64,000 nucleotides of DNA from Providencia alcalifaciens (GTDB taxonomy: Bacteria; Pseudomonadota; Gammaproteobacteria; Enterobacterales; Enterobacteriaceae). Shown here in pieces: positions 1-64,000 of the stretch. The translations under genes were made by a program, and so were the position numbers. The DNA is taken from the NCBI GenBank assembly GCA_025961275.1, contig JAOQNJ010000001.1, positions 4,051,353 to 4,115,352 on the forward strand, written 5' to 3'. A model generated the notes under the pieces. The model was not told the origin of the DNA and ran no database searches. It saw only the letters and a list, made by a program, of their open reading frames with translations. Position 1 is the stretch's first letter; each line of letters opens with the position of its first letter.

Positions 1-1
1 G

Positions 2-925
2 GTATCACGTCGCTTAGCGCAAAATATGGGAGGGGATATTCAGGTTGAAAGCGAAATTGGCAAAGGCTCAACCTTTACTCTTTCTATCATAGCGCCTGTT
101 GTTGAGAAAGAAATTATCGATTCGCAAGAAAGTGAAGATGATTATCCGTTACCCGCTTTGCATATTTTACTTGTGGAAGATATTGAGCTGAATGTAGTTG
201 TTGCGCGCTCAGTACTCGAAAACTTAGGTAACTCCGTCGATGTTGCGATGAATGGCGAAGATGCTTTATCGATGTTTACACCCGGAGAATACGATTTAGT
301 TTTACTGGATATCCAACTTCCCGATATGACGGGAATGGATATTGCTCGTGCGTTGAATAAGCGTTATCACAAAAACGATTTACCACCATTGATAGCACTC
401 ACCGCAAATGTATTGAAGGATAAAAAAGAGTATTTCGATGCTGGAATGGATGATGTACTGAGTAAGCCTTTATCCGTTTCTGCGCTGACACAAGTGATTG
501 AGCAATATTGGGGTGAGAATACGGATGAACAGGTTCAGGAGCGCGCTGAGAACGTTTCCACTGATACGAATGAGTCGGTGTTAGATTGTGACATGTTAGA
601 GCAGTACCTTGAGCTCGTGGGGCCTAAATTAATTTATGATGGTCTTGAAGTTTTTGAAAAAATGTTACCAGGTTATCTTGCTATTCTTGATTCGAATATG
701 GTGGCAAAAGATCAGAAGGGTATTGTTGAGGAAGGCCATAAAATTAAAGGTGCGGCGGGTTCTATCGGGTTGAAAAATCTGCAAAGAATTGCACAACAAA
801 TACAATCGCCAGAACTACCTGCTTGGTGGGACAATGTTCAAGAATGGGTTGATGAGTTAAAGCAAGATTGGAAGTCAGATATAGAAAGTTTGAGAAACTA
901 TGTTGATGTACGTACCAAAAAATAA
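2..925 (+). CDS. arcB: ArcB, hybrid sensor kinase of the Arc redox system (C-terminal part)
   Basis: The reading frame is already open at base 2, so the gene begins before the window. Visible in order are the end of the HATPase domain (GKGSTF), a receiver domain whose phosphoacceptor Asp is encoded at 308-310 (LLDIQLPD) with the conserved Lys in SKPLS, and a C-terminal HPt domain with the phosphotransfer His in EEGHKIKGAAGS. In this family phosphate passes from the kinase through receiver and HPt to the response regulator ArcA when respiration slows. The elbB-mtgA order downstream is the usual enterobacterial one. The sensor and kinase halves cannot be judged from this window. Confidence 0.95.
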   Translation, partial: VSRRLAQNMGGDIQVESEIGKGSTFTLSIIAPVVEKEIIDSQESEDDYPLPALHILLVEDIELNVVVARSVLENLGNSVDVAMNGEDALSMFTPGEYDLVLLDIQLPDMTGMDIARALNKRYHKNDLPPLIALTANVLKDKKEYFDAGMDDVLSKPLSVSALTQVIEQYWGENTDEQVQERAENVSTDTNESVLDCDMLEQYLELVGPKLIYDGLEVFEKMLPGYLAILDSNMVAKDQKGIVEEGHKIKGAAGSIGLKNLQRIAQQIQSPELPAWWDNVQEWVDELKQDWKSDIESLRNYVDVRTKK

Positions 926-943
926 CCCCAACCGAAGTTGGGG
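926..943. terminator. Stem-loop after arcB, terminator-like on the minus strand
   Basis: A 7-bp CCCCAAC/GTTGGGG stem begins right after the arcB stop. On the plus strand no T run follows it. On the minus strand the loop is UUCG and the stem is followed by TTATTTTTT, which is a good intrinsic terminator facing arcB. It may stop antisense transcription into arcB or be a weak bidirectional end. Confidence 0.5.
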
Positions 944-1158
944 TGCGCGAATACTGCGCCAACACCAGGGAAATCATTGATCCACCTATAGTTTTTTCGT
1001 GGGGCAGACCTTTTAAATCTATTTACTGCTTAAGAGCTTAACACCAAGATACCAAATATTAGCGTTTTTGTTACAAGATTCATTAAAATCTGTGATGAAG
1101 ATTGATGTTTATTCTCTTTTAGCTGTTGAGATACAATTTACTACAAATGGAGCCAGAT

Positions 1159-1812
1159 ATGAAATCAATTGCGGTTATTTTGAGTGGATGTGGTGTTTTT
1201 GATGGAAGTGAGATTCATGAGTCAGTATTAACTATGCTTGCTTTAAGTAAAAATAATGCTGAAGTTCATTTTTTTGCGCCTGATGAAAATCAACTGACTG
1301 TTATTAATCATATTACAGGCGAAAATAAAAAAGAAAATCGTAATCAAATGGAAGAGGCGGCACGTATTTCACGTGGTAAAATAGCGCCTTTGTCCTCTGC
1401 GGATGCCAATAAGCTAGATGCTCTCATAATTCCAGGCGGTTTCGGTGCTGCAAAGAATTTATGTAATTTTGCAGTGAAAGGAAGTGACTGTGAAATTAAT
1501 AAGGAACTATTAAGTTTAGTCCGAAAAATGCATGAGCAAAAAAAACCACTAGGGCTGATGTGTATTGCCCCTGTCATGCTGCCTAAAATGTTGAATACAT
1601 CAGTTGAATTAACAATTGGTAATGATAAAGAAACAATCATTCAAATTGAAAAAATGGGCGGTAAGCATATTCCCTGTTCTGTCGACAATATAGTAGTTGA
1701 TCATACTAATAAAGTTGTGACAACTCCGGCATATATGCTGGCTCAATCTATTTCTGATGCTGAGGTCGGTATTAATAAGCTTGTTGAGAAAGTATTAGAA
1801 ATGGCTAATTAG
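1159..1812 (+). CDS. elbB: ElbB, glyoxalase-like DJ-1/PfpI superfamily protein
   Basis: A 217-residue protein, the same length as E. coli ElbB. It has the DJ-1/PfpI fold signature with the nucleophile-elbow Cys in GLMCIAP and the glycine-rich [12 protein letters not shown] loop. The family is related to glyoxalase III enzymes; a role near isoprenoid metabolism comes only from E. coli lycopene screens, so the physiological substrate is unknown. I chose the ATG at 1159 because GGAG lies 6 bases upstream and the protein then starts [10 protein letters not shown] like its relatives; the frame could be opened 11 codons earlier, but without support. mtgA follows after 4 bases, so the two are probably one operon. 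Confidence 0.93.
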
Positions 1813-1816
1813 TGGA

Positions 1817-2542
1817 ATGAGAATCGTGTTATATCGAGCATGGCATTGGTTAAAAAAAGTTTTACTTTTGTTAATCGCTTTTTGGTTTTGTACTGTGATT
1901 ACGTTTAAATACGTACCAGTGCCATTTTCCGCTGTCATGGTTGAGAGGCAGCTATCAGCTTGGATAGACTTAAATTTTTCTTATGTGTCACATTCTGAAT
2001 GGGTGGACGAAAATCACATTTCTCCTTACCTATACTTGGCTGTAATCGCAGCGGAGGATCAAAATTTTCCACATCATTGGGGTTTTGATATTGATGCAAT
2101 TGAAAGCGCTTTGAAACATAATTCGTCTAAAAAAAACACAGTTAGAGGGGCGTCAACGATCTCCCAACAAACAGTTAAAAACTTATGGTTATGGGATAGT
2201 CGAAGTTGGTTTAGAAAGGGGATTGAAACAGCTATGACCCCAGTTATGGAGATTATGTGGTCAAAAACAAGAATTATTACTGTTTATTTGAATATAGTTG
2301 AGTTCGGTGATGGGGTTTTTGGGGTTGAAGAGGCATCAAAACAATTCTTTAAAAAGTCTGCAAATCAACTCACTATGGAAGAAGCTGCTCTATTAGCAGC
2401 CGTTCTACCTAATCCACATAGATTTAAGGTTAAATCACCTTCTTCTTATGTCTTAAAAAGACAGGCTTGGATCCTTCATCAGATGAACCTTTTGGGTGGT
2501 AAGAATTATCTGAAAAACAATCATATTGATCCAACAAAATAA
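1817..2542 (+). CDS. mtgA: MtgA, monofunctional peptidoglycan glycosyltransferase
   Basis: A 241-residue GT51 enzyme that polymerises lipid II into glycan strands at the outer face of the inner membrane. One hydrophobic anchor (about residues 13-31) precedes the catalytic domain. Family motifs are clear: [10 protein letters not shown] with the catalytic Glu near residue 80, [16 protein letters not shown], and the [13 protein letters not shown] segment. There is no transpeptidase domain, which is what separates MtgA from class A PBPs. It starts 4 bases after the elbB stop and is followed by a bidirectional terminator. Complete and of normal length. Confidence 0.96.
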
Positions 2543-2580
2543 AAAAGCCATGAATTTTCACTCAAGGCTTTTATTTTTAT
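2543..2580. terminator. Bidirectional terminator between mtgA and dolP
   Basis: AAAAAAGCC and GGCTTTTATTTTTAT form a stem, with an inner TGA/TCA pairing, between two convergent genes. An A tract on the left and a T tract on the right allow it to serve both strands. Confidence 0.75.
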
Positions 2581-2605
2581 AGCGATATTATATTATTGTT
2601 TATTA

Positions 2606-3181
2606 TTAATTGAGATAGGTGAAAGCAGTTGTAACACGACGAACACCGTCAGTTTCACTGGCAATTTTCGCCGCAGCATCACCTTCTTGTTTTGTTAGTA
2701 CACCCAACAAGAAGACCTCGCCATTTTCAGTAATCACTTTCACGTTTGAGGATTTCACGGTATCGCTAGTGAGGATCTTAGATTTAATCTTGGTTGTTAA
2801 CCAAGTATCTTTTGATGCAGTCCCTAAATCTACAGGCTCACCCTGACGTACTTCATTATACACAGCACTGGTACCATCAACTTTCGCAGCTATCTGCTTT
2901 GCACGTTCAGCCCATGATAGGTCAGGGCTTTGGCCTGAAAGCAAAACATTACCTTTATAGGCAGTTGCGATAATACGTGCTTTACCAGTGATATCTTTAT
3001 CTTTATTGAGCTCGCCGCTAACCCGAGCCTCTAACGTGCCATCATCAACTTGCTGGCCGACAGAACGTGGATCAGTTGCACTCTTAGTCGCAATAGCAGC
3101 AGAACCGACAACGGCAGCGCCGATACAGCCTTGTAGCATTGTCATACTTAATAATATGGCAGCTAGTGGGAGTAATCGCAT
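2606..3181 (-). CDS. dolP: DolP (YraP), dual BON-domain outer-membrane lipoprotein
   Basis: A 191-residue lipoprotein with a lipobox (LQGC, Cys19) followed by two BON domains, roughly residues 45-115 and 120-190, the standard layout and length of E. coli DolP. The family binds anionic phospholipid at the inner leaflet of the outer membrane and supports BAM function and envelope integrity. The ATG has AAGGAG upstream. diaA ends 9 bases before it on the same strand, so diaA-dolP are transcribed together, as in other enterobacteria. Confidence 0.95.
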   Translation of the reverse strand: MRLLPLAAILLSMTMLQGCIGAAVVGSAAIATKSATDPRSVGQQVDDGTLEARVSGELNKDKDITGKARIIATAYKGNVLLSGQSPDLSWAERAKQIAAKVDGTSAVYNEVRQGEPVDLGTASKDTWLTTKIKSKILTSDTVKSSNVKVITENGEVFLLGVLTKQEGDAAAKIASETDGVRRVTTAFTYLN

Positions 3182-3190
3182 TTTTGCTCC

Positions 3191-3781
3191 TTAATCATCC
3201 TGATGTGGGAAAAGTGTATTATCAATGAGGTCACAGAGACAATTCACTGTAAGAAGGTGAACTTCCTGAATTCTGACACTGCGCTGAGAAGGGATGCGAA
3301 TTTCAACATCTTGCGGACCTAACAGACCCGCAAGTTCCCCTCCATCATAGCCTGTCAATGCTACAATCGTCATATCACGTGTTACTGCAGCTTCAACAGC
3401 CTTGATAATATCACTGCTATTACCATGTGTTGAGATAGCCAGCAAAACATCACCATGCTGACCCAATGCTCTTACCTGTTTAGCATATACTTCTGCAGGT
3501 TGTTTACTACTGGAAATTGCGGTTAAAATTGCATTGTCCGTATTAAGAGCGAGTGCAGGAAGGCTTGGACGTTCAGTTTCAAATCGATGGATCATACTAG
3601 TTGCAAAGCGTTGTGCTGTTGCAGCAGAGGCTCCATTACCACAGCACAAAATTTTGTTGCCGTTGAGCAGTGATTGAACCATCATCATTGCTGCACGTGA
3701 TATCGCATCTGGCAGAGCTTCTGCTGCTGCTATCTGAGTTTGAATACTCTCTGTAAAACAGACTTTAATTCTATCCAGCAC
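3191..3781 (-). CDS. diaA: DiaA, DnaA-initiator-associating SIS-domain protein
   Basis: A 196-residue SIS-fold protein, identical in length to E. coli DiaA and very close in sequence ([39 protein letters not shown] at the C terminus). In E. coli its tetramer binds DnaA and promotes timely initiation at oriC. The start is GTG, with AGGA 10 bases upstream; alignment with the family supports this codon. It lies between yraN and dolP in the conserved cluster. Confidence 0.95.
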
Positions 3782-3801
3782 TTGCTTATTTTCCTGTGAA
3801 A

Positions 3802-4185
3802 TTAACCAACATGTTCACTATCGTTAAAGGCATTTTGTATCCATTCAAACTGATTTTCAGTAATTGCACAGATATCAAAGCGACAAGCGGTAGTTTCGAA
3901 GCTTTCTTGTTTCTCGGCAAGCCAATATTTAGCGGCTGCGATAAGTTTTCTTCGCTTGCACCGATCTATCGATAACAGTGCACCACCATACTGCTTGTCT
4001 TGACGAAAACGCACTTCAACAAATACCCAACCAGTATCATCGCGCATGATAAGATCAATTTCACCATGGCGGTTTCTGGCATTACATTCAATGAATGTTA
4101 ACCCCTGTTGTTGCAGGAATGCCAGTACTTGATTTTCATAGTACCGGCCAGTTAACCATTTTAATGTTTTTTTGAGAGGTTGCAT
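3802..4185 (-). CDS. yraN: YraN, UPF0102 nuclease-like protein
   Basis: A 127-residue protein of the UPF0102 family, which has a restriction-endonuclease-like fold. The conserved core is present: [14 protein letters not shown] followed by VFVEVRFR, i.e. the E-x-D and E-x-K/R-like positions of a PD-(D/E)XK site. Its function in the cell is unsettled; a role in DNA processing has been suggested for relatives. It sits between lpoA and diaA on the same strand, as in E. coli. Confidence 0.92.
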
Positions 4186-4235
4186 GACGTCCTTGTCTGA
4201 AAAAATTTGGCAATCACCCTAATTGCGCAGCAACA

Positions 4236-5984
4236 TTATTTGGCCAAATTGACTTGCCCTTTACTGAATTGCAACCAAGGGAGATCACGATAAACAACAC
4301 AGTTTTCTTTTACGCTTAAGGTGCCTGATGCTCCTTGCAGATGGAATTGTGAATTTTGCTGTAATTGGTCATAGTTATTTGCCAGTGACCAAGCATCAAT
4401 ACCTAAAGCATACAGGCGGAACAGTGAATAGTCATTGTTCAGTTTTTGCTGAGCTTGTTTTCGCAAATTATTGTTTGCACCCGCTAGCAATGGAATATCA
4501 CTGAATTTAACGCCGTCCATTTCAAAACGATAATCAGCGCCACTTCCTGCTTGGTTGCTACGAGAGCTTGCATACAGAGCTGGGCGTTGCTTGGTACTTA
4601 TTGCCATTTCAATCATCGGTTTTAGGAGTGTTAACTCATCCTGAGTCGCAACAATATATACCGCATCGATAGCGCCTGAGGATGTTACTTCAGGCTGAGG
4701 CTGAGAAATAGCAGGGTAATTTTGTTCATTAACCGATTTGTCTATGCCAGTTGTATTCACAATAACAGGCGTACCCGTCATATTAATGCCGACACCACGG
4801 TTAATAGATTCTTTCAATGATGGGATAGAACCAAAAGATTGCTTCAGTACAGTTGAGCCACCTTTAGATTGCCATTCTTCGGCAAATGCTTTAGCCACTC
4901 GTTCACCAAAGTCATTAGATGGAACTAAGATTAGTGGTACTTGTTTGCCATCAGCTATCATGTGTGCTGCGGCATTTTTCGCTTCATCTTCAGGAGATAA
5001 TGAAAAATAGCATAAATTAGGACGAGGCTGTAATTTGTCTGCGTCTAATTCATTCAGAGCAAGAATGCTTAATGGTGAACTTGTCTGTGCAATAGTTTGT
5101 ACATCTGTTTTAAGCAATGGGCCGACGACTAAATTGAACCCTTCGCTTTGTGCTTGTTGCAGTAGCTGAGAGATCTGTTTACCTGTCGTATCAAATACTT
5201 TGACGGCCTGTGTATTGGTGGGCACAGTGGCGATGCTTAAGGATGAATTAACTACTTCTACATCATTGGTTGCTGGGCTATTGCCTGTAGTAGCGGCAAC
5301 TTCAGCATAAATTTGCTCTAAAACATCATCGCTCTTGCTTTGTTCTGGTGTCGATTCTGTTGCTACCTGAGAAGTTGATGCTTGTGGTAAGCCTTTTTGC
5401 GCATCTATAAAGCCTTGCATAATGGCTTCGCCAAATACTTTACCTTGCCCACTCATTGGTAGGAATAGCGCAATTTTCGGGCTTTTTCCTACAGGTGGTA
5501 GCATTGATTGAATGAGTTGATTAGGTGGTGTTTGCACTGCAGGATTATTCGGATAGCGAATTTTCCAATCCTCAATACCTGCGCGCAGGGTGTCGGGATC
5601 ATCTCGATTATTGAGATAAATATCGAGAAGGTCTACCCAACCCGCTAACGTATTTTCCTCAGCGCCAATTCCTTGAACCTGATCAGGTGTCATCTGTGTT
5701 AACATCTGCCATATGCCATCAATATTTGCTTGATGTGCGGCTTGTTCTGTTAACAGAGGCTCTTGGCTAATATAAGCACGTAGGACCTCAATGGAAGGCT
5801 TACCCTGTGCGGAATCAATGATAGACTGATAACGACTCGCTTCAGCGCTAATTTGTTCAGGCGTTGCTGGGGTTGTCGGTGCTTGGTTATCCCCAGTAAG
5901 TTGACAGCCAGATAATGCTAAAGCAGATAGCATTGCTGTGCAGATTAACCCTTTTTTTACATGCAAAAAAATTGAAGGACGCAT
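4236..5984 (-). CDS. lpoA: LpoA, outer-membrane lipoprotein activator of PBP1A
   Basis: A 582-residue lipoprotein with signal peptide and lipobox (LSGC, Cys27), an N-terminal TPR-like region (about 45-160) and a C-terminal periplasmic-binding-protein-like domain starting near KIALFLPMSGQGKVFGEAI. LpoA reaches through the periplasm and stimulates PBP1A. It is about 95 residues shorter than E. coli LpoA; the low-complexity Thr/Ser/Pro stretch near residues 195-255 lies where length varies, so this looks natural. Divergent from rsmI, first gene of the lpoA-yraN-diaA-dolP run. Confidence 0.93.
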   Translation of the reverse strand: MRPSIFLHVKKGLICTAMLSALALSGCQLTGDNQAPTTPATPEQISAEASRYQSIIDSAQGKPSIEVLRAYISQEPLLTEQAAHQANIDGIWQMLTQMTPDQVQGIGAEENTLAGWVDLLDIYLNNRDDPDTLRAGIEDWKIRYPNNPAVQTPPNQLIQSMLPPVGKSPKIALFLPMSGQGKVFGEAIMQGFIDAQKGLPQASTSQVATESTPEQSKSDDVLEQIYAEVAATTGNSPATNDVEVVNSSLSIATVPTNTQAVKVFDTTGKQISQLLQQAQSEGFNLVVGPLLKTDVQTIAQTSSPLSILALNELDADKLQPRPNLCYFSLSPEDEAKNAAAHMIADGKQVPLILVPSNDFGERVAKAFAEEWQSKGGSTVLKQSFGSIPSLKESINRGVGINMTGTPVIVNTTGIDKSVNEQNYPAISQPQPEVTSSGAIDAVYIVATQDELTLLKPMIEMAISTKQRPALYASSRSNQAGSGADYRFEMDGVKFSDIPLLAGANNNLRKQAQQKLNNDYSLFRLYALGIDAWSLANNYDQLQQNSQFHLQGASGTLSVKENCVVYRDLPWLQFSKGQVNLAK

Positions 5985-6044
5985 ACTGTATCCAGTGGTG
6001 TATTTTCAGTTGCTTAATTTTAAACTGGCTATTCGGATGAAACA

Positions 6045-6905
6045 ATGAATCAACCTAATCAAGCAGTGGTTATGGCATCCACGCTGTATATTGTGCCGAC
6101 CCCTATCGGTAATATGGGCGATATCACGCAACGTGCGTTGGATGTTCTTAAACATGTTGACCTTGTCGCTGCAGAAGACACACGGCATTCAGGAATGCTG
6201 TTGCAGAATTTTGCGATTAATGCGCGTATGTTTGCCTTGCATGACCATAATGAGCAGCAGAAGGCAGATCAGTTAATTAGCAGACTTCAACAGGGCGATA
6301 GTATCGCATTAGTTTCCGATGCAGGTACACCTTTAATTAACGATCCTGGTTATTATTTAGTCACTCGTTGTCGTGAAGCAGGTATTCGCGTTATCCCACT
6401 ACCAGGCGCTTGTGCAGCCATTACCGCGCTGAGTGCAGCGGGTTTACCATCGGATCGCTTTTGCTACGAAGGCTTTTTACCGGCCAAAACAAAAGGCCGT
6501 AAAGATGTTTTAAAAGCACTTGAACAAGAAACTCGCACACTCATTTTTTACGAATCAACACATCGACTACTCGATAGTTTAGCAGACATGGTTGAAGTGT
6601 GGGGACCAGAGCGTCATGTCGTTCTCGCTCGTGAAATAACAAAGACTTGGGAATCGATAGAAGGGCGACCTGTCGGAAAGTTATTGGCGTGGGTAAAAGA
6701 AGATGAAAATCGCCATCGCGGTGAAATGGTCCTAATCGTTGAAGGTTATAAAGCCAATCAAGATGAAGATGAAATCTCCCCTGATGTCATTAGAACATTG
6801 AATTTATTACAGCAAGAATTACCGCCAAAAAAAGCAGCGGCGATTACGGCTGAAATATACGGCTTAAAGAAAAATAGGCTGTATAAGTTGATGCTTGAGC
6901 AATAA
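6045..6905 (+). CDS. rsmI: RsmI, 16S rRNA C1402 2'-O-methyltransferase
   Basis: A 286-residue SAM-dependent methyltransferase of the tetrapyrrole-methylase fold, the same length as E. coli RsmI (YraL). Signatures include [19 protein letters not shown] near the N terminus, [23 protein letters not shown] and [20 protein letters not shown]. It methylates the ribose of C1402 in 16S rRNA, near the P site. Divergently transcribed from lpoA with a short shared promoter region (5985-6044). Confidence 0.96.
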
Positions 6906-6908
6906 AAA

Positions 6909-6964
6909 GTCGATGATTCGAGTTGCTTGAGTGCGGTATTTGCTCATCGACTCGGATCATCGAC
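6909..6964. repeat. Long inverted repeat downstream of rsmI
   Basis: GTCGATGAT and ATCATCGAC form a perfect 9-bp outer stem, continued by CGAGT/ACTCG inside after a one-base mismatch. There is no T run, so it is not a classical intrinsic terminator. It lies just after the rsmI stop and before the rnpB promoter. Confidence 0.55.
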
Positions 6965-7035
6965 GTTTACTAATACTCATCAGGCTATCTTCCCCCGCAT
7001 CGACAAGTAATTCGCATTTTTTAGCGAATAAAGCC

Positions 7036-7064
7036 TATACAAAACAGGGCAAAGTGCCTATAAT
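7036..7064 (+). promoter_or_regulatory. Promoter of rnpB
   Basis: A perfect TATAAT at 7059-7064 lies 7 bases before the inferred RNA start. TATACA at 7036-7041, 17 bases upstream, fits as a -35 box. A GC-rich discriminator (CCGCGG) follows, as is usual for growth-rate-controlled stable RNA genes. Confidence 0.7.
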
Positions 7065-7071
7065 CCGCGGC

Positions 7072-7446
<375 letters not shown>

Positions 7447-7453
7447 TTTTCGC

Positions 7454-7566
7454 CATACTTCAAGTTGTGTCCGCGTTGGCTTCACTCTGCCACCCTAGTC
7501 ACATACTTGTGTATGCTCCTAGGGATGTCCTCGCTTTGCCGCCTTGCCACAACTCGAATTATTTAG
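7454..7566. repeat. MITE-like intergenic repeat, copy 1
   Basis: About 113 bp with imperfect terminal inverted repeats (CATACTTCAAGTTGTG at the left, complement of AATTCGAGTTGTGG at the right) and an internal TAGTCACATACTTGTGTATG segment that resembles the element at 23362-23470. No coding capacity. Elements with ACTTCAAGTTG ends are common between genes in Enterobacterales; I recall the family but give no formal name. Confidence 0.65.
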
Positions 7567-7734
7567 AAAAAATCCCAACTCAATAAAACACTCCAAAACT
7601 CGAATTATTTAGAAAAAATCCCAATTCAATGCAATATCTCACAACTCTAATTGTTTATAAAAAATCTCAACGTAATGCAATATTTAATAACTCGAATTAT
7701 TTAGAAAAAAACCTAACTTATTGAAATAGTGAAA
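7551..7734. repeat. Four tandem 46-bp repeats downstream of rnpB
   Basis: Units begin at 7551, 7597, 7643 and 7689, exactly 46 bp apart. Each starts AACTCGAATTATTTAGAAAA or a close variant (third copy AACTCTAATTGTTTATAAAA) and continues into a more variable CAATGCAATA-like half. The first unit coincides with the right end of the MITE-like repeat, so the array looks like a tandem amplification of the MITE terminus. No gene lies inside. Confidence 0.85.
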
Positions 7735-7972
7735 TGACCCCATAAAGTTGGACGTATTTAGTTAAGCGGCTTGTAAGACCTGATTTCGATATTCTACTGA
7801 AGTCATGCCTTTTAATTTGATCTTAATCCGTTTGATGTTGTAGTCATTTATGTATCCTTTTTTTAATCAGTTCATCTGCATTTTTAAAACGGTGTCCATG
7901 ATACATTTCTGATTTTTGTAACGCTCAAAATTTTTCGGCAACTGCGTTATCTAAATAAATTATCTTTCCTTT
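7735..7972 (-). pseudogene. Remnant of an IS3-family transposase (3' end of orfB)
   Basis: Reading leftward, one frame gives DNAVAEKF, then after a stop KSEMYHGHRFKNADELI, and a second frame gives the C terminus NIKRIKIKLKGMTSVEYR and QVLQAA with its stop at 7762-7764. This is the end of an IS150/IS3-type transposase broken by stops and a frameshift; the first two Asp residues of the DDE triad are missing. TGACCCCATAAAGTTGGA at 7735-7752 looks like the element's outer end. No matching other end was seen, so the copy is truncated and old. Confidence 0.75.
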
Positions 7973-8097
7973 ATATACTTTGTCTCATGCTATTTTCATC
8001 TAACATAAATAAAACATGGAATAACATTTAACTTAAGGAGTGTGTGTGGGATTATACTTTATCTATTTTAGTTTTAAATGATAAAGGGAATACTCAG

Positions 8098-8576
8098 ATG
8101 GCGAATATTATCTATCTTAAGTTGCAAGGAAATAAGCAAGGTTTGATTTCTAGAGGGTGCTCGACGATGGACTCCATCGGGAATAAATTCCAAAATGGAC
8201 ATGAGGATGAAATATTAATACATGAGCTTTCTTCTAATTTATCTATGGACCAAAATGTCAGCTTCCAACCTATCGATATTAGAAAATCAATAGATAAAGC
8301 CTCTCCATTACTTTCACAGTCTTTAACATCAAATGAAATACTAACGTGTGATTTTTCTTTTTATAGAACGTCGATGAGTGGAGGATTAGAGCTGTATTAC
8401 AAAATAAAGTTAACAGAAGCATCAATTGTTAATATTCATTGCTTTTATCCTAACTCGATTACTCAAATCAAGCGCAGCCAGAAGAATCATTATCTATTCG
8501 ATTTAAATCTATTACTTGGGAACATGTCAAAGCGGGAACTAGCACATACAGTATATGGGATGAGAGGGTTTTTTAA
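8098..8576 (+). pseudogene. Orphan Hcp (type VI secretion tube/effector carrier), frameshifted
   Basis: Starts at the ATG at 8098 (AAAGGGA 9 bases upstream). The N-terminal part IIYLKLQGNKQGLIS, then FQPIDIRKSIDKASPLLSQ and CDFSFYRTSMSGGLELYYKIKL, is a clear Hcp1-family protein, the ring that stacks in the T6SS tube and can carry effectors. Near 8465 the similarity jumps to the neighbouring frame, which reads QAQPEESSSIRFKSITWEHV and GTSTYSIWDERVF and ends at TAA 8574-8576. Without a shift the first frame runs on into unrelated residues to 8625. This fits a single-base deletion (or sequencing error). No other T6SS genes are present, so it would be an orphan hcp islet. Confidence 0.72.
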
Positions 8577-8930
8577 ATGTTTTCTAGTGCAAAAGAAACG
8601 TTTGAATGGTACGCAAATGAATTAAGGAAAGTATCAGAGCAATCAGCGAGATATTTTCTTACTGATCCTTATTGTAAACAAGGATATCGATTTGAAATAT
8701 CTGAGGTTACAAGATTAATTAGAAATGATTTAGAAATAGCACTATATAATAATCAGGAAAGATTTAATAGGGTTGAAGGGGTTAGTAATATAGTTAGAGA
8801 GAATTTATTTTCTACAGGTAATTTATCTGAGGTAGGAAAATATATAGAAGAAATTAAATTTGAATATGAATCAGAAAAATTAGCATATTCTGAGCTAAGG
8901 AGAACGAATAAGTATGTTCTGCGCAACTAA
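8577..8930 (+). pseudogene. DUF4225-like putative T6SS cargo/effector gene, 5' part, cut by an IS
   Basis: The ATG at 8577 directly follows the hcp stop, and GAGAGG lies about 10 bases upstream inside the hcp end, so translation is probably coupled to hcp. The 117 codons (FSSAKETFEWYANELRKVSE, later FEYESEKLAYSELRRTNKYV) are mostly charged helix. The frame stops at 8928-8930, right at the left end of the inserted IS3-family element, and protein-like sequence resumes beyond the IS at 10131. I read both parts as one interrupted gene of the DUF4225 type, often found beside hcp in Proteus/Providencia; this name is from memory. Its activity is unknown. Confidence 0.6.
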
Positions 8931-8931
8931 A

Positions 8932-9756
8932 TCAGGACACTTTTCTTAAGGAATTTTGTTCATACTCAATTGGGGACAGATCACCGTTGGCAGTATGAAA
9001 CCTTTCTAGGTTGTAATAGCGCATATACGCGATAACATCTTCTTTCATCTGTTTCCGAGTCGGCTGAGGGATTTTCAGTACCCAATCGTGTTTTAAACTG
9101 CCAAAAAATCGTTCTACAACGGCGTTATCCCAACAGGCTCCAACATCACCCATGCTTGCCCTAATACCATAGCTTGTTAGCAAGCGGCGATATCGCTTAC
9201 TCGTATATTGAGAGCCTCTATCACTATGAAAGACTAAGCCTTTTTCGGGCTGGCGTAAGTTATACGCTTTCATCAAGGCTTTACTGACTAAATCTGCCGT
9301 CATTCGTTTATCGATATGCCAACCCACAATACGGCGTGAGTATAAGTCCATCACGATGGCTAAATACATCCAGCCTTCCCCTGTTTTTAAATAGGTCACA
9401 TCACCCGCCCACACTTCGTTAGGTGCGTGAGGATTAAAATTTTGATTGAGCAAATTATCGGCTACGGCATCACTGTGTTTGCGTTTTGTGGTGACTTTGT
9501 AAGCAACGCGCTGAGTGACGACTAGGCCAAGCTGAGCCATTAGCTTTTGAACGCCATAAGCACTCACGCTAAAGCCCTCTTTGCATAACCGTTTACGTAA
9601 CGTTCTATAACCTAAGCTATTTCGACTCTGTTCAAAGATAGCTTTGGCTCTGCGGTACAGGCTAAGTTGTTCTGCGGTGATCAATTTTGCTGGGCGTTTA
9701 AGCCAAGCATAGTAGGCAGAACGACTTATTTTCATTAACTTGCAGAGCTTCAGCAC
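8932..9756 (-). CDS. IS3-family transposase OrfB (DDE catalytic part)
   Basis: 274 codons from the first internal ATG. An HTH_21-like N-terminal region (LMKISRSAYYAWLKRPAKL) is followed by an rve integrase core with the DDE triad: Asp in VWAGDVTYLKTGEGW, Asp in VFHSDRGSQYTS and Glu in CWDNAVVERFFGSLKHD. In this family the active enzyme is an OrfAB fusion made by -1 frameshifting, so the frame is really entered from orfA. Its stop codon overlaps the left inverted repeat. Confidence 0.92.
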   Translation of the reverse strand: MLKLCKLMKISRSAYYAWLKRPAKLITAEQLSLYRRAKAIFEQSRNSLGYRTLRKRLCKEGFSVSAYGVQKLMAQLGLVVTQRVAYKVTTKRKHSDAVADNLLNQNFNPHAPNEVWAGDVTYLKTGEGWMYLAIVMDLYSRRIVGWHIDKRMTADLVSKALMKAYNLRQPEKGLVFHSDRGSQYTSKRYRRLLTSYGIRASMGDVGACWDNAVVERFFGSLKHDWVLKIPQPTRKQMKEDVIAYMRYYNLERFHTANGDLSPIEYEQNSLRKVS

Positions 9757-9794
9757 GGGAAACTGTGAAGATAATTGCTTAATCGTTTTAAACG

Positions 9795-10082
9795 CTACTT
9801 GGTTTCCTTTAGCAGGAGGGCGCTGGCTTTTTTTAGGATCTCTTTCTCCATCCTAAGTTCTTTATTTTCTTTTCGAAGCCTTAATAGCTCAGTTCTCTCA
9901 TCGGCATTCAAGCTGCTACCGGATTGTTCAGCATCGAATTTTGCTTTCCAGTTATAAAGTAATTTATCGGTGATCCCTAATGAAGCTGCCGCTTTTGGGA
10001 CGCTATAACCTTGTTCGGTGACTAATGCGACCGCTTCTTGCTTAAACTCAGTAGTGTAAAACCTGTTTGTTCGTTTTTTCAT
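9795..10082 (-). CDS. IS3-family transposase OrfA (DNA-binding part)
   Basis: A 95-residue protein with an HTH_8/Tnp_1 helix-turn-helix (RFYTTEFKQEAVALVTEQG, SVPKAAASLGITDKLLYNWK) and a C-terminal leucine-zipper-like helix (LLRLRKENKELRMEKEILKK). A run of seven A followed by G on the minus strand (plus positions 9827-9834) near its end is a typical slippery site for the -1 shift into orfB. GAGGTG precedes the ATG. Confidence 0.9.
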   Translation of the reverse strand: MKKRTNRFYTTEFKQEAVALVTEQGYSVPKAAASLGITDKLLYNWKAKFDAEQSGSSLNADERTELLRLRKENKELRMEKEILKKASALLLKETK

Positions 10083-10130
10083 TTAACACCTCAATAATTG
10101 GATTATATTCCATTATTAAAGTGTCCTGTT

Positions 10131-10708
10131 TGATTAAAGCAGATCAGACTATTTATAATAGTACAAGAGATTTTTCTGGTGAAGGGTGGATTTTTTATAA
10201 AGATAAAAGCTTTGAAATTATAGGTGGTGTTGTTCAAACAGGATTTGGGTATATATCATTTAAAATGGGAAGTAAAATTAAAAGTAGAGAAATGAAAGGT
10301 GCTGGATTAGTGGGTATGACAATTGGTTCTGGTAAAATTTATCAGGGGTTCTCTGAGATAATCTATGAAGTTTCTGATGGGGGTATAAATATGGTAAGGG
10401 ATCCTGTCAAAAAACAGATAGAAAAGGGGTTTATGTTCGCAGGCTTAAGTGAGGGGTATAGCCAAATAGGGTATAGTGCCATAGATATGACTGTTAGTCT
10501 TTATAATGGATATGCTGCATTAACTAAATTTGATCCACCTAAGAGAATATTGAGATTACCAGTAGAAACCAGAGCAGGGATTCAAAGGGTTGGTTTTTTT
10601 GAGGGACTTTCTATAGAAAAGGGATTTAGATTATATAGATGGACAAAATATGACTTTAAAAGAAAAATTGATGTCGATAGTAAATCTAAATTAATATTTA
10701 CTACATGA
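10131..10708 (+). pseudogene. DUF4225-like putative cargo/effector gene, 3' part
   Basis: Continuation of the gene begun at 8577, on the far side of the IS. It reads LIKADQTIYNSTRDFSGEGW, then a glycine-rich, partly hydrophobic stretch (IIGGVVQTGFGYISFKMGSK, GAGLVGMTIGSGKIYQGFSE, MFAGLSEGYSQIGYSAIDM) and a basic tail ending at TGA 10706-10708. Repeated glycine-rich amphipathic segments would suit a membrane-active domain, but this is inference. An incidental ATG inside the IS would allow a 213-residue frame; I doubt it is made as a functional protein. Confidence 0.6.
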
Positions 10709-10763
10709 TTTAATTTAAACAAGCTTTACTTAATAATAGATGAGCATAAAGATAAATTTAGAA

Positions 10764-11123
10764 CTAGTGAAAGTGACTAAATAAAATAAAATGTTTTATT
10801 TTTACAAATAAATAAATGGGTATATCATTGCTGATGCATTCGTATATTGATAGTACTAAGGACATTAGAATGTAGATGGAACACAAAGATAATATTGAGT
10901 AAACTAAGTTAAAGCTTTCATTTGATAGAATTATACAAATAAAAACAATAAATAATGAAATTGATAAACCGCTAAATATCTTTTTATTGAAAATAAAAAG
11001 ATTATCAAACCAATCATTCAATGACTCTTGAGTTTCATACTTATTATATGAGCGAGATATTATATTCATTTCTTTTTTACTTAATTTATTTTTTAGTTTG
11101 TTTAATGTTGTTTTTGTTTTCAT
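10764..11123 (-). CDS. Small membrane protein with two predicted helices, unknown
   Basis: 119 residues: a Lys-rich cytosolic N terminus (about 1-45), two hydrophobic helices (about 50-70 and 74-92) and a short aromatic tail. I do not recognise a family. It is 78 bases downstream of an Hcp-like gene on the same strand and converges with the broken DUF4225-like gene. In T6SS islets such small membrane proteins are often immunity proteins, so it could protect against the neighbouring effector; this rests on position only. Very AT-rich, like the rest of the islet. Confidence 0.5.
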   Translation of the reverse strand: MKTKTTLNKLKNKLSKKEMNIISRSYNKYETQESLNDWFDNLFIFNKKIFSGLSISLFIVFICIILSNESFNLVYSILSLCSIYILMSLVLSIYECISNDIPIYLFVKIKHFILFSHFH

Positions 11124-11201
11124 AAGCTTTATTAATTATAGTTTTATAGTGGCTATGTATTACTACCATACAGTTTAATTAAATGAAATGATTTGTATTA
11201 T

Positions 11202-11570
11202 TTAATATGGTTTTCCTTTTTTTCCAGGGAAACCTTCCTCAGGATTAAAGTCTTCTGCGCAAAAAAGCGTGTTTATTCTGTCAATAATGACATTTTTATA
11301 ATTAAAAATTGATGGTGTTTCATTTTCAATCGTATATTTAATCGTGATATCTATTTTTTCATCATTTTCAATAGCATTGAAAATTGCATTTGTTGAATGG
11401 TTAATGTCTTTTTCAATGGTAATTCGTAGAATTTGGCTACCATTTTCGTCTTTTTCTCGAGAGTAACCAATTGAATTAATTAGGACTGCATCATTGTTAG
11501 AATTTGAAGCGTCCTTAGTTATTAATCCCTGATTAGCGCCTTGAATTCTCATAAGTATTTGCTTTTTCAT
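11202..11570 (-). CDS. Short Hcp-like protein, divergent
   Basis: 122 residues. The N terminus KKQILMRIQGANQGLITKDA parallels that of the orphan Hcp in this islet (IIYLKLQGNKQGLIS), and ILRITIEKDINHSTNAIFNA then matches the Hcp strand-helix region, ending IENETPSIFNYKNVIIDRI. It lacks the usual C-terminal W-containing strand and ends in a Pro/Gly/Lys tail. It may be a degenerate or specialised Hcp carrying the downstream membrane protein, or a truncated gene. Confidence 0.5.
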   Translation of the reverse strand: MKKQILMRIQGANQGLITKDASNSNNDAVLINSIGYSREKDENGSQILRITIEKDINHSTNAIFNAIENDEKIDITIKYTIENETPSIFNYKNVIIDRINTLFCAEDFNPEEGFPGKKGKPY

Positions 11571-11850
11571 TTTTTATATTCATATTAATTATATTCGCCT
11601 TTATTAAATCATTTTATTTGGCATAAGGCAATAAAAAATAATACCCAAATGTGGCAATAATCAAAATGGAGAGAAGTGACAATTGTTAAGAAATTTGTTT
11701 GATGAGTCGATATAACTTTATAATGAACGTCGACCCTATCTATCATTGAACTATAAAATGTCTAATGAAGTTTATCGAGCGTTTTATACCTGAAAGTTGT
11801 CAATCTACATCAGGATTAGTTATTTTTAAATCTCAAATGTATTTTGATAT
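11571..11850. other. Intergenic stretch without recognisable gene
   Basis: AT-rich spacer between the Hcp-like gene and the sugar-acid operon. No gene or RNA recognised; it marks the right edge of the accessory islet and should hold the promoter of the leftward Hcp-like gene. Confidence 0.4.
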
Positions 11851-11891
11851 AAAAAGACCTCCAGAAATTGGTTGTTCAATTATTGGAGGTC
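11851..11891 (-). terminator. Terminator of the dga-like operon
   Basis: GACCTCCA (11856-11863) and TGGAGGTC (11884-11891) form an 8-bp stem with an inner AATTG/CAATT stem. Read on the minus strand it is followed by TTTTT. It lies about 40 bases beyond the last gene of the operon. Confidence 0.8.
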
Positions 11892-11932
11892 ACTTCATTT
11901 TAAGATATTTTTTTGTGACTAGGTTCTATCAA

Positions 11933-12673
11933 TTAATTAACGGCTTTCTTAACCATCGACAGCAATTGGCGCACATCTTCTGGGCGTGTATCACCGGTTT
12001 GTTTATCAATAATAGAGCTATAAATATGTGGGATGATTTTTTTTACTCCTGCATCGAGCGCTATTTGTAATATTTGTGGGAAGTTTTCTAAATCAATTCC
12101 GCCAGTAGGTTCAAGAGAGAAATCAAACTTAGCGCAAGCCTGTGCAACGGCTTTATATTCATCGAGATAAGTCAGCCCTTTCATATTAAAGAACTTAATC
12201 GAGCTGGCGCCCATATCCTTAAGCATCATGATCGCGGTTTCAACGGGGATAACGCCATCTGGTGATTGTGAACTTAAAGGCCCTGTTGATACTTTTACCA
12301 TTCCCACAGTGCCACTCGGTGAAACAAGTGCATTAACAAATGTTTCATTTTGCCCCAATAGTGCGCGGCTAATAGGGGCGCCAGTGAATACTTGGTTAAC
12401 GTGCTGTGGTTGGATCACTTTAGAAATCAATGAAACCATCGTCGATTGATTTGGGTCACCAGCACCAAGCCCAACAGATAATGCATTATCTGTTTCTTGT
12501 GCATAGAGGCGCATGTCGGCAATCGCGCTATCTAAATCAGGATAATTTTTTGATAAAACGCCAACAACGACAAAGCTTTCAGCTGCTTTGTAGATATCTT
12601 TTGCATTTTTATGGCTACCCGCTAACACATTCAAACAAACACGGTCATGGTAAAAATTTGGTGATAATTTCAT
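11933..12673 (-). CDS. dgaF: DgaF-like 2-dehydro-3-deoxy-phosphogluconate aldolase (KDGP aldolase family)
   Basis: A 246-residue TIM-barrel aldolase of the EF_0839/DgaF family. In the D-glucosaminate pathway it cleaves 2-keto-3-deoxygluconate-6-phosphate to pyruvate and glyceraldehyde-3-phosphate. Visible landmarks are VGLGAGDPNQ, the metal/phosphate region TGPLSSQSPDGVIPVETAI, IKFFNMKGLTYLDE with the candidate Schiff-base Lys, and the C-terminal phosphate loop EPTGGIDLEN. Last gene of the operon, 1 base after the dgaE-like gene. Confidence 0.85.
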   Translation of the reverse strand: MKLSPNFYHDRVCLNVLAGSHKNAKDIYKAAESFVVVGVLSKNYPDLDSAIADMRLYAQETDNALSVGLGAGDPNQSTMVSLISKVIQPQHVNQVFTGAPISRALLGQNETFVNALVSPSGTVGMVKVSTGPLSSQSPDGVIPVETAIMMLKDMGASSIKFFNMKGLTYLDEYKAVAQACAKFDFSLEPTGGIDLENFPQILQIALDAGVKKIIPHIYSSIIDKQTGDTRPEDVRQLLSMVKKAVN

Positions 12674-12674
12674 T

Positions 12675-13787
12675 TTAAATTCCTTTCACTAACAAACGGA
12701 TATGCTCAGCAATCATATTTAGTTGCTCATTGCTGACACTGCGAATATCCGCTTCTACTTTGCCTTCATTTGCCTTGTATTCACGAAAATAAATGGCAGT
12801 ATCCCCTTGCTTTAACTCGTGCATGATTTGATAGGTGGTTTTGCCAATCATTTTTTCATCAAAGCTAATTTCAGCACGTGCGATATCACGCCCAGCAGCA
12901 TCCCAAACAACACGAGCCGAAATTGCAGGAATGGCGTTCAGCTGTTCAATAAATCCGCTCATGCGATCTACCATTTCAGCCCCCGTTTTTTTGGTGGCTG
13001 TTAAATATTGTTCGATGGCAAGCGTCAGACCTAGGATGCCTTCTTTGCCGACTTTCATTGCACGACCAATACCTTGGCTCTGGCATTTAACCCACTCAAC
13101 ATAAGTTTTTTTACCAATAACTAATCCACTGGTTGGTCCTTCTATGGCTTTCGCACCACTATAAATAACCAAATCAGCGCCGGCTTGATAATAGCCAGTC
13201 AAGTCTTCTTCTGCGGCGGCATCAACAATCAAAGGCACATTATGTTGACGAGCAACCTCTACCGCTTGACTCACGCTCAGCATACTTTTTTGCACAGTAT
13301 GATGAGATTTAACATAGAGAATTGCGGCAGTTTGTGGTGTGATTTTTGCAGACAGTTGCGCAGCAGAGCACTCGTTCGCAAAACCTGCTTCGATCACCTT
13401 ACCGCCACCGAGTGTCACCATAGTATCAATGGGGGCACCGAAGTTGACGTTATGGCCTTTTGGTAACACGATTTCACGAGGTATAACCTTGGATGATGAA
13501 TGTAAATTCAGCAGTAAGTCGTCGTCATCACGCACAATGACAGCGGCAACGGCTTGGGCAATACCGGCTGAAGCACAAGAAACCACCACGGCGTCTTCAA
13601 CATTCAATAAATGGGCAATATAAGCACCCGTCTTATTCACTAAATCTTTAATTTCAAAGTAGTGATTTAGTCCGTAGGTCACACGTTCAACGACTTCAGG
13701 CGTGGGTGTTGAAACACCAAGGGCAGTCATGCGCCCTGAAGCGTTAATTACATGTTTAAGCTGATATTTTTCATAAATCGATTGCAT
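12675..13787 (-). CDS. dgaE: DgaE-like PLP-dependent ammonia lyase (SelA-related)
   Basis: 370 residues from the ATG at 13787, chosen because the protein then starts MQSIYEKYQLKHVINASGRM like its relatives; AAGG lies about 11 bases upstream. It is a SelA-like fold-type I PLP enzyme with the putative PLP Lys in VIYSGAKAIEGPTSGLVIG and Asp in PLIVDAAAEEDL. DgaE of Salmonella removes ammonia and water from D-glucosaminate-6-phosphate to give the substrate of DgaF. The start overlaps the upstream amidohydrolase by 17 bases, so the two are translated together. Confidence 0.85.
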   Translation of the reverse strand: MQSIYEKYQLKHVINASGRMTALGVSTPTPEVVERVTYGLNHYFEIKDLVNKTGAYIAHLLNVEDAVVVSCASAGIAQAVAAVIVRDDDDLLLNLHSSSKVIPREIVLPKGHNVNFGAPIDTMVTLGGGKVIEAGFANECSAAQLSAKITPQTAAILYVKSHHTVQKSMLSVSQAVEVARQHNVPLIVDAAAEEDLTGYYQAGADLVIYSGAKAIEGPTSGLVIGKKTYVEWVKCQSQGIGRAMKVGKEGILGLTLAIEQYLTATKKTGAEMVDRMSGFIEQLNAIPAISARVVWDAAGRDIARAEISFDEKMIGKTTYQIMHELKQGDTAIYFREYKANEGKVEADIRSVSNEQLNMIAEHIRLLVKGI

Positions 13788-14910
13788 GTTCGGATTCGCC
13801 TTCTGCATGAATAATCTTTTTTCCACCAATAATCGCCGCGATAGGAACAAAACGATGAGTCCCTACACGCTGCTCACCTTCCGCATCCGTCAGCTCAGTG
13901 CGCTCTTCTTTCAAATCAAATAACGTGATGTCAGCATCAAAGCCGGGTTTCAGATAACCTTTGGCGGGAAGCGCTAATAAATCAGCCGCTTTCTCGGTCA
14001 CGCAGCGTAAGATTTTTTCTGCACTAAATCCCATACAGAGGAATTTAGTCATCACAAAGGCAAGACTATACACCGGGCCATTGACGCGATTGCGGTGATA
14101 GATATCGGAGCTGATAATGTCAGGATAAGTGCCAATCCGCATAGCCTGTTCCGCGACGTTGAAACTAAAACTTTCACCACCATGTCCGATATCTAAGATC
14201 ACACCGCGAGCCAGAGCGCGGGCAATTGACGGTTTTAAATTGCCATCGTTATCAAGAATTCGGTTTGGTTTACCATTGAAACAATGGGTAATAATATCAC
14301 CACGAGTGAGAAGGTCGGCAATCTCATCAATGTTCGGTGGGTTATTGCCGATATGCACCATTAATGGCAATCGGTGTTTTTTCTGCATCTGTTTCGCTTT
14401 TATCAGTGGCGCAATTCCATTATCACCCACCACACTCTTACTCATCCTTGCTTTCATGCCAACGATAAAACCTTCATGTCGCTCAATGGCTTGTTGGAAG
14501 CAAGTTTCGTCGATATTGTTCATATCAGACAGCTCATTTTGCGCGATAATACCGATGCGTGAGATGTTCAATAATGAAAATACATTGGTTTGTGATTTTT
14601 GCGTTAATTGATAAAACTTGTCGATATCATCTGCACCGACGCTACCCGCATCAACCAGTGAGGTGACTCCGCCCGCAGCGCCTGCTAAGTCGGGGTCATC
14701 GAAGTAGATAGGTGATTCAACAAAACAGTGAGCGTGTGAATCAATCCATCCTGCACTTACGTAGACTTCCCCTTTCAGGTCAATCCATTTTTCAGCTTGT
14801 TGGTTGCAGGCCAACTCCGGGCCTACTGCTTCGATTTTTCCATCTTTGATAAGAATATCGATTAATGCACCATCGATACGTTTACCCTGTTTGATGATTA
14901 AAGAGTACAT
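13771..14910 (-). CDS. Amidohydrolase/deacetylase (EF_0837/AHA_3915 family)
   Basis: 379 residues from ATG 14910 (GAAGG upstream; protein begins MYSLIIKQGKRIDG). A metal-dependent amidohydrolase with the dihydroorotase/D-aminoacylase-like motif GWIDSHAHCF, a second metal region LPLMVHIGNNPP and GDIITHCFNGKP, then ISSDIYHRNRVNGP for the last metal Asp. In this operon it would remove an acyl group from an N-acylated sugar acid before DgaE acts; that substrate is inference. It sits 25 bases after DUF4310. Confidence 0.82.
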   Translation of the reverse strand: MYSLIIKQGKRIDGALIDILIKDGKIEAVGPELACNQQAEKWIDLKGEVYVSAGWIDSHAHCFVESPIYFDDPDLAGAAGGVTSLVDAGSVGADDIDKFYQLTQKSQTNVFSLLNISRIGIIAQNELSDMNNIDETCFQQAIERHEGFIVGMKARMSKSVVGDNGIAPLIKAKQMQKKHRLPLMVHIGNNPPNIDEIADLLTRGDIITHCFNGKPNRILDNDGNLKPSIARALARGVILDIGHGGESFSFNVAEQAMRIGTYPDIISSDIYHRNRVNGPVYSLAFVMTKFLCMGFSAEKILRCVTEKAADLLALPAKGYLKPGFDADITLFDLKEERTELTDAEGEQRVGTHRFVPIAAIIGGKKIIHAEGESEHAIDL

Positions 14911-14935
14911 AATTACCTTCTTTGTTATCTTGTGG

Positions 14936-15586
14936 TTAGGCGGCGATAGGGAAGAAATATCCGAACAGCATCGCACCTAAAATTGCGCCACCAGCAACTG
15001 GTTTTTGCCACACATAAAAGATCAATGCGCCAATCAGTGAACCAATACCAATTGGAATGGAGGCCGCCATTGCAGCAAGAATAATTAACGGGCCTAAGAA
15101 ACGTCCCGATGTATTACCTGCGCCCATCATGACGTCTGCACCAAACGTTGAGTTGGCTTGAGCAATCGTAAATTTACGCGCAAATAGAATGATGAAGCCG
15201 ATCATTAAGCCAAGGACTAATCCAGTGATTAGTGAGATCCAGAAGTTAGTGACTAAAATATCCCAGCCCGCAGCGAGAAATAGAGCAGGAACACCAAGGC
15301 CGACACCGGTTTGTAATGCACCACCAATATCTAAAATACCGACCAATGAGCCTTCAATAATTCGAGCAAACAAGAAGCTGGCACCGAATGCCGCAACCGC
15401 GCCATAAACACCAGTATCCAATCCGGCTTTTAGCATGGCAACGAAAGCAACTTCGTTAAATGCGCCGAATCCGTAGACCACATACATGTGGGTACCTGCG
15501 AAGATCCCCGATGAAAGCAGGCCAACAAAGATTGGGAAGGACCACTCTGCGTACCAAAAGTCTTCTTTATTGATTTCAGTTGTCAT
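14936..15586 (-). CDS. DUF4310 membrane protein of the EF_0833 type
   Basis: 216 residues, very hydrophobic, with about six helices separated by short Gly-rich loops (IFAGTHMYVVYGFGAFNEVA, GALQTGVGLGVPALFLAAGW, MMGAGNTSGRFLGPLIILAA). The DUF4310, DUF4311 and DUF4312 families occur only together with the enzymes found here, so this is most likely one membrane subunit of an uptake system for the operon's substrate. Mechanism not established. It starts 2 bases after DUF4311 ends. Confidence 0.8.
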   Translation of the reverse strand: MTTEINKEDFWYAEWSFPIFVGLLSSGIFAGTHMYVVYGFGAFNEVAFVAMLKAGLDTGVYGAVAAFGASFLFARIIEGSLVGILDIGGALQTGVGLGVPALFLAAGWDILVTNFWISLITGLVLGLMIGFIILFARKFTIAQANSTFGADVMMGAGNTSGRFLGPLIILAAMAASIPIGIGSLIGALIFYVWQKPVAGGAILGAMLFGYFFPIAA

Positions 15587-15588
15587 GA

Positions 15589-16380
15589 TTATTTCCCGCT
15601 CAGCAGCCCGTGGACGTATTCAAGCCACAAAGGTTTATCCAAATTGAAGGAGGTGATCATCTTCAGGTCGAATTCACGGAAGAAACCACTCAGAACAAAC
15701 AGTAATACAACGGCAATCATCATTGTCCGCGTGATCCGGTTCCAACCGTTATCATCGACACCTTTACCGATTAGAATACCGAGAACGAGTCCTGGAATTG
15801 CGTTACCCATGATCAGCTGAGCACAGCCGCCAAAAAGTGTTGCCCAGAAGCCTGAACGGCGACCGGCATCCATCGCAGCTAACCAGAAAATGACTGGCAT
15901 GACAGTGTTAACTAACAAATTTGCTGCGGGAACGAGTACGTTAATAGCTGTAGTTTGCAATGCTGGTGGTACTGCAGAAGCGGTGGTATTTAAGAACGCG
16001 ACGACAGCAGCCCCAATAACAGTACACGCAATCGCCATTTTTTTCGGATTATGCAGCGTTTGTGCGACATTACGATTTCTAGACAGAAGCGCAGCCGCAC
16101 CCCAGTTAGGAATGATACGGTGGTCAACATCTTGTGTGAAAGCACCTGCCGCAACAGATGATGCCCATGCGTTGAAGAAGAACCCTAAACCGAATGAAAA
16201 ATGAGATGCAGGATCGCCTTCACATGCATTAAGTTCGCCGAGCGTACGGAATGCTCCCATCCCTTGAACGGTAGGAGCGTGGAACATACGGGCAGCACCA
16301 GCACCAAGGCCAAAGCCACAAAGGCCGCCAATGATGAGGGACATGCCCAGTATTTCTAAGAAAGATGCAGTTTCACTCAT
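15589..16380 (-). CDS. DUF4311 membrane protein of the EF_0832 type
   Basis: 263 residues, six to seven predicted helices, with a conserved soluble loop (LGELNACEGDPASHFSFGLG) and glycine-rich segments (GGLCGFGLGAGAARMFHAPT; LFGGCAQLIMGNAIPGLVLG). Partner of DUF4310 in the same operon. The pair resembles, in arrangement only, the two membrane subunits (IIC and IID) of mannose-type PTS permeases. No nucleotide-binding protein is encoded nearby, so an ABC transporter is unlikely. Confidence 0.8.
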   Translation of the reverse strand: MSETASFLEILGMSLIIGGLCGFGLGAGAARMFHAPTVQGMGAFRTLGELNACEGDPASHFSFGLGFFFNAWASSVAAGAFTQDVDHRIIPNWGAAALLSRNRNVAQTLHNPKKMAIACTVIGAAVVAFLNTTASAVPPALQTTAINVLVPAANLLVNTVMPVIFWLAAMDAGRRSGFWATLFGGCAQLIMGNAIPGLVLGILIGKGVDDNGWNRITRTMMIAVVLLFVLSGFFREFDLKMITSFNLDKPLWLEYVHGLLSGK

Positions 16381-16407
16381 GGAAATGCCTCCAGACCTGG
16401 ATTGTTT

Positions 16408-16704
16408 TTATTGTTCTGTGAATGGTATTTCGTTGACAGAAAGTAAGGTGACATCTAGCGAAACGTCGAGTACTACACGAAAATGTTCTCGTTTGCGGGG
16501 CAGAAAGACGAAAAGAAATTTTTCTGTTCGCGATTGCGAATGTGCACTTACAACGGCAACATCCTTAGGTTCGATTCGCAAGATAATATCATTGCTCTCT
16601 TTCAACACAGTGCGTTGAATAGAATTCAAGGCATCAGCAATCGCTTTTTGTTTGCTATCGCCTTGACCGGAAACCCGCACAACCGTTTCGATAGATTTTT
16701 TCAT
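16408..16704 (-). CDS. DUF4312 small soluble protein of the EF_0831 type
   Basis: 98 residues, soluble, beta-rich (VVRVSGQGDSKQKAIADALN, later NDIILRIEPKDVAVVSAHSQ and FVFLPRKREHFRVVLDVSL). Found only in this type of operon. Its ATG overlaps the stop of the SFCGS gene by one base (TAATG), which implies translational coupling. It could be a cytosolic accessory of the membrane pair; function unknown. Confidence 0.78.
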   Translation of the reverse strand: MKKSIETVVRVSGQGDSKQKAIADALNSIQRTVLKESNDIILRIEPKDVAVVSAHSQSRTEKFLFVFLPRKREHFRVVLDVSLDVTLLSVNEIPFTEQ

Positions 16705-17069
16705 TACGCGCCGCCGTATTTTTTGATGTAAGCTTTCACTAAACGTTCGCCTAATTCTTCTTTATCCATAAAGCCAAAACCTAATACAGTGCAACCGTCT
16801 GCTATTGCGGTTTCGCCTTCTTCGACAGAACGCATACCGTAACGAGCTTTGTAGCCGTATTTGGTTTGCGCAGTAATAGCACCGGCACCGCCACTACCAC
16901 AAAAAGAGATACCTAGATTGGCTTGCTCTGCATTCATTACATCACCAAGCTTCATATCAGCGGCGACACCTGGAACAACAATGGCTTTACCTCCAGCAGC
17001 TTCAACACCTACCGCCACTTTTTGGCCTTTTCCTAAACGATCTCCGATAGCAACAACAACTTGTTTCAT
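16704..17069 (-). CDS. Glycine-rich SFCGS-family protein (EF_0830 type)
   Basis: 121 residues from the ATG at 17069, which has GGAG 6-7 bases upstream; the frame stays open further upstream into the PRD gene but that part is not family-like. The name-giving motif is NLGISFCGSGGAGAITAQ, preceded by VVVAIGDRLGKGQKVAVGVE. A conserved Cys in a Gly/Ser-rich loop at the end of a beta strand is reminiscent of PTS IIB active sites, an idea not proven here. It lies between the PRD gene and DUF4312. Confidence 0.8.
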   Translation of the reverse strand: MKQVVVAIGDRLGKGQKVAVGVEAAGGKAIVVPGVAADMKLGDVMNAEQANLGISFCGSGGAGAITAQTKYGYKARYGMRSVEEGETAIADGCTVLGFGFMDKEELGERLVKAYIKKYGGA

Positions 17070-17088
17070 AGTGATATTCTCCAAAAAA

Positions 17089-17427
17089 TTAATCATTAGA
17101 ACGGATAACTTCAAAGTGAACAGAGAGTAAAAATGTCTCTTCTGGAGCCAAGCCCGGAAGGGTATCGACAACACGTTGTGACAAGGCAATTGAGTGTTTT
17201 GATATTTCATCGAACAGATTGATATCAACTTCGGGTAAAGCTTCACCCGTTTTTGCTCTGTCAACCATAGCTCTAAGATGAGACTCCAACATCTGTTGTT
17301 GTACATCTGTGGTGTAGCAATTTTCTTGTTTAAGCCAACTACTAATGACGCCTAGTAGCTCCTGTGTGACTTCATTGATGTCGAGGTTATCTTCAGACAT
17401 CTTGAAAACGACAACTGATTTACTCAT
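17089..17427 (-). CDS. Stand-alone PRD-domain protein (EF_0829 type), first gene of the operon
   Basis: 112 residues, essentially one PTS-regulation domain with conserved histidines in MLESHLRAMVDRAKTGEA and FDEISKHSIAL. PRDs are normally phosphorylated by PTS proteins in antiterminators and activators; this one has no DNA- or RNA-binding part. Opening an operon without its own EIIA, it may link the system to PTS phosphate flow. A 5' untranslated region with repeated GTGGAAAT sites lies upstream. Confidence 0.78.
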   Translation of the reverse strand: MSKSVVVFKMSEDNLDINEVTQELLGVISSWLKQENCYTTDVQQQMLESHLRAMVDRAKTGEALPEVDINLFDEISKHSIALSQRVVDTLPGLAPEETFLLSVHFEVIRSND

Positions 17428-17520
17428 AACTATTTAAAATCCAAGATAATAATGCAATTAAAGTGCTTTGTTACTTCATGATGAATACCTTAATCGGTTC
17501 TGTATTAGTTGTGCAGACAT

Positions 17521-17898
17521 AGAATTTCCACTTAGAAACGGAAATGAATTGGAAGTTGATGGATGAATTTGTTGGTTGATATTTGTTCTAATTGGAAAAT
17601 AAATGAAAAAAAACATTTAAAGAGTTTTGGAAATGAGACATACGAAATAGATTTGGCATTAAACGTATTTAAATTCAGTACACTAGCGATTATTTTACGA
17701 TTGTGGAAATCATAAGAATTAAGTGGCAACGAAGTGGAAATCATGAAATGTAAAATGGCATTCAAATGTATTAATCATTTCCACTTATCATATTAGGGAT
17801 AAAAGTAGGCTGCATTTGCTTAAAAACTAAATGATAGAATTGCGGTAATGATCACGCAAAAGGCTGTTATAGCCGCTTTTCCAAAAGGAAGTGGAAAT
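17521..17898. promoter_or_regulatory. Operator-like GTGGAAAT repeats between regulator and operon
   Basis: Four copies of the same word: AATTTCCACTT at 17523-17533, GTGGAAATCAT at 17703-17713 and again at 17734-17744 (31 bp, about three helical turns), ATCATTTCCACTT at 17774-17786 in inverse orientation, and AAGTGGAAAT at 17889-17898. They lie in the 570-bp gap between the PRD/EIIA regulator and the operon it most likely controls. No gene was recognised in the gap. Confidence 0.6.
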
Positions 17899-17998
17899 TA
17901 GTAGAAATGTTGAAGATCTCACTGAGGGACGATATCAAAAATACCCTCTGTATCTTTTCAATAAAGCACGGATACGGAGGGGTTATATTTATCCTAAA

Positions 17999-19936
17999 TT
18001 ATAAAATTCTCGCTAAGCTATCTTTGGCGATCACTTGGAATTCATTGAAATTCTTGACAGTAACCAGCCTACGCGTGGTTTTTTCTTTGACAAAAGTGAC
18101 AAACAGATCATAGATAGCCATGGCTTCCTCGTAATCAGCTTTGCTGATGGCGAGTAAAAAAATCACGTAGGCATTTTCTTTTGTCTCTTTATTCCATTCA
18201 ATGCCTTTGGGCGCAACTACAGTCACAACAACCGTTTTATTGGCGAGCAAGCCAAGGGAATGGGGGAGAGCAATTCCTTCTCCTAGCAAAGTGGAAACAA
18301 TGGATTCTCTTTCTTGCAAAGAAGGATGGAAATCTCCAGTGACATAGCCATCTTGCTGTAATTTTTGGCAAACTATTTGAAAGAGCGTCTCTTGGCTGAT
18401 CTTTTCGTTGATCACCATAAAATAGCGTTCATCGAAAAAGCGCTCAATGATATAAGGACGCGTTTGATCCATCATCGCTAGCCGACCCACTTGCTCTAAT
18501 TGATAAGGGGTTGGGAAAGGAGCTATTTTTATCACAGGCTTATTTTTCTCAGAAATACGCACTGTGGTGATGACAAAGTCCTCTTCGATTTCATCTAAGG
18601 ATTCATACTCTTGCAAGGTCAATCCACGACTAAATTTCAGTTGCGGAAATTCACGCATAATTTTCGACTCAACGACACGAAATGTTGAGTTCCCTGCATC
18701 TGTGACAACAAGTACTTCTGTTTGGCGAATTGAGCTTGCACCATAATTTCTTTCTAAACTCACACCAATATGTACAGCCAGATAACCAAGTTCATCCTCA
18801 TTGATAGGGTGGGGAAGCAGCTTTTTACTGGCGCTAGTCAGTGCACTTAAGGTGACATCATAGGCAAAAGGGTAATATTGTTTAATATCGCTGAGTAGTG
18901 GGTTTGGCGTAATAATGTGATATTGAAGCCGTGTGATAAGGGCGGCAATGTGGGTGTTGAGATCTTTTTTAAGTTTCTCATCATTGCGTAAGTCATAATT
19001 ATATAATTCGTTAATATAATTAAGGATATATTCAACTAACTCACTGTGACTGCCACTTTTTAACTGAGTTGTATCAAAGTTACTAATACGTTGAGCGATG
19101 ATTTGATCGTGCAAATAGCTGAGTTCAGCACCTGAAAGGTCACTGCCAAGGAAGTAAATTAACCCTTTAGATACTTCATCACAGGCTTTGCGAAGTGTCT
19201 CCTCGCTATCGTGATTTTTTACAATGGAGGTCAACTCATGACCACGAGTGATACGTAAAATAGTTACGGCACAATTAAAAACCAGATAGAGATGCCCCTC
19301 GTTGCTTAGGCGAACATCGAAGCGATTCATACTATTATGAAGGACTTTATCAATGTATGTTAAGTCGAGGTTATCTAAACAGTCAGGTTGAAATGCCGAT
19401 AAGTCATGGCTAATTTGTTGGGAAAAACGACGCCACAATGTTTCAGTCATACAAGCGCGGATTGCCCATTCACTGCCATTTAGGCGGATCCCTTGGTGAG
19501 GAATACTTTCTAATAAGATTTGATATTTTTGCAGGTGTTCCCTGACGGTACTCATGTCTTGTTGCAGAGTCCCACGGCTAATAAACCACTCCTCGGCAAT
19601 ATCGTCCAGTTTAACAGGCAAAGAGAGCATTAAGAGTTTCAACAGTAATGCATCAACGCGATCTTTACTGGTGCGGGGAATACTATTTTCCTCTTCGCTT
19701 TGCTGTGTAAACTGGGCAAAGAGTGCCTCATCATCGATTTTTAAACGATAGCCACGGTTACGCTCATAGACTATATGAGCACTAAAGTTTTGTATTAACT
19801 CATTAATCTCATTGATATCAGAACGTATAGTCCGAGTTGAAACGGAGAAACGCTTTGCAAGCTGTTCTTGGGGGACAATCTCATCGAGAATACTTGCAAA
19901 AATTTGATTGAGCCGCTGTTGAGTGAATAAAGCCAC
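17999..19936 (-). CDS. PRD/EIIA-containing transcriptional activator (BglG/MtlR type)
   Basis: 645 residues from GTG 19936, which has AAAGGTG 5 bases upstream; the longer frame to 19993 lacks a ribosome site. Order: HTH_11 (LFTQQRLNQIFASILDEIVP, EQLAKRFSVSTRTIRSDINE), Mga-like HTH, two PRD domains (about 180-400, His in the second near LGYLAVHIGVSLERN), an EIIB-like domain from VLVVTDAGNSTFRVVESKI, which lacks the usual catalytic Cys, and a C-terminal EIIA domain with the phospho-His in GEGIALPHSLG. Such regulators switch on sugar operons according to PTS phosphorylation. It precedes the operon on the same strand and is the obvious regulator. No AAA+ domain, so it is not a sigma-54 activator like DgaR. 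Confidence 0.85.
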   Translation of the reverse strand: MALFTQQRLNQIFASILDEIVPQEQLAKRFSVSTRTIRSDINEINELIQNFSAHIVYERNRGYRLKIDDEALFAQFTQQSEEENSIPRTSKDRVDALLLKLLMLSLPVKLDDIAEEWFISRGTLQQDMSTVREHLQKYQILLESIPHQGIRLNGSEWAIRACMTETLWRRFSQQISHDLSAFQPDCLDNLDLTYIDKVLHNSMNRFDVRLSNEGHLYLVFNCAVTILRITRGHELTSIVKNHDSEETLRKACDEVSKGLIYFLGSDLSGAELSYLHDQIIAQRISNFDTTQLKSGSHSELVEYILNYINELYNYDLRNDEKLKKDLNTHIAALITRLQYHIITPNPLLSDIKQYYPFAYDVTLSALTSASKKLLPHPINEDELGYLAVHIGVSLERNYGASSIRQTEVLVVTDAGNSTFRVVESKIMREFPQLKFSRGLTLQEYESLDEIEEDFVITTVRISEKNKPVIKIAPFPTPYQLEQVGRLAMMDQTRPYIIERFFDERYFMVINEKISQETLFQIVCQKLQQDGYVTGDFHPSLQERESIVSTLLGEGIALPHSLGLLANKTVVVTVVAPKGIEWNKETKENAYVIFLLAISKADYEEAMAIYDLFVTFVKEKTTRRLVTVKNFNEFQVIAKDSLARIL

Positions 19937-19994
19937 GGAAACACCTTTTAGACTAAAACAAAAAGTATGATGACCAAAATATGAGTCAGACATA

Positions 19995-20129
19995 ACATAA
20001 TTGAAGTGACATCTCGGCGAGCAACGAAGCTGTTCCGGTGAGAAAAACCAGAGTCACGGATAACATGCTGATCCGCAGCATTGAGCATGGCGCACTATTG
20101 GTAATAGTCGAGATGCAACTTGAAGTATG
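19995..20129. repeat. MITE-like intergenic repeat, copy with CATCTCG ends
   Basis: About 135 bp with imperfect inverted ends: ATTGAAGTGACATCTCG on the left against the complement of CGAGATGCAACTTGAAGTAT on the right. No coding capacity. It belongs to the same broad class as the repeat after rnpB (ACTTCAAGTTG ends), with a different interior. Confidence 0.65.
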
Positions 20130-20392
20130 AAGAGTATAACGACATATTTGGGCTGACTAATGGCAGGACTCTATCACAAGCTTCTCAATATACAGGGCAT
20201 AGCAAATTATAAAATTGAGAATCTCTTCGCAAAAATAAGCTTATTTTTGCGAAATAACTCGCAGTCTGAGTGTGCCACTTCGAAAATAATTTGTGCATCA
20301 CGGGAGGAGTTGTGAAAACACACGTAAATTTATTCAAATAATATGCAGGTGAAAAATCGGTCACTTCGTTGATTTTAACAAAGAGAAACCTT

Positions 20393-21169
20393 ATGGCACT
20401 AGATTCAGATCGATTTATCAAAACGTTATCTTTGGACCCGCTTCAATCGGAATTCCTGAAGGTGATCAATGATGTTGAAAAAAATTTGGTATTAGCACTG
20501 GGGAGTCAACTCCACAGCGTGTACTTGTACGGTAGCGTTGCAAAAGGTTGCGCCATTGAAGGTGTTTCAGATTTAGACGTTTGTGTGATCCTAACGGAGC
20601 ACCCAGATTATGATTCAATTAATATTATTGCGGATATACGTAAAGTAATTATGTCTAAATATCAGATTGTTAGTAAAGTCGATTTTGATATTGGATCACT
20701 ATCTGAAGTATTAGCTCCAGAGAATTTGTTCAACTGGGGGTATTGGTTAAAACATCAATGCCGGTGTATTTTTGGTCATGATCTTGCTTGTCGATTCAAT
20801 CTTTTTAAACCATCAAAAGCGATTGCTATCGCAGTTAATGGCGATTTTGTCGAAGTGCTTGATGGATATGTTCACTCATTAAGCAACATTAGTGATGAAA
20901 TTGAGCGTAAGCAATTACAAAGAGCTGCGGCTAGGAAACTGATCCGTTCGACTAATATTTTAAGAGCAAATGAAGATGTGGACTGACCTGAGGCTCTCGA
21001 TGAGTATGTTGTCAACTTTTCTGCACAATATCCGATGCGAGAAAATGAAATCAGATATTTTTTATCACAAAGCCATATGCCAACAGACAGTCCAGCGGCT
21101 TTTATAGAACGCTTGAATGATTTTACCAAATGGTTAGTTATAGAGCTTAAATCTGACGCATGTCGTTAA
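20393..21169 (+). pseudogene. Nucleotidyltransferase (aminoglycoside adenylyltransferase-like) with in-frame stop
   Basis: The ATG at 20393 starts a Pol-beta-type nucleotidyltransferase: SVYLYGSVAKGCAIEGVSDL and DVCVILTE supply the GS and D-x-D metal site, and KVDFDIGSL the third acidic residue. A TGA at 20984-20986 interrupts it after 197 residues, yet the same frame continues for 60 more sensible codons (PEALDEYVVNFSAQYPMREN and on to LNDFTKWLVIELKS) to TAA 21167-21169. One base (TGA from TGG, giving DWPEAL) restores a 258-residue protein. Either a nonsense mutation or a sequencing error. The nucleotidyl core is intact; I would not claim a resistance phenotype. Confidence 0.75.
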
Positions 21170-21380
21170 ACGGCTCTATTTTTGTTAGGGAATGTTGAAC
21201 ATTTAGAGGCAATTTTTACTTACAATAAAGTCCGTTGGACGAGGTGAGAAGTTTGCAGCCTATAGATACAGGTAAAATACCTTTTAACACAGCATAAAAA
21301 AAGTGTAACGCCTTTTAGTTGAGCTCGCATAGCAGCCTTTATATAGAATTAAATGGCTATAAGTTGAATTTAATTTCTTT

Positions 21381-21415
21381 TGATACTGATTTTTTCAGTA
21401 AAAATCAGTATCAAA
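21381..21415. repeat. Perfect 15-bp hairpin in the gap before yhaK
   Basis: TTGATACTGATTTTT, loop TCAGT, then the exact complement. It is the only clear structure in the 306-bp stretch 21170-21475, which otherwise shows no gene. It lies 60 bases beyond the end of the leftward yhaK gene, so it may end that transcript although no T run follows. Confidence 0.6.
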
Positions 21416-21475
21416 GATCAATCGCCATTTGCGATTAAGTTTGAGTTATAAAACAATTTATTTTGCCCTATGTAC

Positions 21476-22177
21476 TCAATCGCCAATATCAATTAGTAAT
21501 GCACGTATTGCTTTCGCTGAGGTGATGGTTAATTCACTTTCATCTTGGATAAAGACACCATCATTGCAGTTCATCTTGATAATGTTACCGCTCTTTGTTG
21601 TGATATTTGCTCCACCATGAATCGACTGTAAATAAGCATTTTTTCCTTTAATTTTAACGTGTTGGGCGTTTTTAGGGGGTATGTTTAGCTGCGTTATCCA
21701 AATTTGTTGGCGTAGTTGGATACTACTATTTTCTCCATCTGGTGAGGCAACCAACATATTACTATCTGCAGGTAACGCGATTTTTTGTGCTGGGTGGTAT
21801 TCTTGCTGTGGACAAGCATTTAGCCATAACTGTAAACGGGTCAATGGTTTGTCTGGGCAGAGATTGTGCTCGCTGTAACTTAAATCAGGACGTGGCGAAA
21901 AACGAATACACTCACCTTCGTTAACATTGATTTTATTGCCTAAGCTATCCCGATATTCAGCACTACCTTGCAAGACAATGTTAAGAATATCCACATGCGG
22001 GTAGGTTTTCGGTTGAAAAGCTCTTTCTGGTGCAATCACTTCTTGGTTTAGCACCCGTAATGTTTTATATCCCATAAAGTCGGGATCAAAATAATGACCG
22101 AAGGAAAAAGCATAACGTGCTTGTAACCATCCATAATCGGCTTTACCGCAGTGGTTAACTTGTCTCAATGTCATCAT
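21476..22177 (-). CDS. yhaK: YhaK, pirin-family bicupin protein
   Basis: 233 residues, the length of E. coli YhaK. A pirin-like double cupin with the N-terminal metal-site region FQPKTYPHVDILNIVLQGSA and GECIRFSPRPDLSYSEHN, and a degenerate second cupin. E. coli YhaK is a cytosolic, redox-sensitive protein of unknown catalytic role; the usual pirin His set is only partly present here. Divergent from yhaJ as in E. coli, so YhaJ probably controls it. Confidence 0.9.
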   Translation of the reverse strand: MMTLRQVNHCGKADYGWLQARYAFSFGHYFDPDFMGYKTLRVLNQEVIAPERAFQPKTYPHVDILNIVLQGSAEYRDSLGNKINVNEGECIRFSPRPDLSYSEHNLCPDKPLTRLQLWLNACPQQEYHPAQKIALPADSNMLVASPDGENSSIQLRQQIWITQLNIPPKNAQHVKIKGKNAYLQSIHGGANITTKSGNIIKMNCNDGVFIQDESELTITSAKAIRALLIDIGD

Positions 22178-22457
22178 GGTGGCTACTCCTTCTTAGAACA
22201 GCAAACATATATTCGCTATATTTCACGTTGTCGCTGGTTGCTTATTTAGATGATGCCTATTAACTGAATCATTGTATTTACTTATGTTAATCAGCTTCTT
22301 CACATCATTAGCTTCACTTGTTATCTACAAATAAGTTAATTATTTTGGATATGTACAACGACAGATAAATTTATACCCTTATCATAAATAGCTGGACGTT
22401 GAATTGTTAGCCAGTTAATCTGTTTACATTATTCAAATTTCCTGAAAGAGATACTTC

Positions 22458-23354
22458 ATGAGTAAAGAGAGAGCATTAACACTTGAATCATTAAGGGTGA
22501 TGGATGCAATCGACCGACGTGGTAGTTTTGCTGCGGCTGCTGATGAGTTGGGTCGAGTGCCTTCGGCATTAAGCTATACCATGCAAAAATTAGAAGAAGA
22601 GTTGGATGTTATTCTATTTGATCGTTCAGGACATAGAACTAAATTTACGAATGTCGGTAGGATGTTATTAGACAGAGGAAGGGTGTTGCTGGAAGCTGCC
22701 GATAAACTGACATCTGACGCGGAAGCTTTGGCTAAAGGTTGGGAAACGCATCTCACGATTGTTTGTGAAGCATTAATTCCGGCTTATCATCTATTTCCAT
22801 TGGTCGATAAATTGGCAACAAAATCAGAAACGCAGCTTTCAATATTAACAGAGGTTCTCGCGGGAGCGTGGGAACGATTAGAAAGCGGTAAAGCGGATAT
22901 TGTTATAGCACCTGATATGCATTTTCGGACATCATCTGAAATTAATTCAAAATCGTTATACAGCATTAGCCATGTTTATGTGGCCAGCCCTGATCATCCT
23001 ATTCATCAAGAACCTGAACCGCTCTCAGATATTACTCGAGTAAAATACAGAGGCATTGCGGTGGCAGATACGGCGCGTGAACGTCCCGTTATCACGGTAC
23101 AGCTATTAGATAAGCAGCAAAGATTAACAGTTTCATCGATTGAAGATAAACGAACTGCTCTATTGGCAGGCCTCGGTGTCGCAACTATGCCATATCCGAT
23201 AGTCGAGAAAGATATTCGTGAAGGTCGTTTACGTGTAGTGAGCGCAGAATATACCCATCAAACTAATATTATTATGGCGTGGCGTCGGGATAGTATGGGT
23301 GAAGCTAAGTCGTGGTGCTTGAGAGAGATCCCAAAACTGTTTATGAATCGATAA
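22458..23354 (+). CDS. yhaJ: YhaJ, LysR-type transcriptional regulator
   Basis: 298 residues, matching E. coli YhaJ almost block by block (LRVMDAIDRRGSFAAAADEL, GRVPSALSYTMQKLEEELDV, LLAGLGVATMPYPIVEKDI, SWCLREIPKLF). The winged HTH is at about 9-66 and the substrate-binding domain follows. In E. coli YhaJ responds to aromatic compounds and drives yqjF and yhaK, and in pathogens it affects type III secretion; yqjF- and yhaK-like genes flank it here too. The 280-bp gap to yhaK should contain both promoters. Confidence 0.95.
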   Translation: MSKERALTLESLRVMDAIDRRGSFAAAADELGRVPSALSYTMQKLEEELDVILFDRSGHRTKFTNVGRMLLDRGRVLLEAADKLTSDAEALAKGWETHLTIVCEALIPAYHLFPLVDKLATKSETQLSILTEVLAGAWERLESGKADIVIAPDMHFRTSSEINSKSLYSISHVYVASPDHPIHQEPEPLSDITRVKYRGIAVADTARERPVITVQLLDKQQRLTVSSIEDKRTALLAGLGVATMPYPIVEKDIREGRLRVVSAEYTHQTNIIMAWRRDSMGEAKSWCLREIPKLFMNR

Positions 23355-23361
23355 ATTCTCG

Positions 23362-23470
23362 TCATCCTTCGCACTATAGGTACGTTAGCTTCTCTTAGCT
23401 ACCCAAGTCACATACTAATGTGGCTTGGGATAGCTTCGCTTACTACCTTCCTCAAGTGCGAATGATTTAG
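23362..23470. repeat. MITE-like intergenic repeat, copy 2
   Basis: About 109 bp with imperfect inverted ends (ATCCTTCGCACT against the complement of AGTGCGAATGAT) and an interior CAAGTCACATACTAATGTGG, close to the interior of the repeat after rnpB. Located just after the yhaJ stop, inside the 400-bp gap 23355-23755 that has no gene. Confidence 0.65.
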
Positions 23471-23652
23471 GGAATGTTATTTAGAGGATTTTATCTTTAT
23501 CCTCAGTTTTTGTGGATAGTGCAGGGCTTTTGAGCGTTATTGATGTGAATTAAAATTGATTAAAACTTGAATTATTTGAGGTGATGCAACTGATGCTTTG
23601 AATGGCAGGCCTGATGTTTATGTTTAGATGTAACGTTGATTAAGTCTGCAAC

Positions 23653-23695
23653 AACCCGAGTTGCATGCTGGTGTATGCAACTCGGGTTAATTTTT
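23653..23695. terminator. 14-bp perfect hairpin followed by a T tract
   Basis: AACCCGAGTTGCAT pairs exactly with ATGCAACTCGGGTT across an 8-base loop and is followed on the plus strand by AATTTTTA. It lies between the convergent yhaJ and yqjF-like genes and can end transcription from at least the left side. Confidence 0.7.
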
Positions 23696-23755
23696 ATAGG
23701 GTATAAAGTGTACAAATAAAACAATAAGTTCAAGGGTAATAATGAATACGTTTTG

Positions 23756-24151
23756 TTACCACTTTTTATTCAGTAGATGATCAAGGCTAAATTTCCCCGG
23801 ACCTGTTACTGCTAATAATAAAAAGCCACCTGCAATTGATAAGTTCTTCATAAACATCAGACTATTTGGAGCAACGTTGAAGTCTGTATGGAACATCAGT
23901 GCGGTTAAAATCGTAAAACCTGCAGTAAAAATTGCTACTGTTCTGGTGAGTAAGCCAAAAAGAATCGCGAGGCCACCACCAAGCTCTAACAAAATAGTTA
24001 GCGGTAGTAAAAATCCGGGAACACCCATAGATTGCATATATTGTTGGGTTCCTGCGTAAGCATCACCTAATTTGCCATAGCCAGCAACGATAAACAGAAT
24101 TGGCATCAAAATACGGGCAACTAATATCACACTACTTTCTAAATTTTTCAT
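23756..24151 (-). CDS. yqjF: YqjF-like DoxX-family membrane protein
   Basis: 131 residues from ATG 24151 (AGGAG upstream; the frame could begin 12 codons earlier without support). Four hydrophobic helices of the DoxX type, with the conserved first helix ARILMPILFIVAGYGKLGD and LLELGGGLAILFGLLTRTVA. E. coli YqjF is a YhaJ target induced by nitroaromatic breakdown products and is expected to act at the inner membrane in redox defence. Neighbouring yhaJ supports the name. Confidence 0.85.
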   Translation of the reverse strand: MKNLESSVILVARILMPILFIVAGYGKLGDAYAGTQQYMQSMGVPGFLLPLTILLELGGGLAILFGLLTRTVAIFTAGFTILTALMFHTDFNVAPNSLMFMKNLSIAGGFLLLAVTGPGKFSLDHLLNKKW

Positions 24152-24342
24152 TAAGATTCTCCTGCTAACAAGGTCAGCAAATATCAATAAATTGCGATAT
24201 ATATCGCCGTATAAAATAATTTATAGCACTAAATGGTTAGAAATCATTTGATGTGGCTATATTAGTAATTTACAGGTTCAATAAAAAGCAAAGGTTATTA
24301 ACAATGATAGACAAAAAAATTGAATGATAAAATTTGAATATA

Positions 24343-24376
24343 AAAAAACCTGAAACGTTACCGCTTCAGGTTTTTT
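24343..24376. terminator. Bidirectional terminator between yqjK and yqjF
   Basis: AAAAAACCTGAA and TTCAGGTTTTTT pair perfectly over 12 bp around a 10-base loop, with A and T tracts built into the stem. It lies right after the yqjD-E-K operon. Confidence 0.85.
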
Positions 24377-24388
24377 ATGTGACTAGAA

Positions 24389-24691
24389 TTATTTTTTACT
24401 CGTTTTAACCGCGCCTTGAAAGGAGCGTATGATCCCCCAAGTGGTCAGTGCTTTTTCGCCCATTGACAAAATTCGCTTAGGCCGTCTCAGTATATAAACA
24501 GAAAACAGTCCTGCAGCTGCAATAAAAATAGGCTTAAAAGCAACAAAGACTTGCCACGAGCGATCGTAAGGTTCAGTAGCTTGTAACCAATCTCGTGAGG
24601 CTGTTGTCAGATCAGTACGTTGTTGCTCAATTTGCCTGACTAACTGTTGTTTCTTTTCGACCAACGATTGACGCTTATTTTTGCTCATCAT
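24389..24691 (-). CDS. yqjK: YqjK-like small envelope protein
   Basis: 100 residues: a charged N-terminal coiled segment (KNKRQSLVEKKQQLVRQIEQ), a conserved TASRDWLQATEPYDRSWQ stretch, a single hydrophobic helix with the proline-rich edge YILRRPKRI, and a basic tail. It corresponds by position and layout to E. coli YqjK, whose role is unknown. Its start overlaps yqjE by 17 bases, so the genes are translated together. Confidence 0.82.
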   Translation of the reverse strand: MMSKNKRQSLVEKKQQLVRQIEQQRTDLTTASRDWLQATEPYDRSWQVFVAFKPIFIAAAGLFSVYILRRPKRILSMGEKALTTWGIIRSFQGAVKTSKK

Positions 24692-25079
24692 CCGGCCCCA
24701 CTAAGGCTTTTGAATCTTTCTTTAGCTGCTCTCGTGTTGCACCTAATAAAGTAGATTGCCTTGCTCTTTTAAGCGTCCAAATAGCACCAATAATGGCAAG
24801 TAACACTAAAACGCCAGTGGTGATGGCTAGAGCTTGATAGCGATAAATAGGATCAACAGACCAAAAAATAAGGCCAATGAGGCACATCAGACCAAATGCA
24901 GTAAATAATAAAGTGATACCAGCCATGAGAATGAGTTGAATAAGAGTGGCTTTCTCTTCCTCTAATTCAACAGCAATCAACTGGATGCGTGTTTCAACCA
25001 TCTGCACAGCGATACTGGCAATGCGTTGTAAAGTATTAAGGACCCCTTTGCCGGGGCCCTGACGCTCTTGTTGTTCCAT
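24675..25079 (-). CDS. yqjE: YqjE, phage-holin-like inner membrane protein
   Basis: 134 residues with an amphipathic N-terminal helix (VLNTLQRIASIAVQMVETRI), two membrane helices (about 50-75 and 82-105) and a charged C terminus. YqjE belongs to the Phage_holin_3_6-like family that accompanies yqjD in enterobacteria. It sits 5 bases after yqjD. E. coli YqjD, the partner, binds stationary-phase ribosomes at the membrane; YqjE itself has no firm function. Confidence 0.85.
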   Translation of the reverse strand: MEQQERQGPGKGVLNTLQRIASIAVQMVETRIQLIAVELEEEKATLIQLILMAGITLLFTAFGLMCLIGLIFWSVDPIYRYQALAITTGVLVLLAIIGAIWTLKRARQSTLLGATREQLKKDSKALVGPDDEQK

Positions 25080-25084
25080 GCTAA

Positions 25085-25390
25085 TTAACGTTTAGCAAGA
25101 AGTACGCCAAGAACAACACCAACAGCAGCACCAATACCAATGCCAGTCCATGGATTTTCACGTACGTAATCATCAGCCTGGCCTGCAATTTCTTTGGTCT
25201 GCTGAGTAATTTTCTCTCCAGCTTGACGGAGTCTCAGTCGAGAGGAGTTTAGCGCATCTTTAGCTTTATGCTTTATGCTCTCTATTTCTTCTTTCGATTT
25301 GTCTCCAGTATCATTCAGCACTGCCTCAAGAGAGTCTGCCAATGATTGCAGTTCAGCGCGTAGTTCTTCTGATGAATTGTTCGATGACAT
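25085..25390 (-). CDS. yqjD: YqjD, DUF883/ElaB-family membrane-anchored protein
   Basis: 101 residues from the ATG at 25390, chosen for its AAGGAG 8 bases upstream; the open frame extends to 25438 without a ribosome site. A long charged helix (SEELRAELQSLADSLEAVL and following) leads to VRENPWTGIGIGAAVGVVLG, the tail anchor typical of ElaB/YqjD/YgaM. In E. coli YqjD tethers 70S and 100S ribosomes to the membrane in stationary phase. First gene of yqjD-E-K. Confidence 0.9.
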   Translation of the reverse strand: MSSNNSSEELRAELQSLADSLEAVLNDTGDKSKEEIESIKHKAKDALNSSRLRLRQAGEKITQQTKEIAGQADDYVRENPWTGIGIGAAVGVVLGVLLAKR

Positions 25391-25634
25391 ATTGGAACTC
25401 CTTATCAATAGAAAAAATATTATTAACTCTATTAACAATAGCTATTTTTGGGGTAAGTGCAATTAGGAACTACCTTAATATCGATTAAATTGATAAAAAA
25501 GCATGTGCAATGTTCACTGGTAGATGTAAATTCTGAATAATCTTAAATTTTAAGGGTGTTCAGTATATGGGTTAGATGATTTAAAATAGTTAGTGAATAG
25601 TGAGGTAGATTATAAGAAATGAAATATTGTATAA

Positions 25635-25659
25635 GCGAGAGACTGTAGGAGTCTCTCGC
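25635..25659 (-). terminator. Hairpin downstream of yqjA
   Basis: GCGAGAGACT pairs with AGTCTCTCGC across a GTAGG loop, 8 bases after the yqjA stop on the minus strand. The trailing T tract is weak (TTATACAATATTT), so termination may be partial. Confidence 0.55.
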
Positions 25660-25666
25660 AAATTAA

Positions 25667-26335
25667 TTAGTTGCTTTTTTTCGATGAAAGCTTTTTCTTA
25701 ACAACAACAACAATACTACCAATAAGACCGATGATGAGCAGCCCAACAGGGATAAGCATCAAAACGTTCATAATACGGTGTTCATACTGTTGAAATATAG
25801 GGCTTTTACCGAAGCCATAACCAATAGTCGTGAGGATTAGTACCCAAAGCAGTCCGCTTAACCAGTTGAATACCTGAAAACGACCATTTTTGAGACCAGC
25901 TAAACCCGCTATAGTAGGCAGCAGTGTTCTGACGAAAGCCAGAAATCGACCTATTAATAAAGCAGCAAGCCCATGACGATGAAATAAGCTATAGGCGCGT
26001 TGGTGATAATGTTCGGGAAGATGGCTAAGCCAACCTTTGACTAGTTTTGTATTTCCAAGCCATCGACCTTGAATATAGCCAACCCAACAACCAAGACTAG
26101 CTCCGGTGGTCAAAATGACGATAGTCATTGGAAAGCTTAGTGTCCCTTTCGCAATCAGAACACCAACAAGTATCAATAAACTGTCACCTGGTAGAAATGC
26201 GGCAGGGAGAACCCCATTCTCAAGAAAAAGAATCGCAAATAGTACAAAGTAAATGGCCCACACCAACGATGGGTTGGATAAGGTTACGTAGTCTTGATGC
26301 CAAAGGGCAAAAAATAGTTCTTTAACTAATTCCAT
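25667..26335 (-). CDS. yqjA: YqjA, DedA-family membrane protein
   Basis: 222 residues with the DedA landmarks: an early acidic residue in [19 protein letters not shown], a [13 protein letters not shown] segment, and the Gly/Arg-rich [17 protein letters not shown]. DedA proteins YqjA and YghB are needed in E. coli for proton-motive-force-linked transport and envelope homeostasis, and the family takes part in undecaprenyl-phosphate recycling. Complete, with its own upstream region, transcribed toward yqjD. Confidence 0.92.
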
Positions 26336-26713
26336 TAATGTTTCCTAAACGGCAATAACAGCAACAATCTTATTGTTGGGCAGGGAGAAATGGATTAAGT
26401 GAACACCTGAGTGAAAAGTAAAGCTTCCTCAGGCAGTTAGTGTAAAACATCTTCACTTTAACAAAACAAAAAATAACTAAACAGCAAATTCTCGCTCTAT
26501 TTTTAGAATTCATTTAAGTTTTGTGGTGTAGGTAGGCTTTTTGAGTATTGGCTTTAGCTATATAAAGGGCACTAAAATAGCCTTTTTAAAGGCTTTTTGG
26601 TATAAAAATGGTAAAAACCGTATTTTTCTTAGTTAATTTTTTTTTGCAATTTTTATTTAAATAAGCTAGCTAATTATTGCTTTTTAGGATTATTTAACCT
26701 ATCTTACGAGCTT
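26336..26713. other. Divergent promoter region of yqjA and alx
   Basis: AT-rich, no coding potential. It must hold the yqjA promoter and the alx leader start. A short TTTTTAAAGGCTTTTTGG-like stretch near 26580 may be a weak terminator. Nothing else recognised. Confidence 0.4.
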
Positions 26714-26851
26714 AGCAAAGGGGAGTAACTTCTTCTTGTCGGTTTATCGTCATTACGGTACACACATTGTGCCCGGTAGCCGAGCATCACAATTCCTGAC
26801 TTAGGATTATTTGTGTTGTAAGTGAGACCTTGCCAGAAGGCGAGGTTTGCT
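26714..26851 (+). promoter_or_regulatory. yybP-ykoY (manganese) riboswitch of alx
   Basis: The leader carries the conserved GGGGAGTAACTTC block of this class, the GTAGCCGAGCATCACAATTC central region and the closing CCTTGCCAGAAGGCGAGG hairpin; AGCAAA (26714-26719) can pair with TTTGCT (26846-26851) as the outer helix. In E. coli this RNA (PRE) senses Mn2+ and alkaline pH and controls alx translation. An intrinsic-terminator-like hairpin follows, so control here may also act on transcription. Confidence 0.82.
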
Positions 26852-26898
26852 CATTGTTTACAACCAAAAGATAATAATTTTAGGTTAAAGCATTTTTA

Positions 26899-26938
26899 AG
26901 CGGCTGACGTCTTCTGAGATGTCAGCCGTTTTTTTTGT
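26899..26938 (+). terminator. Terminator-like expression platform before alx
   Basis: CGGCTGACGTC pairs with GATGTCAGCCG and is followed by nine T, only 8 bases before the GAGG ribosome site of alx. It probably serves as the switchable terminator of the manganese riboswitch. Confidence 0.78.
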
Positions 26939-26953
26939 TTTTGAGGAAATACT

Positions 26954-27913
26954 ATGAACTCTGTTGGTAGCCCTATCTTGTGGGGAAGTTTCGCTGTTAT
27001 CATTCTTATTATGTTGCTCGTTGACCTTTTTTGGCAGGGCAAACATAAAGGGCAAGCTATGTCGATGAAACAAGCGGCAGTTTGGAGTGTCATTTGGGTA
27101 ACGCTTTCGCTGATTTTTGCAGGTGGTTTTTGGTGGTACCTAAATGATACGGTAAGCCCTGAGTTTGCAGATAGTCAAACGTTGGCTTTTCTAACTGGCT
27201 ATCTGTTAGAGAAAGCATTAGCAGTCGATAACGTGTTTGTTTGGCTAATGTTATTTAGCTATTTTTCTATTCCTGCAAACTTACAAAGACGCGTTTTAGT
27301 CTATGGCATATTAGGTGCTATCATTTTACGTACCCTTATGATCTTCGCGGGTAGTTGGTTAGTTTCCCAGTTTAGTTGGATTTTATATATCTTTGGTCTA
27401 TTCCTGCTCTTTACTGGTCTTAAGATGGCCTTTGCGAAGGAAGATGATTTGCCTATCACTGAGAAGCCTTTAGTTAAATGGGTACGCTCTCATTTACGTA
27501 TGACCGATGAGCTGCATGGCGAAAAACTCTTTATTAAACGAGATGGGATACTTTTCGCTACCCCTCTAATTCTAGTACTGATATTGGTTGAAATTAGTGA
27601 TGTTATTTTTGCGGTTGATAGCATTCCTGCTATTTTCGCGGTGACAACTGATCCGTTCATTGTATTGACCTCTAACCTATTTGCTATTTTAGGATTACGT
27701 GCAATGTATTTCTTATTGGCAGGGGTGGCAGAAAAATTCAGTATGCTTAAGTATGGTTTAGCGGTGATTCTAAGCTTTATTGGTGTGAAGATGTTATTAA
27801 TGGATATTTATCACATTCCAACATCGATTTCATTAGGGGTTGTTGCGGCTATTTTAATCTTTACTTTAGTGATCAATGTTATCGTAAATAAACGGAACGA
27901 ATCAAAAAATTAA
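26954..27913 (+). CDS. alx: Alx, TerC-family membrane protein (manganese-related)
   Basis: 319 residues, about nine membrane helices, close to E. coli Alx (321). The TerC-type acidic membrane motifs are present: [16 protein letters not shown] and [20 protein letters not shown]. Alx is linked to Mn2+ export/homeostasis and is induced at high pH. The ATG has GAGG 8 bases upstream and lies behind the riboswitch. A GC-poor hairpin (27932-27967) may end the transcript before sstT. Confidence 0.94.
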
Positions 27914-27931
27914 CATTTAATTATTTCTATT

Positions 27932-27967
27932 AAGGCACGCTAACATGAAAGTCAGGGTGCTTTTTTA
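27932..27967 (+). terminator. Probable terminator of alx
   Basis: AAGGCAC pairs with GTGCTTT (one G-T pair) and is followed by a T tract, about 20 bases after the alx stop. The stem is short. Confidence 0.5.
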
Positions 27968-28183
27968 TTTAACCATCTGAAAATAATCATACATTTTGTA
28001 TTTGCCAGCCTACTATAAGAAACAAAACATAGTTAAGATCACAGATATGTGAATATATTGTTAATAAATATAAATTATTGTCTATATTTAAAATAATCGC
28101 CTTTTCAGAAGATATTTATTCCTTATACTGGCAAGGCAAACACATTTTATTCCTAATAAAGATAAATAATATATAGGTCTTCT

Positions 28184-29437
28184 ATGGACACGAAAAGAGC
28201 AAGATTATGGCAGGTTATTTCTCAAGGTAGTTTAGTAAAACAAATACTGATTGGTTTGATAGCCGGTATTTTACTGGCGTGGTTATGGCCATCAGCTGCT
28301 AAAAATGTTGGATTATTGGGCGATTTATTTGTTAGTGCATTAAAAGCAGTCGCACCAATATTAGTTTGGGTATTAGTGATGGCATCTATTGCCAATCACC
28401 GTAAAGGACAAAAAACTAATATTCGTCCAATTTTAGTACTGTATATCCTCGGTACTTTCTTTGCGGCATTAGTTGCTGTTATCGGCTCGTTTATGTTTCC
28501 ATCAAAATTAGCCTTAGCAATCGGTGATGCACAACTCAATCCACCAGGGAATATCGCTGAAGTTTTGAGAGGGCTATTAGTCAATGTTTTTGCTAACCCA
28601 GTCGATGCGCTGATTAACGGTAACTATATTGGTATTCTTGCATGGTCACTCGGTTTAGGTATTGCGTTACGCCATGCTAGCGAGACCACCAAGATAATGG
28701 TTCAAGATTTTTCAGAAAGCGTTACGCAAATAGTTAAAATCGTGATCCGCCTTGCACCGCTAGGAATTTTCGGTCTAGTCTCTTCAACCATTGCGACAAC
28801 AGGCTTTGAAACGTTAAAAGGCTACTTCCATGTTTTAGCTGTATTGATTGGCTGTATGCTAATTGTGGCATTGGTTGTTAACCCCCTGATTGTTTATTGG
28901 AAACTCAGACGTAATCCATATCCATTAGTTTTTGCTTGCTTGCGTGAAAGTGGAGTAACGGCATTCTTTACACGTAGCTCTGCCGCAAATATTCCTGTGA
29001 ATATGGGCATGTGTCGCCGCATGAACCTTCATGAAGATACTTATTCTGTTTCGATCCCGTTAGGTGCGACCATTAACATGGCTGGAGCAGCAGTGACTAT
29101 TACTGTATTAACACTAGCGGCCGTGCATACATTAGGCATTCCAGTCGATATTCCAACAGCGCTGTTATTAAGTGTTGTGGCATCAGTGTGTGCCTGTGGT
29201 GCTGCGGGTGTTGCAGGCGGTTCGTTACTGCTTATCCCATTAGCCTGTAATATGTTTGGCATTTCGAATGAAATTGCGATGCAAGTGGTTGCGGTGGGTG
29301 TGATGATTGGCGTACTGCAAGACTCTGCGGAAACTGCACTGAACTCTTCAACGGATGTCATCTTTACTGCAGCGGTATGCATTGCTGAAGATGAGCGGCT
29401 TGCTGATCCTGAAGCGCAATTATCACAAAGAGATTAG
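28184..29437 (+). CDS. sstT: SstT, sodium:serine/threonine symporter
   Basis: 417 residues (E. coli 414), dicarboxylate/amino acid:cation symporter family. Helices and re-entrant loops are clear; signatures include [15 protein letters not shown] (serine-rich HP1 loop), [18 protein letters not shown] (NMxG-type Na+ site) and the C-terminal [20 protein letters not shown] substrate/Na+ site. It imports serine and threonine with Na+. alx-sstT adjacency is as in E. coli. Confidence 0.95.
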
Positions 29438-29447
29438 TTAAATTTAG

Positions 29448-29520
29448 CCATAAAAAATCCGCATAACCCGCGGATTTTTCCCATAAAAAATCCGCATAAC
29501 CCGCGGATTTTTTATGGGAA
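29448..29520. terminator. Duplicated bidirectional terminator between sstT and fadH
   Basis: A 32-bp unit starting CCATAAAAAATCCGC occurs twice in tandem with a 33-bp period (29448 and 29481), each folding as AAAAATCCGC/GCGGATTTTT around ATAACCC. The second copy extends to a 21-bp perfect stem because the flanks (TTTTTCCCAT/ATGGGAAAAA) also pair. It separates convergent genes. Confidence 0.85.
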
Positions 29521-29570
29521 AAATCAACAATAACAGATTCAAATCCCTGTAAAACTCAAAATTGATGCGG

Positions 29571-31613
<2,043 letters not shown>

Positions 31614-31843
31614 TTAATAACAGGTCGGATGAGTTGACTTTAGCTTAATGAAGTCATAAATAGAAAAAAATGTTAAAAAAATGTGAGATTTATCATGTGT
31701 TTTATGCATATTTTTCTAGCAACATGAATCAGTACAGACTATTTTATTTTTTTGTCACAATGCGAGTGTAAAAAAGAACATTGATAGTGAATTGATTTAG
31801 ATACAAAAATATCTTCCGTACATTACAAAACAGAGGAGTAGTT

Positions 31844-32440
31844 ATGAAAGAAATTTGTCACTCGATTGAACTCGAAGGGAAACATGTACGGCTGGAGCTG
31901 CTAACGCATCAACATAATGTTCAATTTTCCAATATTATCCAAAGAGATGAGCTGCACAAGTTATGGTATACCTCAGTGCCAGAACCTGAGAATGTGGCAA
32001 AAGACGTGGACAGGCGCTTAGGGCTATATCAACAGCAAGAAATGCTGCCATTCGCAGTTATTGATAAAAAAACTGGGAAAGCGGTCGGTATGACAGCTTA
32101 TAATAAAGTGGATAGGGAAACTCGTCGAGTTGAGATTGGTGCGACTTGGTATGGACGCGAAGCCCAAAGAACGGCAATTAATACGGAAGCAAAATTTTTA
32201 TTATTGCTGCATGCTTTCGAGACTCTATCCTGTGTTGCCGTAGAATTTAGGACTCATTTTTTAAATCACCAAAGCCGTAAAGCGATTGAAAGATTAGGGG
32301 CAAAATTAGATGGCGTTTTAAGGAGTCATATGTACACCCGAACAGGGGAATTACGTGATAGTTGCGTGTACAGCATTATCGCCTCGGAGTGGCCCGCGGT
32401 AAAACGACATTTAGAATGGCAATTAATAAAGCCTCGTTAA
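31844..32440 (+). CDS. GNAT-family N-acetyltransferase (RimJ/RimL type)
   Basis: 198 residues, an acetyl-CoA-dependent acyltransferase of the RimJ/RimL-like Acetyltransf_3 group: VRLELLTHQHNVQFSNIIQR at the start, FAVIDKKTGKAVGMTAYNKV, EIGATWYGREAQRTAIN for the acetyl-CoA region, and NHQSRKAIERLGAKLDGVLR. Family members acetylate protein N termini or small amines; the substrate here is unknown. AGAGGAG lies 7 bases before the ATG. Last chromosomal protein gene before the tRNA. Confidence 0.88.
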   Translation: MKEICHSIELEGKHVRLELLTHQHNVQFSNIIQRDELHKLWYTSVPEPENVAKDVDRRLGLYQQQEMLPFAVIDKKTGKAVGMTAYNKVDRETRRVEIGATWYGREAQRTAINTEAKFLLLLHAFETLSCVAVEFRTHFLNHQSRKAIERLGAKLDGVLRSHMYTRTGELRDSCVYSIIASEWPAVKRHLEWQLIKPR

Positions 32441-32574
32441 TAGTAATTTATGATGATTTAACCTATGGTGAGTAAAAAACAGCGATAATCAATATTTTTT
32501 TGTGATGGTATCCATCTGAACCATAAGGAAGTAAGTTAATTTGGATATAAAATCGCCATACAGTTTTGAAAGAC

Positions 32575-32603
32575 TAGACCAGAACTAAAACTGCACGTAT
32601 AAT
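32575..32603 (+). promoter_or_regulatory. Promoter of the tRNA-Ile2 gene
   Basis: TATAAT at 32598-32603 and TAGACC at 32575-32580 with a 17-bp spacer. A C-rich discriminator (CCCTCCC) follows, typical of stringently controlled stable RNA promoters. Confidence 0.7.
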
Positions 32604-32615
32604 CCCTCCCACTTT

Positions 32616-32692
32616 GGCCCCTTAGCTCAGTTGGTTAGAGCAGTCGACTCATAATCGATTGGTCGCTGGTTCAAGTCCAGCAGGGGCCACCA
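32616..32692 (+). tRNA. ileX: tRNA-Ile2 (anticodon CAU, read as lysidine-AU)
   Basis: 77 bases with encoded CCA. GGCCCCT pairs with AGGGGCC in the acceptor stem, the anticodon loop is CTCATAA with CAT at 32650-32652, and GGTTCAAGTCC forms the T arm. It matches E. coli ileX/ileY almost exactly, so the CAU anticodon is that of AUA-reading tRNA-Ile (C34 modified by TilS), not tRNA-Met. Its 3' 46 bases are the left half of the prophage attachment repeat. Confidence 0.95.
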
Positions 32693-32748
32693 AATTTTAG
32701 CTGTTAAATCAGCACATTAAGCCACTTTTAACGAAGTGGCTTTTTTGT
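32647..32748. repeat. attL: left prophage attachment repeat
   Basis: 102 bp identical to 63886-63987. It starts in the tRNA anticodon loop region and runs through the tRNA 3' end and its terminator (GCCACTT/AAGTGGC then TTTTTT, 32721-32746). Integration therefore restored a whole tRNA at this end. Confidence 0.93.
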
Positions 32749-33331
32749 TTTTAAAGGTCATTGGCGGCAAAATGGCGACAGGGATTTTTTTACTGTCCCT
32801 GATTGTTTGTGACATGTCACGACGACTTTTATTTTTTCAAAAGTATGTCACGTTAATTTGACCCAAATATTTTTACAGCTCATTTCAGTTTTTCATTTCC
32901 TCACAAGCCGCATGATTACTGACTTATTGAAATTGTGCGGCTAATATTGCGATCCAATCAATCCCACGTAAAATAGAAATTATCTATATATTTCATTGTA
33001 TTAGTTTTTTAGCGCGATCCGTTTTGTGATCCAAAAACTGAAATCTATTGAAATTCTTTTCACACATTTCATTTTTCAATTTCTCGCAAGACCCTAGCAG
33101 TGGCGCGGCTTGGCGATATGTTTTGTAGAATTTTAAAACTGAAATAATTTTACTGCACAGATTGTGCAGGCGGGTGCGGTGTAGTGCGTTTTACGTGGTG
33201 AAATCTTTTATTTCGTGGGGGCTGTGATTCACCAGCGCTATGTAGTGGGCGCGATCCAATTTAATGATTAGGTGATGTTGGATAATTACTAATACGCTCT
33301 GTGTGGCGTGTAGGCTGCTATATTTCAGGTA
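32749..33331. other. Non-coding left end of the prophage
   Basis: About 580 bp without a convincing gene. It contains TGGCGGCA (32762-32769) and TGGCGACA (32773-32780), candidate integrase arm sites; the palindrome GTGACATGTCAC (32809-32820); a CAGGGA/TCCCTG hairpin near 32779-32800; and the word GCGATCCAAT twice (near 32950 and 33253). Confidence 0.6.
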
Positions 33332-33354
33332 TAAAAAAGCCCACGCGATGTGGG
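33332..33354 (-). terminator. Terminator of the prophage late tail operon
   Basis: GCCCAC/GTGGGC stem with a GCGAT loop, followed on the minus strand by TTTTTTA. It lies 30 bases past the last leftward gene. Confidence 0.85.
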
Positions 33355-33383
33355 CAATGATGGACGATACTTTTGCTTACCAA

Positions 33384-33650
33384 TTACATCTGAATGCGAT
33401 TTTCTTCTGTAAGTGTTTTTTTAATTTTGTACTTTATGTGTTCTAATACATCACTGATATGACTTGTTTTAATAATGTTATATTGGAAATGTATATCCAT
33501 TCCATTCTCTATAATGAAGTTCCATCTTATTTTTATATCACTTTCTGTAACTTCAATAACATCTACTTTTTGGCTTACAAACAACCGTGTGTCACCATCT
33601 TCAATTAAGTTTAAATGCGGTACCAATTCTTTCAGACTTGTAAACTCCAT
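33384..33650 (-). CDS. Hypothetical prophage protein at the end of the tail operon
   Basis: 88 residues, mostly beta strand by appearance (LFVSQKVDVIEVTESDIKIR, FIIENGMDIHFQYNIIKT). No family recognised. It follows the spike gene by about 50 bases, before the operon terminator, and is AT-rich compared with the tail genes, so it may be a late-expressed cargo gene rather than a virion part. Confidence 0.6.
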   Translation of the reverse strand: MEFTSLKELVPHLNLIEDGDTRLFVSQKVDVIEVTESDIKIRWNFIIENGMDIHFQYNIIKTSHISDVLEHIKYKIKKTLTEENRIQM

Positions 33651-33700
33651 ATGAACCTCTCAATAATCCTTTGTTGCAGTGATTCTATCTAATTCTATTT

Positions 33701-35377
33701 TTACTTACCAATAATAGGTGAGTATTTTTTATTCAATGTGTCTGACTTGATGCCAGTGCCTTTTATAGCAGATGCATTAAGTGGTGCGCCTGTGTTGTTA
33801 TGGGTGTGTGCGGCGGTGAGTTCGGCCAATTCTTTGACGACATCAAGCGTGTCTATCATCAGTTGTGCAACGTTAATTTCTTTGCTACCAATCCAGACCA
33901 CAGGGGCTATGATTTGTTGCTGTGCGCCTGCGATACTTTGCTTTATCTGCCCGACTTTCTCTATCAGCTTTTGACCGATTTCAATTGTTGAGTCTTGCCC
34001 AATATTCAGGACCATATCTTTTTCAACACTTACCACATAATTGGCTGATGTTGCTATTGCATAATCACCCTCGGATAATTGCTGTATTGCACCCGCTAAT
34101 AGTTTTTTAGTACCTAAAACAGTCGATGTGTCGTTGGCCTGTATCGTGGTTTCCCTTGCCACTAGTTCGCGCTGTTCTTTGTCCGCTTTAATCATCCGTA
34201 GCATGGACGCTTCATTGATACTCTGGTCTGTCTCACGATTCCAGCTACCATCCTGCGTGACACGTTGGAAAACCTCTTTGCGTTGTTGTTGCAATTGCTC
34301 CCCTGGTTGTATGTCCGGTAGGGTATTATTTTGGCTGAGTGTTTGCCTGATAAACGGTTTATCAGGTCTGCCACCTTCAAAGGCAATTTCAACTAAAGTG
34401 CCCTCAGGTGGAAATTGGAACATCCCACTCTCGCCCCCTGCCATTGGTAAAGGTAGTGGCACTGCTTTATAAGCAGGTGCGGCTGATTCGTTACCATCAC
34501 CATCAAGCAATTGCACATCAACAGCATATTTTGGCCTGAATGGATCCGAAATATCACCGGCACTGACTGACTCACTCGGTGATTCAATTCGCGCAAATTT
34601 GGGTAAATGCAAACCTGCAGATAATTCGGGATAGGCTTTGTCTATTTGGCTCTGAATCGGTGTTTTATTTTCGGCTTTGCCTGTTAATGGATTTATGGCC
34701 AACCAATAAAGTGTGATGTCGTCATTGTCGAGTTGGACTTTATTCACGCGTTTACCATTTACCACCGTTCCTGCTCTGAGTGATGGTATTAATGGAAATG
34801 TGGCGCTATTACCTGCTGATTGGCCTTTTGAAAACTCTGCAGGTATTTCATGTCTATCATCTTTAAACATCGAATCTATCCAGCTGCCAACAAAGATTTT
34901 ACCATCAGGCATTTGATACCAAACATAATCAGAGATGCTGAAAACTGCCCCTAAATTGGTTAGTAGCTGAAATCCTGTACCATTGTGAGTGAAATGAGGA
35001 ATGGGCGTATTGATGTATTTCGCATCCGGTAAAATGAACGTCAAGCCGCTATTTTCCTGCAAATAGTCGGTGATCACTTTTAATGTGGGATGTTGGAAAG
35101 AACATGGCCACATTTTATCAAACACAGCGACCAGCTCGCGAATAAATAGCTTTTGAAAGCCGTTATCGGCTGGTTGTGAGCGTTCAACATAACCCGTAAA
35201 ATATCGATACAGTGAATCGGTGTAGCCAGTATCAAAGCGAATTAATTTACCAGTGTAATCCGTTTCAGTTTCGACAGTAATAAACCCACGACCACACGCG
35301 GATAGTTCAAGCATGATTTTAGCGTCAACAACATGGACCTCATCGCTTGATAAATAACAGCGGCTAATTGGTTTCAT
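33701..35377 (-). CDS. Fused baseplate hub and central spike protein
   Basis: 558 residues. The N-terminal 200 or so residues resemble a gpD/gp27-type hub; about residues 295-355 form an OB-fold-like segment (FQFPPEGTLVEIAFEGGRPD and KPFIRQTL); then comes a long helical region and a C-terminal tip with HTHNNTGAP, the H-x-H type motif that binds iron at the point of P2-like spikes. One protein therefore seems to combine gpD- and gpV-like roles, much as VgrG does in T6SS. Last large gene of the tail operon. Confidence 0.75.
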   Translation of the reverse strand: MKPISRCYLSSDEVHVVDAKIMLELSACGRGFITVETETDYTGKLIRFDTGYTDSLYRYFTGYVERSQPADNGFQKLFIRELVAVFDKMWPCSFQHPTLKVITDYLQENSGLTFILPDAKYINTPIPHFTHNGTGFQLLTNLGAVFSISDYVWYQMPDGKIFVGSWIDSMFKDDRHEIPAEFSKGQSAGNSATFPLIPSLRAGTVVNGKRVNKVQLDNDDITLYWLAINPLTGKAENKTPIQSQIDKAYPELSAGLHLPKFARIESPSESVSAGDISDPFRPKYAVDVQLLDGDGNESAAPAYKAVPLPLPMAGGESGMFQFPPEGTLVEIAFEGGRPDKPFIRQTLSQNNTLPDIQPGEQLQQQRKEVFQRVTQDGSWNRETDQSINEASMLRMIKADKEQRELVARETTIQANDTSTVLGTKKLLAGAIQQLSEGDYAIATSANYVVSVEKDMVLNIGQDSTIEIGQKLIEKVGQIKQSIAGAQQQIIAPVVWIGSKEINVAQLMIDTLDVVKELAELTAAHTHNNTGAPLNASAIKGTGIKSDTLNKKYSPIIGK

Positions 35378-35379
35378 TA

Positions 35380-35946
35380 TTATTTATTCCCTAAATCATC
35401 AATCGGTTTTAATACCGTACTTTCAAACCAGCTCAGTTCGTCTTTTTCTTCTTTTGCCGCACCCGTTGGCGCTTTCGGGTTTCCGGTCTGTTTTTTCGCT
35501 TGTGCTTGGCCTGCTGCTCTCGCGTCTTTTTTTTCAGACACTGATAAATGCTCTCTTAGCGTGAATGTGATTTGCCATGCCATTTTCCCGTCGATTTCGC
35601 TAGCGTCAATATTTCCGGTAAAAGTACCGATACGAAAGTTAATGGCTTTGGCGGTATGATTCGCGACGCGATAGCGTTTTAGTTTTCCACCGTCTTTGGC
35701 TTCTGCAAGGGCAAATAATCGTGTAAGAATTTTTGCATCAGTAAAATTAATAACGCCAGTTACACGTAATTCTTTTGGCTTGATACCTTGTTCTGCGACT
35801 GCAGTACTGGATGTTTGACCTGATTGGTCTTTATCTTGGAATTGTACCGACGGGTTAACTTTGATGTTCTTCAGCGGAATAGCTTCACCATCAAGGGCGA
35901 AGGTTATTGTCGGATTTTGGGCTGTCGATTGGTTTTGTTGGATCAT
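35380..35946 (-). CDS. Putative baseplate/tube-initiator protein
   Basis: 188 residues. A beta-rich body (TITFALDGEAIPLKNIKVNP; KELRVTGVINFTDAKILTRL; RYRVANHTAKAINFRIGTF) and a charged Lys/Ala-rich C-terminal tail. The body resembles the tube-like adaptors that connect hub and tail tube. Located directly before the hub-spike gene, 2 bases away, and overlapping the upstream gene by 56 bases. Function inferred from place and fold look only. Confidence 0.55.
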   Translation of the reverse strand: MIQQNQSTAQNPTITFALDGEAIPLKNIKVNPSVQFQDKDQSGQTSSTAVAEQGIKPKELRVTGVINFTDAKILTRLFALAEAKDGGKLKRYRVANHTAKAINFRIGTFTGNIDASEIDGKMAWQITFTLREHLSVSEKKDARAAGQAQAKKQTGNPKAPTGAAKEEKDELSWFESTVLKPIDDLGNK

Positions 35947-36667
35947 GAAGCATTCCTTTGAGCGCTGAAAGTTCGCTTCCTGCGAACAGTGTTGCTAATG
36001 TTAAAACCGCGTCAGGTTCAGGGATATCTTTCTGTAGCTGTTCCGCTAAATAATCGCCTGTTCCTTTGCCTGTAAAACTCCAAATAATGACTGATTTACC
36101 CAGTAGGCCTGTTAGTTTGTCGTTAATGTCTTTTAATGCACTTTCTCGACTAACTTTGAAGCTAGACATTGCGGATTTCATTGCATCGATACCGCTTGCA
36201 CTGCCTGCGCTGTTTTTTGCTTGTTCTATCAACTGAGCGTTAATAGTGTCACGGCTGTTTGATGTTGATAGAGCCTGTGGGTTGGGTAAACCGCCTAGTT
36301 GTTTGCCCGGTAACTGCATTTTTGTTATCTGCAGTGATTCCGCTGTTTTTGCCATGCGTTCCACTTGCGAGAAAACAGGCAATGGGAACACGGTCGAAAA
36401 TTGCTGCAGTAATCCCATAAATTCCGTTTGCGTTTTTGCACAGACCATCATGACCGTAATTTCTGTTTCTGCAGTACCCGCCAATTTTTTTGCAATATGC
36501 TTGATTGCGTTGGTTGGGCTTAAATAGCTGCCTGTATCGGTTTGTTGCCCAAGCCCGTAAACAAACGGATGGGCTGGTACCATCGAACAGGTTAGCCCCG
36601 ACATGGTCGGGGATAGTTTCATCAATGACTTATGCCACTTTGGGTGGATTACGGTTTCGCTGGCCAT
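35891..36667 (-). CDS. Tail protein of HP1-like phages, function unassigned
   Basis: 258 residues. N-terminal half with alternating hydrophobics (TEITVMMVCAKTQTEFMGLL; FPLPVFSQVERMAKTAESLQ), then a Ser/Ala-rich linker and GLLGKSVIIWSFTGKGTGDY. I do not recognise a defined domain. It lies between the fibre assembly gene and the baseplate adaptor, overlapping both, so it is very likely a tail or baseplate component made with them. Confidence 0.5.
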   Translation of the reverse strand: MASETVIHPKWHKSLMKLSPTMSGLTCSMVPAHPFVYGLGQQTDTGSYLSPTNAIKHIAKKLAGTAETEITVMMVCAKTQTEFMGLLQQFSTVFPLPVFSQVERMAKTAESLQITKMQLPGKQLGGLPNPQALSTSNSRDTINAQLIEQAKNSAGSASGIDAMKSAMSSFKVSRESALKDINDKLTGLLGKSVIIWSFTGKGTGDYLAEQLQKDIPEPDAVLTLATLFAGSELSALKGMLHDPTKPIDSPKSDNNLRP

Positions 36668-37266
36668 TCGATATCCGGTGCGGTTGATGTATCGACACGA
36701 TTAATGTAAACGCGGTATGTCTTCCATGCTTTCAATTTTGCTTCGTAATCGTCATCATCTAGACCCACTTCAATTGCATCTTGCAGATAAGTAATCATAC
36801 TGTTCGCTTCTGCTAAACGCTGTGATTTTTCACTTTCTGCAGTAGCTACAGCCGCGGCTTTTTGGGTGTCAGTATCAGTCACCCACTTTTTACCGTCCCA
36901 CTTATCAAATTCTGTTGGCGGCTCTAGCAATGTCAGCGTACCCGGTAATTCGCCAATAAAATCAATCTCTGTTGGCTGACGATTTTCAGTGTTGTAAGCT
37001 GTCTTACCGCGATTATCCGTGACGATTTCCCATTTCTTTTCGTCTTTGCTGCGAATAACTGCAAAGCCCGCTTTTGTTGGTAGTTCAGGTGCATCAATAT
37101 AAGCACCAGCGGATATACTCACATCAAAATAAATATTTTCCATACTTGCATTGATATATTCACGTGTTGCAGGGTCTGCGATATACGTTTTAATCCAGCC
37201 TGCTTTTTCTGCGAGTCCATTTTCTCCGATTACTGCTTGTTCAATTTCTAAATTATATTTGTTCAT
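36649..37266 (-). CDS. Tail fibre assembly protein (Tfa family)
   Basis: 205 residues. The Caudovirales tail fibre assembly layout is visible: an N-terminal beta region, LEPPTEFDKWDGKKWVTDTD, then the conserved C-terminal helix pair (LQDAIEVGLDDDDYEAKLKA, WKTYRVYINRVDTSTAPDIE, WPAKP). Tfa proteins chaperone trimerisation of the fibre and may stay at its tip. It starts at the base where the fibre gene ends. Confidence 0.9.
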   Translation of the reverse strand: MNKYNLEIEQAVIGENGLAEKAGWIKTYIADPATREYINASMENIYFDVSISAGAYIDAPELPTKAGFAVIRSKDEKKWEIVTDNRGKTAYNTENRQPTEIDFIGELPGTLTLLEPPTEFDKWDGKKWVTDTDTQKAAAVATAESEKSQRLAEANSMITYLQDAIEVGLDDDDYEAKLKAWKTYRVYINRVDTSTAPDIEWPAKP

Positions 37267-39269
37267 TATGCTGCTCTCACGATATATAAAAATGCGATAT
37301 TGCGCGGACGGCTTTCTTTCCCGCCTGATTTTTTTGTTGTGTATGTTGCGTTGCTGACATTAATAGCTAATGTTCTGAGAGCGTATTGTTCTGAACTGCC
37401 TGAGCCATTCGCATTTTTTAATATCATGTTATGGTCATGCTCTTGGTTTTCATCACTTTGCTCTGATAACACAGCTCGTCCATTATCTATATTACGGCCA
37501 GCATCAAGTCCGCGAATAAACTCCCCCCGAAGGTCTGGTAATACTCCTGATGGATATGCGAGCGCTAAAAGTGGATAAGTTGTTTTATTAAATGTCTGAC
37601 CGTTACAAATTAAATAACCCGTAGGTGGTGTTGATTGAGGCCAAGGCAGAGGACAGCCAACTCTGCAATCACTAAGATGGTCAGCCGCGCCCGATGCCTT
37701 TAAGTTTCCGTTGCGGTCTACAGTAGTGTTAGCTGTTGAGTAAATTTCCTTCCATTGTGTCGTCAGATCCATACCGTCAATGTTGGAAAATCTGTAATAC
37801 AATATTTCAGGAGTTCGTGACATGAAAATTTGAGCTCGGCGGCTTGGAGTATAGCTAACTTGAATGCCTCCGCCCGCCCCCGGATACCCCTGACTTGTTG
37901 CTACTAGTGTACTACCGTACTGGATAAAGCGACTTTCATTTCGCTCTCCCACCCCCTTTTCTTCGTAAGAGGCTTTGCCAATGCCAAAATCACCAACTAG
38001 CATCGTTGTACCGGTGGCTCTCGGAAATAAAATACTTTGTACAACATTTCCGTTTGTATCGCGCTGATATAATTCAGCTATCGCAGCTTGACTATTAGGT
38101 TTGGCTTCAAGAAAAACGGTTGAACCTTCATCTTTTTTCAGTCGGATGACAGGGTAGTTAAGTCCTTTTTTGTACACCGTTAACGTCTCTACGTCTCCCG
38201 TTACTTTGTCGACCTTCTCATTCAGCCCATTTTTCAGCGCTTCACTTGTTGCATAATTTCCAGCAGGTTGATAATTACCAACGGGTTGTTTTTTGCCTAA
38301 TTCACTTGTGAGTAACTGTTGACTAACAACAAGCTCGGTACTATTTCCCATTTGATGAGTGATATTCGCTTTATCAATTTTCTTGCTTAAATCTAATTTA
38401 AAACGTGTTTCAAGTGCTGCGAGTTCCTGATCACTCAATGCTCCCATAGACCGCAAATCTTTCACATTGCCTGATGCGTCAACATTCGCAATCGCAAACA
38501 CTTGGTGTGTAAATCCAGCTGCATCAACATAATTATTGAGAGTTGCCGCGGCGGTGATTTTAATCACTGTGTGCCACTGACTGACAATATTGCCTTGATA
38601 GCTGAAATCTGCATATACTTTGGTATTACGAAGATTATTTAAAATCTGATTTTGTAACAGTTCACCGCGCAAGCCGCCCACATAACCCAACCCTTTTTTA
38701 ACTGTGAATTGCTCACCACTGCGCGTGACTTCAAAACTTTCTTCAAAAAACGCTGCAACTCCGTAGCTGTCAACATTGATAAGGCGCTGCATTTCATCAA
38801 TGCCTGTTAATCGGGCAGTAAAATCAATTTGCCACGTTTCCGCGCTTGTCTTAATTTGAGTTTCTTCGGCGGCTCCGTTGAACTCAAGCAAAAACGAACG
38901 GATTAATACATTGCCTTGTTGCCCATTTTGGGTCTTTAGCTTTTTTTGACTTGGGGCATGGGTGATCATCGCAACGGTACCGGATTCTTTATTCAGTAAT
39001 CCAATCCAGTTAAAATCAAAATCGCCCACCTCAGCGCCTAATGTGACGCTATAGGCAACCGCATTTTCACTGGCTAAACCGGATTTATTCACGAGTTGAC
39101 GGTAAACAATCTGGTTCGCAGGCGGGAGTTTTTCGTTGCGGTCAATCGGTTTTGTTGGGTCTAGGTTCGGCACATTTGCGAACACAAACTCATTGAGCAA
39201 AACGGGTTTACCGCTTGCGGCTTCTTGGGCTTTCCATCCCTCAAAAGCTATCGTAATTACTGATGCCAT
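37266..39269 (-). CDS. Tail fibre protein (gpH-like)
   Basis: 667 residues. The N-terminal baseplate-attachment domain (about 1-160, DUF3751 type: VLLNEFVFANVPNLDPTKPI, FNWIGLLNKESGTVAMITHA) is followed by repetitive fibre shaft sequence, a collar-type domain (CPLPWPQSTPPTGYLICNGQ; FIRGLDAGRNIDNGR) and a C-terminal knob ending RNIAFLYIVRAA. It binds the host surface and sets host range. The tip and its Tfa partner are the parts most likely to have been exchanged between phages. Confidence 0.88.
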   Translation of the reverse strand: MASVITIAFEGWKAQEAASGKPVLLNEFVFANVPNLDPTKPIDRNEKLPPANQIVYRQLVNKSGLASENAVAYSVTLGAEVGDFDFNWIGLLNKESGTVAMITHAPSQKKLKTQNGQQGNVLIRSFLLEFNGAAEETQIKTSAETWQIDFTARLTGIDEMQRLINVDSYGVAAFFEESFEVTRSGEQFTVKKGLGYVGGLRGELLQNQILNNLRNTKVYADFSYQGNIVSQWHTVIKITAAATLNNYVDAAGFTHQVFAIANVDASGNVKDLRSMGALSDQELAALETRFKLDLSKKIDKANITHQMGNSTELVVSQQLLTSELGKKQPVGNYQPAGNYATSEALKNGLNEKVDKVTGDVETLTVYKKGLNYPVIRLKKDEGSTVFLEAKPNSQAAIAELYQRDTNGNVVQSILFPRATGTTMLVGDFGIGKASYEEKGVGERNESRFIQYGSTLVATSQGYPGAGGGIQVSYTPSRRAQIFMSRTPEILYYRFSNIDGMDLTTQWKEIYSTANTTVDRNGNLKASGAADHLSDCRVGCPLPWPQSTPPTGYLICNGQTFNKTTYPLLALAYPSGVLPDLRGEFIRGLDAGRNIDNGRAVLSEQSDENQEHDHNMILKNANGSGSSEQYALRTLAINVSNATYTTKKSGGKESRPRNIAFLYIVRAA

Positions 39270-39282
39270 ATAATGCAGTCCT

Positions 39283-39900
39283 TTACATTAATGATGCGCC
39301 AAACACTTGACTTGACGCTGAAATTTGTCCAATTCGAATAAACATCGGTTGATTGGGTAAGGTGGCGTAATAGCAAACATAATCCGCTTCCACAAAACCG
39401 ACGCGCATACCGAGCTGATGCACCGCCATAACTTCAAAACGATAGCGTCTGCAGGTGCGTCCATATTGACGGATAATGTTAAGCAACAAGTCAGGGTTAT
39501 TAGCAATTTGACCGTCGCTAACCCGTAAAATAATGACGTCCCAATCAATATCCGGTTGCCGCTCGTTAATTTCGACATAACCGACGCCAAGGCGTTTAAA
39601 TATATCGATAAACCCTGAGACGCTGCCGGAGTCTTTGGCATTGATAAACGCATATTTCACACGCTTACGGTATAAATCCAACGGCTCATTATTAAAGCGT
39701 TGGATATCTCGCTGATATGCCAACAAGTTTAATAATGGCTCAGTGCAGGTATCAGGGTCTAATTGCGCCAAAGGCCACGTTAGCCAACCGTAAATCATTT
39801 CCCAAAATCGTTTGGTTGCCCGTAACAATGTTGCAGGCTCGTCTAAGTTCATCCAAGACGGCAAAGCCAAACGCTTTAATCGTTGTTTAAACTCGGGCAT
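39283..39900 (-). CDS. Baseplate protein gpI-like
   Basis: 205 residues from ATG 39900, which has GAGGTG 5-6 bases upstream; a TTG 4 codons earlier also opens the frame. P2 gpI-type tail protein: LRATKRFWEMIYGWLTWPLA, LNLLAYQRDIQRFNNEPLDL and RKRVKYAFINAKDSGSVSGF. It connects the baseplate J ring with the fibres. The start lies inside the last codons of the J gene. Confidence 0.85.
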   Translation of the reverse strand: MPEFKQRLKRLALPSWMNLDEPATLLRATKRFWEMIYGWLTWPLAQLDPDTCTEPLLNLLAYQRDIQRFNNEPLDLYRKRVKYAFINAKDSGSVSGFIDIFKRLGVGYVEINERQPDIDWDVIILRVSDGQIANNPDLLLNIIRQYGRTCRRYRFEVMAVHQLGMRVGFVEADYVCYYATLPNQPMFIRIGQISASSQVFGASLM

Positions 39901-41077
39901 TTTGCACCTCAACGGTGAGTGACTTTAGGCGTGGCACGCTTAAATCACTGACAATGTCGGGAATGCTAAACACAATCGAATCCAAGACAGAAAACTGTTT
40001 ATGTAATTCGCGCCCAAGATTTGAGAATGAAAAACGTGAATATGGCCATGTTTTTTTAACATCATAATTGGCGTTCTCACGAAAGGCACAGCGCACTAAA
40101 TCACCTGTATCTTGCTTTAATTTTTGCAATTCTTCGGCGGTGAAGTTTTCCACACTCGGCACAAATAAGGTCATTTTTAAAGTATGTTGCGTTTCTGGCA
40201 TCGGAAAACACCGCATATCATCGCCATGTCCGTGATGCCCTTGGGCATTGATATAATCATTCACTTTGTCAATAAATGGCTGACTTGTGACGCCACTATC
40301 AAGCAATAAATACGCATTTGCGGTTCCGGCTCCGCGCGGTGCATCATGCAAAAAGAAAATACGGTCAATGCTCAATCCAACGACATTGGCAATCATTCCT
40401 CTGTAAACTGCATCAGTATGATATTGACCGACTAAATTATATTGATTGCGGCAACGGTCACGTAAATCATTGTCGCTTTCAGCATCCGCACCCGGTACTA
40501 ATAACCAGTTTCCCTCATTCTGAACACGGTCAATCCCTGCGATAGCAACGGGCAAAATACGGAAATAGCCTGGCGCAAGGTTGTAAGCCCCTCCGGCATT
40601 TTCAGCGATAACCGGCACTAATGCGCTATCGGTATTTATCGCTTTGGTTTCCGCTGTTTTGACAGTGTAAACAATGCCGTTAATACGTTCAGTTTGTACA
40701 ATGGTTCCCACTGGAATTGTGACAGTTCCGGCACCTGCTGCACGATAAAAGCGAATCGCCCCTTTTGCTGCTGTGGCAGGCTTGCGCGTTAAATTGACGC
40801 CCCAAGCGAACATATCTAGCCAGTTACCGGATGCGGTGGCTAAATACATATTTTTCAAGGTGACATTGATTAAGGCATCGGTGAGCCAACGAACGGGTTT
40901 TGTCACAATGGTATTAATCAAACGCCAGAACGGCGACATATCCGAAGTGTTGGTAATTAACCCCTCGTCATGGACAATTTCCGCAAATTTATCGCTAATT
41001 TCATCCTCTGATATGGGCATGCCGCTATCGCGTAAAAATTGTTCATAATCGATTTGGGGGATATTTTTACTGTTCAT
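39887..41077 (-). CDS. Baseplate wedge protein gpJ-like
   Basis: 396 residues of the Baseplate_J family. Seen: an N-terminal helical part (EDEISDKFAEIVHDEGLITN), the core AGAGTVTIPVGTIVQTERIN with NAGGAYNLAPGYFRILP, the conserved ADAESDNDLRDRCRNQYNLV and a VVGLSIDRIFFL strand. It forms the wedge ring around the hub in contractile tails. It overlaps the DUF2590 gene upstream by about 10 bases. Confidence 0.9.
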   Translation of the reverse strand: MNSKNIPQIDYEQFLRDSGMPISEDEISDKFAEIVHDEGLITNTSDMSPFWRLINTIVTKPVRWLTDALINVTLKNMYLATASGNWLDMFAWGVNLTRKPATAAKGAIRFYRAAGAGTVTIPVGTIVQTERINGIVYTVKTAETKAINTDSALVPVIAENAGGAYNLAPGYFRILPVAIAGIDRVQNEGNWLLVPGADAESDNDLRDRCRNQYNLVGQYHTDAVYRGMIANVVGLSIDRIFFLHDAPRGAGTANAYLLLDSGVTSQPFIDKVNDYINAQGHHGHGDDMRCFPMPETQHTLKMTLFVPSVENFTAEELQKLKQDTGDLVRCAFRENANYDVKKTWPYSRFSFSNLGRELHKQFSVLDSIVFSIPDIVSDLSVPRLKSLTVEVQNARV

Positions 41078-41402
41078 AATTCACCCCCAAATTGATACGC
41101 CCAAAGTCGTAAGTATCTGCTGTCACCCAAAGTCGTTTTGTATTTTCTTCATCGATCACAATTGTGCCCGGCACTAACCGTTCATCACTTTCAACTAAGA
41201 TTTCCATTTGAGTACGAATGTCAGCACGAAGAGTGGGACTGCGCTCAGCGACTAATTGAGTCGCAAGTCCACTTTCAATAATGCGATGTGCCACATCTTG
41301 GGTGATTGATTGGCGGTTATTGCAAAGCTCCGGCTCATTGCCGGAGTTAAGCGTAAAGTTTCGGTTAGTAATTAATAAATCAAAATAGAGTAAATTATCC
41401 AT
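41067..41402 (-). CDS. Baseplate protein gpW/gp25-like (DUF2590)
   Basis: 111 residues from ATG 41402; a TTG two codons upstream is less likely. Short baseplate protein with ITQDVAHRIIESGLATQLVA, SPTLRADIRTQMEILVESDE and a beta C terminus. DUF2590 proteins occupy the gp25/gpW place in HP1-like phages, where the protein starts sheath assembly. It overlaps the tape measure gene by 8 bases. Family name from memory. Confidence 0.72.
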   Translation of the reverse strand: MDNLLYFDLLITNRNFTLNSGNEPELCNNRQSITQDVAHRIIESGLATQLVAERSPTLRADIRTQMEILVESDERLVPGTIVIDEENTKRLWVTADTYDFGRINLGVNYEQ

Positions 41403-43494
41403 TTTCAAGCGCAGTCCATTCCGCTAAATTTTGTGGTGACATTCCATTTGTCACTTGAATGGTTACGTTATCAAATCGCTTGCTGTTATCAACGCTTTGA
41501 GTTCGGTTATTGCTGATTTGCCGACTAATGCCGCCTTTCTCTACACCACTAAGTTGCCCACCGACCAATAAACCTGCAGCACTTGCAGCTGCTGGGGATC
41601 CGTCAATGGTTCCGGTAGCCTTGGTTTCAATATTGACGCCGGGTAAATAATTTAACTTTTCAACGATGCTGTTCCAGACGCCTGTAAACATATCTGTGAT
41701 AGATTGCCAAACATTCGAAAAAATGTTTTTAATCGTATTTCCCATCGCTTCAAATGTTTTATCGATTGAGAAATCGCCGAAGAAATTAACAACATTATCC
41801 CAGCCCTCCGTGATAGCTTGCCACGTTTGTGTAAATGCAATTTTAGTTCCTTCAATCATGAACATAATGGCTTTGAATGCCCATGTGTCAGAAAAATAGG
41901 CTGTAAATTCTTGCCACTTTTGTGACATCCATTCCCATGCCTGCATTGCAACAAGACCCACGGCACGTACAGCAATAGAAACAACTTTAAATGCAGTGGT
42001 GTCCATAATCGCGGCTTTGATATCATCCCAATGCTGAATGAGCTTATAGATGCCGTAAGCCAGTAAAGCGATAGCACCAATAATGAATAAGATAGGCCAG
42101 CTCATAAATGAGAAACTGACACCTGCAGCCATAGCCGCAATACGCACCGCAAGTAACGTTCCGCGAATAAATTTTAACGCCACATTCCACGCAAGAATGG
42201 CAGTTCGATAAAGCCAGATTGCTGCAGTGCTGATTTTTAAGATGCCCGTGAAAACGCTCATGATGATTTTTAAGCCCATCAATATAAATTTAGATATTCC
42301 CATCACGATATTAGCTGCAGCACCCGCCGCGGCGAATCCAAGAATGCCCATCGTGATATAGCCGACCCAACGGGCGATATTCGGGAATAACGTCAACCAT
42401 CTAACCAGCGTTTGACCACCTTCAGCCATTTTGTCGATTAAGGGAGTGATCACAGGTAATAAAGTCATACCGACAGCAATGCGGATAGATTGCCAGATAG
42501 ACATTAACCGTTCCCACGGATTTGCCAATTTTGCAGCTTGCTCGGTGGTGCGCTTCATCCCATCACTCGCACCTAAGAAACCGATATTTTTACGCAAAAT
42601 ATCGACATTGCCGTAAAGCTGTTTAACTACGACAGCTGAATCACCGAAAGCGGCTTCAATTTCTTTTTGGGCTTTTAAGTTGCCCTCAATACTGGATCCG
42701 TATTTCGTTTGGAGTTTATCCAACATTTCAGGCATAGACAGCATTTGACCGAATGCATTAACGAATGATAGGCCTAGCTTTTTACCACTATCGGTTGCAG
42801 TTTTGAGGAATGCTTCATAAGCCCCTGACGATTCACCGCCAAGCGTTCTTTGTAACTCCCCCAATACCGCTAATTGCTCGTCAATGCCCACGCCAAATTG
42901 GGTACCTGCATTTTTTGCGCCTTCCATCAAAGAGGTGACTTCTGACATCGATACACCAAAGGCTTTGGACATATAAACCGCTTTGCCCGCTAATTCTTCA
43001 GCAAACTGCACTTGTCCGACTTGATTAGCATGGCGCTCAAACTGATTGAACATTTGCCCCATGTACTGCGTAGCTTCCTCTGGAGTACTTTTTAGGGCTG
43101 CAGCGGTTGTATTTGTTATGCGTGTTAATTGGGGTAAATCTTGCTGAGTTACATTATTAATTGCTCGACTGATCGCCGTTGTGGACTTCACAAAATCAAT
43201 AGAGGATTTGCCGTATTGTGCAGCAAATTTAAGGGCATCTTTGGAAATTGTATCCATGACACCATCGTCAATACCTTGCAATGATGCGGTCATCATGGCG
43301 TCATTCATTTCGATGGCTGGATCAAGAATATTTTTGATAGACCAAAAAGCCCCCGCAAGACCAGCCCCGCCAATCGCGATTTTTCCAAATGCGACTTGGC
43401 TATCTCGAGCAAAGCCCGAAACAGCCGATTGAACTTGTTTGATGGGTTTTGTGATGTTGTCGATAAGACTGAGTGTGAAATCTAGTTCGCTCAT
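41395..43494 (-). CDS. Tail tape measure protein
   Basis: 699 residues of the TP901 tape-measure type: an N-terminal helical part (LDFTLSLIDNITKPIKQVQS), the TP901 core (AIEMNDAMMTASLQGIDDGV, AAALKSTPEEATQYMGQMFN, VSMSEVTSLMEGAKNAGTQF), then several hydrophobic helices (about 355-500) and an amphipathic C terminus. It fixes tail length and is ejected ahead of the DNA. Its ATG overlaps the TGA of the frameshifted chaperone (ATGA). Confidence 0.92.
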   Translation of the reverse strand: MSELDFTLSLIDNITKPIKQVQSAVSGFARDSQVAFGKIAIGGAGLAGAFWSIKNILDPAIEMNDAMMTASLQGIDDGVMDTISKDALKFAAQYGKSSIDFVKSTTAISRAINNVTQQDLPQLTRITNTTAAALKSTPEEATQYMGQMFNQFERHANQVGQVQFAEELAGKAVYMSKAFGVSMSEVTSLMEGAKNAGTQFGVGIDEQLAVLGELQRTLGGESSGAYEAFLKTATDSGKKLGLSFVNAFGQMLSMPEMLDKLQTKYGSSIEGNLKAQKEIEAAFGDSAVVVKQLYGNVDILRKNIGFLGASDGMKRTTEQAAKLANPWERLMSIWQSIRIAVGMTLLPVITPLIDKMAEGGQTLVRWLTLFPNIARWVGYITMGILGFAAAGAAANIVMGISKFILMGLKIIMSVFTGILKISTAAIWLYRTAILAWNVALKFIRGTLLAVRIAAMAAGVSFSFMSWPILFIIGAIALLAYGIYKLIQHWDDIKAAIMDTTAFKVVSIAVRAVGLVAMQAWEWMSQKWQEFTAYFSDTWAFKAIMFMIEGTKIAFTQTWQAITEGWDNVVNFFGDFSIDKTFEAMGNTIKNIFSNVWQSITDMFTGVWNSIVEKLNYLPGVNIETKATGTIDGSPAAASAAGLLVGGQLSGVEKGGISRQISNNRTQSVDNSKRFDNVTIQVTNGMSPQNLAEWTALENG

Positions 43495-43945
43495 GAGTCA
43501 CCCTTGAACGCTAGTGCAATTCCATTTGCGATAGATATCCGCATATTTTCTGAGTAGCGGTTATCTAACCAGATTGCAGCGGCAATATTTTCTTCCGTGT
43601 CAGGCTCATGGGGTAAATACCGCTGTCGCAAGATTAAAAATTGCTGCAGCGGATTATTTTCAATAGCGGTGACACGGTTGGTTAGTTTTTTACGCTAATT
43701 TCCAATTTTGGCGCGTATTCTTTATTCACCAATTCAACAATTTGCATTGCTGCACTTGGAATCACTAATAGCTCGTCTAAAAATGCTTTGCTATCAGCAC
43801 AAACAATACGCTTCAAATAAGACGTAATAGGGGCAACTTTATTATCCATCGACATATCATTAATCATGCCGTTGTAAGCCGTTAAGTTTGGCTCAAAACT
43901 AATGTCTTTTTCGCCGATTGTTAAAGTAATAATTTGTTTAGTCAT
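43491..43945 (-). CDS. Tail assembly chaperone, -1 frameshift product (E+E'-like)
   Basis: The short frame 43682-43945 (87 residues) ends KLEISVKN with the codons GTA AAA AAC TAA. This contains a canonical A AAA AAC slippery heptamer (plus 43685-43691) in the right phase. Slipping by -1 continues as KKLTNRVTAIENNPLQQFLI and then AAIWLDNRYSENMRISIANG for 64 further codons to TGA 43493-43491, overlapping the tape measure start. The fusion is 151 residues. P2 E/E+E' and lambda G/GT work this way, and the gene sits in the same place. Confidence 0.85.
43682..43945 (-). CDS. Tail assembly chaperone, short form (E-like)
   Basis: 87 residues made without frameshifting: KQIITLTIGEKDISFEPNLT, YNGMINDMSMDNKVAPITSY, LKRIVCADSKAFLDELLVIP. 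The small acidic helical protein lies directly before the tape measure gene, where all long-tailed phages keep their G-like chaperone. Start overlaps the Rz1 stop by 8 bases. Confidence 0.82.
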   Translation of the reverse strand: MTKQIITLTIGEKDISFEPNLTAYNGMINDMSMDNKVAPITSYLKRIVCADSKAFLDELLVIPSAAMQIVELVNKEYAPKLEISVKN

Positions 43946-44231
43946 GAGATAGTTCCTTTCTCTGTCTGATTTCGTCCGTTAATTGGTTGTGCCGTGCGGC
44001 ACATTGACCATATAAAATTGCTAAATCTGTTAATGCTATCGATAAATCACGGCCTGTCTTTCCCGTCAGTTTTGGGATTTGCGTCGAGCATTTTTTTAAC
44101 AGGTTTTCCTGATAATTCACTGTTAATCTTTTCGACTGTTTCGTTGTACATGCTGACAAACTCATTACTAACACAAACGTTAGTAAACACAGGCTTAATA
44201 ATTTCAGTGCGTATTTCTCTGGGGGCTGCAT
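43938..44231 (-). CDS. Rz1-like outer-membrane spanin (LysC)
   Basis: 97 residues from ATG 44231, overlapping the Rz gene in another frame. A signal peptide with lipobox (LLTFVLVMSLSAC) gives a lipoprotein whose mature part spans the periplasm (TTKQSKRLTVNYQENLLKKC). With Rz it fuses inner and outer membrane at the last step of lysis. The frame is open for 20 more codons upstream, but those are not signal-peptide-like. Confidence 0.82.
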   Translation of the reverse strand: MQPPEKYALKLLSLCLLTFVLVMSLSACTTKQSKRLTVNYQENLLKKCSTQIPKLTGKTGRDLSIALTDLAILYGQCAARHNQLTDEIRQRKELSHD

Positions 44232-44424
44232 TGGCGATCCCCTCCAATTTTTCCTCAAGCACTTGGCCTGATTGGCTCGATATTTCTTCAAGGTTAATAC
44301 GGGTTTTATCTGCCACTTTTTGAGCCGTTAGCTCTAAGCTGTCGTGATAAAGCCCGTTGACTCGCCAACCTGCGCCAAATGCACAGAGCAATAACACAAG
44401 TATTAGCGCAAGTTGCTTTGTCAT
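44047..44424 (-). CDS. Rz-like inner-membrane spanin (LysB)
   Basis: 125 residues: an N-terminal membrane anchor (LALILVLLLCAFGAGWRVNG) and a helical periplasmic domain (DSLELTAQKVADKTRINLEE ... SEFVSMYNETVEKINSELSG-like region). Rz1 is nested in its 3' half, the usual spanin layout. Start overlaps the endolysin stop (ATGA). Confidence 0.82.
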   Translation of the reverse strand: MTKQLALILVLLLCAFGAGWRVNGLYHDSLELTAQKVADKTRINLEEISSQSGQVLEEKLEGIANAAPREIRTEIIKPVFTNVCVSNEFVSMYNETVEKINSELSGKPVKKMLDANPKTDGKDRP

Positions 44425-44831
44425 ATTAGTGCGTACCCTTTTTCGAATTCAGCAACGCCCCAAGGTTGTTGGCCTGCATTTTCAACACGAGTAATCGCAT
44501 CGGCTAACGCAAATAACACCTCTTTTTGCATCACTGACAAGCAATCATCAGGGCTAACATTCAACTCTTTAGCAACTCGCTGAATATAGCCCTTAGTGTT
44601 ATTTTCCACTGGCGGCGCATAGCGGTTGATAATTTGGCGAATAGAGCACAAACCGTATTTACGTTCATAAGTACGGATTAAAATAAATAACGCCCGATAG
44701 CCCCATTCTGGCGCAATGAATCGACAAAATGATTTATCTGTTTGCTCAGGGTGTAAACCTCGCCATTTATCACCGTGGCGGATATTACCGGGGTTATTGT
44801 TACGAATGCCTCTTGGTGGTAATTTGCTCAT
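44421..44831 (-). CDS. Endolysin (muramidase/transglycosylase-like)
   Basis: 136 residues starting LPPRGIRNNNPGNIRHGDKW, a motif typical of phage peptidoglycan-degrading structural proteins and endolysins; FIAPEWGYRALFILIRTYER and INRYAPPVENNTKGYIQRVA continue the family pattern. Without signal sequence it would depend on the holin. Overlaps holin and Rz by 4 bases each, so holin-endolysin-Rz-Rz1 is a tight cassette inside the tail operon. Confidence 0.82.
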   Translation of the reverse strand: MSKLPPRGIRNNNPGNIRHGDKWRGLHPEQTDKSFCRFIAPEWGYRALFILIRTYERKYGLCSIRQIINRYAPPVENNTKGYIQRVAKELNVSPDDCLSVMQKEVLFALADAITRVENAGQQPWGVAEFEKGYALI

Positions 44832-45121
44832 TGCTTAAATTTCCCTTTTAACAGTGCGCTTCCACGTTTTTTAAGCCACATTTCAACAGCTTGATATCCT
44901 GCAATACCTAGCGCTGATGCAAATCCCGTGAGTGCAATCGGTGAAAGATCGGGGATCCAAATTAAAATTGCTCCAGCTGCGACCGAAGTAGCCGACCCTA
45001 AAATCACACGACCAATAAATAACTTAATCGTGACAGGCTCAGCCCCTGTTAACATCTTCCCAATACCAATTAACGCGCCCATCACAGCAATCGTTAAGAG
45101 TGTTTTTTCGTGTTCTTCCAT
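44828..45121 (-). CDS. Holin
   Basis: 97 residues from ATG 45121 (AAGGA about 12 bases upstream; TTG 45127 also possible). Three hydrophobic helices: LLTIAVMGALIGIGKMLTG, TIKLFIGRVILGSATSVAAG, and ALTGFASALGIAGYQAVEMW, then a basic tail (LKKRGSALLKGKFKQ). Size, topology and place before the endolysin mark it as the lysis holin. Confidence 0.82.
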   Translation of the reverse strand: MEEHEKTLLTIAVMGALIGIGKMLTGAEPVTIKLFIGRVILGSATSVAAGAILIWIPDLSPIALTGFASALGIAGYQAVEMWLKKRGSALLKGKFKQ

Positions 45122-45137
45122 GAACAAATTGTCCTTA

Positions 45138-45593
45138 TTATCCGATAAGGGTTTGAGTTAATTCAGATTCCAAATAAGGAATGCCTTTAACGCGCACAAA
45201 ATCAGGACTGGTGACCAGATATTTAATTTTGTGAGTTGTTACTGCGCCGCCTTTAGGGTCAACGTCTAAAATGTCACTGAGAATCAATTTATTACCGAAT
45301 GATTCGACTTTCATTTCTTCATTGCCTGCCTTCGCGTACCACAGGAAATCCATTGGCTTAATGCCGCGCCATGAGCCAGCCACCCGAGCTTTTGCGACGA
45401 TAATTTCAAAATATTTAGTACTAATTTCGATTTCACCCTCTGCGCTTACATCGCCCGCAACAAAACCATCAGGCATACCGCGCGTTTGCGCCGCTGCAGT
45501 GTTATCTGTAATAGACAAACTCACCTTTTCGACGTGAATTAAGTCACCGTCGATATTGAAGTCAAAACTTTGACCCGATAAACGTTGGCTCAT
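45138..45593 (-). CDS. Tail tube protein (DUF2597)
   Basis: 151 residues, beta-rich: SFDFNIDGDLIHVEKVSLSI, FVAGDVSAEGEIEISTKYFE, IKPMDFLWYAKAGNEEMKVE. DUF2597 is the tube family paired with DUF2586 sheaths in HP1-like myophages. Coupled to the sheath gene by a 4-base overlap. Confidence 0.82.
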   Translation of the reverse strand: MSQRLSGQSFDFNIDGDLIHVEKVSLSITDNTAAAQTRGMPDGFVAGDVSAEGEIEISTKYFEIIVAKARVAGSWRGIKPMDFLWYAKAGNEEMKVESFGNKLILSDILDVDPKGGAVTTHKIKYLVTSPDFVRVKGIPYLESELTQTLIG

Positions 45594-46711
45594 TGATTAG
45601 CCTCCAAGCTAGCATCCAGTAAGATACTGACCGTAATCCCTTTCGGGCACTCATACGTTCTTACTGTGATATAAATTTCTACTGTGTTTTTGGTTTTCCA
45701 CACAATGACAACATCACCATCTTGCGGCGGCATACATTCACCAGGAAACGTGACGCCGTTAATTTCCGCACTACGTGACATTTCACGCATAGTGCGCGCA
45801 AAGTAGCTTTTGTGGGTTTCGATGCTATTTGGCGTACTGTTTAAGCTACGATTGCCCACTTTAGCAATCGCTTGTAAACGCACACGACGCGCAACCTTAT
45901 CGACAATACGCAAATTTTCGATAGCCTGAAAATCACCGCCCTCAACATCAAGCGTTCGACCATCCGACCAATACATACCATCATAATCGGGGTACCACAT
46001 CGGGACGCTAAAACGCAGTTTTTCCAGTGCTTGCAAAGTGGCTAAATCAATTTCTGCGCCGCTACTATCTTTCGGTTTATCAACGCTACCCAAATCAAGT
46101 AATGCGCCCGTTTGAACACGAGCCGGACTATCAGCGATAGTTACCGCGCGATTGCATAAACGACCCGCTAGCACGCCAGCTTCATTACCCCAAATTGAAG
46201 GCACTAGCTGGATAGATGCTTCAGCCTCACTTTTTTGTAGATCACTTAGCCGAGTCAGTGCAGTTTGCCAAGTTTCTTTATCTTGCAACCCTGCAACGGA
46301 AAGGATCGCCCACACCCAACGGCCATATTTAGCCAATAACGTAGCGCGGAGTGTTTGCGCTGCCTTAATGGTTTTTTTGGTGGTTTCACCAATGTAGACG
46401 TAGCCTTCAACGCTAGCGACTGATTGCGCTTTGAGTACTGCATCGACAAAATCGGTGTCAGTGGCACTTTCTGGCAGAATATGAACATAACCAAAGAAGT
46501 TCTGCCCCGCATTCGCCATTGCTGCTTTGGTGTTTGACTTTAAAGGGCTGTTTTCTGCCCCCAATAACTTATCTAAATCAGTTTGGGTATTAATAGGTAA
46601 GGTTTCGCCAATATGGCTTTTCCCTTTACCGACAAATAACAAGACGCGTTCAATTTCTTTAGTCTCGCCTTGTAACTGATTAATTTGATTAACTTGCACA
46701 TTAGGCCACAT
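45590..46711 (-). CDS. Contractile tail sheath protein (DUF2586)
   Basis: 373 residues: VQVNQINQLQGETKEIERVL, FVGKGKSH, NAGQNFFGYVHILPESATDT and YWSDGRTLDVEGGDFQAIEN, with the conserved sheath-type domain where the chain gives strands to neighbours at both ends. DUF2586 is the sheath of HP1-like phages. Its presence beside a DUF2597 tube shows the tail is contractile. Confidence 0.85.
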   Translation of the reverse strand: MWPNVQVNQINQLQGETKEIERVLLFVGKGKSHIGETLPINTQTDLDKLLGAENSPLKSNTKAAMANAGQNFFGYVHILPESATDTDFVDAVLKAQSVASVEGYVYIGETTKKTIKAAQTLRATLLAKYGRWVWAILSVAGLQDKETWQTALTRLSDLQKSEAEASIQLVPSIWGNEAGVLAGRLCNRAVTIADSPARVQTGALLDLGSVDKPKDSSGAEIDLATLQALEKLRFSVPMWYPDYDGMYWSDGRTLDVEGGDFQAIENLRIVDKVARRVRLQAIAKVGNRSLNSTPNSIETHKSYFARTMREMSRSAEINGVTFPGECMPPQDGDVVIVWKTKNTVEIYITVRTYECPKGITVSILLDASLEANQ

Positions 46712-46723
46712 AGTTAAGTCCTT

Positions 46724-47437
46724 TTATTTAATATCCTGCGCCTTGATATCAGCGCCAAATCCAATCCCTTGTAACTGCCTTGCGAGTGCCTTTTTAAAGT
46801 CGCTATCGCTCATACCTAAAAAAACACGAGAGGGAACTTCGATAGTCCAAAATGTTTTAGCCGCTTTTTTACTTAATGTTCTAAGTATTCCACCTGCTTG
46901 GATAAAGCTCATATTTTCAGTGATATCTTTTACTGAGGGCTTTTTGGAACGCTTACCTTTTTTAACTTGGTAACCTAGCTCTCTTAATTTTTTGGCCTGC
47001 TTAATGGTTGCTTTTCTATCTTTATCCGTAGGCTTAGATTTGTTCTCTTTTTCAGAGTCTCGCTTTCTCCTATCCATCGTCATGCCGTTTTGTTGCGCAT
47101 AACCCACAATTCCGGCAGGAACAGGCTTTTTACCATTGCGATAATGCCCACCTTGCAAATAAATTCTAATAGCTTCTTTTTCTGGCATTTCCCTGATATG
47201 CAGCAATTTAGGCATATTGCGCAGCATTTTTTTCTTATATTTACTTTGCCTAGCTTTCCACGATGTACCATCAGGGCTTTGTTGATTTTTAATGTTACGT
47301 TTTGCCGCCGCAATGACGCCATATTTAGCCATGCGCCACAAAAAACGCTGTTTTTTCTTTTCGGGTAATTCAAGGCCTTTTAGCGCCTTTTGCATTTCAG
47401 CAAATTGGTCTTTGCTTAATTGCCCTTTAATTATCAT
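46724..47437 (-). CDS. Tail completion / virion morphogenesis protein (gpS-like)
   Basis: 237 residues, strongly basic. N-terminal helices (LSKDQFAEMQKALKGLELPE, KKKQRFLWRMAKYGVIAAAK) lead to SPDGTSWKARQ, the sequence typical of phage virion morphogenesis proteins that finish tails. The extra Lys/Arg-rich middle makes it longer than P2 gpS (150). It overlaps the gpR-like gene by 11 bases. Confidence 0.78.
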   Translation of the reverse strand: MIIKGQLSKDQFAEMQKALKGLELPEKKKQRFLWRMAKYGVIAAAKRNIKNQQSPDGTSWKARQSKYKKKMLRNMPKLLHIREMPEKEAIRIYLQGGHYRNGKKPVPAGIVGYAQQNGMTMDRRKRDSEKENKSKPTDKDRKATIKQAKKLRELGYQVKKGKRSKKPSVKDITENMSFIQAGGILRTLSKKAAKTFWTIEVPSRVFLGMSDSDFKKALARQLQGIGFGADIKAQDIK

Positions 47438-47906
47438 TTTTCACATCGCTATAAATTTCAGCATGTTCGGCAAACCATGTTTGCGGGTCAGCAAGTGCCC
47501 AACGCTCACCATCAAAGGGAACTAACCCTTCAGGGTCTTTTTTCATTACAACGGGTTCAGCTAATGAAATCGTCACAACAACAACAGCGGTATATTCATC
47601 AACATCAACTGTCATTGACGGTGATTCTTGTTCAATATTGCTGTCATTAAATTCGTTGTCTTGTTTGCTAATCCACGCATCAATTAATAAAGGAATATAA
47701 CGTGGGTCAAGTTCGCGATAAGGAAAGCGCCCCCATGCAATGACCGCATCATATTGCTGTATCATCATTTGATACTGGTCTAGCCCTAAATCTTTTTGAG
47801 CACGAATAAACTGGATTTCATCCATTTCGCTAGTGAATTCGACCTTACAAATTTGTGCTGGTAAATTGGCTTTTAAAAATTGAGTCAGACTTTGTAATTT
47901 GCTCAT
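47427..47906 (-). CDS. Tail completion protein gpR-like
   Basis: 159 residues: LQSLTQFLKANLPAQICKVE, IQFIRAQKDLGLDQYQMMIQ, YDAVIAWGRFPYRELDPRYI and an acidic beta C terminus. The pattern YDAVI.W..FPYR and place between head completion and gpS-like genes are those of P2 gpR. It joins the finished tail to the head. Start overlaps the gpL-like stop by 4 bases. Confidence 0.78.
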   Translation of the reverse strand: MSKLQSLTQFLKANLPAQICKVEFTSEMDEIQFIRAQKDLGLDQYQMMIQQYDAVIAWGRFPYRELDPRYIPLLIDAWISKQDNEFNDSNIEQESPSMTVDVDEYTAVVVVTISLAEPVVMKKDPEGLVPFDGERWALADPQTWFAEHAEIYSDVKNDN

Positions 47907-48355
47907 ATCATTCTGACCGTTGCCCGTTTTAACCCTTTAATGTTGCGGATCACTAATGAAGATTCCGCCAATAATCGGTTACGCAGCTCAGGGCTTTCCT
48001 GTTGTGGGCTCGGTGCTCGACTGAATATCGAACTGTATTCACCTAATAAATCGGCTTTTGCCCGAGCAAAAACAGCTTTCAAATATTGTGCACATAAGGC
48101 ATTTCGTTCTTTTCGTTTGACGCCCGGCACATCGGCGGCTGTTTTATAGCCCTTAGTGTTGTGGAGATTTTTAACGGTTTGTAACTCGCCATTCACTTCT
48201 GTGATGGTATTGAGTAACGCATCGGCCAGAAAATCCGTATTAATATCGGTAGGAATGGCGCGACTTTTTTGAAATTCATACAAATCCACGTCCGGCCAAA
48301 AACCATCATTTTGGATCACTTCATTGCTGTATTCGTTGCTGTTACCATCAAACAT
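47903..48355 (-). CDS. Head completion/stabilisation protein gpL-like
   Basis: 150 residues: FWPDVDLYEFQKSRAIPTDI at the start, then DALLNTITEVNGELQTVKNL, NALCAQYLKAVFARAKADLL. This is P2 gpL, which binds the portal ring after DNA packaging. It follows the small terminase with a 95-bp gap holding a terminator-like hairpin. Confidence 0.85.
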   Translation of the reverse strand: MFDGNSNEYSNEVIQNDGFWPDVDLYEFQKSRAIPTDINTDFLADALLNTITEVNGELQTVKNLHNTKGYKTAADVPGVKRKERNALCAQYLKAVFARAKADLLGEYSSIFSRAPSPQQESPELRNRLLAESSLVIRNIKGLKRATVRMI

Positions 48356-48370
48356 AGCGCGCCCTTAAAT

Positions 48371-48438
48371 AAAAAAGTGGGCTGTCCGGCGTCCATGGCC
48401 AATCGCAATAAATTGCATTGCCTCAGCCGCGCCCACTT
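48371..48438 (-). terminator. Terminator-like structure between the M-like and L-like genes
   Basis: AAGTGGGC (48375-48382) and GCCCACTT (48431-48438) pair; on the minus strand the second arm runs into TTTTTT. The loop is long (48 bases), so termination would be partial. It lies between two genes of one late operon and may adjust head versus tail gene levels. Confidence 0.4.
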
Positions 48439-48450
48439 GGCTTGCGGTAG

Positions 48451-49152
48451 CTATTCAGCAGCTAACATCCGTAATCGCATAGCAATGCGGTCACGGTGTG
48501 TTCTGACGCCGCTTTTAGGGTTTAACTGATGCGCTCGCGAAAGATACGCCTCAGCTTTTTCTAAATCATCCACATTATCAATAGCACTGGCCTTCACTTC
48601 TCCGTTGTCACCTTTTAACAGTTCCAATGCGGCAAATTTGTACCATTTCGCCTTGATTTTTTCGTGGATACGCCATTTTTCAGTGACATTTTCAAATGTT
48701 CTTGAAAAATAAGGCTCAATGGAGTTTCCCGCTTCGCTTTCAAGCTGCGCCCATTCTAAAATGGTGTCAGCCACGAAAGCAGGAAAACCACTTTTAAAGC
48801 TTCCGGGGGTTGCCTGTCCTTGCACTATGGCGATATCCGCCCAATCCAATCCCTGCTGGAATTCCCCCACATCAAATAGCCACACGACACAGTAGGCAAA
48901 AATAGGGTTTTTATAGACTCTCCCATCGTCCAAATAACGTTGTGCAGTCGGTAGATAATTAGGAAGAAACTCCCGTTTTTTTATCTCTGTCCGTTCTGCT
49001 ATCGTCATCCCTTTGAGTCGTGCGGCATCCCTGTCAACCGCACGCGCTTGCAAATGCATACTTTCACCATCAGCAATGACAATCGCTTGTTGTTGCTCCA
49101 GTTTTTGCTGCATTTCGACTTTGAGTCGATGCCGTTGACCGGGTGATAACAT
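48451..49152 (-). CDS. Terminase small subunit gpM-like
   Basis: 233 residues: HRLKVEMQQKLEQQQAIVIA, MTIAERTEIKKREFLPNYLP, WLFDVGEFQQGLDWADIAIV and a C-terminal TPR-like piece with SRAHQLNPKSGVRTHRDRIA. P2 gpM cuts cos DNA with gpP, and this protein has the family's endonuclease-type layout. Its ATG overlaps the last base of the capsid gene. Confidence 0.85.
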   Translation of the reverse strand: MLSPGQRHRLKVEMQQKLEQQQAIVIADGESMHLQARAVDRDAARLKGMTIAERTEIKKREFLPNYLPTAQRYLDDGRVYKNPIFAYCVVWLFDVGEFQQGLDWADIAIVQGQATPGSFKSGFPAFVADTILEWAQLESEAGNSIEPYFSRTFENVTEKWRIHEKIKAKWYKFAALELLKGDNGEVKASAIDNVDDLEKAEAYLSRAHQLNPKSGVRTHRDRIAMRLRMLAAE

Positions 49153-50183
49153 TACTCCGTCTCCAACGTATCTTTTGGTTCAACCAATTCACCAATGGTG
49201 ACGGCTGACTCATCAATCGCCCCGTAAAGCTCAGGATATTCCAACGCATAGCCTTCATTTCGTAGGTATTTGTTTTCATATTGCTTGCGGTCTTCCACAA
49301 ACTCAGCTTTGCGTTGACGGGTATTGCGCTGCGTGTACAGATGTAAGTTTGATAATGTGGTCACCACTAAACGCTTACCCGGCATAAATGGCGGAATATA
49401 GGCAGAGCGACCTGCAATTGTTGTCCCGAGTAATTGCGCTGCGATTTTTTCGGTTGGTCGGTCAGCGGCTTGGTACAAACGGTGTTGTTCCGCTGCAACT
49501 AAATCCGCACCCACAAGTACCACTAAGCGTGGGTCAGTACGGTATTGCACTGGAATACAGGTATTCACAACTTCTTGTGCCATTGCATCGATTGAACGGA
49601 AATCACCTTTATCATCCAGCGTTACCGCTTCGGTGATAACTTGTTTCCCACCTTTCCACTTTTTGGCAATTTCATGCCAGCCGATGTTGACGTCTTCGCC
49701 ATTCGGGTACTTTTCCGCATCCGTACTATCTGCTACGTGATTACCATTGAAACCAATGCGCAACATGTCGAGGGCAAAACTTTCATTGACGAAATTTTGC
49801 ATCATTTGGTAAAACTCATTTTCACCGCCTGAGTTTGCCCATACAGAAAGCACATCCCACGGTAAGAAAGCCCCTGAGTCAGTTTCAGCTAATTTATATT
49901 CGTTACCATCTTGCCCCGTTTCACGCATGAAACGACCACCTTTTTTACGTCCCGTGAATAAACCTGGGTTACCCACTGAAATGACTTGGCCTGCCAGTTG
50001 GTCAACGTCAGCGCAATAAATCATGTTGAGAAACGCGACTGACTCCATAATGGCTTTTCGTAATGCAATTTCTTTTGGCTCGGTGAGCGCAAAGTATTTT
50101 GACGCATCATCGACATTGTATGAACGTTCAAGGCCAATCTTATGGCTTTTTAAATACGTTCTGGCCGTATTGTTTAATAACAT
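49152..50183 (-). CDS. Major capsid protein gpN-like
   Basis: 343 residues of the P2 capsid family (HK97 fold): ALRKAIMESVAFLNMIYCAD, VISVGNPGLFTGRKKGGRF, PWDVLSVWANSGGENEFYQM, IPVQYRTDPRLVVLVGADLV and RNEGYALEYPELYGAIDESA. Normal length. It follows the scaffold/protease gene by 46 bases. Confidence 0.92.
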   Translation of the reverse strand: MLLNNTARTYLKSHKIGLERSYNVDDASKYFALTEPKEIALRKAIMESVAFLNMIYCADVDQLAGQVISVGNPGLFTGRKKGGRFMRETGQDGNEYKLAETDSGAFLPWDVLSVWANSGGENEFYQMMQNFVNESFALDMLRIGFNGNHVADSTDAEKYPNGEDVNIGWHEIAKKWKGGKQVITEAVTLDDKGDFRSIDAMAQEVVNTCIPVQYRTDPRLVVLVGADLVAAEQHRLYQAADRPTEKIAAQLLGTTIAGRSAYIPPFMPGKRLVVTTLSNLHLYTQRNTRQRKAEFVEDRKQYENKYLRNEGYALEYPELYGAIDESAVTIGELVEPKDTLETE

Positions 50184-50229
50184 GGAAATCCCTCTCCAAA
50201 ACTCAGTAACTGGCTCTAATCACAATCTA

Positions 50230-50985
50230 TTAGAGGTGAACAAACTCTTTACGACCCGCGGGATTTTTCCCCGGGAGTTTGGTCGCAACTTTGCTAAATG
50301 TTTTAGTGATTTCCGGCAAATTATCGCGTAGCTTGGCGAAATCTTCGGTATCCACCACATCTTTCACCACTTCTACATCGTGCTGGGCTTGTTCAAGCAT
50401 ACTTTCCAATTCAGCGATTTTGGTCAGTGCTGCGGATAAATCAGCCGCCATTCCAGATAACACTTCATCATCCACAGTAGTTTCTGTTGGCTTTTCTTCT
50501 GGCACTTCTTCAATGCCAAAATGCTGACGCCATGTTTTTTTTGCTGGTTTTGCCATTTTCCGATTTCCTTGTTTTTGACGACTAAAATACAGTCTTGTCG
50601 TGCCCACACTGGCTGGGGTATCTGTGACCGCCAAGCCCTCTAAATATGTCACGCCTTTATTGCGAAAATTGGTATTCATCTCAACGGAGGTGAATACACC
50701 ACGATTTTGGCTGTTCATTTCGAGTAAACGCGCAAAGGGACGTAACACGGCATACAAACGTAATGCATTGTTTTCATCTGTATCTGCTCGTAGCTCGACA
50801 ACTTCACCAAGTGGATCACCTCGCTTTTCACCATGTTCATTGTGTTGTGCCCAAATCATGGCGGTGTAGAGGTCAGTGTCATAGGTTTCTGCCATGTCGA
50901 TAATTTCGTCACGCAGAATTTCCCGTCCATCGATAGTTTCACCTTCCGTGGCAATGCAGATCCATGTTGTGCGTAATTGCGACAT
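50230..50985 (-). CDS. Capsid scaffolding protein and protease gpO-like
   Basis: 251 residues. The N-terminal serine-protease part has IATEGETIDGREILRDEIID, YTAMIWAQHNEHGEKRGDPL (His) and NRGVFTSVEMNTNFRNKG (Ser); the C-terminal half is a helical scaffold (AALTKIAELESMLEQAQHDV). As in P2 it would guide head assembly and process capsid, scaffold and portal. First gene of the leftward head operon, divergent from the gpP-like gene. Confidence 0.9.
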   Translation of the reverse strand: MSQLRTTWICIATEGETIDGREILRDEIIDMAETYDTDLYTAMIWAQHNEHGEKRGDPLGEVVELRADTDENNALRLYAVLRPFARLLEMNSQNRGVFTSVEMNTNFRNKGVTYLEGLAVTDTPASVGTTRLYFSRQKQGNRKMAKPAKKTWRQHFGIEEVPEEKPTETTVDDEVLSGMAADLSAALTKIAELESMLEQAQHDVEVVKDVVDTEDFAKLRDNLPEITKTFSKVATKLPGKNPAGRKEFVHL

Positions 50986-51133
50986 CCTTTGTCCTTAACT
51001 GCATACCGTTCCTTTTGAGCCATCAGTATTGCCAATTCTTATTCGGGGCGCGAATGGTTGAGTTCGGTTATAACGTGATAGGCGAAAACAGGTAGATGCC
51101 CACGGAGTCTGAACACTGCACAATGTTCTGACT
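50986..51133. promoter_or_regulatory. Divergent late-promoter region between gpO- and gpP-like genes
   Basis: 148 bp that must carry late promoters in both directions, in P2 activated by Ogr. GAACA-N8-TGTTC (51111-51128) is a clear dyad 5 bases before the gpP-like ATG. No exact TGT-N12-ACA Ogr box was found; the nearest is TGT-N12-ACC at 50990. Confidence 0.5.
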
Positions 51134-52912
51134 ATGGCTAAACACTCAGATGCAATCATTCAGGTCGCTAAGTCACTTTACTTGCGCCGCTATACTCCCG
51201 CAGAAATTGCGGAGGAACTAAATCTGCCAAATCGGCGGATCGTCTATTATTGGGCGCAAAAGTGGAATTGGGCGGATATGCTCAGCCATGAAAGCGTATT
51301 GGAGGCAATAAATCGGCGTATTGCGTTATTGTCTGAACGCAATAAAAAGAACGAAATTGAGTTAGAAGAACTTGATAGGTTGATTGGCCATCACGTTAAA
51401 TTGATGGCACAAGCCAATAAGCACAAAGAAAAGCTGGCTGAAATAAGGGCACAAGCGGAATCCGGTGAAGAGTATGTATCTAATGGTGATGGGGAAACCA
51501 AGAAAAAACGCCATTATAAGAAAAATGATATTTCCGCACTCACCCCCGAAGACTTTCAAAAATTCGCGGATGAAATGCTGTTTGGCTATCAAAAACACTT
51601 ACGTATTAACATCAAGAAAGCCATCCGTAACATCTTGAAATCGCGTCAAATTGGGGCGACGTGGTATTTTGCGTTTGAAGCGTTTGAAGATGCGGTGTTA
51701 ACGGGCGACCCTCAAATCTTTTTATCGGCCTCACGGCCACAAGCGGAGGTGTTCCGCTCTTACATCGTCAACATTGCAGATAAATTCTTTGGTGTGACGC
51801 TAACGGGGAATCCTATTCGTTTAAGCAATGGTGCTGAATTACGTTTTTTATCAACGAATAAAAATACAGCACAGTCCTACAGTGGCCATTTGTATTGTGA
51901 TGAATATTTTTGGGTGCCTGACTTTAAGCGACTCAATGAAGTGGCCTCTGCCATGGCCACACACGATAAATGGCGCACCACTTATTTTTCAACGCCGAGT
52001 GCCAAAACACACCCCGCATACCCATTTTGGACGGGTGACGAATGGCGCGGCAATGATGCCGCCCGTAAAAATATTGAGTTTCCATCACTGGAAGAAATGC
52101 AGGACGGTGGGGCAGATTGCCCAGATGGTCAATGGCGCTATGTGATCACCATTGAAGATGCGGTACGTAACGGATTTAACCTTGCATCTATTGATAAACT
52201 CCGTAATCGCTATAACAAAGACACGTTTAACATGTTGTATATGTGTGTATTTGTGGATAGCGGTGCATCGGTATTCAAATATAACGATCTCGAAAAATGT
52301 ACTGTTGATATTGGCCTATGGGATGATCACGACCCGAGTATGGAAAGACCCTTTGGTAATCGCGAAGTCTGGGGCGGTTATGACCCCGCACGTTCGGGCG
52401 ATACCTCAACCTTTGTCATTATTGCCCCACCATTGGTATCAATTGAGCTTTTCCGTGTTCTCGCCACATTTTATTGGCAGGGAATGAGCTGGAAGCATCA
52501 AGCAAAACAAATCCAAGATTTATACAGTAAATACCGTTTTACCCATATTGGCATTGATACGACAGGGATTGGTCATGGGGTGTATGAGATGGTTGCTGAT
52601 TTTGCCCCACGAGTGACAACCGCTATTCATTACAGCCAACAAACGAAAACACAGTTAGTGTTAAAAATGATTGATTTGATTGATGAGCAACGGATCACAT
52701 GGGATGAAGAACAAAAAGAAATTCTAGCCAGTTTCCTTGGTATCCGGCACACAACCACAGGGAAAGGCGGCTCAATGACATTTGTTGCTGATAGAAGCAA
52801 AGAAACCGGACATGCAGATGTATTTTTTGCTATAGCCCATGCCGTATCTAATGAACCGCTGAACAATGAAAAACAGCGTAAATCTAAATACAAATTCCAG
52901 AAGGCTGCATAA
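51134..52912 (+). CDS. Terminase large subunit gpP-like (ATPase)
   Basis: 592 residues. An N-terminal HTH (YTPAEIAEELNLPNRRIVYY), the ATPase with the Walker-A-like KSRQIGATWYFAFEA near residue 170 and Walker B in HLYCDEYFWV near 252, and a C-terminal nuclease-type domain (WGGYDPARSGDTSTFVIIA, HIGIDTTGIGHGVYEMV, GHADVFFAIAHAV). It drives DNA into the procapsid and cuts at cos with the small subunit. Its stop overlaps the portal ATG. Confidence 0.93.
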   Translation: MAKHSDAIIQVAKSLYLRRYTPAEIAEELNLPNRRIVYYWAQKWNWADMLSHESVLEAINRRIALLSERNKKNEIELEELDRLIGHHVKLMAQANKHKEKLAEIRAQAESGEEYVSNGDGETKKKRHYKKNDISALTPEDFQKFADEMLFGYQKHLRINIKKAIRNILKSRQIGATWYFAFEAFEDAVLTGDPQIFLSASRPQAEVFRSYIVNIADKFFGVTLTGNPIRLSNGAELRFLSTNKNTAQSYSGHLYCDEYFWVPDFKRLNEVASAMATHDKWRTTYFSTPSAKTHPAYPFWTGDEWRGNDAARKNIEFPSLEEMQDGGADCPDGQWRYVITIEDAVRNGFNLASIDKLRNRYNKDTFNMLYMCVFVDSGASVFKYNDLEKCTVDIGLWDDHDPSMERPFGNREVWGGYDPARSGDTSTFVIIAPPLVSIELFRVLATFYWQGMSWKHQAKQIQDLYSKYRFTHIGIDTTGIGHGVYEMVADFAPRVTTAIHYSQQTKTQLVLKMIDLIDEQRITWDEEQKEILASFLGIRHTTTGKGGSMTFVADRSKETGHADVFFAIAHAVSNEPLNNEKQRKSKYKFQKAA

Positions 52913-53949
52913 TGAGTAAGAAAAAGTTACGGAAAACAGCGGTAAAACAGGCCAGCGCTCAAAAAGGGATGAGCATTATTACTCTGGGGAAACCTGAACC
53001 TATTTTAACGACACATACAGATTACCAAAATATTTGGTATGACAATGATTATGACCATTACACCTTACCTATAGACCGCATAGCCTTAGCACAATTGGTA
53101 AATTTAAATGGCCAACATGGGGGGGTTATTCATGCGCGTTCAAATATGGTGTTATCCGACTATCAAGGAGGCAGCTTAACGCATCAAGAATTACGTGCCA
53201 GTGTGCTGGATTATTTTGTCTTTGGTGACACTCCGATTTTAAAACTCCGTAATTATTTCGGTGAAGTGATTGGGTTACATGTCTTGCCTGCACTGTATAT
53301 GCGCCGCCGTAAAGATGATGATTTTGTTATTTTGCAAGAAGGTGAACCGATTGTGTATACACCGGATGATGTGATTTACATTAAACAATATGACCCACAA
53401 CAACAGGTTTACGGCATACCCGATTATATTGGTGGCATTCATGCCGCATTATTGAACAGTGAAGCCACGATATTTCGCCGCCGTTATTATCATAACGGTG
53501 CGCATACTGGCGGCATGATTTACTGTAATGATCCCATGCTGACTGATGAAGTGGAAGACATGATCACGCAAAAATTACAGAACAGCAAAGGAATTGGTAA
53601 TTTTGACACCATGTTTGTGCATATCCCTAATGGGGATGCCGACGGCATCAAATTTATTCCTGTCGGGGATATTTCGGCTAATGATGAATTTAGTAATGTT
53701 AAAAACATCAGTGCACAAGACATTTTAACCGCTCACCGCTTTCCCGCAGGGCTGGCCGGAATTATTCCGGGTAATGTTGGCGGTCTTGGTGACCCACGCA
53801 ATGCGCGTGAAGCTTACCGACAAGATGAAATTATCCCCGTTCAACGTATGTTTGCTAACGCGATAAATAATGATGCTGAGGTGCCTGATCATTTAAAGAT
53901 CACTTTTCAAGAAGATAGCAACATGTTAGTCAATAATAATGCAAAGTAG
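52912..53949 (+). CDS. Portal protein gpQ-like (PBSX family)
   Basis: 345 residues: IDRIALAQLVNLNGQHGGVI, HARSNMVLSDYQGG, IYIKQYDPQQQVYGIPDYIG, EDMITQKLQNSKGIGNFDTM, DILTAHRFPAGLAGIIPGNV. Typical P2 portal of normal length; the dodecamer is the DNA gate and docking point for terminase. Coupled to the ATPase gene by a one-base overlap, the usual P-Q pair. Confidence 0.93.
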   Translation: MSKKKLRKTAVKQASAQKGMSIITLGKPEPILTTHTDYQNIWYDNDYDHYTLPIDRIALAQLVNLNGQHGGVIHARSNMVLSDYQGGSLTHQELRASVLDYFVFGDTPILKLRNYFGEVIGLHVLPALYMRRRKDDDFVILQEGEPIVYTPDDVIYIKQYDPQQQVYGIPDYIGGIHAALLNSEATIFRRRYYHNGAHTGGMIYCNDPMLTDEVEDMITQKLQNSKGIGNFDTMFVHIPNGDADGIKFIPVGDISANDEFSNVKNISAQDILTAHRFPAGLAGIIPGNVGGLGDPRNAREAYRQDEIIPVQRMFANAINNDAEVPDHLKITFQEDSNMLVNNNAK

Positions 53950-53989
53950 TTAGAATTTACGGAAATTAATAGTCATATGGAAATGAAAA

Positions 53990-54298
53990 ATGCGCAAAAA
54001 TAAGGTAAAATTAAAGGGTTATTTTCAAGCGGAGATTTGGAACGTGCGAGTATTAAAAATATTTTGCCCTGAATGTGGCGAGAAAGCGATAATTCGCAAA
54101 TCAAATAGAAAACATCGTGAAGTTTCAGATCTCTATTGTGCATGTAGCGATGTTGAATGTGGTCATACTTATGTTTTAAGCCTAACCTTTGACCATACGA
54201 TTAGCCCAAGTGCAAAAAGTAATAAATTGATTGGTTCGATGATACAAAATTTGAATCCAGAACAGCGCCAGATGGCGCTGGAGTTATTGAAATATTAA
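53990..54298 (+). CDS. Ogr/Delta-type zinc-finger late transcription activator
   Basis: Up to 102 residues. The core has IFCPECGEKAIIRKS and LYCACSDVECGHTYVLSLTF, a C-x2-C ... C-x4-C zinc site like P2 Ogr, followed by the TISPSAK segment. A GTG at 54044 with GGAG 9 bases upstream would give an 84-residue form closer to Ogr (72); either start is possible. It would turn on the late operons. It lies just after the portal gene rather than beside attachment site and gpD as in P2. Confidence 0.82.
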   Translation: MRKNKVKLKGYFQAEIWNVRVLKIFCPECGEKAIIRKSNRKHREVSDLYCACSDVECGHTYVLSLTFDHTISPSAKSNKLIGSMIQNLNPEQRQMALELLKY

Positions 54299-54403
54299 AT
54301 TTTTTTATTCTTATCTTATTGTATTTTTAACTATTATCTTAAAGCTAAGGCGAAAATAATCTGTATGGGAAAATATCACCATAAACATTATTTTTTGGTG
54401 ATA

Positions 54404-55165
54404 TTACCCGTTAACCCATCCATGCTTTTTTAGCTTTTCCTCTAAGCGTTTTGCTTGTGCTTCATATTCTTTTCTTGCATATGTCATGTCACTTAATTTT
54501 TCTTGAAGGTCTTTTATTATTCTTTCTTTTGCTATAATTCCATTATCATTTAAGTTTTCTGTTAACCTCTCATTTTCATAGAATAATTCATTAACTTTCT
54601 CTTGTTGCATTGAAATTGTTTCCTGTAGTTCACTCATCTTATTTATATTAAATTCTTTTTCTTCTTTCAATTCGTTGATTTCTCTTGTTAGAGCGCCTTC
54701 TTTATCTTTAGAGACTGTAATTTGTTCTCTCATCTCTTGAATTTCTTTTTCTTTATTTGTTTTTGTATCCTCATAAGCCATATCTTTTTCAGCTCGTAAT
54801 GATTCTCTTTCTTTTTCAAGCTCTAACTCTTTTATTTTTTTACTATGCTCGATTGACATAGATATGTAATCAAACCAAACCATTGCTTTTTGGAAAACAA
54901 GATTTAATGGCTTATTAAGAAATAAGTAAGCAGTTGTAAAAAATACAGGTATAAACCATGAGTTTTTTTCACTAAATGCAACTGAGGCAATTTGTACTTT
55001 CTGCTGAATTGAATCATTACCGAAAATTAGAACAAGCAAGGAATTCCAGTTAAATACACACCATGAAATAACAAATGTTGCCATAACAGGATTTTTAATT
55101 CTATCTTTTGCAGCATCTGATACTGCCTGAACGATTTCTTTTGCTTCTTCTTTCATTTTTATCAT
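54404..55165 (-). CDS. Membrane protein with long coiled coil, probable prophage cargo gene
   Basis: 253 residues. After a short helix comes the conserved-looking RIKNPVMATFVISWCVFNWN, which starts a first membrane helix; a second follows at about 70-87 (IPVFFTTAYLFLNK). Residues 105-250 are almost unbroken heptad coiled coil (KIKELELEKERESLRAEKDM and on). I have seen the N-terminal pattern in other unannotated phage and plasmid proteins but know no function. It stands alone between ogr-like and the SOS-controlled gene, where P2-like phages carry exchangeable genes such as tin or old. Confidence 0.65.
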   Translation of the reverse strand: MIKMKEEAKEIVQAVSDAAKDRIKNPVMATFVISWCVFNWNSLLVLIFGNDSIQQKVQIASVAFSEKNSWFIPVFFTTAYLFLNKPLNLVFQKAMVWFDYISMSIEHSKKIKELELEKERESLRAEKDMAYEDTKTNKEKEIQEMREQITVSKDKEGALTREINELKEEKEFNINKMSELQETISMQQEKVNELFYENERLTENLNDNGIIAKERIIKDLQEKLSDMTYARKEYEAQAKRLEEKLKKHGWVNG

Positions 55166-55213
55166 CCATAAAAAATAATTGCCAATTATATATAACTAGT
55201 AATTATTTTAAAC

Positions 55214-55414
55214 CTAGTGATTTTTTTTATTTGTCGTTTTTTCATTTTTAACTATTTTTTCTCTTGCTTCATCTGCAATCTCGGTAATCATTTCTAGAAC
55301 AATTTGCATATCGCATGCATTGCATGTTTCTAAACTACCCAATTTAGCAATAACACTAATACGTTCAAATGCTATTGCTTCCTTTAAAAAATCACTCATA
55401 TTCAAATATCTCAT
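55214..55414 (-). CDS. Small SOS-controlled protein, candidate antirepressor (Tum position)
   Basis: 66 residues from ATG 55414, or 61 from ATG 55399 (MSDFLKEAIAFERISVIAKL), which leaves more room after the promoter. Helical and charged, with NACDMQIVLEMITEIADEAR and a Lys-rich tail. No family recognised. A perfect LexA box lies 6 bases upstream of 55414. In coliphage 186 the SOS-induced tum antirepressor gene occupies the same place, downstream of the replication gene and outside the early operon; this protein is shorter than Tum (146). Role inferred from site and position. Confidence 0.6.
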   Translation of the reverse strand: MRYLNMSDFLKEAIAFERISVIAKLGSLETCNACDMQIVLEMITEIADEAREKIVKNEKTTNKKNH

Positions 55415-55419
55415 CTGTA

Positions 55420-55439
55420 TACTGTGGATATATACAGTA
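55420..55439 (-). promoter_or_regulatory. LexA (SOS) box
   Basis: TACTGTGGATATATACAGTA matches the enterobacterial LexA consensus, with CTGT-N8-ACAG intact and both outer TA/TA pairs. It overlaps the presumed promoter of the leftward small gene. Confidence 0.9.
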
Positions 55440-55530
55440 TATATAAATATTGCTTTTTGGAAACCCTATAAAGATAAATAATAAAAAAATATTTGTAATT
55501 ATAGGGTTACGTAATCTTTTTGCGACTCAT

Positions 55531-55556
55531 CACTATCGTGACATGTCACGATAGTG
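55531..55556. repeat. Perfect 26-bp palindrome with GTGACATGTCAC centre
   Basis: The 26 bases are their own reverse complement, centred on GTGACATGTCAC (55538-55549), with six T immediately to the right. The same 12-bp core recurs at 55570-55581 and at 32809-32820 near attL. It separates the replication operon from the SOS gene. Confidence 0.8.
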
Positions 55557-55560
55557 TTTT

Positions 55561-55935
55561 TTATTGCTCGTGACATGTCACGTTCATTTTTATTCTCGCA
55601 GAACTTAAAGAAAACTCATTATGTCCTTTCGTTAGCCAGCACTCAGAATCACCCGCGAGGCAACATTCATTCACTGGCAAATTATCACCACATTTTTTGC
55701 AGCTAGATTTTGATAACTCTTCAAGCAGTTTATTCAGTCGCTCAGCATCTTGGCGTATCAGTAACTGAATATATTCGCCAACTTCGTATGGGTCTTTCCC
55801 TGGTCTACGTAATACGCAATTTTTTTTCACCATCTCTAATTCTTGAACATCAACAATCAGCTCAAATTTAGTTTCTTTGCTCTCTTTTTGTCGCTTACGT
55901 TGAGCCGCTTTGCGTTCTGCTGCTGTCATTGCCAT
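55561..55935 (-). CDS. Prophage protein with Cys cluster, last gene of the early operon
   Basis: 124 residues. A basic N terminus (AERKAAQRKRQKESKETKFE) precedes a helical part (EYIQLLIRQDAERLNKLLEE) and a Cys-rich end (SCKKCGDNLPVNECC ... CWL ... C) that could bind zinc. The ribbon-helix-helix-like first half suggests a DNA-binding accessory. It overlaps the 3' end of the replication gene by 41 bases. Not identified further. Confidence 0.7.
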   Translation of the reverse strand: MAMTAAERKAAQRKRQKESKETKFELIVDVQELEMVKKNCVLRRPGKDPYEVGEYIQLLIRQDAERLNKLLEELSKSSCKKCGDNLPVNECCLAGDSECWLTKGHNEFSLSSARIKMNVTCHEQ

Positions 55936-58054
55936 TTTCTTTAATCCTCTGCTGAATACGGACCATTGATTGACTCAATCTATCTCGTACTTTTTGCCGT
56001 TTATCAGATTTACTGACGATTGTTTGAATGTGGCCATTCTCGTAAAACTTCACGCTTTGGCCGTTCTCTGTATAAATTGCCCCTTTTGCAACTGAATGGA
56101 TCATGAAAGGGTCTTTTTCGGGGTCTAAAGTGATGCCAATTTCTTTGGCTTTTCTCACAATATCGGGAATGGATGATTTTTTATCTTTAATCGTCCTCCG
56201 TACCTGCGTACAGTTATTGACAGAACTCCAAGGGGCGCTAATCGCGCCATCAAAAGCAACCTCCGCTATCGCGTCGGCTAACTTCGGCACAATCTGCCAG
56301 CTCTTAACGCGGGTAATTAGAGGGGAGTCATCACCAACTAAGGTGCAATAAACACCCTTGATACAATCGACGGGTTCACCGTAAGTGTTGGTTTTTTCTT
56401 CGCGCTCATACCATAGACGAGCGATAAGGTCAGCACGGCGCACGAACGCGCCACCTTGTAATTTTGTATACTCGCCCCAGTTACTTGTATCCGCTGCTTT
56501 CTGAACCTGTGCAAAGTCAATGTCTAAACCCTCTGAGGCTTCCGTATCATCACCCATGCGACGCAATTCACGCCATACGGAAACAGGTGCACCGCCAATT
56601 TGTTGGAACTGGCGAATTTTCCAATGAGATGCCCAAGCCGAAACTGAACGCGCCATGTCTTTACACTTCTGACCTGATTCCTTATCAATTTCATCATCCA
56701 TCGCATAGCCATCGATATTCTTTGATATGTACTTGGCGATATAGCCTGTTGCACTACCTTTGCGTTCATCGATAGGCTCAACGTGAAAACGCGCTCTTAA
56801 TGCTTTTGGCGTTTTAAGTTCGGCTCTATCTTCTAATCTTGCATAATGACGAAAAATATCACGTAGCTTTTCTTTTTGTTCAGGCTGAACAAATAGCAAC
56901 ATATGCCAGTGCGGCGTACCATCATGATGTGGCTCAGTGACACGAAAGCCAAAGACGCGAATACCTGCGCGACTATATGACGCACGAATTTTCGCCCACA
57001 CATTACACAGATATTTTTGTGTTGTGCGAGGGTCGCAGCCCATCCAATTTTCAACAAAGCCGCCTGCTTGATACGCTGAATGATATTTTGATGGGGCGGT
57101 AATTGTGTAAAATTCACCGTCGCAGCCCATTTCTTTTGCAAGGTCTTCAAAGCCCCGCATTCTGGCCATAAGCTCGCAACGACGAACCGCCGGATTAGCT
57201 ACGCTAGCCAATACCATTTTGGTCAGCTCTGTTCTATTACCGTCTTCGTCTTGTAATTCAAAGTCTTTGAGAAATTGCCAATTAGAACGCTTTTGCTCTA
57301 TCCAACGGTGTAATGTAGTGCGGGAAACATAAGGTGATGCAGACTTTTGAACCTGACCAATAGCAATTGCTAAATGTTCACGCTTGATATCACACAGGCG
57401 TTTCAAACGACGGTACCACCATGCAATATCGAACATGCGCAGAAGTGCAGCACATAATTGGTCATCGGTAGGTTTATCACGACCTTTGGTAAATTGTTGC
57501 CAGTAAGGCGGCTGTGTTCCTGCTTGTAGTGTTAATTTAGCCAGCAACATGTAAACATTATCTAGACGCTCGCGAGCTTCGTGTTCATCTTTTGGATCAT
57601 GATTAACGAATTGCTCCGTCACAGATTGATAGTTGTTACTCATAAAATTGGCGATATCATTTGCTAATGATTTGATAACCGTTCTATCTAACTGCGCAAT
57701 ATTTTCGAGTTGTTCAATAAAAGGGAATGGTTCATTACCTGATGCATGATGTTTAAATTCATACTGTTTCATCACACATTCGAATCGTGGCAATACATTC
57801 TTAGCAGTTTTGCGTAAAAACTCATTGGCACGACGACGACCAGATTTTTTAAATGTCTTGGCGTATTTAGTAGCAAAATAAATAGAGAGAAAATCAGGAA
57901 CGTGCGAGATCACTTCATGACGCCATTCGGCATCATCTTTGTTTGCGTCAAACATAATGCGCTCAGCCAGAGTCGCGCTTTTTGGCAACTCCGGCTGATT
58001 CGCTTCCTGATTGCGACGTATTGAAATATATACGTCGCTGTTGTGTTCCATCAT
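55895..58054 (-). CDS. Rolling-circle replication endonuclease gpA-like
   Basis: 719 residues of the P2 gpA family. The HUH motif appears as PHHDGTPHWHMLLFVQP near residue 380, and the paired catalytic tyrosines as GYIAKYISKNID near 440. It nicks the phage origin, which in P2 lies inside the A gene itself, and starts rolling-circle replication. Main gene of the early leftward operon after cox-cII. Confidence 0.93.
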   Translation of the reverse strand: MMEHNSDVYISIRRNQEANQPELPKSATLAERIMFDANKDDAEWRHEVISHVPDFLSIYFATKYAKTFKKSGRRRANEFLRKTAKNVLPRFECVMKQYEFKHHASGNEPFPFIEQLENIAQLDRTVIKSLANDIANFMSNNYQSVTEQFVNHDPKDEHEARERLDNVYMLLAKLTLQAGTQPPYWQQFTKGRDKPTDDQLCAALLRMFDIAWWYRRLKRLCDIKREHLAIAIGQVQKSASPYVSRTTLHRWIEQKRSNWQFLKDFELQDEDGNRTELTKMVLASVANPAVRRCELMARMRGFEDLAKEMGCDGEFYTITAPSKYHSAYQAGGFVENWMGCDPRTTQKYLCNVWAKIRASYSRAGIRVFGFRVTEPHHDGTPHWHMLLFVQPEQKEKLRDIFRHYARLEDRAELKTPKALRARFHVEPIDERKGSATGYIAKYISKNIDGYAMDDEIDKESGQKCKDMARSVSAWASHWKIRQFQQIGGAPVSVWRELRRMGDDTEASEGLDIDFAQVQKAADTSNWGEYTKLQGGAFVRRADLIARLWYEREEKTNTYGEPVDCIKGVYCTLVGDDSPLITRVKSWQIVPKLADAIAEVAFDGAISAPWSSVNNCTQVRRTIKDKKSSIPDIVRKAKEIGITLDPEKDPFMIHSVAKGAIYTENGQSVKFYENGHIQTIVSKSDKRQKVRDRLSQSMVRIQQRIKENGNDSSRTQSGST

Positions 58055-58260
58055 TTACCACCTACATCATGGTTTAAATGTTCTGGCTTGAATGTTGCCC
58101 AATAACCTTCATTGCGCGATTCAACCTTTGTTTTCCCACATTTATTGCAGCCGTAATGAAAATCGATATATGGCTGTAATCCATTCAATGACTGGAATTG
58201 ATGCAGTTCTTTTTTATATAAAGTCCATTTATGCAAACCAACAAGGCAAAATAATTTCAT
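58051..58260 (-). CDS. Small zinc-ribbon-like prophage protein
   Basis: 69 residues with FCLVGLHKWTLYKK and YGCNKCGKTKVES, a His/Cys arrangement suggesting one bound zinc. Such short proteins are frequent upstream of replication genes in P2-like prophages; function unknown. Overlaps the replication gene by 4 bases. Confidence 0.72.
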   Translation of the reverse strand: MKLFCLVGLHKWTLYKKELHQFQSLNGLQPYIDFHYGCNKCGKTKVESRNEGYWATFKPEHLNHDVGGK

Positions 58261-58499
58261 TGCGCCACCGCCTGATTTTCAATGTGATTAATTTCGCTTT
58301 CGATTAACTGACTAATAGCGGCGTAATCTGGTTTTTCTTGCAGTACATACATTTGCAACTTACGCAATCTCGACGCGTAGCGGTCATTGCAAACTTGGCG
58401 TTCATCGTTACGATTCCAGCTAATGCAACCATCAATTAAAATTATATCGCTTGAAGTCGCATCAAAAACGGGTGTGAATGTTGGTTCTGGTATATTCAT
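58257..58499 (-). CDS. Hypothetical early prophage protein
   Basis: 80 residues: FDATSSDIILIDGCISWNRN, then a helical part (RYASRLRKLQMYVLQEKPDY). No family recognised. Overlaps the zinc-ribbon gene by 4 bases, so part of the early operon. Confidence 0.7.
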   Translation of the reverse strand: MNIPEPTFTPVFDATSSDIILIDGCISWNRNDERQVCNDRYASRLRKLQMYVLQEKPDYAAISQLIESEINHIENQAVAQ

Positions 58500-58569
58500 T
58501 TATTTAATTCCTAAATTTAGAGTGTAAAAATCCCTGACGCGCTAACGTCATTTAATTTATTTGGTTAAT

Positions 58570-58920
58570 TTAATTAAGTGGTAATGTCAGATTTTTTGGT
58601 AATAATGCACTTGCGGCCTTAATATAGTTAATAGACTTAACCATATTAAATATTTCTTTTGATGTTAAATCTTCAAACTGGCAATCATGACGTTCTTTAT
58701 CAATTCCTGACATGTAAAATATAATGCCTAATAATTTTTTATTATTTTCGTAATCATCATTAAAACGGTCACGCATTTCTTTCATAAACAATTTTAATTC
58801 TTGATTGCTTAAACCTAATTTTTTTGATTTAACTTCAGCAACCTTATTCATTCCGTGTGCGCGTTGCTGAATACTCATAGGCATATAACGTTGTTCTAGT
58901 AATGCTGGATTCTGTTGCAT
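58570..58920 (-). CDS. Hypothetical early prophage protein (DUF5347-like?)
   Basis: 116 residues from ATG 58920 (AAGGTGAC 4-5 bases upstream; the open frame further upstream belongs to the preceding small gene region). SIQQRAHGMNKVAEVKSKKL and LKLFMKEMRDRFNDDYENNK, then a helical end with INYIKAASALLPKNLTLPLN. Similar proteins occur in Xenorhabdus, Proteus and Providencia prophages; the DUF number is from memory. Function unknown. Confidence 0.68.
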   Translation of the reverse strand: MQQNPALLEQRYMPMSIQQRAHGMNKVAEVKSKKLGLSNQELKLFMKEMRDRFNDDYENNKKLLGIIFYMSGIDKERHDCQFEDLTSKEIFNMVKSINYIKAASALLPKNLTLPLN

Positions 58921-58931
58921 AGTGTCACCTT

Positions 58932-59087
58932 TTATATTCTTGCGATTAAATAAATAACTGCGAATAAAAGAACAGGAACAATATATTTTAATGAACCATC
59001 TTTTATATTTGCGTTTTTTACTTCTACACATTTAAATGAATCGCCAGTAACTTTATATTTGTACTGCTGTTTATGTGCTTGAGTCAT
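58932..59087 (-). CDS. 51-residue membrane protein of the early operon
   Basis: ATG at 59087, TAA at 58932-58934: TQAHKQQYKYKVTGDSFKCV, then EVKNANIKDGSLKYIV and one hydrophobic helix ending FAVIYLIARI. It fills exactly the space between its neighbours (11 bases on each side), so it is very likely real despite its size. Single C-terminal helix with the bulk in the cytosol; function unknown. Confidence 0.65.
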   Translation of the reverse strand: MTQAHKQQYKYKVTGDSFKCVEVKNANIKDGSLKYIVPVLLFAVIYLIARI

Positions 59088-59097
59088 TTTTCAACCC

Positions 59098-59403
59098 TTA
59101 AAATGGAATTTCATCGTTAAATAGAATTTCATTCATACAATGGTCGTGATATATTTTTGCGTTAAACTCGAAGTTTAACTCTGTTCTTATATCAATTAAC
59201 ACTTCATACACTGCATCAATTCCTAAGTTATAGTTTTCCATATATAAGAAAAGGCAGCTGAGCACATCTTTTTTCAATTGAGACTTATATTTACTTCTAT
59301 TGAGAATATTTGCTGTATTTTCTTTTATCTCTCTTTCTTTCAAATCACGGCGTTCCTTTATTACTTCCGCTAATCTTTCTAACGCACTTTTTTCATTATA
59401 CAT
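59098..59403 (-). CDS. Hypothetical early prophage protein
   Basis: 101 residues from ATG 59403 (a GTG two codons upstream overlaps the cII stop). Charged N-terminal helix (ALERLAEVIKERRDLKEREI), then KKDVLSCLFLYMENYNLGID and an acidic end. No family recognised. Directly after cII in the early operon. Confidence 0.68.
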   Translation of the reverse strand: MYNEKSALERLAEVIKERRDLKEREIKENTANILNRSKYKSQLKKDVLSCLFLYMENYNLGIDAVYEVLIDIRTELNFEFNAKIYHDHCMNEILFNDEIPF

Positions 59404-59405
59404 AA

Positions 59406-59915
59406 TCACACCATTGCTTGACTGAATCCCACAACGGTATCAATCGCTGATACAAACGCAGGGGATGAATGTAAACGGGCTGAAATTGTCACACCAACTA
59501 ATGCTAAACAACGGATCGCATTATTTACGCTCTGTTTAATTTCAGCGGAACGGGTACTATTGATATGACCACCTAAGACCGCTGCACTCGCTAACTTTCC
59601 CACTTCGGCTGTCGCCTTTAGAACATAAGCAGGGAAATTACTTTCACATGCATTATTTAAAGGTACTGATGGCTGGCATTGAAGCTGTTCTAATAAACCA
59701 TCAACCAGCGTTGCATCTTCTGTTGTTTCAGTAACCTTAATCAAATCATCCCAAGTAAATTTATGGGGCTGCTCAGGATTTAACTTGTTACGCAACATTT
59801 GCGCATTCATGCCGATTGCTTCCGCCACTTGCACAAGATCACCTTTATGCTTAATCGCAAAAGCACGACAGGCATTATCAAAGTGCGCTTGTTTGGAAAC
59901 CTGATAATCAAACAT
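59406..59915 (-). CDS. CII-family phage regulatory protein
   Basis: 169 residues: an HTH-like N-terminal half (FDNACRAFAIKHKGDLVQVA, EAIGMNAQMLRNKLNPEQPH, KFTWDDLIKVTETTEDATLV) and a C-terminal helical domain (IKQSVNNAIRCLALVGVTIS). It matches the 186 CII type, an activator that favours establishment of lysogeny by turning on cI. Second gene of the early operon, after cox. Confidence 0.85.
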   Translation of the reverse strand: MFDYQVSKQAHFDNACRAFAIKHKGDLVQVAEAIGMNAQMLRNKLNPEQPHKFTWDDLIKVTETTEDATLVDGLLEQLQCQPSVPLNNACESNFPAYVLKATAEVGKLASAAVLGGHINSTRSAEIKQSVNNAIRCLALVGVTISARLHSSPAFVSAIDTVVGFSQAMV

Positions 59916-59944
59916 AGCTTTTATTCTCCTAAAACGAATAATGA

Positions 59945-60169
59945 CTACGCTTGAAGCGAAACATCACAGCCTTTCGATGCATCGGTATAAAGCGCAAGTA
60001 GGTTAATCAGGACTTTTCCTCGTTTCATATCAGCAGATTTGCCACGGACGGGCAAACGGCCATCGGCAATCATGTCGCGTATGGTTGATTTAGAAAGCCC
60101 TGAGTGCTGGCTAAATGCCTCAATTGTGAGGTAAGGGGATGGAATGTTAATTGAAATTGTAGGTCTCAT
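59945..60169 (-). CDS. Cox/Apl-like excisionase and repressor
   Basis: 74 residues with a MerR-type winged helix: YLTIEAFSQHSGLSKSTIRD, MIADGRLPVRGKSADMKRGK. Cox/Apl proteins bend attachment DNA for excision and damp the lysogenic promoter. First leftward gene from the CI switch region. Confidence 0.87.
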   Translation of the reverse strand: MRPTISINIPSPYLTIEAFSQHSGLSKSTIRDMIADGRLPVRGKSADMKRGKVLINLLALYTDASKGCDVSLQA

Positions 60170-60205
60170 AAGGCAAAATCTCCGGTTAGTGTTCTATTCA
60201 GTGTT

Positions 60206-60304
60206 ATTCGCATTTATTCGTTGTTGACGAATTTATGGGTTAAATCTACTTCGCTTTAAACGAATTGTCAAATTAAAAAGCATCTATTTTGTTTTTAGCG
60301 AATT
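60206..60304. promoter_or_regulatory. CI/Cox switch region with repeated ATTCG/CGAAT half-sites
   Basis: Between the divergent cox-like and cI genes. ATTCG at 60206-60210, a dyad ATTCGT-N5-ACGAAT at 60216-60232, TTCG-N7-CGAA at 60250-60264, and CGAATT at 60299-60304 just before the cI ATG. These are candidate CI operators at the early and lysogenic promoters. Confidence 0.62.
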
Positions 60305-60316
60305 AATGAGGTTCTA

Positions 60317-60907
60317 ATGAAGAGTCTGAGTGATTTTGTTTCTTGCGAAAATAGCGGTGAAGTTTTAGACAGAATTATGGAAGCTTACGGTTTCTCTTCT
60401 AAAATGATGATGGCCGAACATTTTAATATGGGAGCTAGTAGTCTTTCAGGAAGGTATAAGCGCAACATATTTCCAGCCGATATGGTTATCAGATGCATTC
60501 ATGAGACAGGTGCAAATCTTGAATGGCTAGCATGGGGTACAGGTAATCCTTTTGATAATGAAAGAATTGACTTACTTCGCTTGACTAATTTCAAACTACT
60601 TGAAGGTAAGTTACAACAAGCTAGTGGCGTGATGTTCGATAAAGTGATGTTATCGCCTAAGAAGTTGCTACCTAGTGAACCTATAAGTATTCAAATTGAT
60701 GGTGACTATTATATTATTGATAAAGTTTTTTCAGATGTATTCGATGGTAAATGGTTAGTTGATATTGAAGGAAAGATAAGCATTAGAGAGCTTACTCGCA
60801 TACCAATTCAGCGCGTTCGTGTCTCTGGCGTTGGCATGGCATTTGATTGTGAATTAAAAGATTTAACAATACTTGGGCGGGTAATAAAAGAGATAAAGGA
60901 TTATTAA
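60317..60907 (+). CDS. CI repressor of the 186 type
   Basis: 196 residues (186 CI 192). The N-terminal Phage_CI_repr domain reads DRIMEAYGFSSKMMMAEHFN, MGASSLSGRYKRNIFPADMV, IRCIHETGANLEWLAWGTG; the C-terminal oligomerisation domain follows (PISIQIDGDYYIIDKVFSDV). No Ser-Lys autocleavage pair is evident, so SOS induction would need a separate antirepressor, in line with the LexA-controlled gene at 55214. GAGG precedes the ATG. Confidence 0.85.
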   Translation: MKSLSDFVSCENSGEVLDRIMEAYGFSSKMMMAEHFNMGASSLSGRYKRNIFPADMVIRCIHETGANLEWLAWGTGNPFDNERIDLLRLTNFKLLEGKLQQASGVMFDKVMLSPKKLLPSEPISIQIDGDYYIIDKVFSDVFDGKWLVDIEGKISIRELTRIPIQRVRVSGVGMAFDCELKDLTILGRVIKEIKDY

Positions 60908-60909
60908 AT

Positions 60910-61836
60910 ATGAAAGTAATTTTACTAATTATAAAGATATTTATTATTGCCTTATTAGTTATTTTTTTTGCAGGGGGAGTGGCATCTCTATCAGTAACGC
61001 CAAGTATTGGCGGAACTGTATTTTTACTAATTATTACAGCAACACTTATTGCTGGCTTATCCCGTTGGTGGTTCTTTTCTAAGAAAAAGAAAGAAAAAAA
61101 ACAGGAACAACCAACCAGAGTAAAGAGCGATGTAGAAGAGCAGGTTGTAAAAGAATTTTCTCAGAGACCCATACTCACTCAACCAAATGATGCTACGCCT
61201 CCACCTAGAATTGTCACAGTTGATGAGGTACATGAAGAGCTAATAAAGACTTATGTTATGGAGAATGATAAATCGCTCATCTGGCAAGGTACAACAAAGC
61301 TTGCATCATTTAAAGTTGCTGATGTCAGAGATAAAACATATGGAATTATAACTAGTCTTATCATAAAAAATGATGGTGAATTTTATTTGCAAATAACAGA
61401 CCCAGAGACTGGGGAAGTAACAGAAATAAAAGAAAAAGAAATACAAACAAAAATTACTGTTGGCTCGACTCGATATGATTTCGTTGAGTTATGTCGAAAG
61501 GTTTTCAAACTAGATTTACATGAAATGTTCGAGTATGCCAAAAATATTAGATATGAAGCCAAAGAGTTACATTTAGTGACTGAATTTCCACCTATTAAAT
61601 CAATGTTTACTTATATTTCAGGCTCAGGTAAAAATAAAAGAACCATAGATATAGCCCAATATTTCAAAAATGGTTACGGCGATGAGTATATTGGTGGCTT
61701 CTGTTATACAAGAATGGAACACCGAACGTTTGCAGTAAGCCGAATCCAAACAATGATATCTAGTGATGGTCATAAAAAATATTACTTTCATGATTGGTTA
61801 AAAAATGTTGCTGGCATAAATAGTAATGGCAATTAA
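60910..61836 (+). CDS. Membrane protein with C-terminal WYL-like domain, lysogenic operon cargo
   Basis: 308 residues. Two membrane helices (about 5-28 and 34-54) end in WWFFSKKKKEKKQEQ; a linker follows, then a soluble part from about 110. Residues 230-285 (MFTYISGSGKNKRTIDIAQY, YIGGFCYTRMEHRTFAVSRI) follow the WYL pattern, where a Y/C-containing strand and the R-T-F...R-I end bind a ligand. The gene begins 2 bases after cI and overlaps int by 11 bases, so it is expressed in the lysogen. 186 has an unassigned gene (orf69) at this place. Superinfection exclusion or phage sensing is my inference. Confidence 0.7.
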   Translation: MKVILLIIKIFIIALLVIFFAGGVASLSVTPSIGGTVFLLIITATLIAGLSRWWFFSKKKKEKKQEQPTRVKSDVEEQVVKEFSQRPILTQPNDATPPPRIVTVDEVHEELIKTYVMENDKSLIWQGTTKLASFKVADVRDKTYGIITSLIIKNDGEFYLQITDPETGEVTEIKEKEIQTKITVGSTRYDFVELCRKVFKLDLHEMFEYAKNIRYEAKELHLVTEFPPIKSMFTYISGSGKNKRTIDIAQYFKNGYGDEYIGGFCYTRMEHRTFAVSRIQTMISSDGHKKYYFHDWLKNVAGINSNGN

Positions 61837-62845
61837 AAAACAGCCTGATGGGCGTTGGCAAGTTGAGTTATATCCCAATGGTCGAACAGGAAAGCGCATT
61901 CGAAAACTATTCACTACTAAAGGTGAAGCTCTTGCATATGAGCGCCATATTATTGAGCAAACGGAAGATAAACCGTGGCTTGGTGAAAAACAAGATAGGC
62001 GAAAGTTAACTGAACTTGTTGATACTTGGTATCGTGCACATGGTGTAACACTTGGTGATGGTGAAAAACGTCAATCACTTATGATCTTTGCTTGCGATGC
62101 AATGGGTGATCCGTTAGCTACTGAATTTAATGCCAAGATATTTTCGGTATACCGTGAAAAGCGCTTAAGCGGTGAAATAACCCGTACTGAGCGTTTAAAA
62201 ACAGTCACACCGCGTACGGTCAATTTAGAATTGGCGTATTTTAGAGCCATGTTTAATGAGTTGATTCGTCTTGATGAGTGGGGCTTAGAGCACCCGTTAG
62301 CCAAAGTTCGTTCTTATAAAACTGACGAACAAGAAATGGCATTTTTAACTGATGATGAAATTAAACTGTTATTAGCTGAATGTGAAAATAGTTCATCGGC
62401 TGATTTAATCCATGTGGTTAAAATTTGTTTGGCGTCAGGTGCAAGGTGGTCGGAAGCTGAGAATTTAACCGCTATACAGATTCGAAATAATACGGTGACT
62501 TTTACTAAGACAAAAGGAAAACGCAACCGTTCTATTCCTATTAGTGAAGAATTAATTGCAGAATTACCGAAAGCGAAAGGCTCAAAGCGGTTATTTAAAT
62601 CCTGCTATTCTGCATTTCGTTCTGCTTTTAGTCGTACTGGTATTGAGTTACCCGAACGACAATCATCACATGTTTTACGCCACACCTTTGCATCCCACTT
62701 TATGATGTCCGGTGGAAATATTTTAGTATTACAAAGAATCCTTGGCCATACTGATATCAAAATGACAATGCGGTATGCCCATTTCGCCCCAGATCATCTT
62801 AATGATGCACTGGTTTATAATCCTTTGGTGAAGTTGAAGAAATAG
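61826..62845 (+). CDS. int: Tyrosine-recombinase integrase
   Basis: 339 residues. N-terminal arm-binding region (PDGRWQVELYPNGRTGKRIR), core-binding domain, and a catalytic domain with R207 (ASGARWSEAENL), H282 and R285 (SHVLRHTFASHF), H308 (RILGHTDIKMT) and the nucleophile Y317 (MRYAHFAPDHL). All key residues are present. It inserts and excises the prophage at tRNA-Ile2. It lies one gene away from attR and is transcribed toward it. Confidence 0.95.
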   Translation: MAIKKQPDGRWQVELYPNGRTGKRIRKLFTTKGEALAYERHIIEQTEDKPWLGEKQDRRKLTELVDTWYRAHGVTLGDGEKRQSLMIFACDAMGDPLATEFNAKIFSVYREKRLSGEITRTERLKTVTPRTVNLELAYFRAMFNELIRLDEWGLEHPLAKVRSYKTDEQEMAFLTDDEIKLLLAECENSSSADLIHVVKICLASGARWSEAENLTAIQIRNNTVTFTKTKGKRNRSIPISEELIAELPKAKGSKRLFKSCYSAFRSAFSRTGIELPERQSSHVLRHTFASHFMMSGGNILVLQRILGHTDIKMTMRYAHFAPDHLNDALVYNPLVKLKK

Positions 62846-62846
62846 A

Positions 62847-63758
62847 ATGTATATAGTAGCTTACTTTTCTATCTTATTTTTTGTTTTTTTCTGTATGTAT
62901 TGTTATAGAGGATACTTTCCATTAACTGAAAAAAGCTTAGATAAACAAAAATTATTTTGGGCTGCCTTGATTATCCCTCTATTATCTTGTCTATATTTTG
63001 GAATTCCTGTGTGGTCTAATTATTCATTTGACATGTCTGCTAATGGGTATAGCGAGTTTTTGAAAATTAGCACTTTACCATTATATATTTTGGCATCAGC
63101 TCCTATTTTTGCAGCATTTGTAGCAAATACACATAGAACGATTCAAACTGCAAAGCAAATTACGGAAACAGAAAAAAAGAATAAAGTAGATCTTGTTTTC
63201 TCTAAGTATAACTTTGCAAATGAAAGGCTAAGTAAAGTTACTTTTTTATGTGGAAGGAAATTAGCATCTACCGATACTATCATACTTCTTTTTTTTCATA
63301 TTAAAGATACTGGTTTATATATAAATAAAAAAGCAGTTAACGAGTTGAATTCAAAAATTTTTAATATGATTAAAATTAGAAATAAAATTGAGGTGGATAT
63401 TGATAGGGTTAATGATAGCTGTGAGGAAAGTGAAATCCCTGATATTTTGAATGAAATTGGTGAATGTCTTAGGGAAATTGACAGTACTTATATATTTATA
63501 TGTATGAGGCTAGGAATTTATTTTGATGATAATTCGGACTCGCAGTCGAGTCATCCTTCTATGCTAAAAAGTCCGATAAGTAAAAACATTAGTTTAGAAT
63601 ATATTTTAGGTGATGGAGGTAGAATTAAAGCTCAAATTCAAGCTCATGTAGATATGTTCATACATGATTTAAAAAAGATAATTGATATATTATCTATTAT
63701 AGATGAGCGTGTAAAAAACTGTTATGAAAAAGAAATTACATCCAAAGTGAATGGATAG
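62847..63758 (+). CDS. Membrane protein between int and attR, candidate superinfection-exclusion or defence gene
   Basis: 303 residues. Three hydrophobic helices (about 1-21, 38-54 and 76-92) precede a cytosolic helical domain starting FVANTHRTIQTAKQITETEK and FSKYNFANERLSKVTF, with an amphipathic C terminus (IHDLKKIIDILSIIDERVKN). The AKQITETEKKNK-helix layout is common in unassigned prophage membrane proteins and toxin-like effectors of defence systems, but I cannot assign a family. It begins one base after the int stop and is very AT-rich. Co-transcription with cI-int would make it a lysogen-expressed cargo. Confidence 0.65.
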   Translation: MYIVAYFSILFFVFFCMYCYRGYFPLTEKSLDKQKLFWAALIIPLLSCLYFGIPVWSNYSFDMSANGYSEFLKISTLPLYILASAPIFAAFVANTHRTIQTAKQITETEKKNKVDLVFSKYNFANERLSKVTFLCGRKLASTDTIILLFFHIKDTGLYINKKAVNELNSKIFNMIKIRNKIEVDIDRVNDSCEESEIPDILNEIGECLREIDSTYIFICMRLGIYFDDNSDSQSSHPSMLKSPISKNISLEYILGDGGRIKAQIQAHVDMFIHDLKKIIDILSIIDERVKNCYEKEITSKVNG

Positions 63759-63773
63759 AGTATTACATAAGTT

Positions 63774-63792
63774 TGGCGACAAACTGGCGGCA
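63774..63792. promoter_or_regulatory. Candidate integrase arm-type sites, right end
   Basis: TGGCGACA (63774-63781) and TGGCGGCA (63785-63792) are direct repeats 11 bp apart. The same two words, also 11 bp apart, lie just inside attL (32762-32780). Confidence 0.55.
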
Positions 63793-63885
63793 GAGAACCA
63801 GAACCCTCCTGAATAACCATTAGTTACCGTTTTCTATCCTTTTGATAAATATCTAATTTATTGATTTATAAAGGATAGGGAACGT

Positions 63886-63987
63886 ACTCATAATCGATTG
63901 GTCGCTGGTTCAAGTCCAGCAGGGGCCACCAAATTTTAGCTGTTAAATCAGCACATTAAGCCACTTTTAACGAAGTGGCTTTTTTGT
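63886..63987. repeat. attR: right prophage attachment repeat with tRNA 3' fragment
   Basis: Perfect 102-bp copy of 32647-32748. It contains only the last 46 bases of tRNA-Ile2 (to 63931) plus the terminator hairpin; the 5' half is absent, so no tRNA is made here. The host chromosome resumes after 63987. Confidence 0.93.
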
Positions 63988-64000
63988 ATCTGGTAGTCAT

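Follow-up and report, generated by a model that had tools for sequence, protein, structure and literature searches.

What does a predicted membrane protein with a WYL-like tail do between the repressor and the integrase gene of a prophage, and is it part of the lysogeny machinery or a passenger? The question is raised by a gene in the window, a stretch of 64,000 nt from Providencia alcalifaciens (contig JAOQNJ010000001.1), and the first-pass annotation had described its product as a membrane-anchored WYL-like protein locked between cI and int, with the gene as part of the lysogenic operon.

The gene and its prophage

Judged from its sequence, the host element is a 186/P2-like prophage. Profile matches identify a cI with both Phage_CI domains, CII (PF06892) and Cox (phrog_575), and the relatives of the prophage that bear a name in GenBank are Peduoviridae. 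The element is bounded by 115-nt repeats, the left of which overlaps a tRNA-Met gene. The features that frame the locus are the following.

32647..32761, + strand: left attachment repeat, comprising the 3' part of tRNA-Met (32616-32692) and downstream sequence
60317..60907, + strand: cI repressor (Phage_CI_repr and Phage_CI_C profile matches)
60910..61836, + strand: membrane-anchored tandem-WYL gene, 308 aa, ATG start
61826..62845, + strand: tyrosine integrase, int (profile matches)
62847..63758, + strand: downstream membrane-protein ORF, a second variable cargo position that is not specific to WYL phages
63886..64000, + strand: right attachment repeat, 95% identical to the left repeat

The ORF coordinates confirm the tight packing noted earlier, with a 2-nt gap (60908-60909) between the end of cI at 60907 and the start codon at 60910, and an 11-nt overlap with int (61826 to 61836). 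The lysogenic operon proposed by the first-pass annotation holds to the extent that this layout points to a unit shared with cI and int; promoter-like matches are about as frequent as chance predicts (16 observed, 16.4 expected). The ORF encodes a real protein under purifying selection, because relatives of its soluble part at 30-36% identity hold the same position between cI and int, and because dN/dS against L011, a copy from a congener genome that is about 75% identical, is low (0.159 for the whole gene). Conserved position and dN/dS also rule out a chance ORF. Broken down by part, dN/dS against L011 was 0.072 for domain B, 0.098 for domain A, 0.20 for the linker and 0.21 for the membrane part. 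The linker value was high against L004 (0.83) and L005 (1.03), with dS above 1 in both comparisons, but not against L011.

The downstream membrane-protein ORF begins 1 nt after the int stop codon and is AT-rich (28% GC). Its relatives sit after int in L007, L026 and L032. A two-gene system formed by this ORF and the WYL gene is not supported by cargo pairing in other phages, because such relatives also trail int beside TIR-like (L026) or multi-TM (L032) cargo.

Three further observations concern the prophage and its surroundings. A second 186/P2-like cI of the same genome (L312; G000:C1:4142937-4143491) lies 27.6 kb beyond the window end and is followed by a WYL-BRCT gene, a TIR-like gene and an integrase; the distance points to a tandem arrangement, with a second prophage in the same tRNA site. 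A LexA-like box (TACTGTGGATATATACAGTA) is found at 55422-55437, after gene A and upstream of a 66-aa ORF (55214-55414, - strand), with a 253-aa membrane coiled-coil ORF (54404-55165, - strand) also downstream of it. As a short pattern alone the box is at chance level (1 observed, 0.62 expected); its position presumably corresponds to that of the SOS-controlled tum of phage 186. The palindrome CGTGACATGTCACG occurs with 0 or 1 mismatch at 32808-32821, 45774-45787, 55537-55550 and 55569-55582, four places where 0.10 would be expected with as many as 2 mismatches allowed, and is a possible operator or phage-wide binding site.

Predicted architecture of the protein

Hydropathy, structure modelling with AlphaFold and profile comparison divide the protein into five parts.

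60913..60993, + strand: predicted membrane helix 1, residues 2-28 (hydropathy; AlphaFold helix of moderate to low pLDDT)
61006..61098, + strand: predicted membrane helix 2 with basic end, residues 33-63 (hydropathy and AlphaFold; pLDDT below 50 from residue 52)
61099..61248, + strand: disordered linker, residues 64-113 (pLDDT below 50)
61261..61557, + strand: domain A, residues 118-216, a divergent WYL-like repeat that lacks the basic/Cys signature
61564..61824, + strand: domain B, residues 219-305, a WYL domain with K241, K243, R244, C265, R268 and R272

Residues 1-60 contain two hydrophobic segments, after which comes a Lys-rich stretch. AlphaFold, run on six sequences, modelled helices at residues 2-28 and 33-63, the second ending in KKKKEKK, with pLDDT values of 44-75 in ten-residue blocks over residues 1-60 and below 50 over residues 52-113. 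The best model had a mean pLDDT of 70.2 and a pTM of 0.47; mean pLDDT values of the five models were 70.2, 69.8, 57.3, 54.1 and 52.0, the last three models being poorer. With two hydrophobic stretches modelled as helices, the membrane anchor is borne out as a prediction. According to the positive-inside rule, the basic side of membrane segments is cytoplasmic. Since the Lys-rich stretch trails the hydrophobic segments, we predict that the two helices form a membrane hairpin whose ends both face the cytoplasm.

The soluble part was modelled as two strand-rich domains, with block pLDDT values of 82-96 over about residues 121-280. Both run from a strand through a three-residue helix to a second strand (short in A) and then a helix, the last one being of low confidence. 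The R-T-F...R-I pattern, from which the first-pass annotation had read a WYL domain, is present at residues 272-274 and 278-279, and in the model of domain B the strand-short helix-strand element at R272-I279 covers it.

The profile search gave a divided answer for the window protein itself, which matched PF13280 over residues 233-281 at 17.3 bits, below the Pfam cut-off of 21.8, while relatives of the same 2TM-WYL-WYL layout passed it (L008, 26.0 bits; L159, 25.3 bits). Among nine family members, seven matched PF13280 at E≤1, the best at 9.5e-6, and relatives with three predicted membrane segments also exceeded the cut-off (L057, 24.0; L072, 24.5; L199, 29.1 bits). In profile-profile comparison, domain B scored 50.5 (hhalign) against four single-WYL slot proteins (L057, L072, L091 and L100, of which L057, L072 and L100 were scanned and exceed the Pfam cut-off), with at most 18.0 in 30 column shuffles. 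Domain A scored 34.8 against domain B (at most 14.5 in 30 shuffles) and 54.0 against the single-WYL set when the set included the bridge protein L013 (15.1 shuffled), which itself matches Pfam WYL at 32.5 bits. Removal of L013 from the set left domain A without significance (16.6 against 18.7 shuffled), and domain A as a WYL domain in its own right was discarded on this ground. On the Pfam passes of the relatives and these profile-profile scores, domain B is assigned as a WYL domain and, less certainly, domain A as a divergent repeat of it. The WYL-type domain claimed earlier is thus supported by profile evidence and by a model of compatible secondary structure. The window protein's score under the Pfam cut-off and a PDB sequence search without a match at E≤1 would also fit a membrane protein with a strand-rich tail that resembles WYL by chance. 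The relatives above the cut-off, the scores far above shuffles and the modelled element at R272-I279 make such a coincidence very improbable.

According to Makarova et al. (2014, PMC4012209), the ligand groove of WYL domains carries a signature of four basic residues and a frequent cysteine, and the domains often occur in two copies, with known fusions to BRCT and TerB. In domain B, matched to the published groove positions by inspection, K241, K/R243, R244, C265, R268 and R272 are kept in all eight membrane members compared; of the four soluble relatives, none has R244, R268 or R272 and one has C265. Alignment by inspection shows domain A to lack the basic/Cys signature.

Profile searches and the model revealed no winged HTH at the N-terminus, where the hydrophobic hairpin stands in its place, and no match to an HTH family. 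A DNA-binding WYL regulator was rejected for want of a detectable HTH. No CARF profile matched the 308-aa protein. The other three WYL matches of the same genome resemble, by eye, HTH-WYL regulators.

The interval between cI and int as an exchangeable cargo site

To describe the slot between cI and int, loci were collected from IMG/VR through cI and int alignments (the best 80 of 222 for cI and the best 80 of at least 597 for int) and pooled with loci found through the WYL protein and in phage records. Non-identical sequences were counted as distinct slots, so that close variants count separately; L007, with two prophages, gives two slots, and L104 was counted twice, its single int being preceded by two cI-like genes. 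The 154 distinct slots comprised 67 empty (<100 nt), 7 short (100-300 nt), 28 with a WYL-type gene and 52 with other cargo, proportions that describe close relatives rather than all P2-like phages because only the best-ranked loci were taken. Restricting the count to loci fetched by cI or int gave a similar picture (147 slots: 66 empty, 7 short, 24 WYL-type, 50 other). The gene is therefore not 'locked' between cI and int, as had been proposed: 67 of the 154 slots are empty and 52 hold other genes, and close relatives swap the gene cleanly.

The WYL-type class is a single-linkage BLAST cluster of 28 of the 105 slot ORFs. Counted in it are L150, from which almost all of both WYL domains is missing, soluble members in which Pfam finds no WYL (L122, L154 and L178) and WYL-BRCT proteins, whose WYL half is assigned by profile comparison only. 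A TIR/deoxyribosyltransferase-like cluster accounts for 20 of the 105 ORFs; its representative matches a PADLOC TIR effector (E 1.6e-9), and four members scanned gave no Pfam match above cut-off. A bSEFIR gene (PADLOC E 1.5e-105) lies beside a WYL-BRCT gene in the slot of L101. Other cargo consists of bPH-SHOCT proteins, signal-peptide proteins and second cI-like repressors.

Several individual cargo genes deserve mention. The extra cI-like repressors inside the slots of L095 (L095:3269-3865) and L098 (L098:3268-3864) may represent carriage of a second immunity; the L095 protein, the one of the two scanned, has both Phage_CI domains (Pfam). The slot proteins of L049, L050 and L090 appear by eye to join a TerB-like N-terminal half to a BRCT-like C-terminal half, and that of L049 matches PADLOC PDC-S48 (E 1.3e-6) and has no Pfam match to TerB or BRCT. 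In L205 (G062, another genome of the same order), at about 8.4-14 kb, a single-WYL ORF above the Pfam cut-off is one of several cargo ORFs flanked by cI (profile E 1e-20) and int (3.5e-121).

The closest neighbours of the window prophage show the exchange directly. In L026 (protein identity 90% for cI and 96% for int) a TIR-like gene replaces the WYL gene, and DNA similarity to the window ends within the cI stop codon and returns at the int ATG. A TIR-like gene also fills the slot of L027 (cI 85%, int 96%), and the slot of L028 (cI 83%, int 62%) is empty, with a 16-nt gap. Relics exist as well: in L009 only the final 63 or so residues survive, and L150 has been mentioned above. Because of the swap in L026, the relics L009 and L150 and the empty slot of L028, the WYL gene is exchangeable, and related prophages without it exist. 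Its status as cargo, which the first-pass annotation had left to a deletion experiment, is backed by these natural exchanges and relics. A requirement of the gene for lysogeny was rejected because close relatives hold other cargo (L026, L027) or nothing (L028).

A hotspot with anti-phage systems has been reported between cI and int of P2-related phages of Vibrionaceae; together with one in Bacillus it is said to hold RM, Septu, a helicase with DUF2290, and PARIS (PMC9122126). The slots surveyed here hold bSEFIR and TIR-like genes, and a defence role of the WYL protein would fit this company. The signal-peptide and bPH-SHOCT proteins of the same slots would agree with conversion of a host trait unrelated to phages, for example through an envelope or stress sensor, and Vibrio phage K139 has a virulence-associated glo gene (PMC3986222). 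Such a role appears improbable, given the ties of WYL domains to nucleic-acid conflict systems (PMC4012209) and the bSEFIR and TIR-like genes that share the slot.

Searches with the window protein, counting its own genome each time, gave matches in 2 of 60 relatives, in 2 of 24 genomes from the genus, and in samples of the family (2 of 246), the order (3 of 394) and the class (2 of 369, where the other match covers the hydrophobic stretch only). Phage records gave 2 matches in 50,697, the same phage twice, and plasmid records none in 72,556. A separate search gave hits in four Stenotrophomonas phages. The 3TM relative L072 had no DNA match in E. coli genomes.

Three membrane-WYL layouts recur in the slot: 2TM-WYL-WYL, as in the window, 3TM-WYL (about 176-185 aa; L057, L072 and L199, the three scanned, exceed the Pfam WYL cut-off) and 4TM-WYL-BRCT (about 414-424 aa), three genes of which begin 14 nt after cI. 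In IMG/VR, all 8 loci of the 2TM family, one of them a relic, lie between cI and int, and a search with the 3TM-WYL protein only placed 20 of 20 loci there (3 being contigs of the query sequences; ORFs were short in L219, L225 and L226). The anchor is not universal, because soluble tandem-WYL relatives (L014, L122, L154, L178) share the slot. Nor is the layout exclusive to P2-like phages, because three membrane-WYL ORFs lie outside such a slot. L012 has two hydrophobic segments and 27% identity to the window protein; the 17 kb examined there contain neither a P2-type cI nor a P2-type int. L206:8188-8865 (G955) joins a membrane stretch to a WYL-like domain (WYL score 18.7, below cut-off) and adjoins a small ORF that looks HTH-like by eye. 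Acetobacter phage phiAP1 (L202:2974-3489) encodes a 171-aa protein with two hydrophobic stretches and one WYL-like domain, with annotated XRE regulators nearby.

In Vibrio phage PV94 and Mannheimia phage PHL101 a soluble WYL-BRCT gene comes immediately after cI, and in phage Cartapus such a gene is placed after int. Among the WYL-BRCT rows of IMG/VR, 27 of 81 lie within 60 nt of a profile-recognised cI. The WYL half of these proteins has no direct match to domain A or B (15.2 against 14.1 and 16.2 against 14.5, respectively, in 20 shuffles); it matches the single-WYL set with L013 (38.7 against 16.3 shuffled) and without it (39.5 against 22.1).

The tight linkage of membrane-WYL and WYL-BRCT genes to cI, seen in the twenty 3TM-WYL loci (three of them query contigs), in PV94 and PHL101 and in the 27 of 81 rows, might indicate a modulator of the lysogeny switch, which would sense a nucleotide or DNA-damage signal and act on the CI or Int translated from its own mRNA. 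The small HTH regulators adjoining the phiAP1 and L206 ORFs outside the slot would agree with this. We consider such a modulator unlikely, as close relatives carry a TIR-like gene (L026, L027) or nothing (L028) in its place, and a LexA-like box, at chance level as a short pattern, lies where phage 186 keeps its own SOS module. A predicted membrane protein beside cI, in a slot where three membrane-WYL layouts adjoin the repressor gene, could also act in superinfection exclusion without ligand gating: the hairpin would keep the DNA of related phages out of the cell, with a WYL part that is structural or binds incoming DNA directly. All eight membrane members compared strictly retain the basic/Cys signature, and domain B evolves most slowly against L011 (dN/dS 0.072, against 0.21 for the membrane part), which suggests that binding matters most and renders ungated exclusion, too, an unlikely account.

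Possible function and relation to known systems

We tentatively favour the reading that the WYL gene is a lysogen-expressed accessory (lysogenic-conversion) gene, plausibly encoding an anti-phage sensor-effector that acts on its own at the inner membrane. The protein would be made in the lysogen together with cI and int and would wait in the inner membrane. Domain B, which keeps the basic residues and the cysteine, may bind a nucleic-acid or nucleotide signal raised by infection, with domain A as a scaffold. Ligand binding might then cause the membrane hairpin to oligomerise or open, and this could stop the infected cell or the incoming phage. Such an action would be like that of 2TM-CARF-type effectors (Cap1, Cam1), the WYL gene being alone in its slot, with no CRISPR or CBASS partner there. 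Defence libraries do not name the protein, the best PADLOC match being a weak WYL hit (E 9.5e-5), and against a defence role stand the slot genes that do not look like defence genes (signal-peptide, cI-like and bPH-SHOCT proteins).

More generally, though this is doubtful, temperate phages, P2-like ones above all, may carry stand-alone membrane effectors in at least three layouts beside the lysogenic repressor, with WYL domains that gate the hairpin directly when a nucleic acid or nucleotide made during infection is present, as a WYL counterpart of the CARF-membrane effectors. Most of the published WYL proteins covered by our sources regulate transcription, and WYL domains have been regarded chiefly as sensors that serve transcription factors; if true, this reading would carry WYL beyond regulation into direct effector action. 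The gene offers a single-gene test case, whose ligand could reveal the signal that WYL domains read during infection. The slot census also marks the cI-int interval of 186/P2-like phages as a productive place for new accessory genes.

As to the statement in the first-pass annotation that this is not a known phage gene type, a search of titles and abstract openings on membrane or phage WYL proteins and on the slot found no membrane-anchored WYL phage protein. In databases, relatives have been deposited. Two isolated Peduoviridae, Yersinia phages vB_YenM_201.16 and vB_YenM_324, carry between cI and integrase a 3TM-WYL and a soluble tandem-WYL gene, respectively, both annotated as hypothetical. 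The phiAP1 protein (BCZ75814.1), deposited as 'WYL domain protein', has two hydrophobic stretches and WYL as in the window protein, but a single WYL domain, in an unrelated phage whose 6.4 kb read shows no cI-int slot of P2 type. The WYL domain and the type of slot are known, and it is the combination of membrane anchor and WYL for which this search found no published description.

Within the WYL superfamily (PF13280; CapW, BrxR, PafBC, and WYL1 of type VI-D CRISPR), domain B matches the profile and keeps the basic residues and the cysteine. The window protein differs from the regulators CapW, BrxR and PafBC in having a predicted membrane hairpin instead of a detected DNA-binding domain, and in its divergent first repeat. 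In layout it is like Cap1 (2TM-CARFL-DUF4579), Cam1 and Csx23, which are reported to join membrane helices to a nucleotide-sensing domain; Cap1 is described as an effector of type III CRISPR with a pore that cA4 binding opens (PMC12642688). The window protein has WYL instead of a CARF-like domain, and its gene lies alone between cI and int; neither CRISPR nor cyclase genes accompany it there. It is not classed as Cap1-type because it has no CARF domain and no signal-making partner in the slot. In position, the gene corresponds to the cI-int hotspot of Vibrionaceae phages of the K139/PhiO18P type (Rousset et al., 2022), reported with variable cargo that includes defence genes; in the main text of PMC9122126, 'WYL' occurs in the reference list only. 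The slot surveyed here belongs to 186/P2-like phages of other hosts and, like that hotspot, it holds variable, exchangeable genes between cI and int, defence genes among them.
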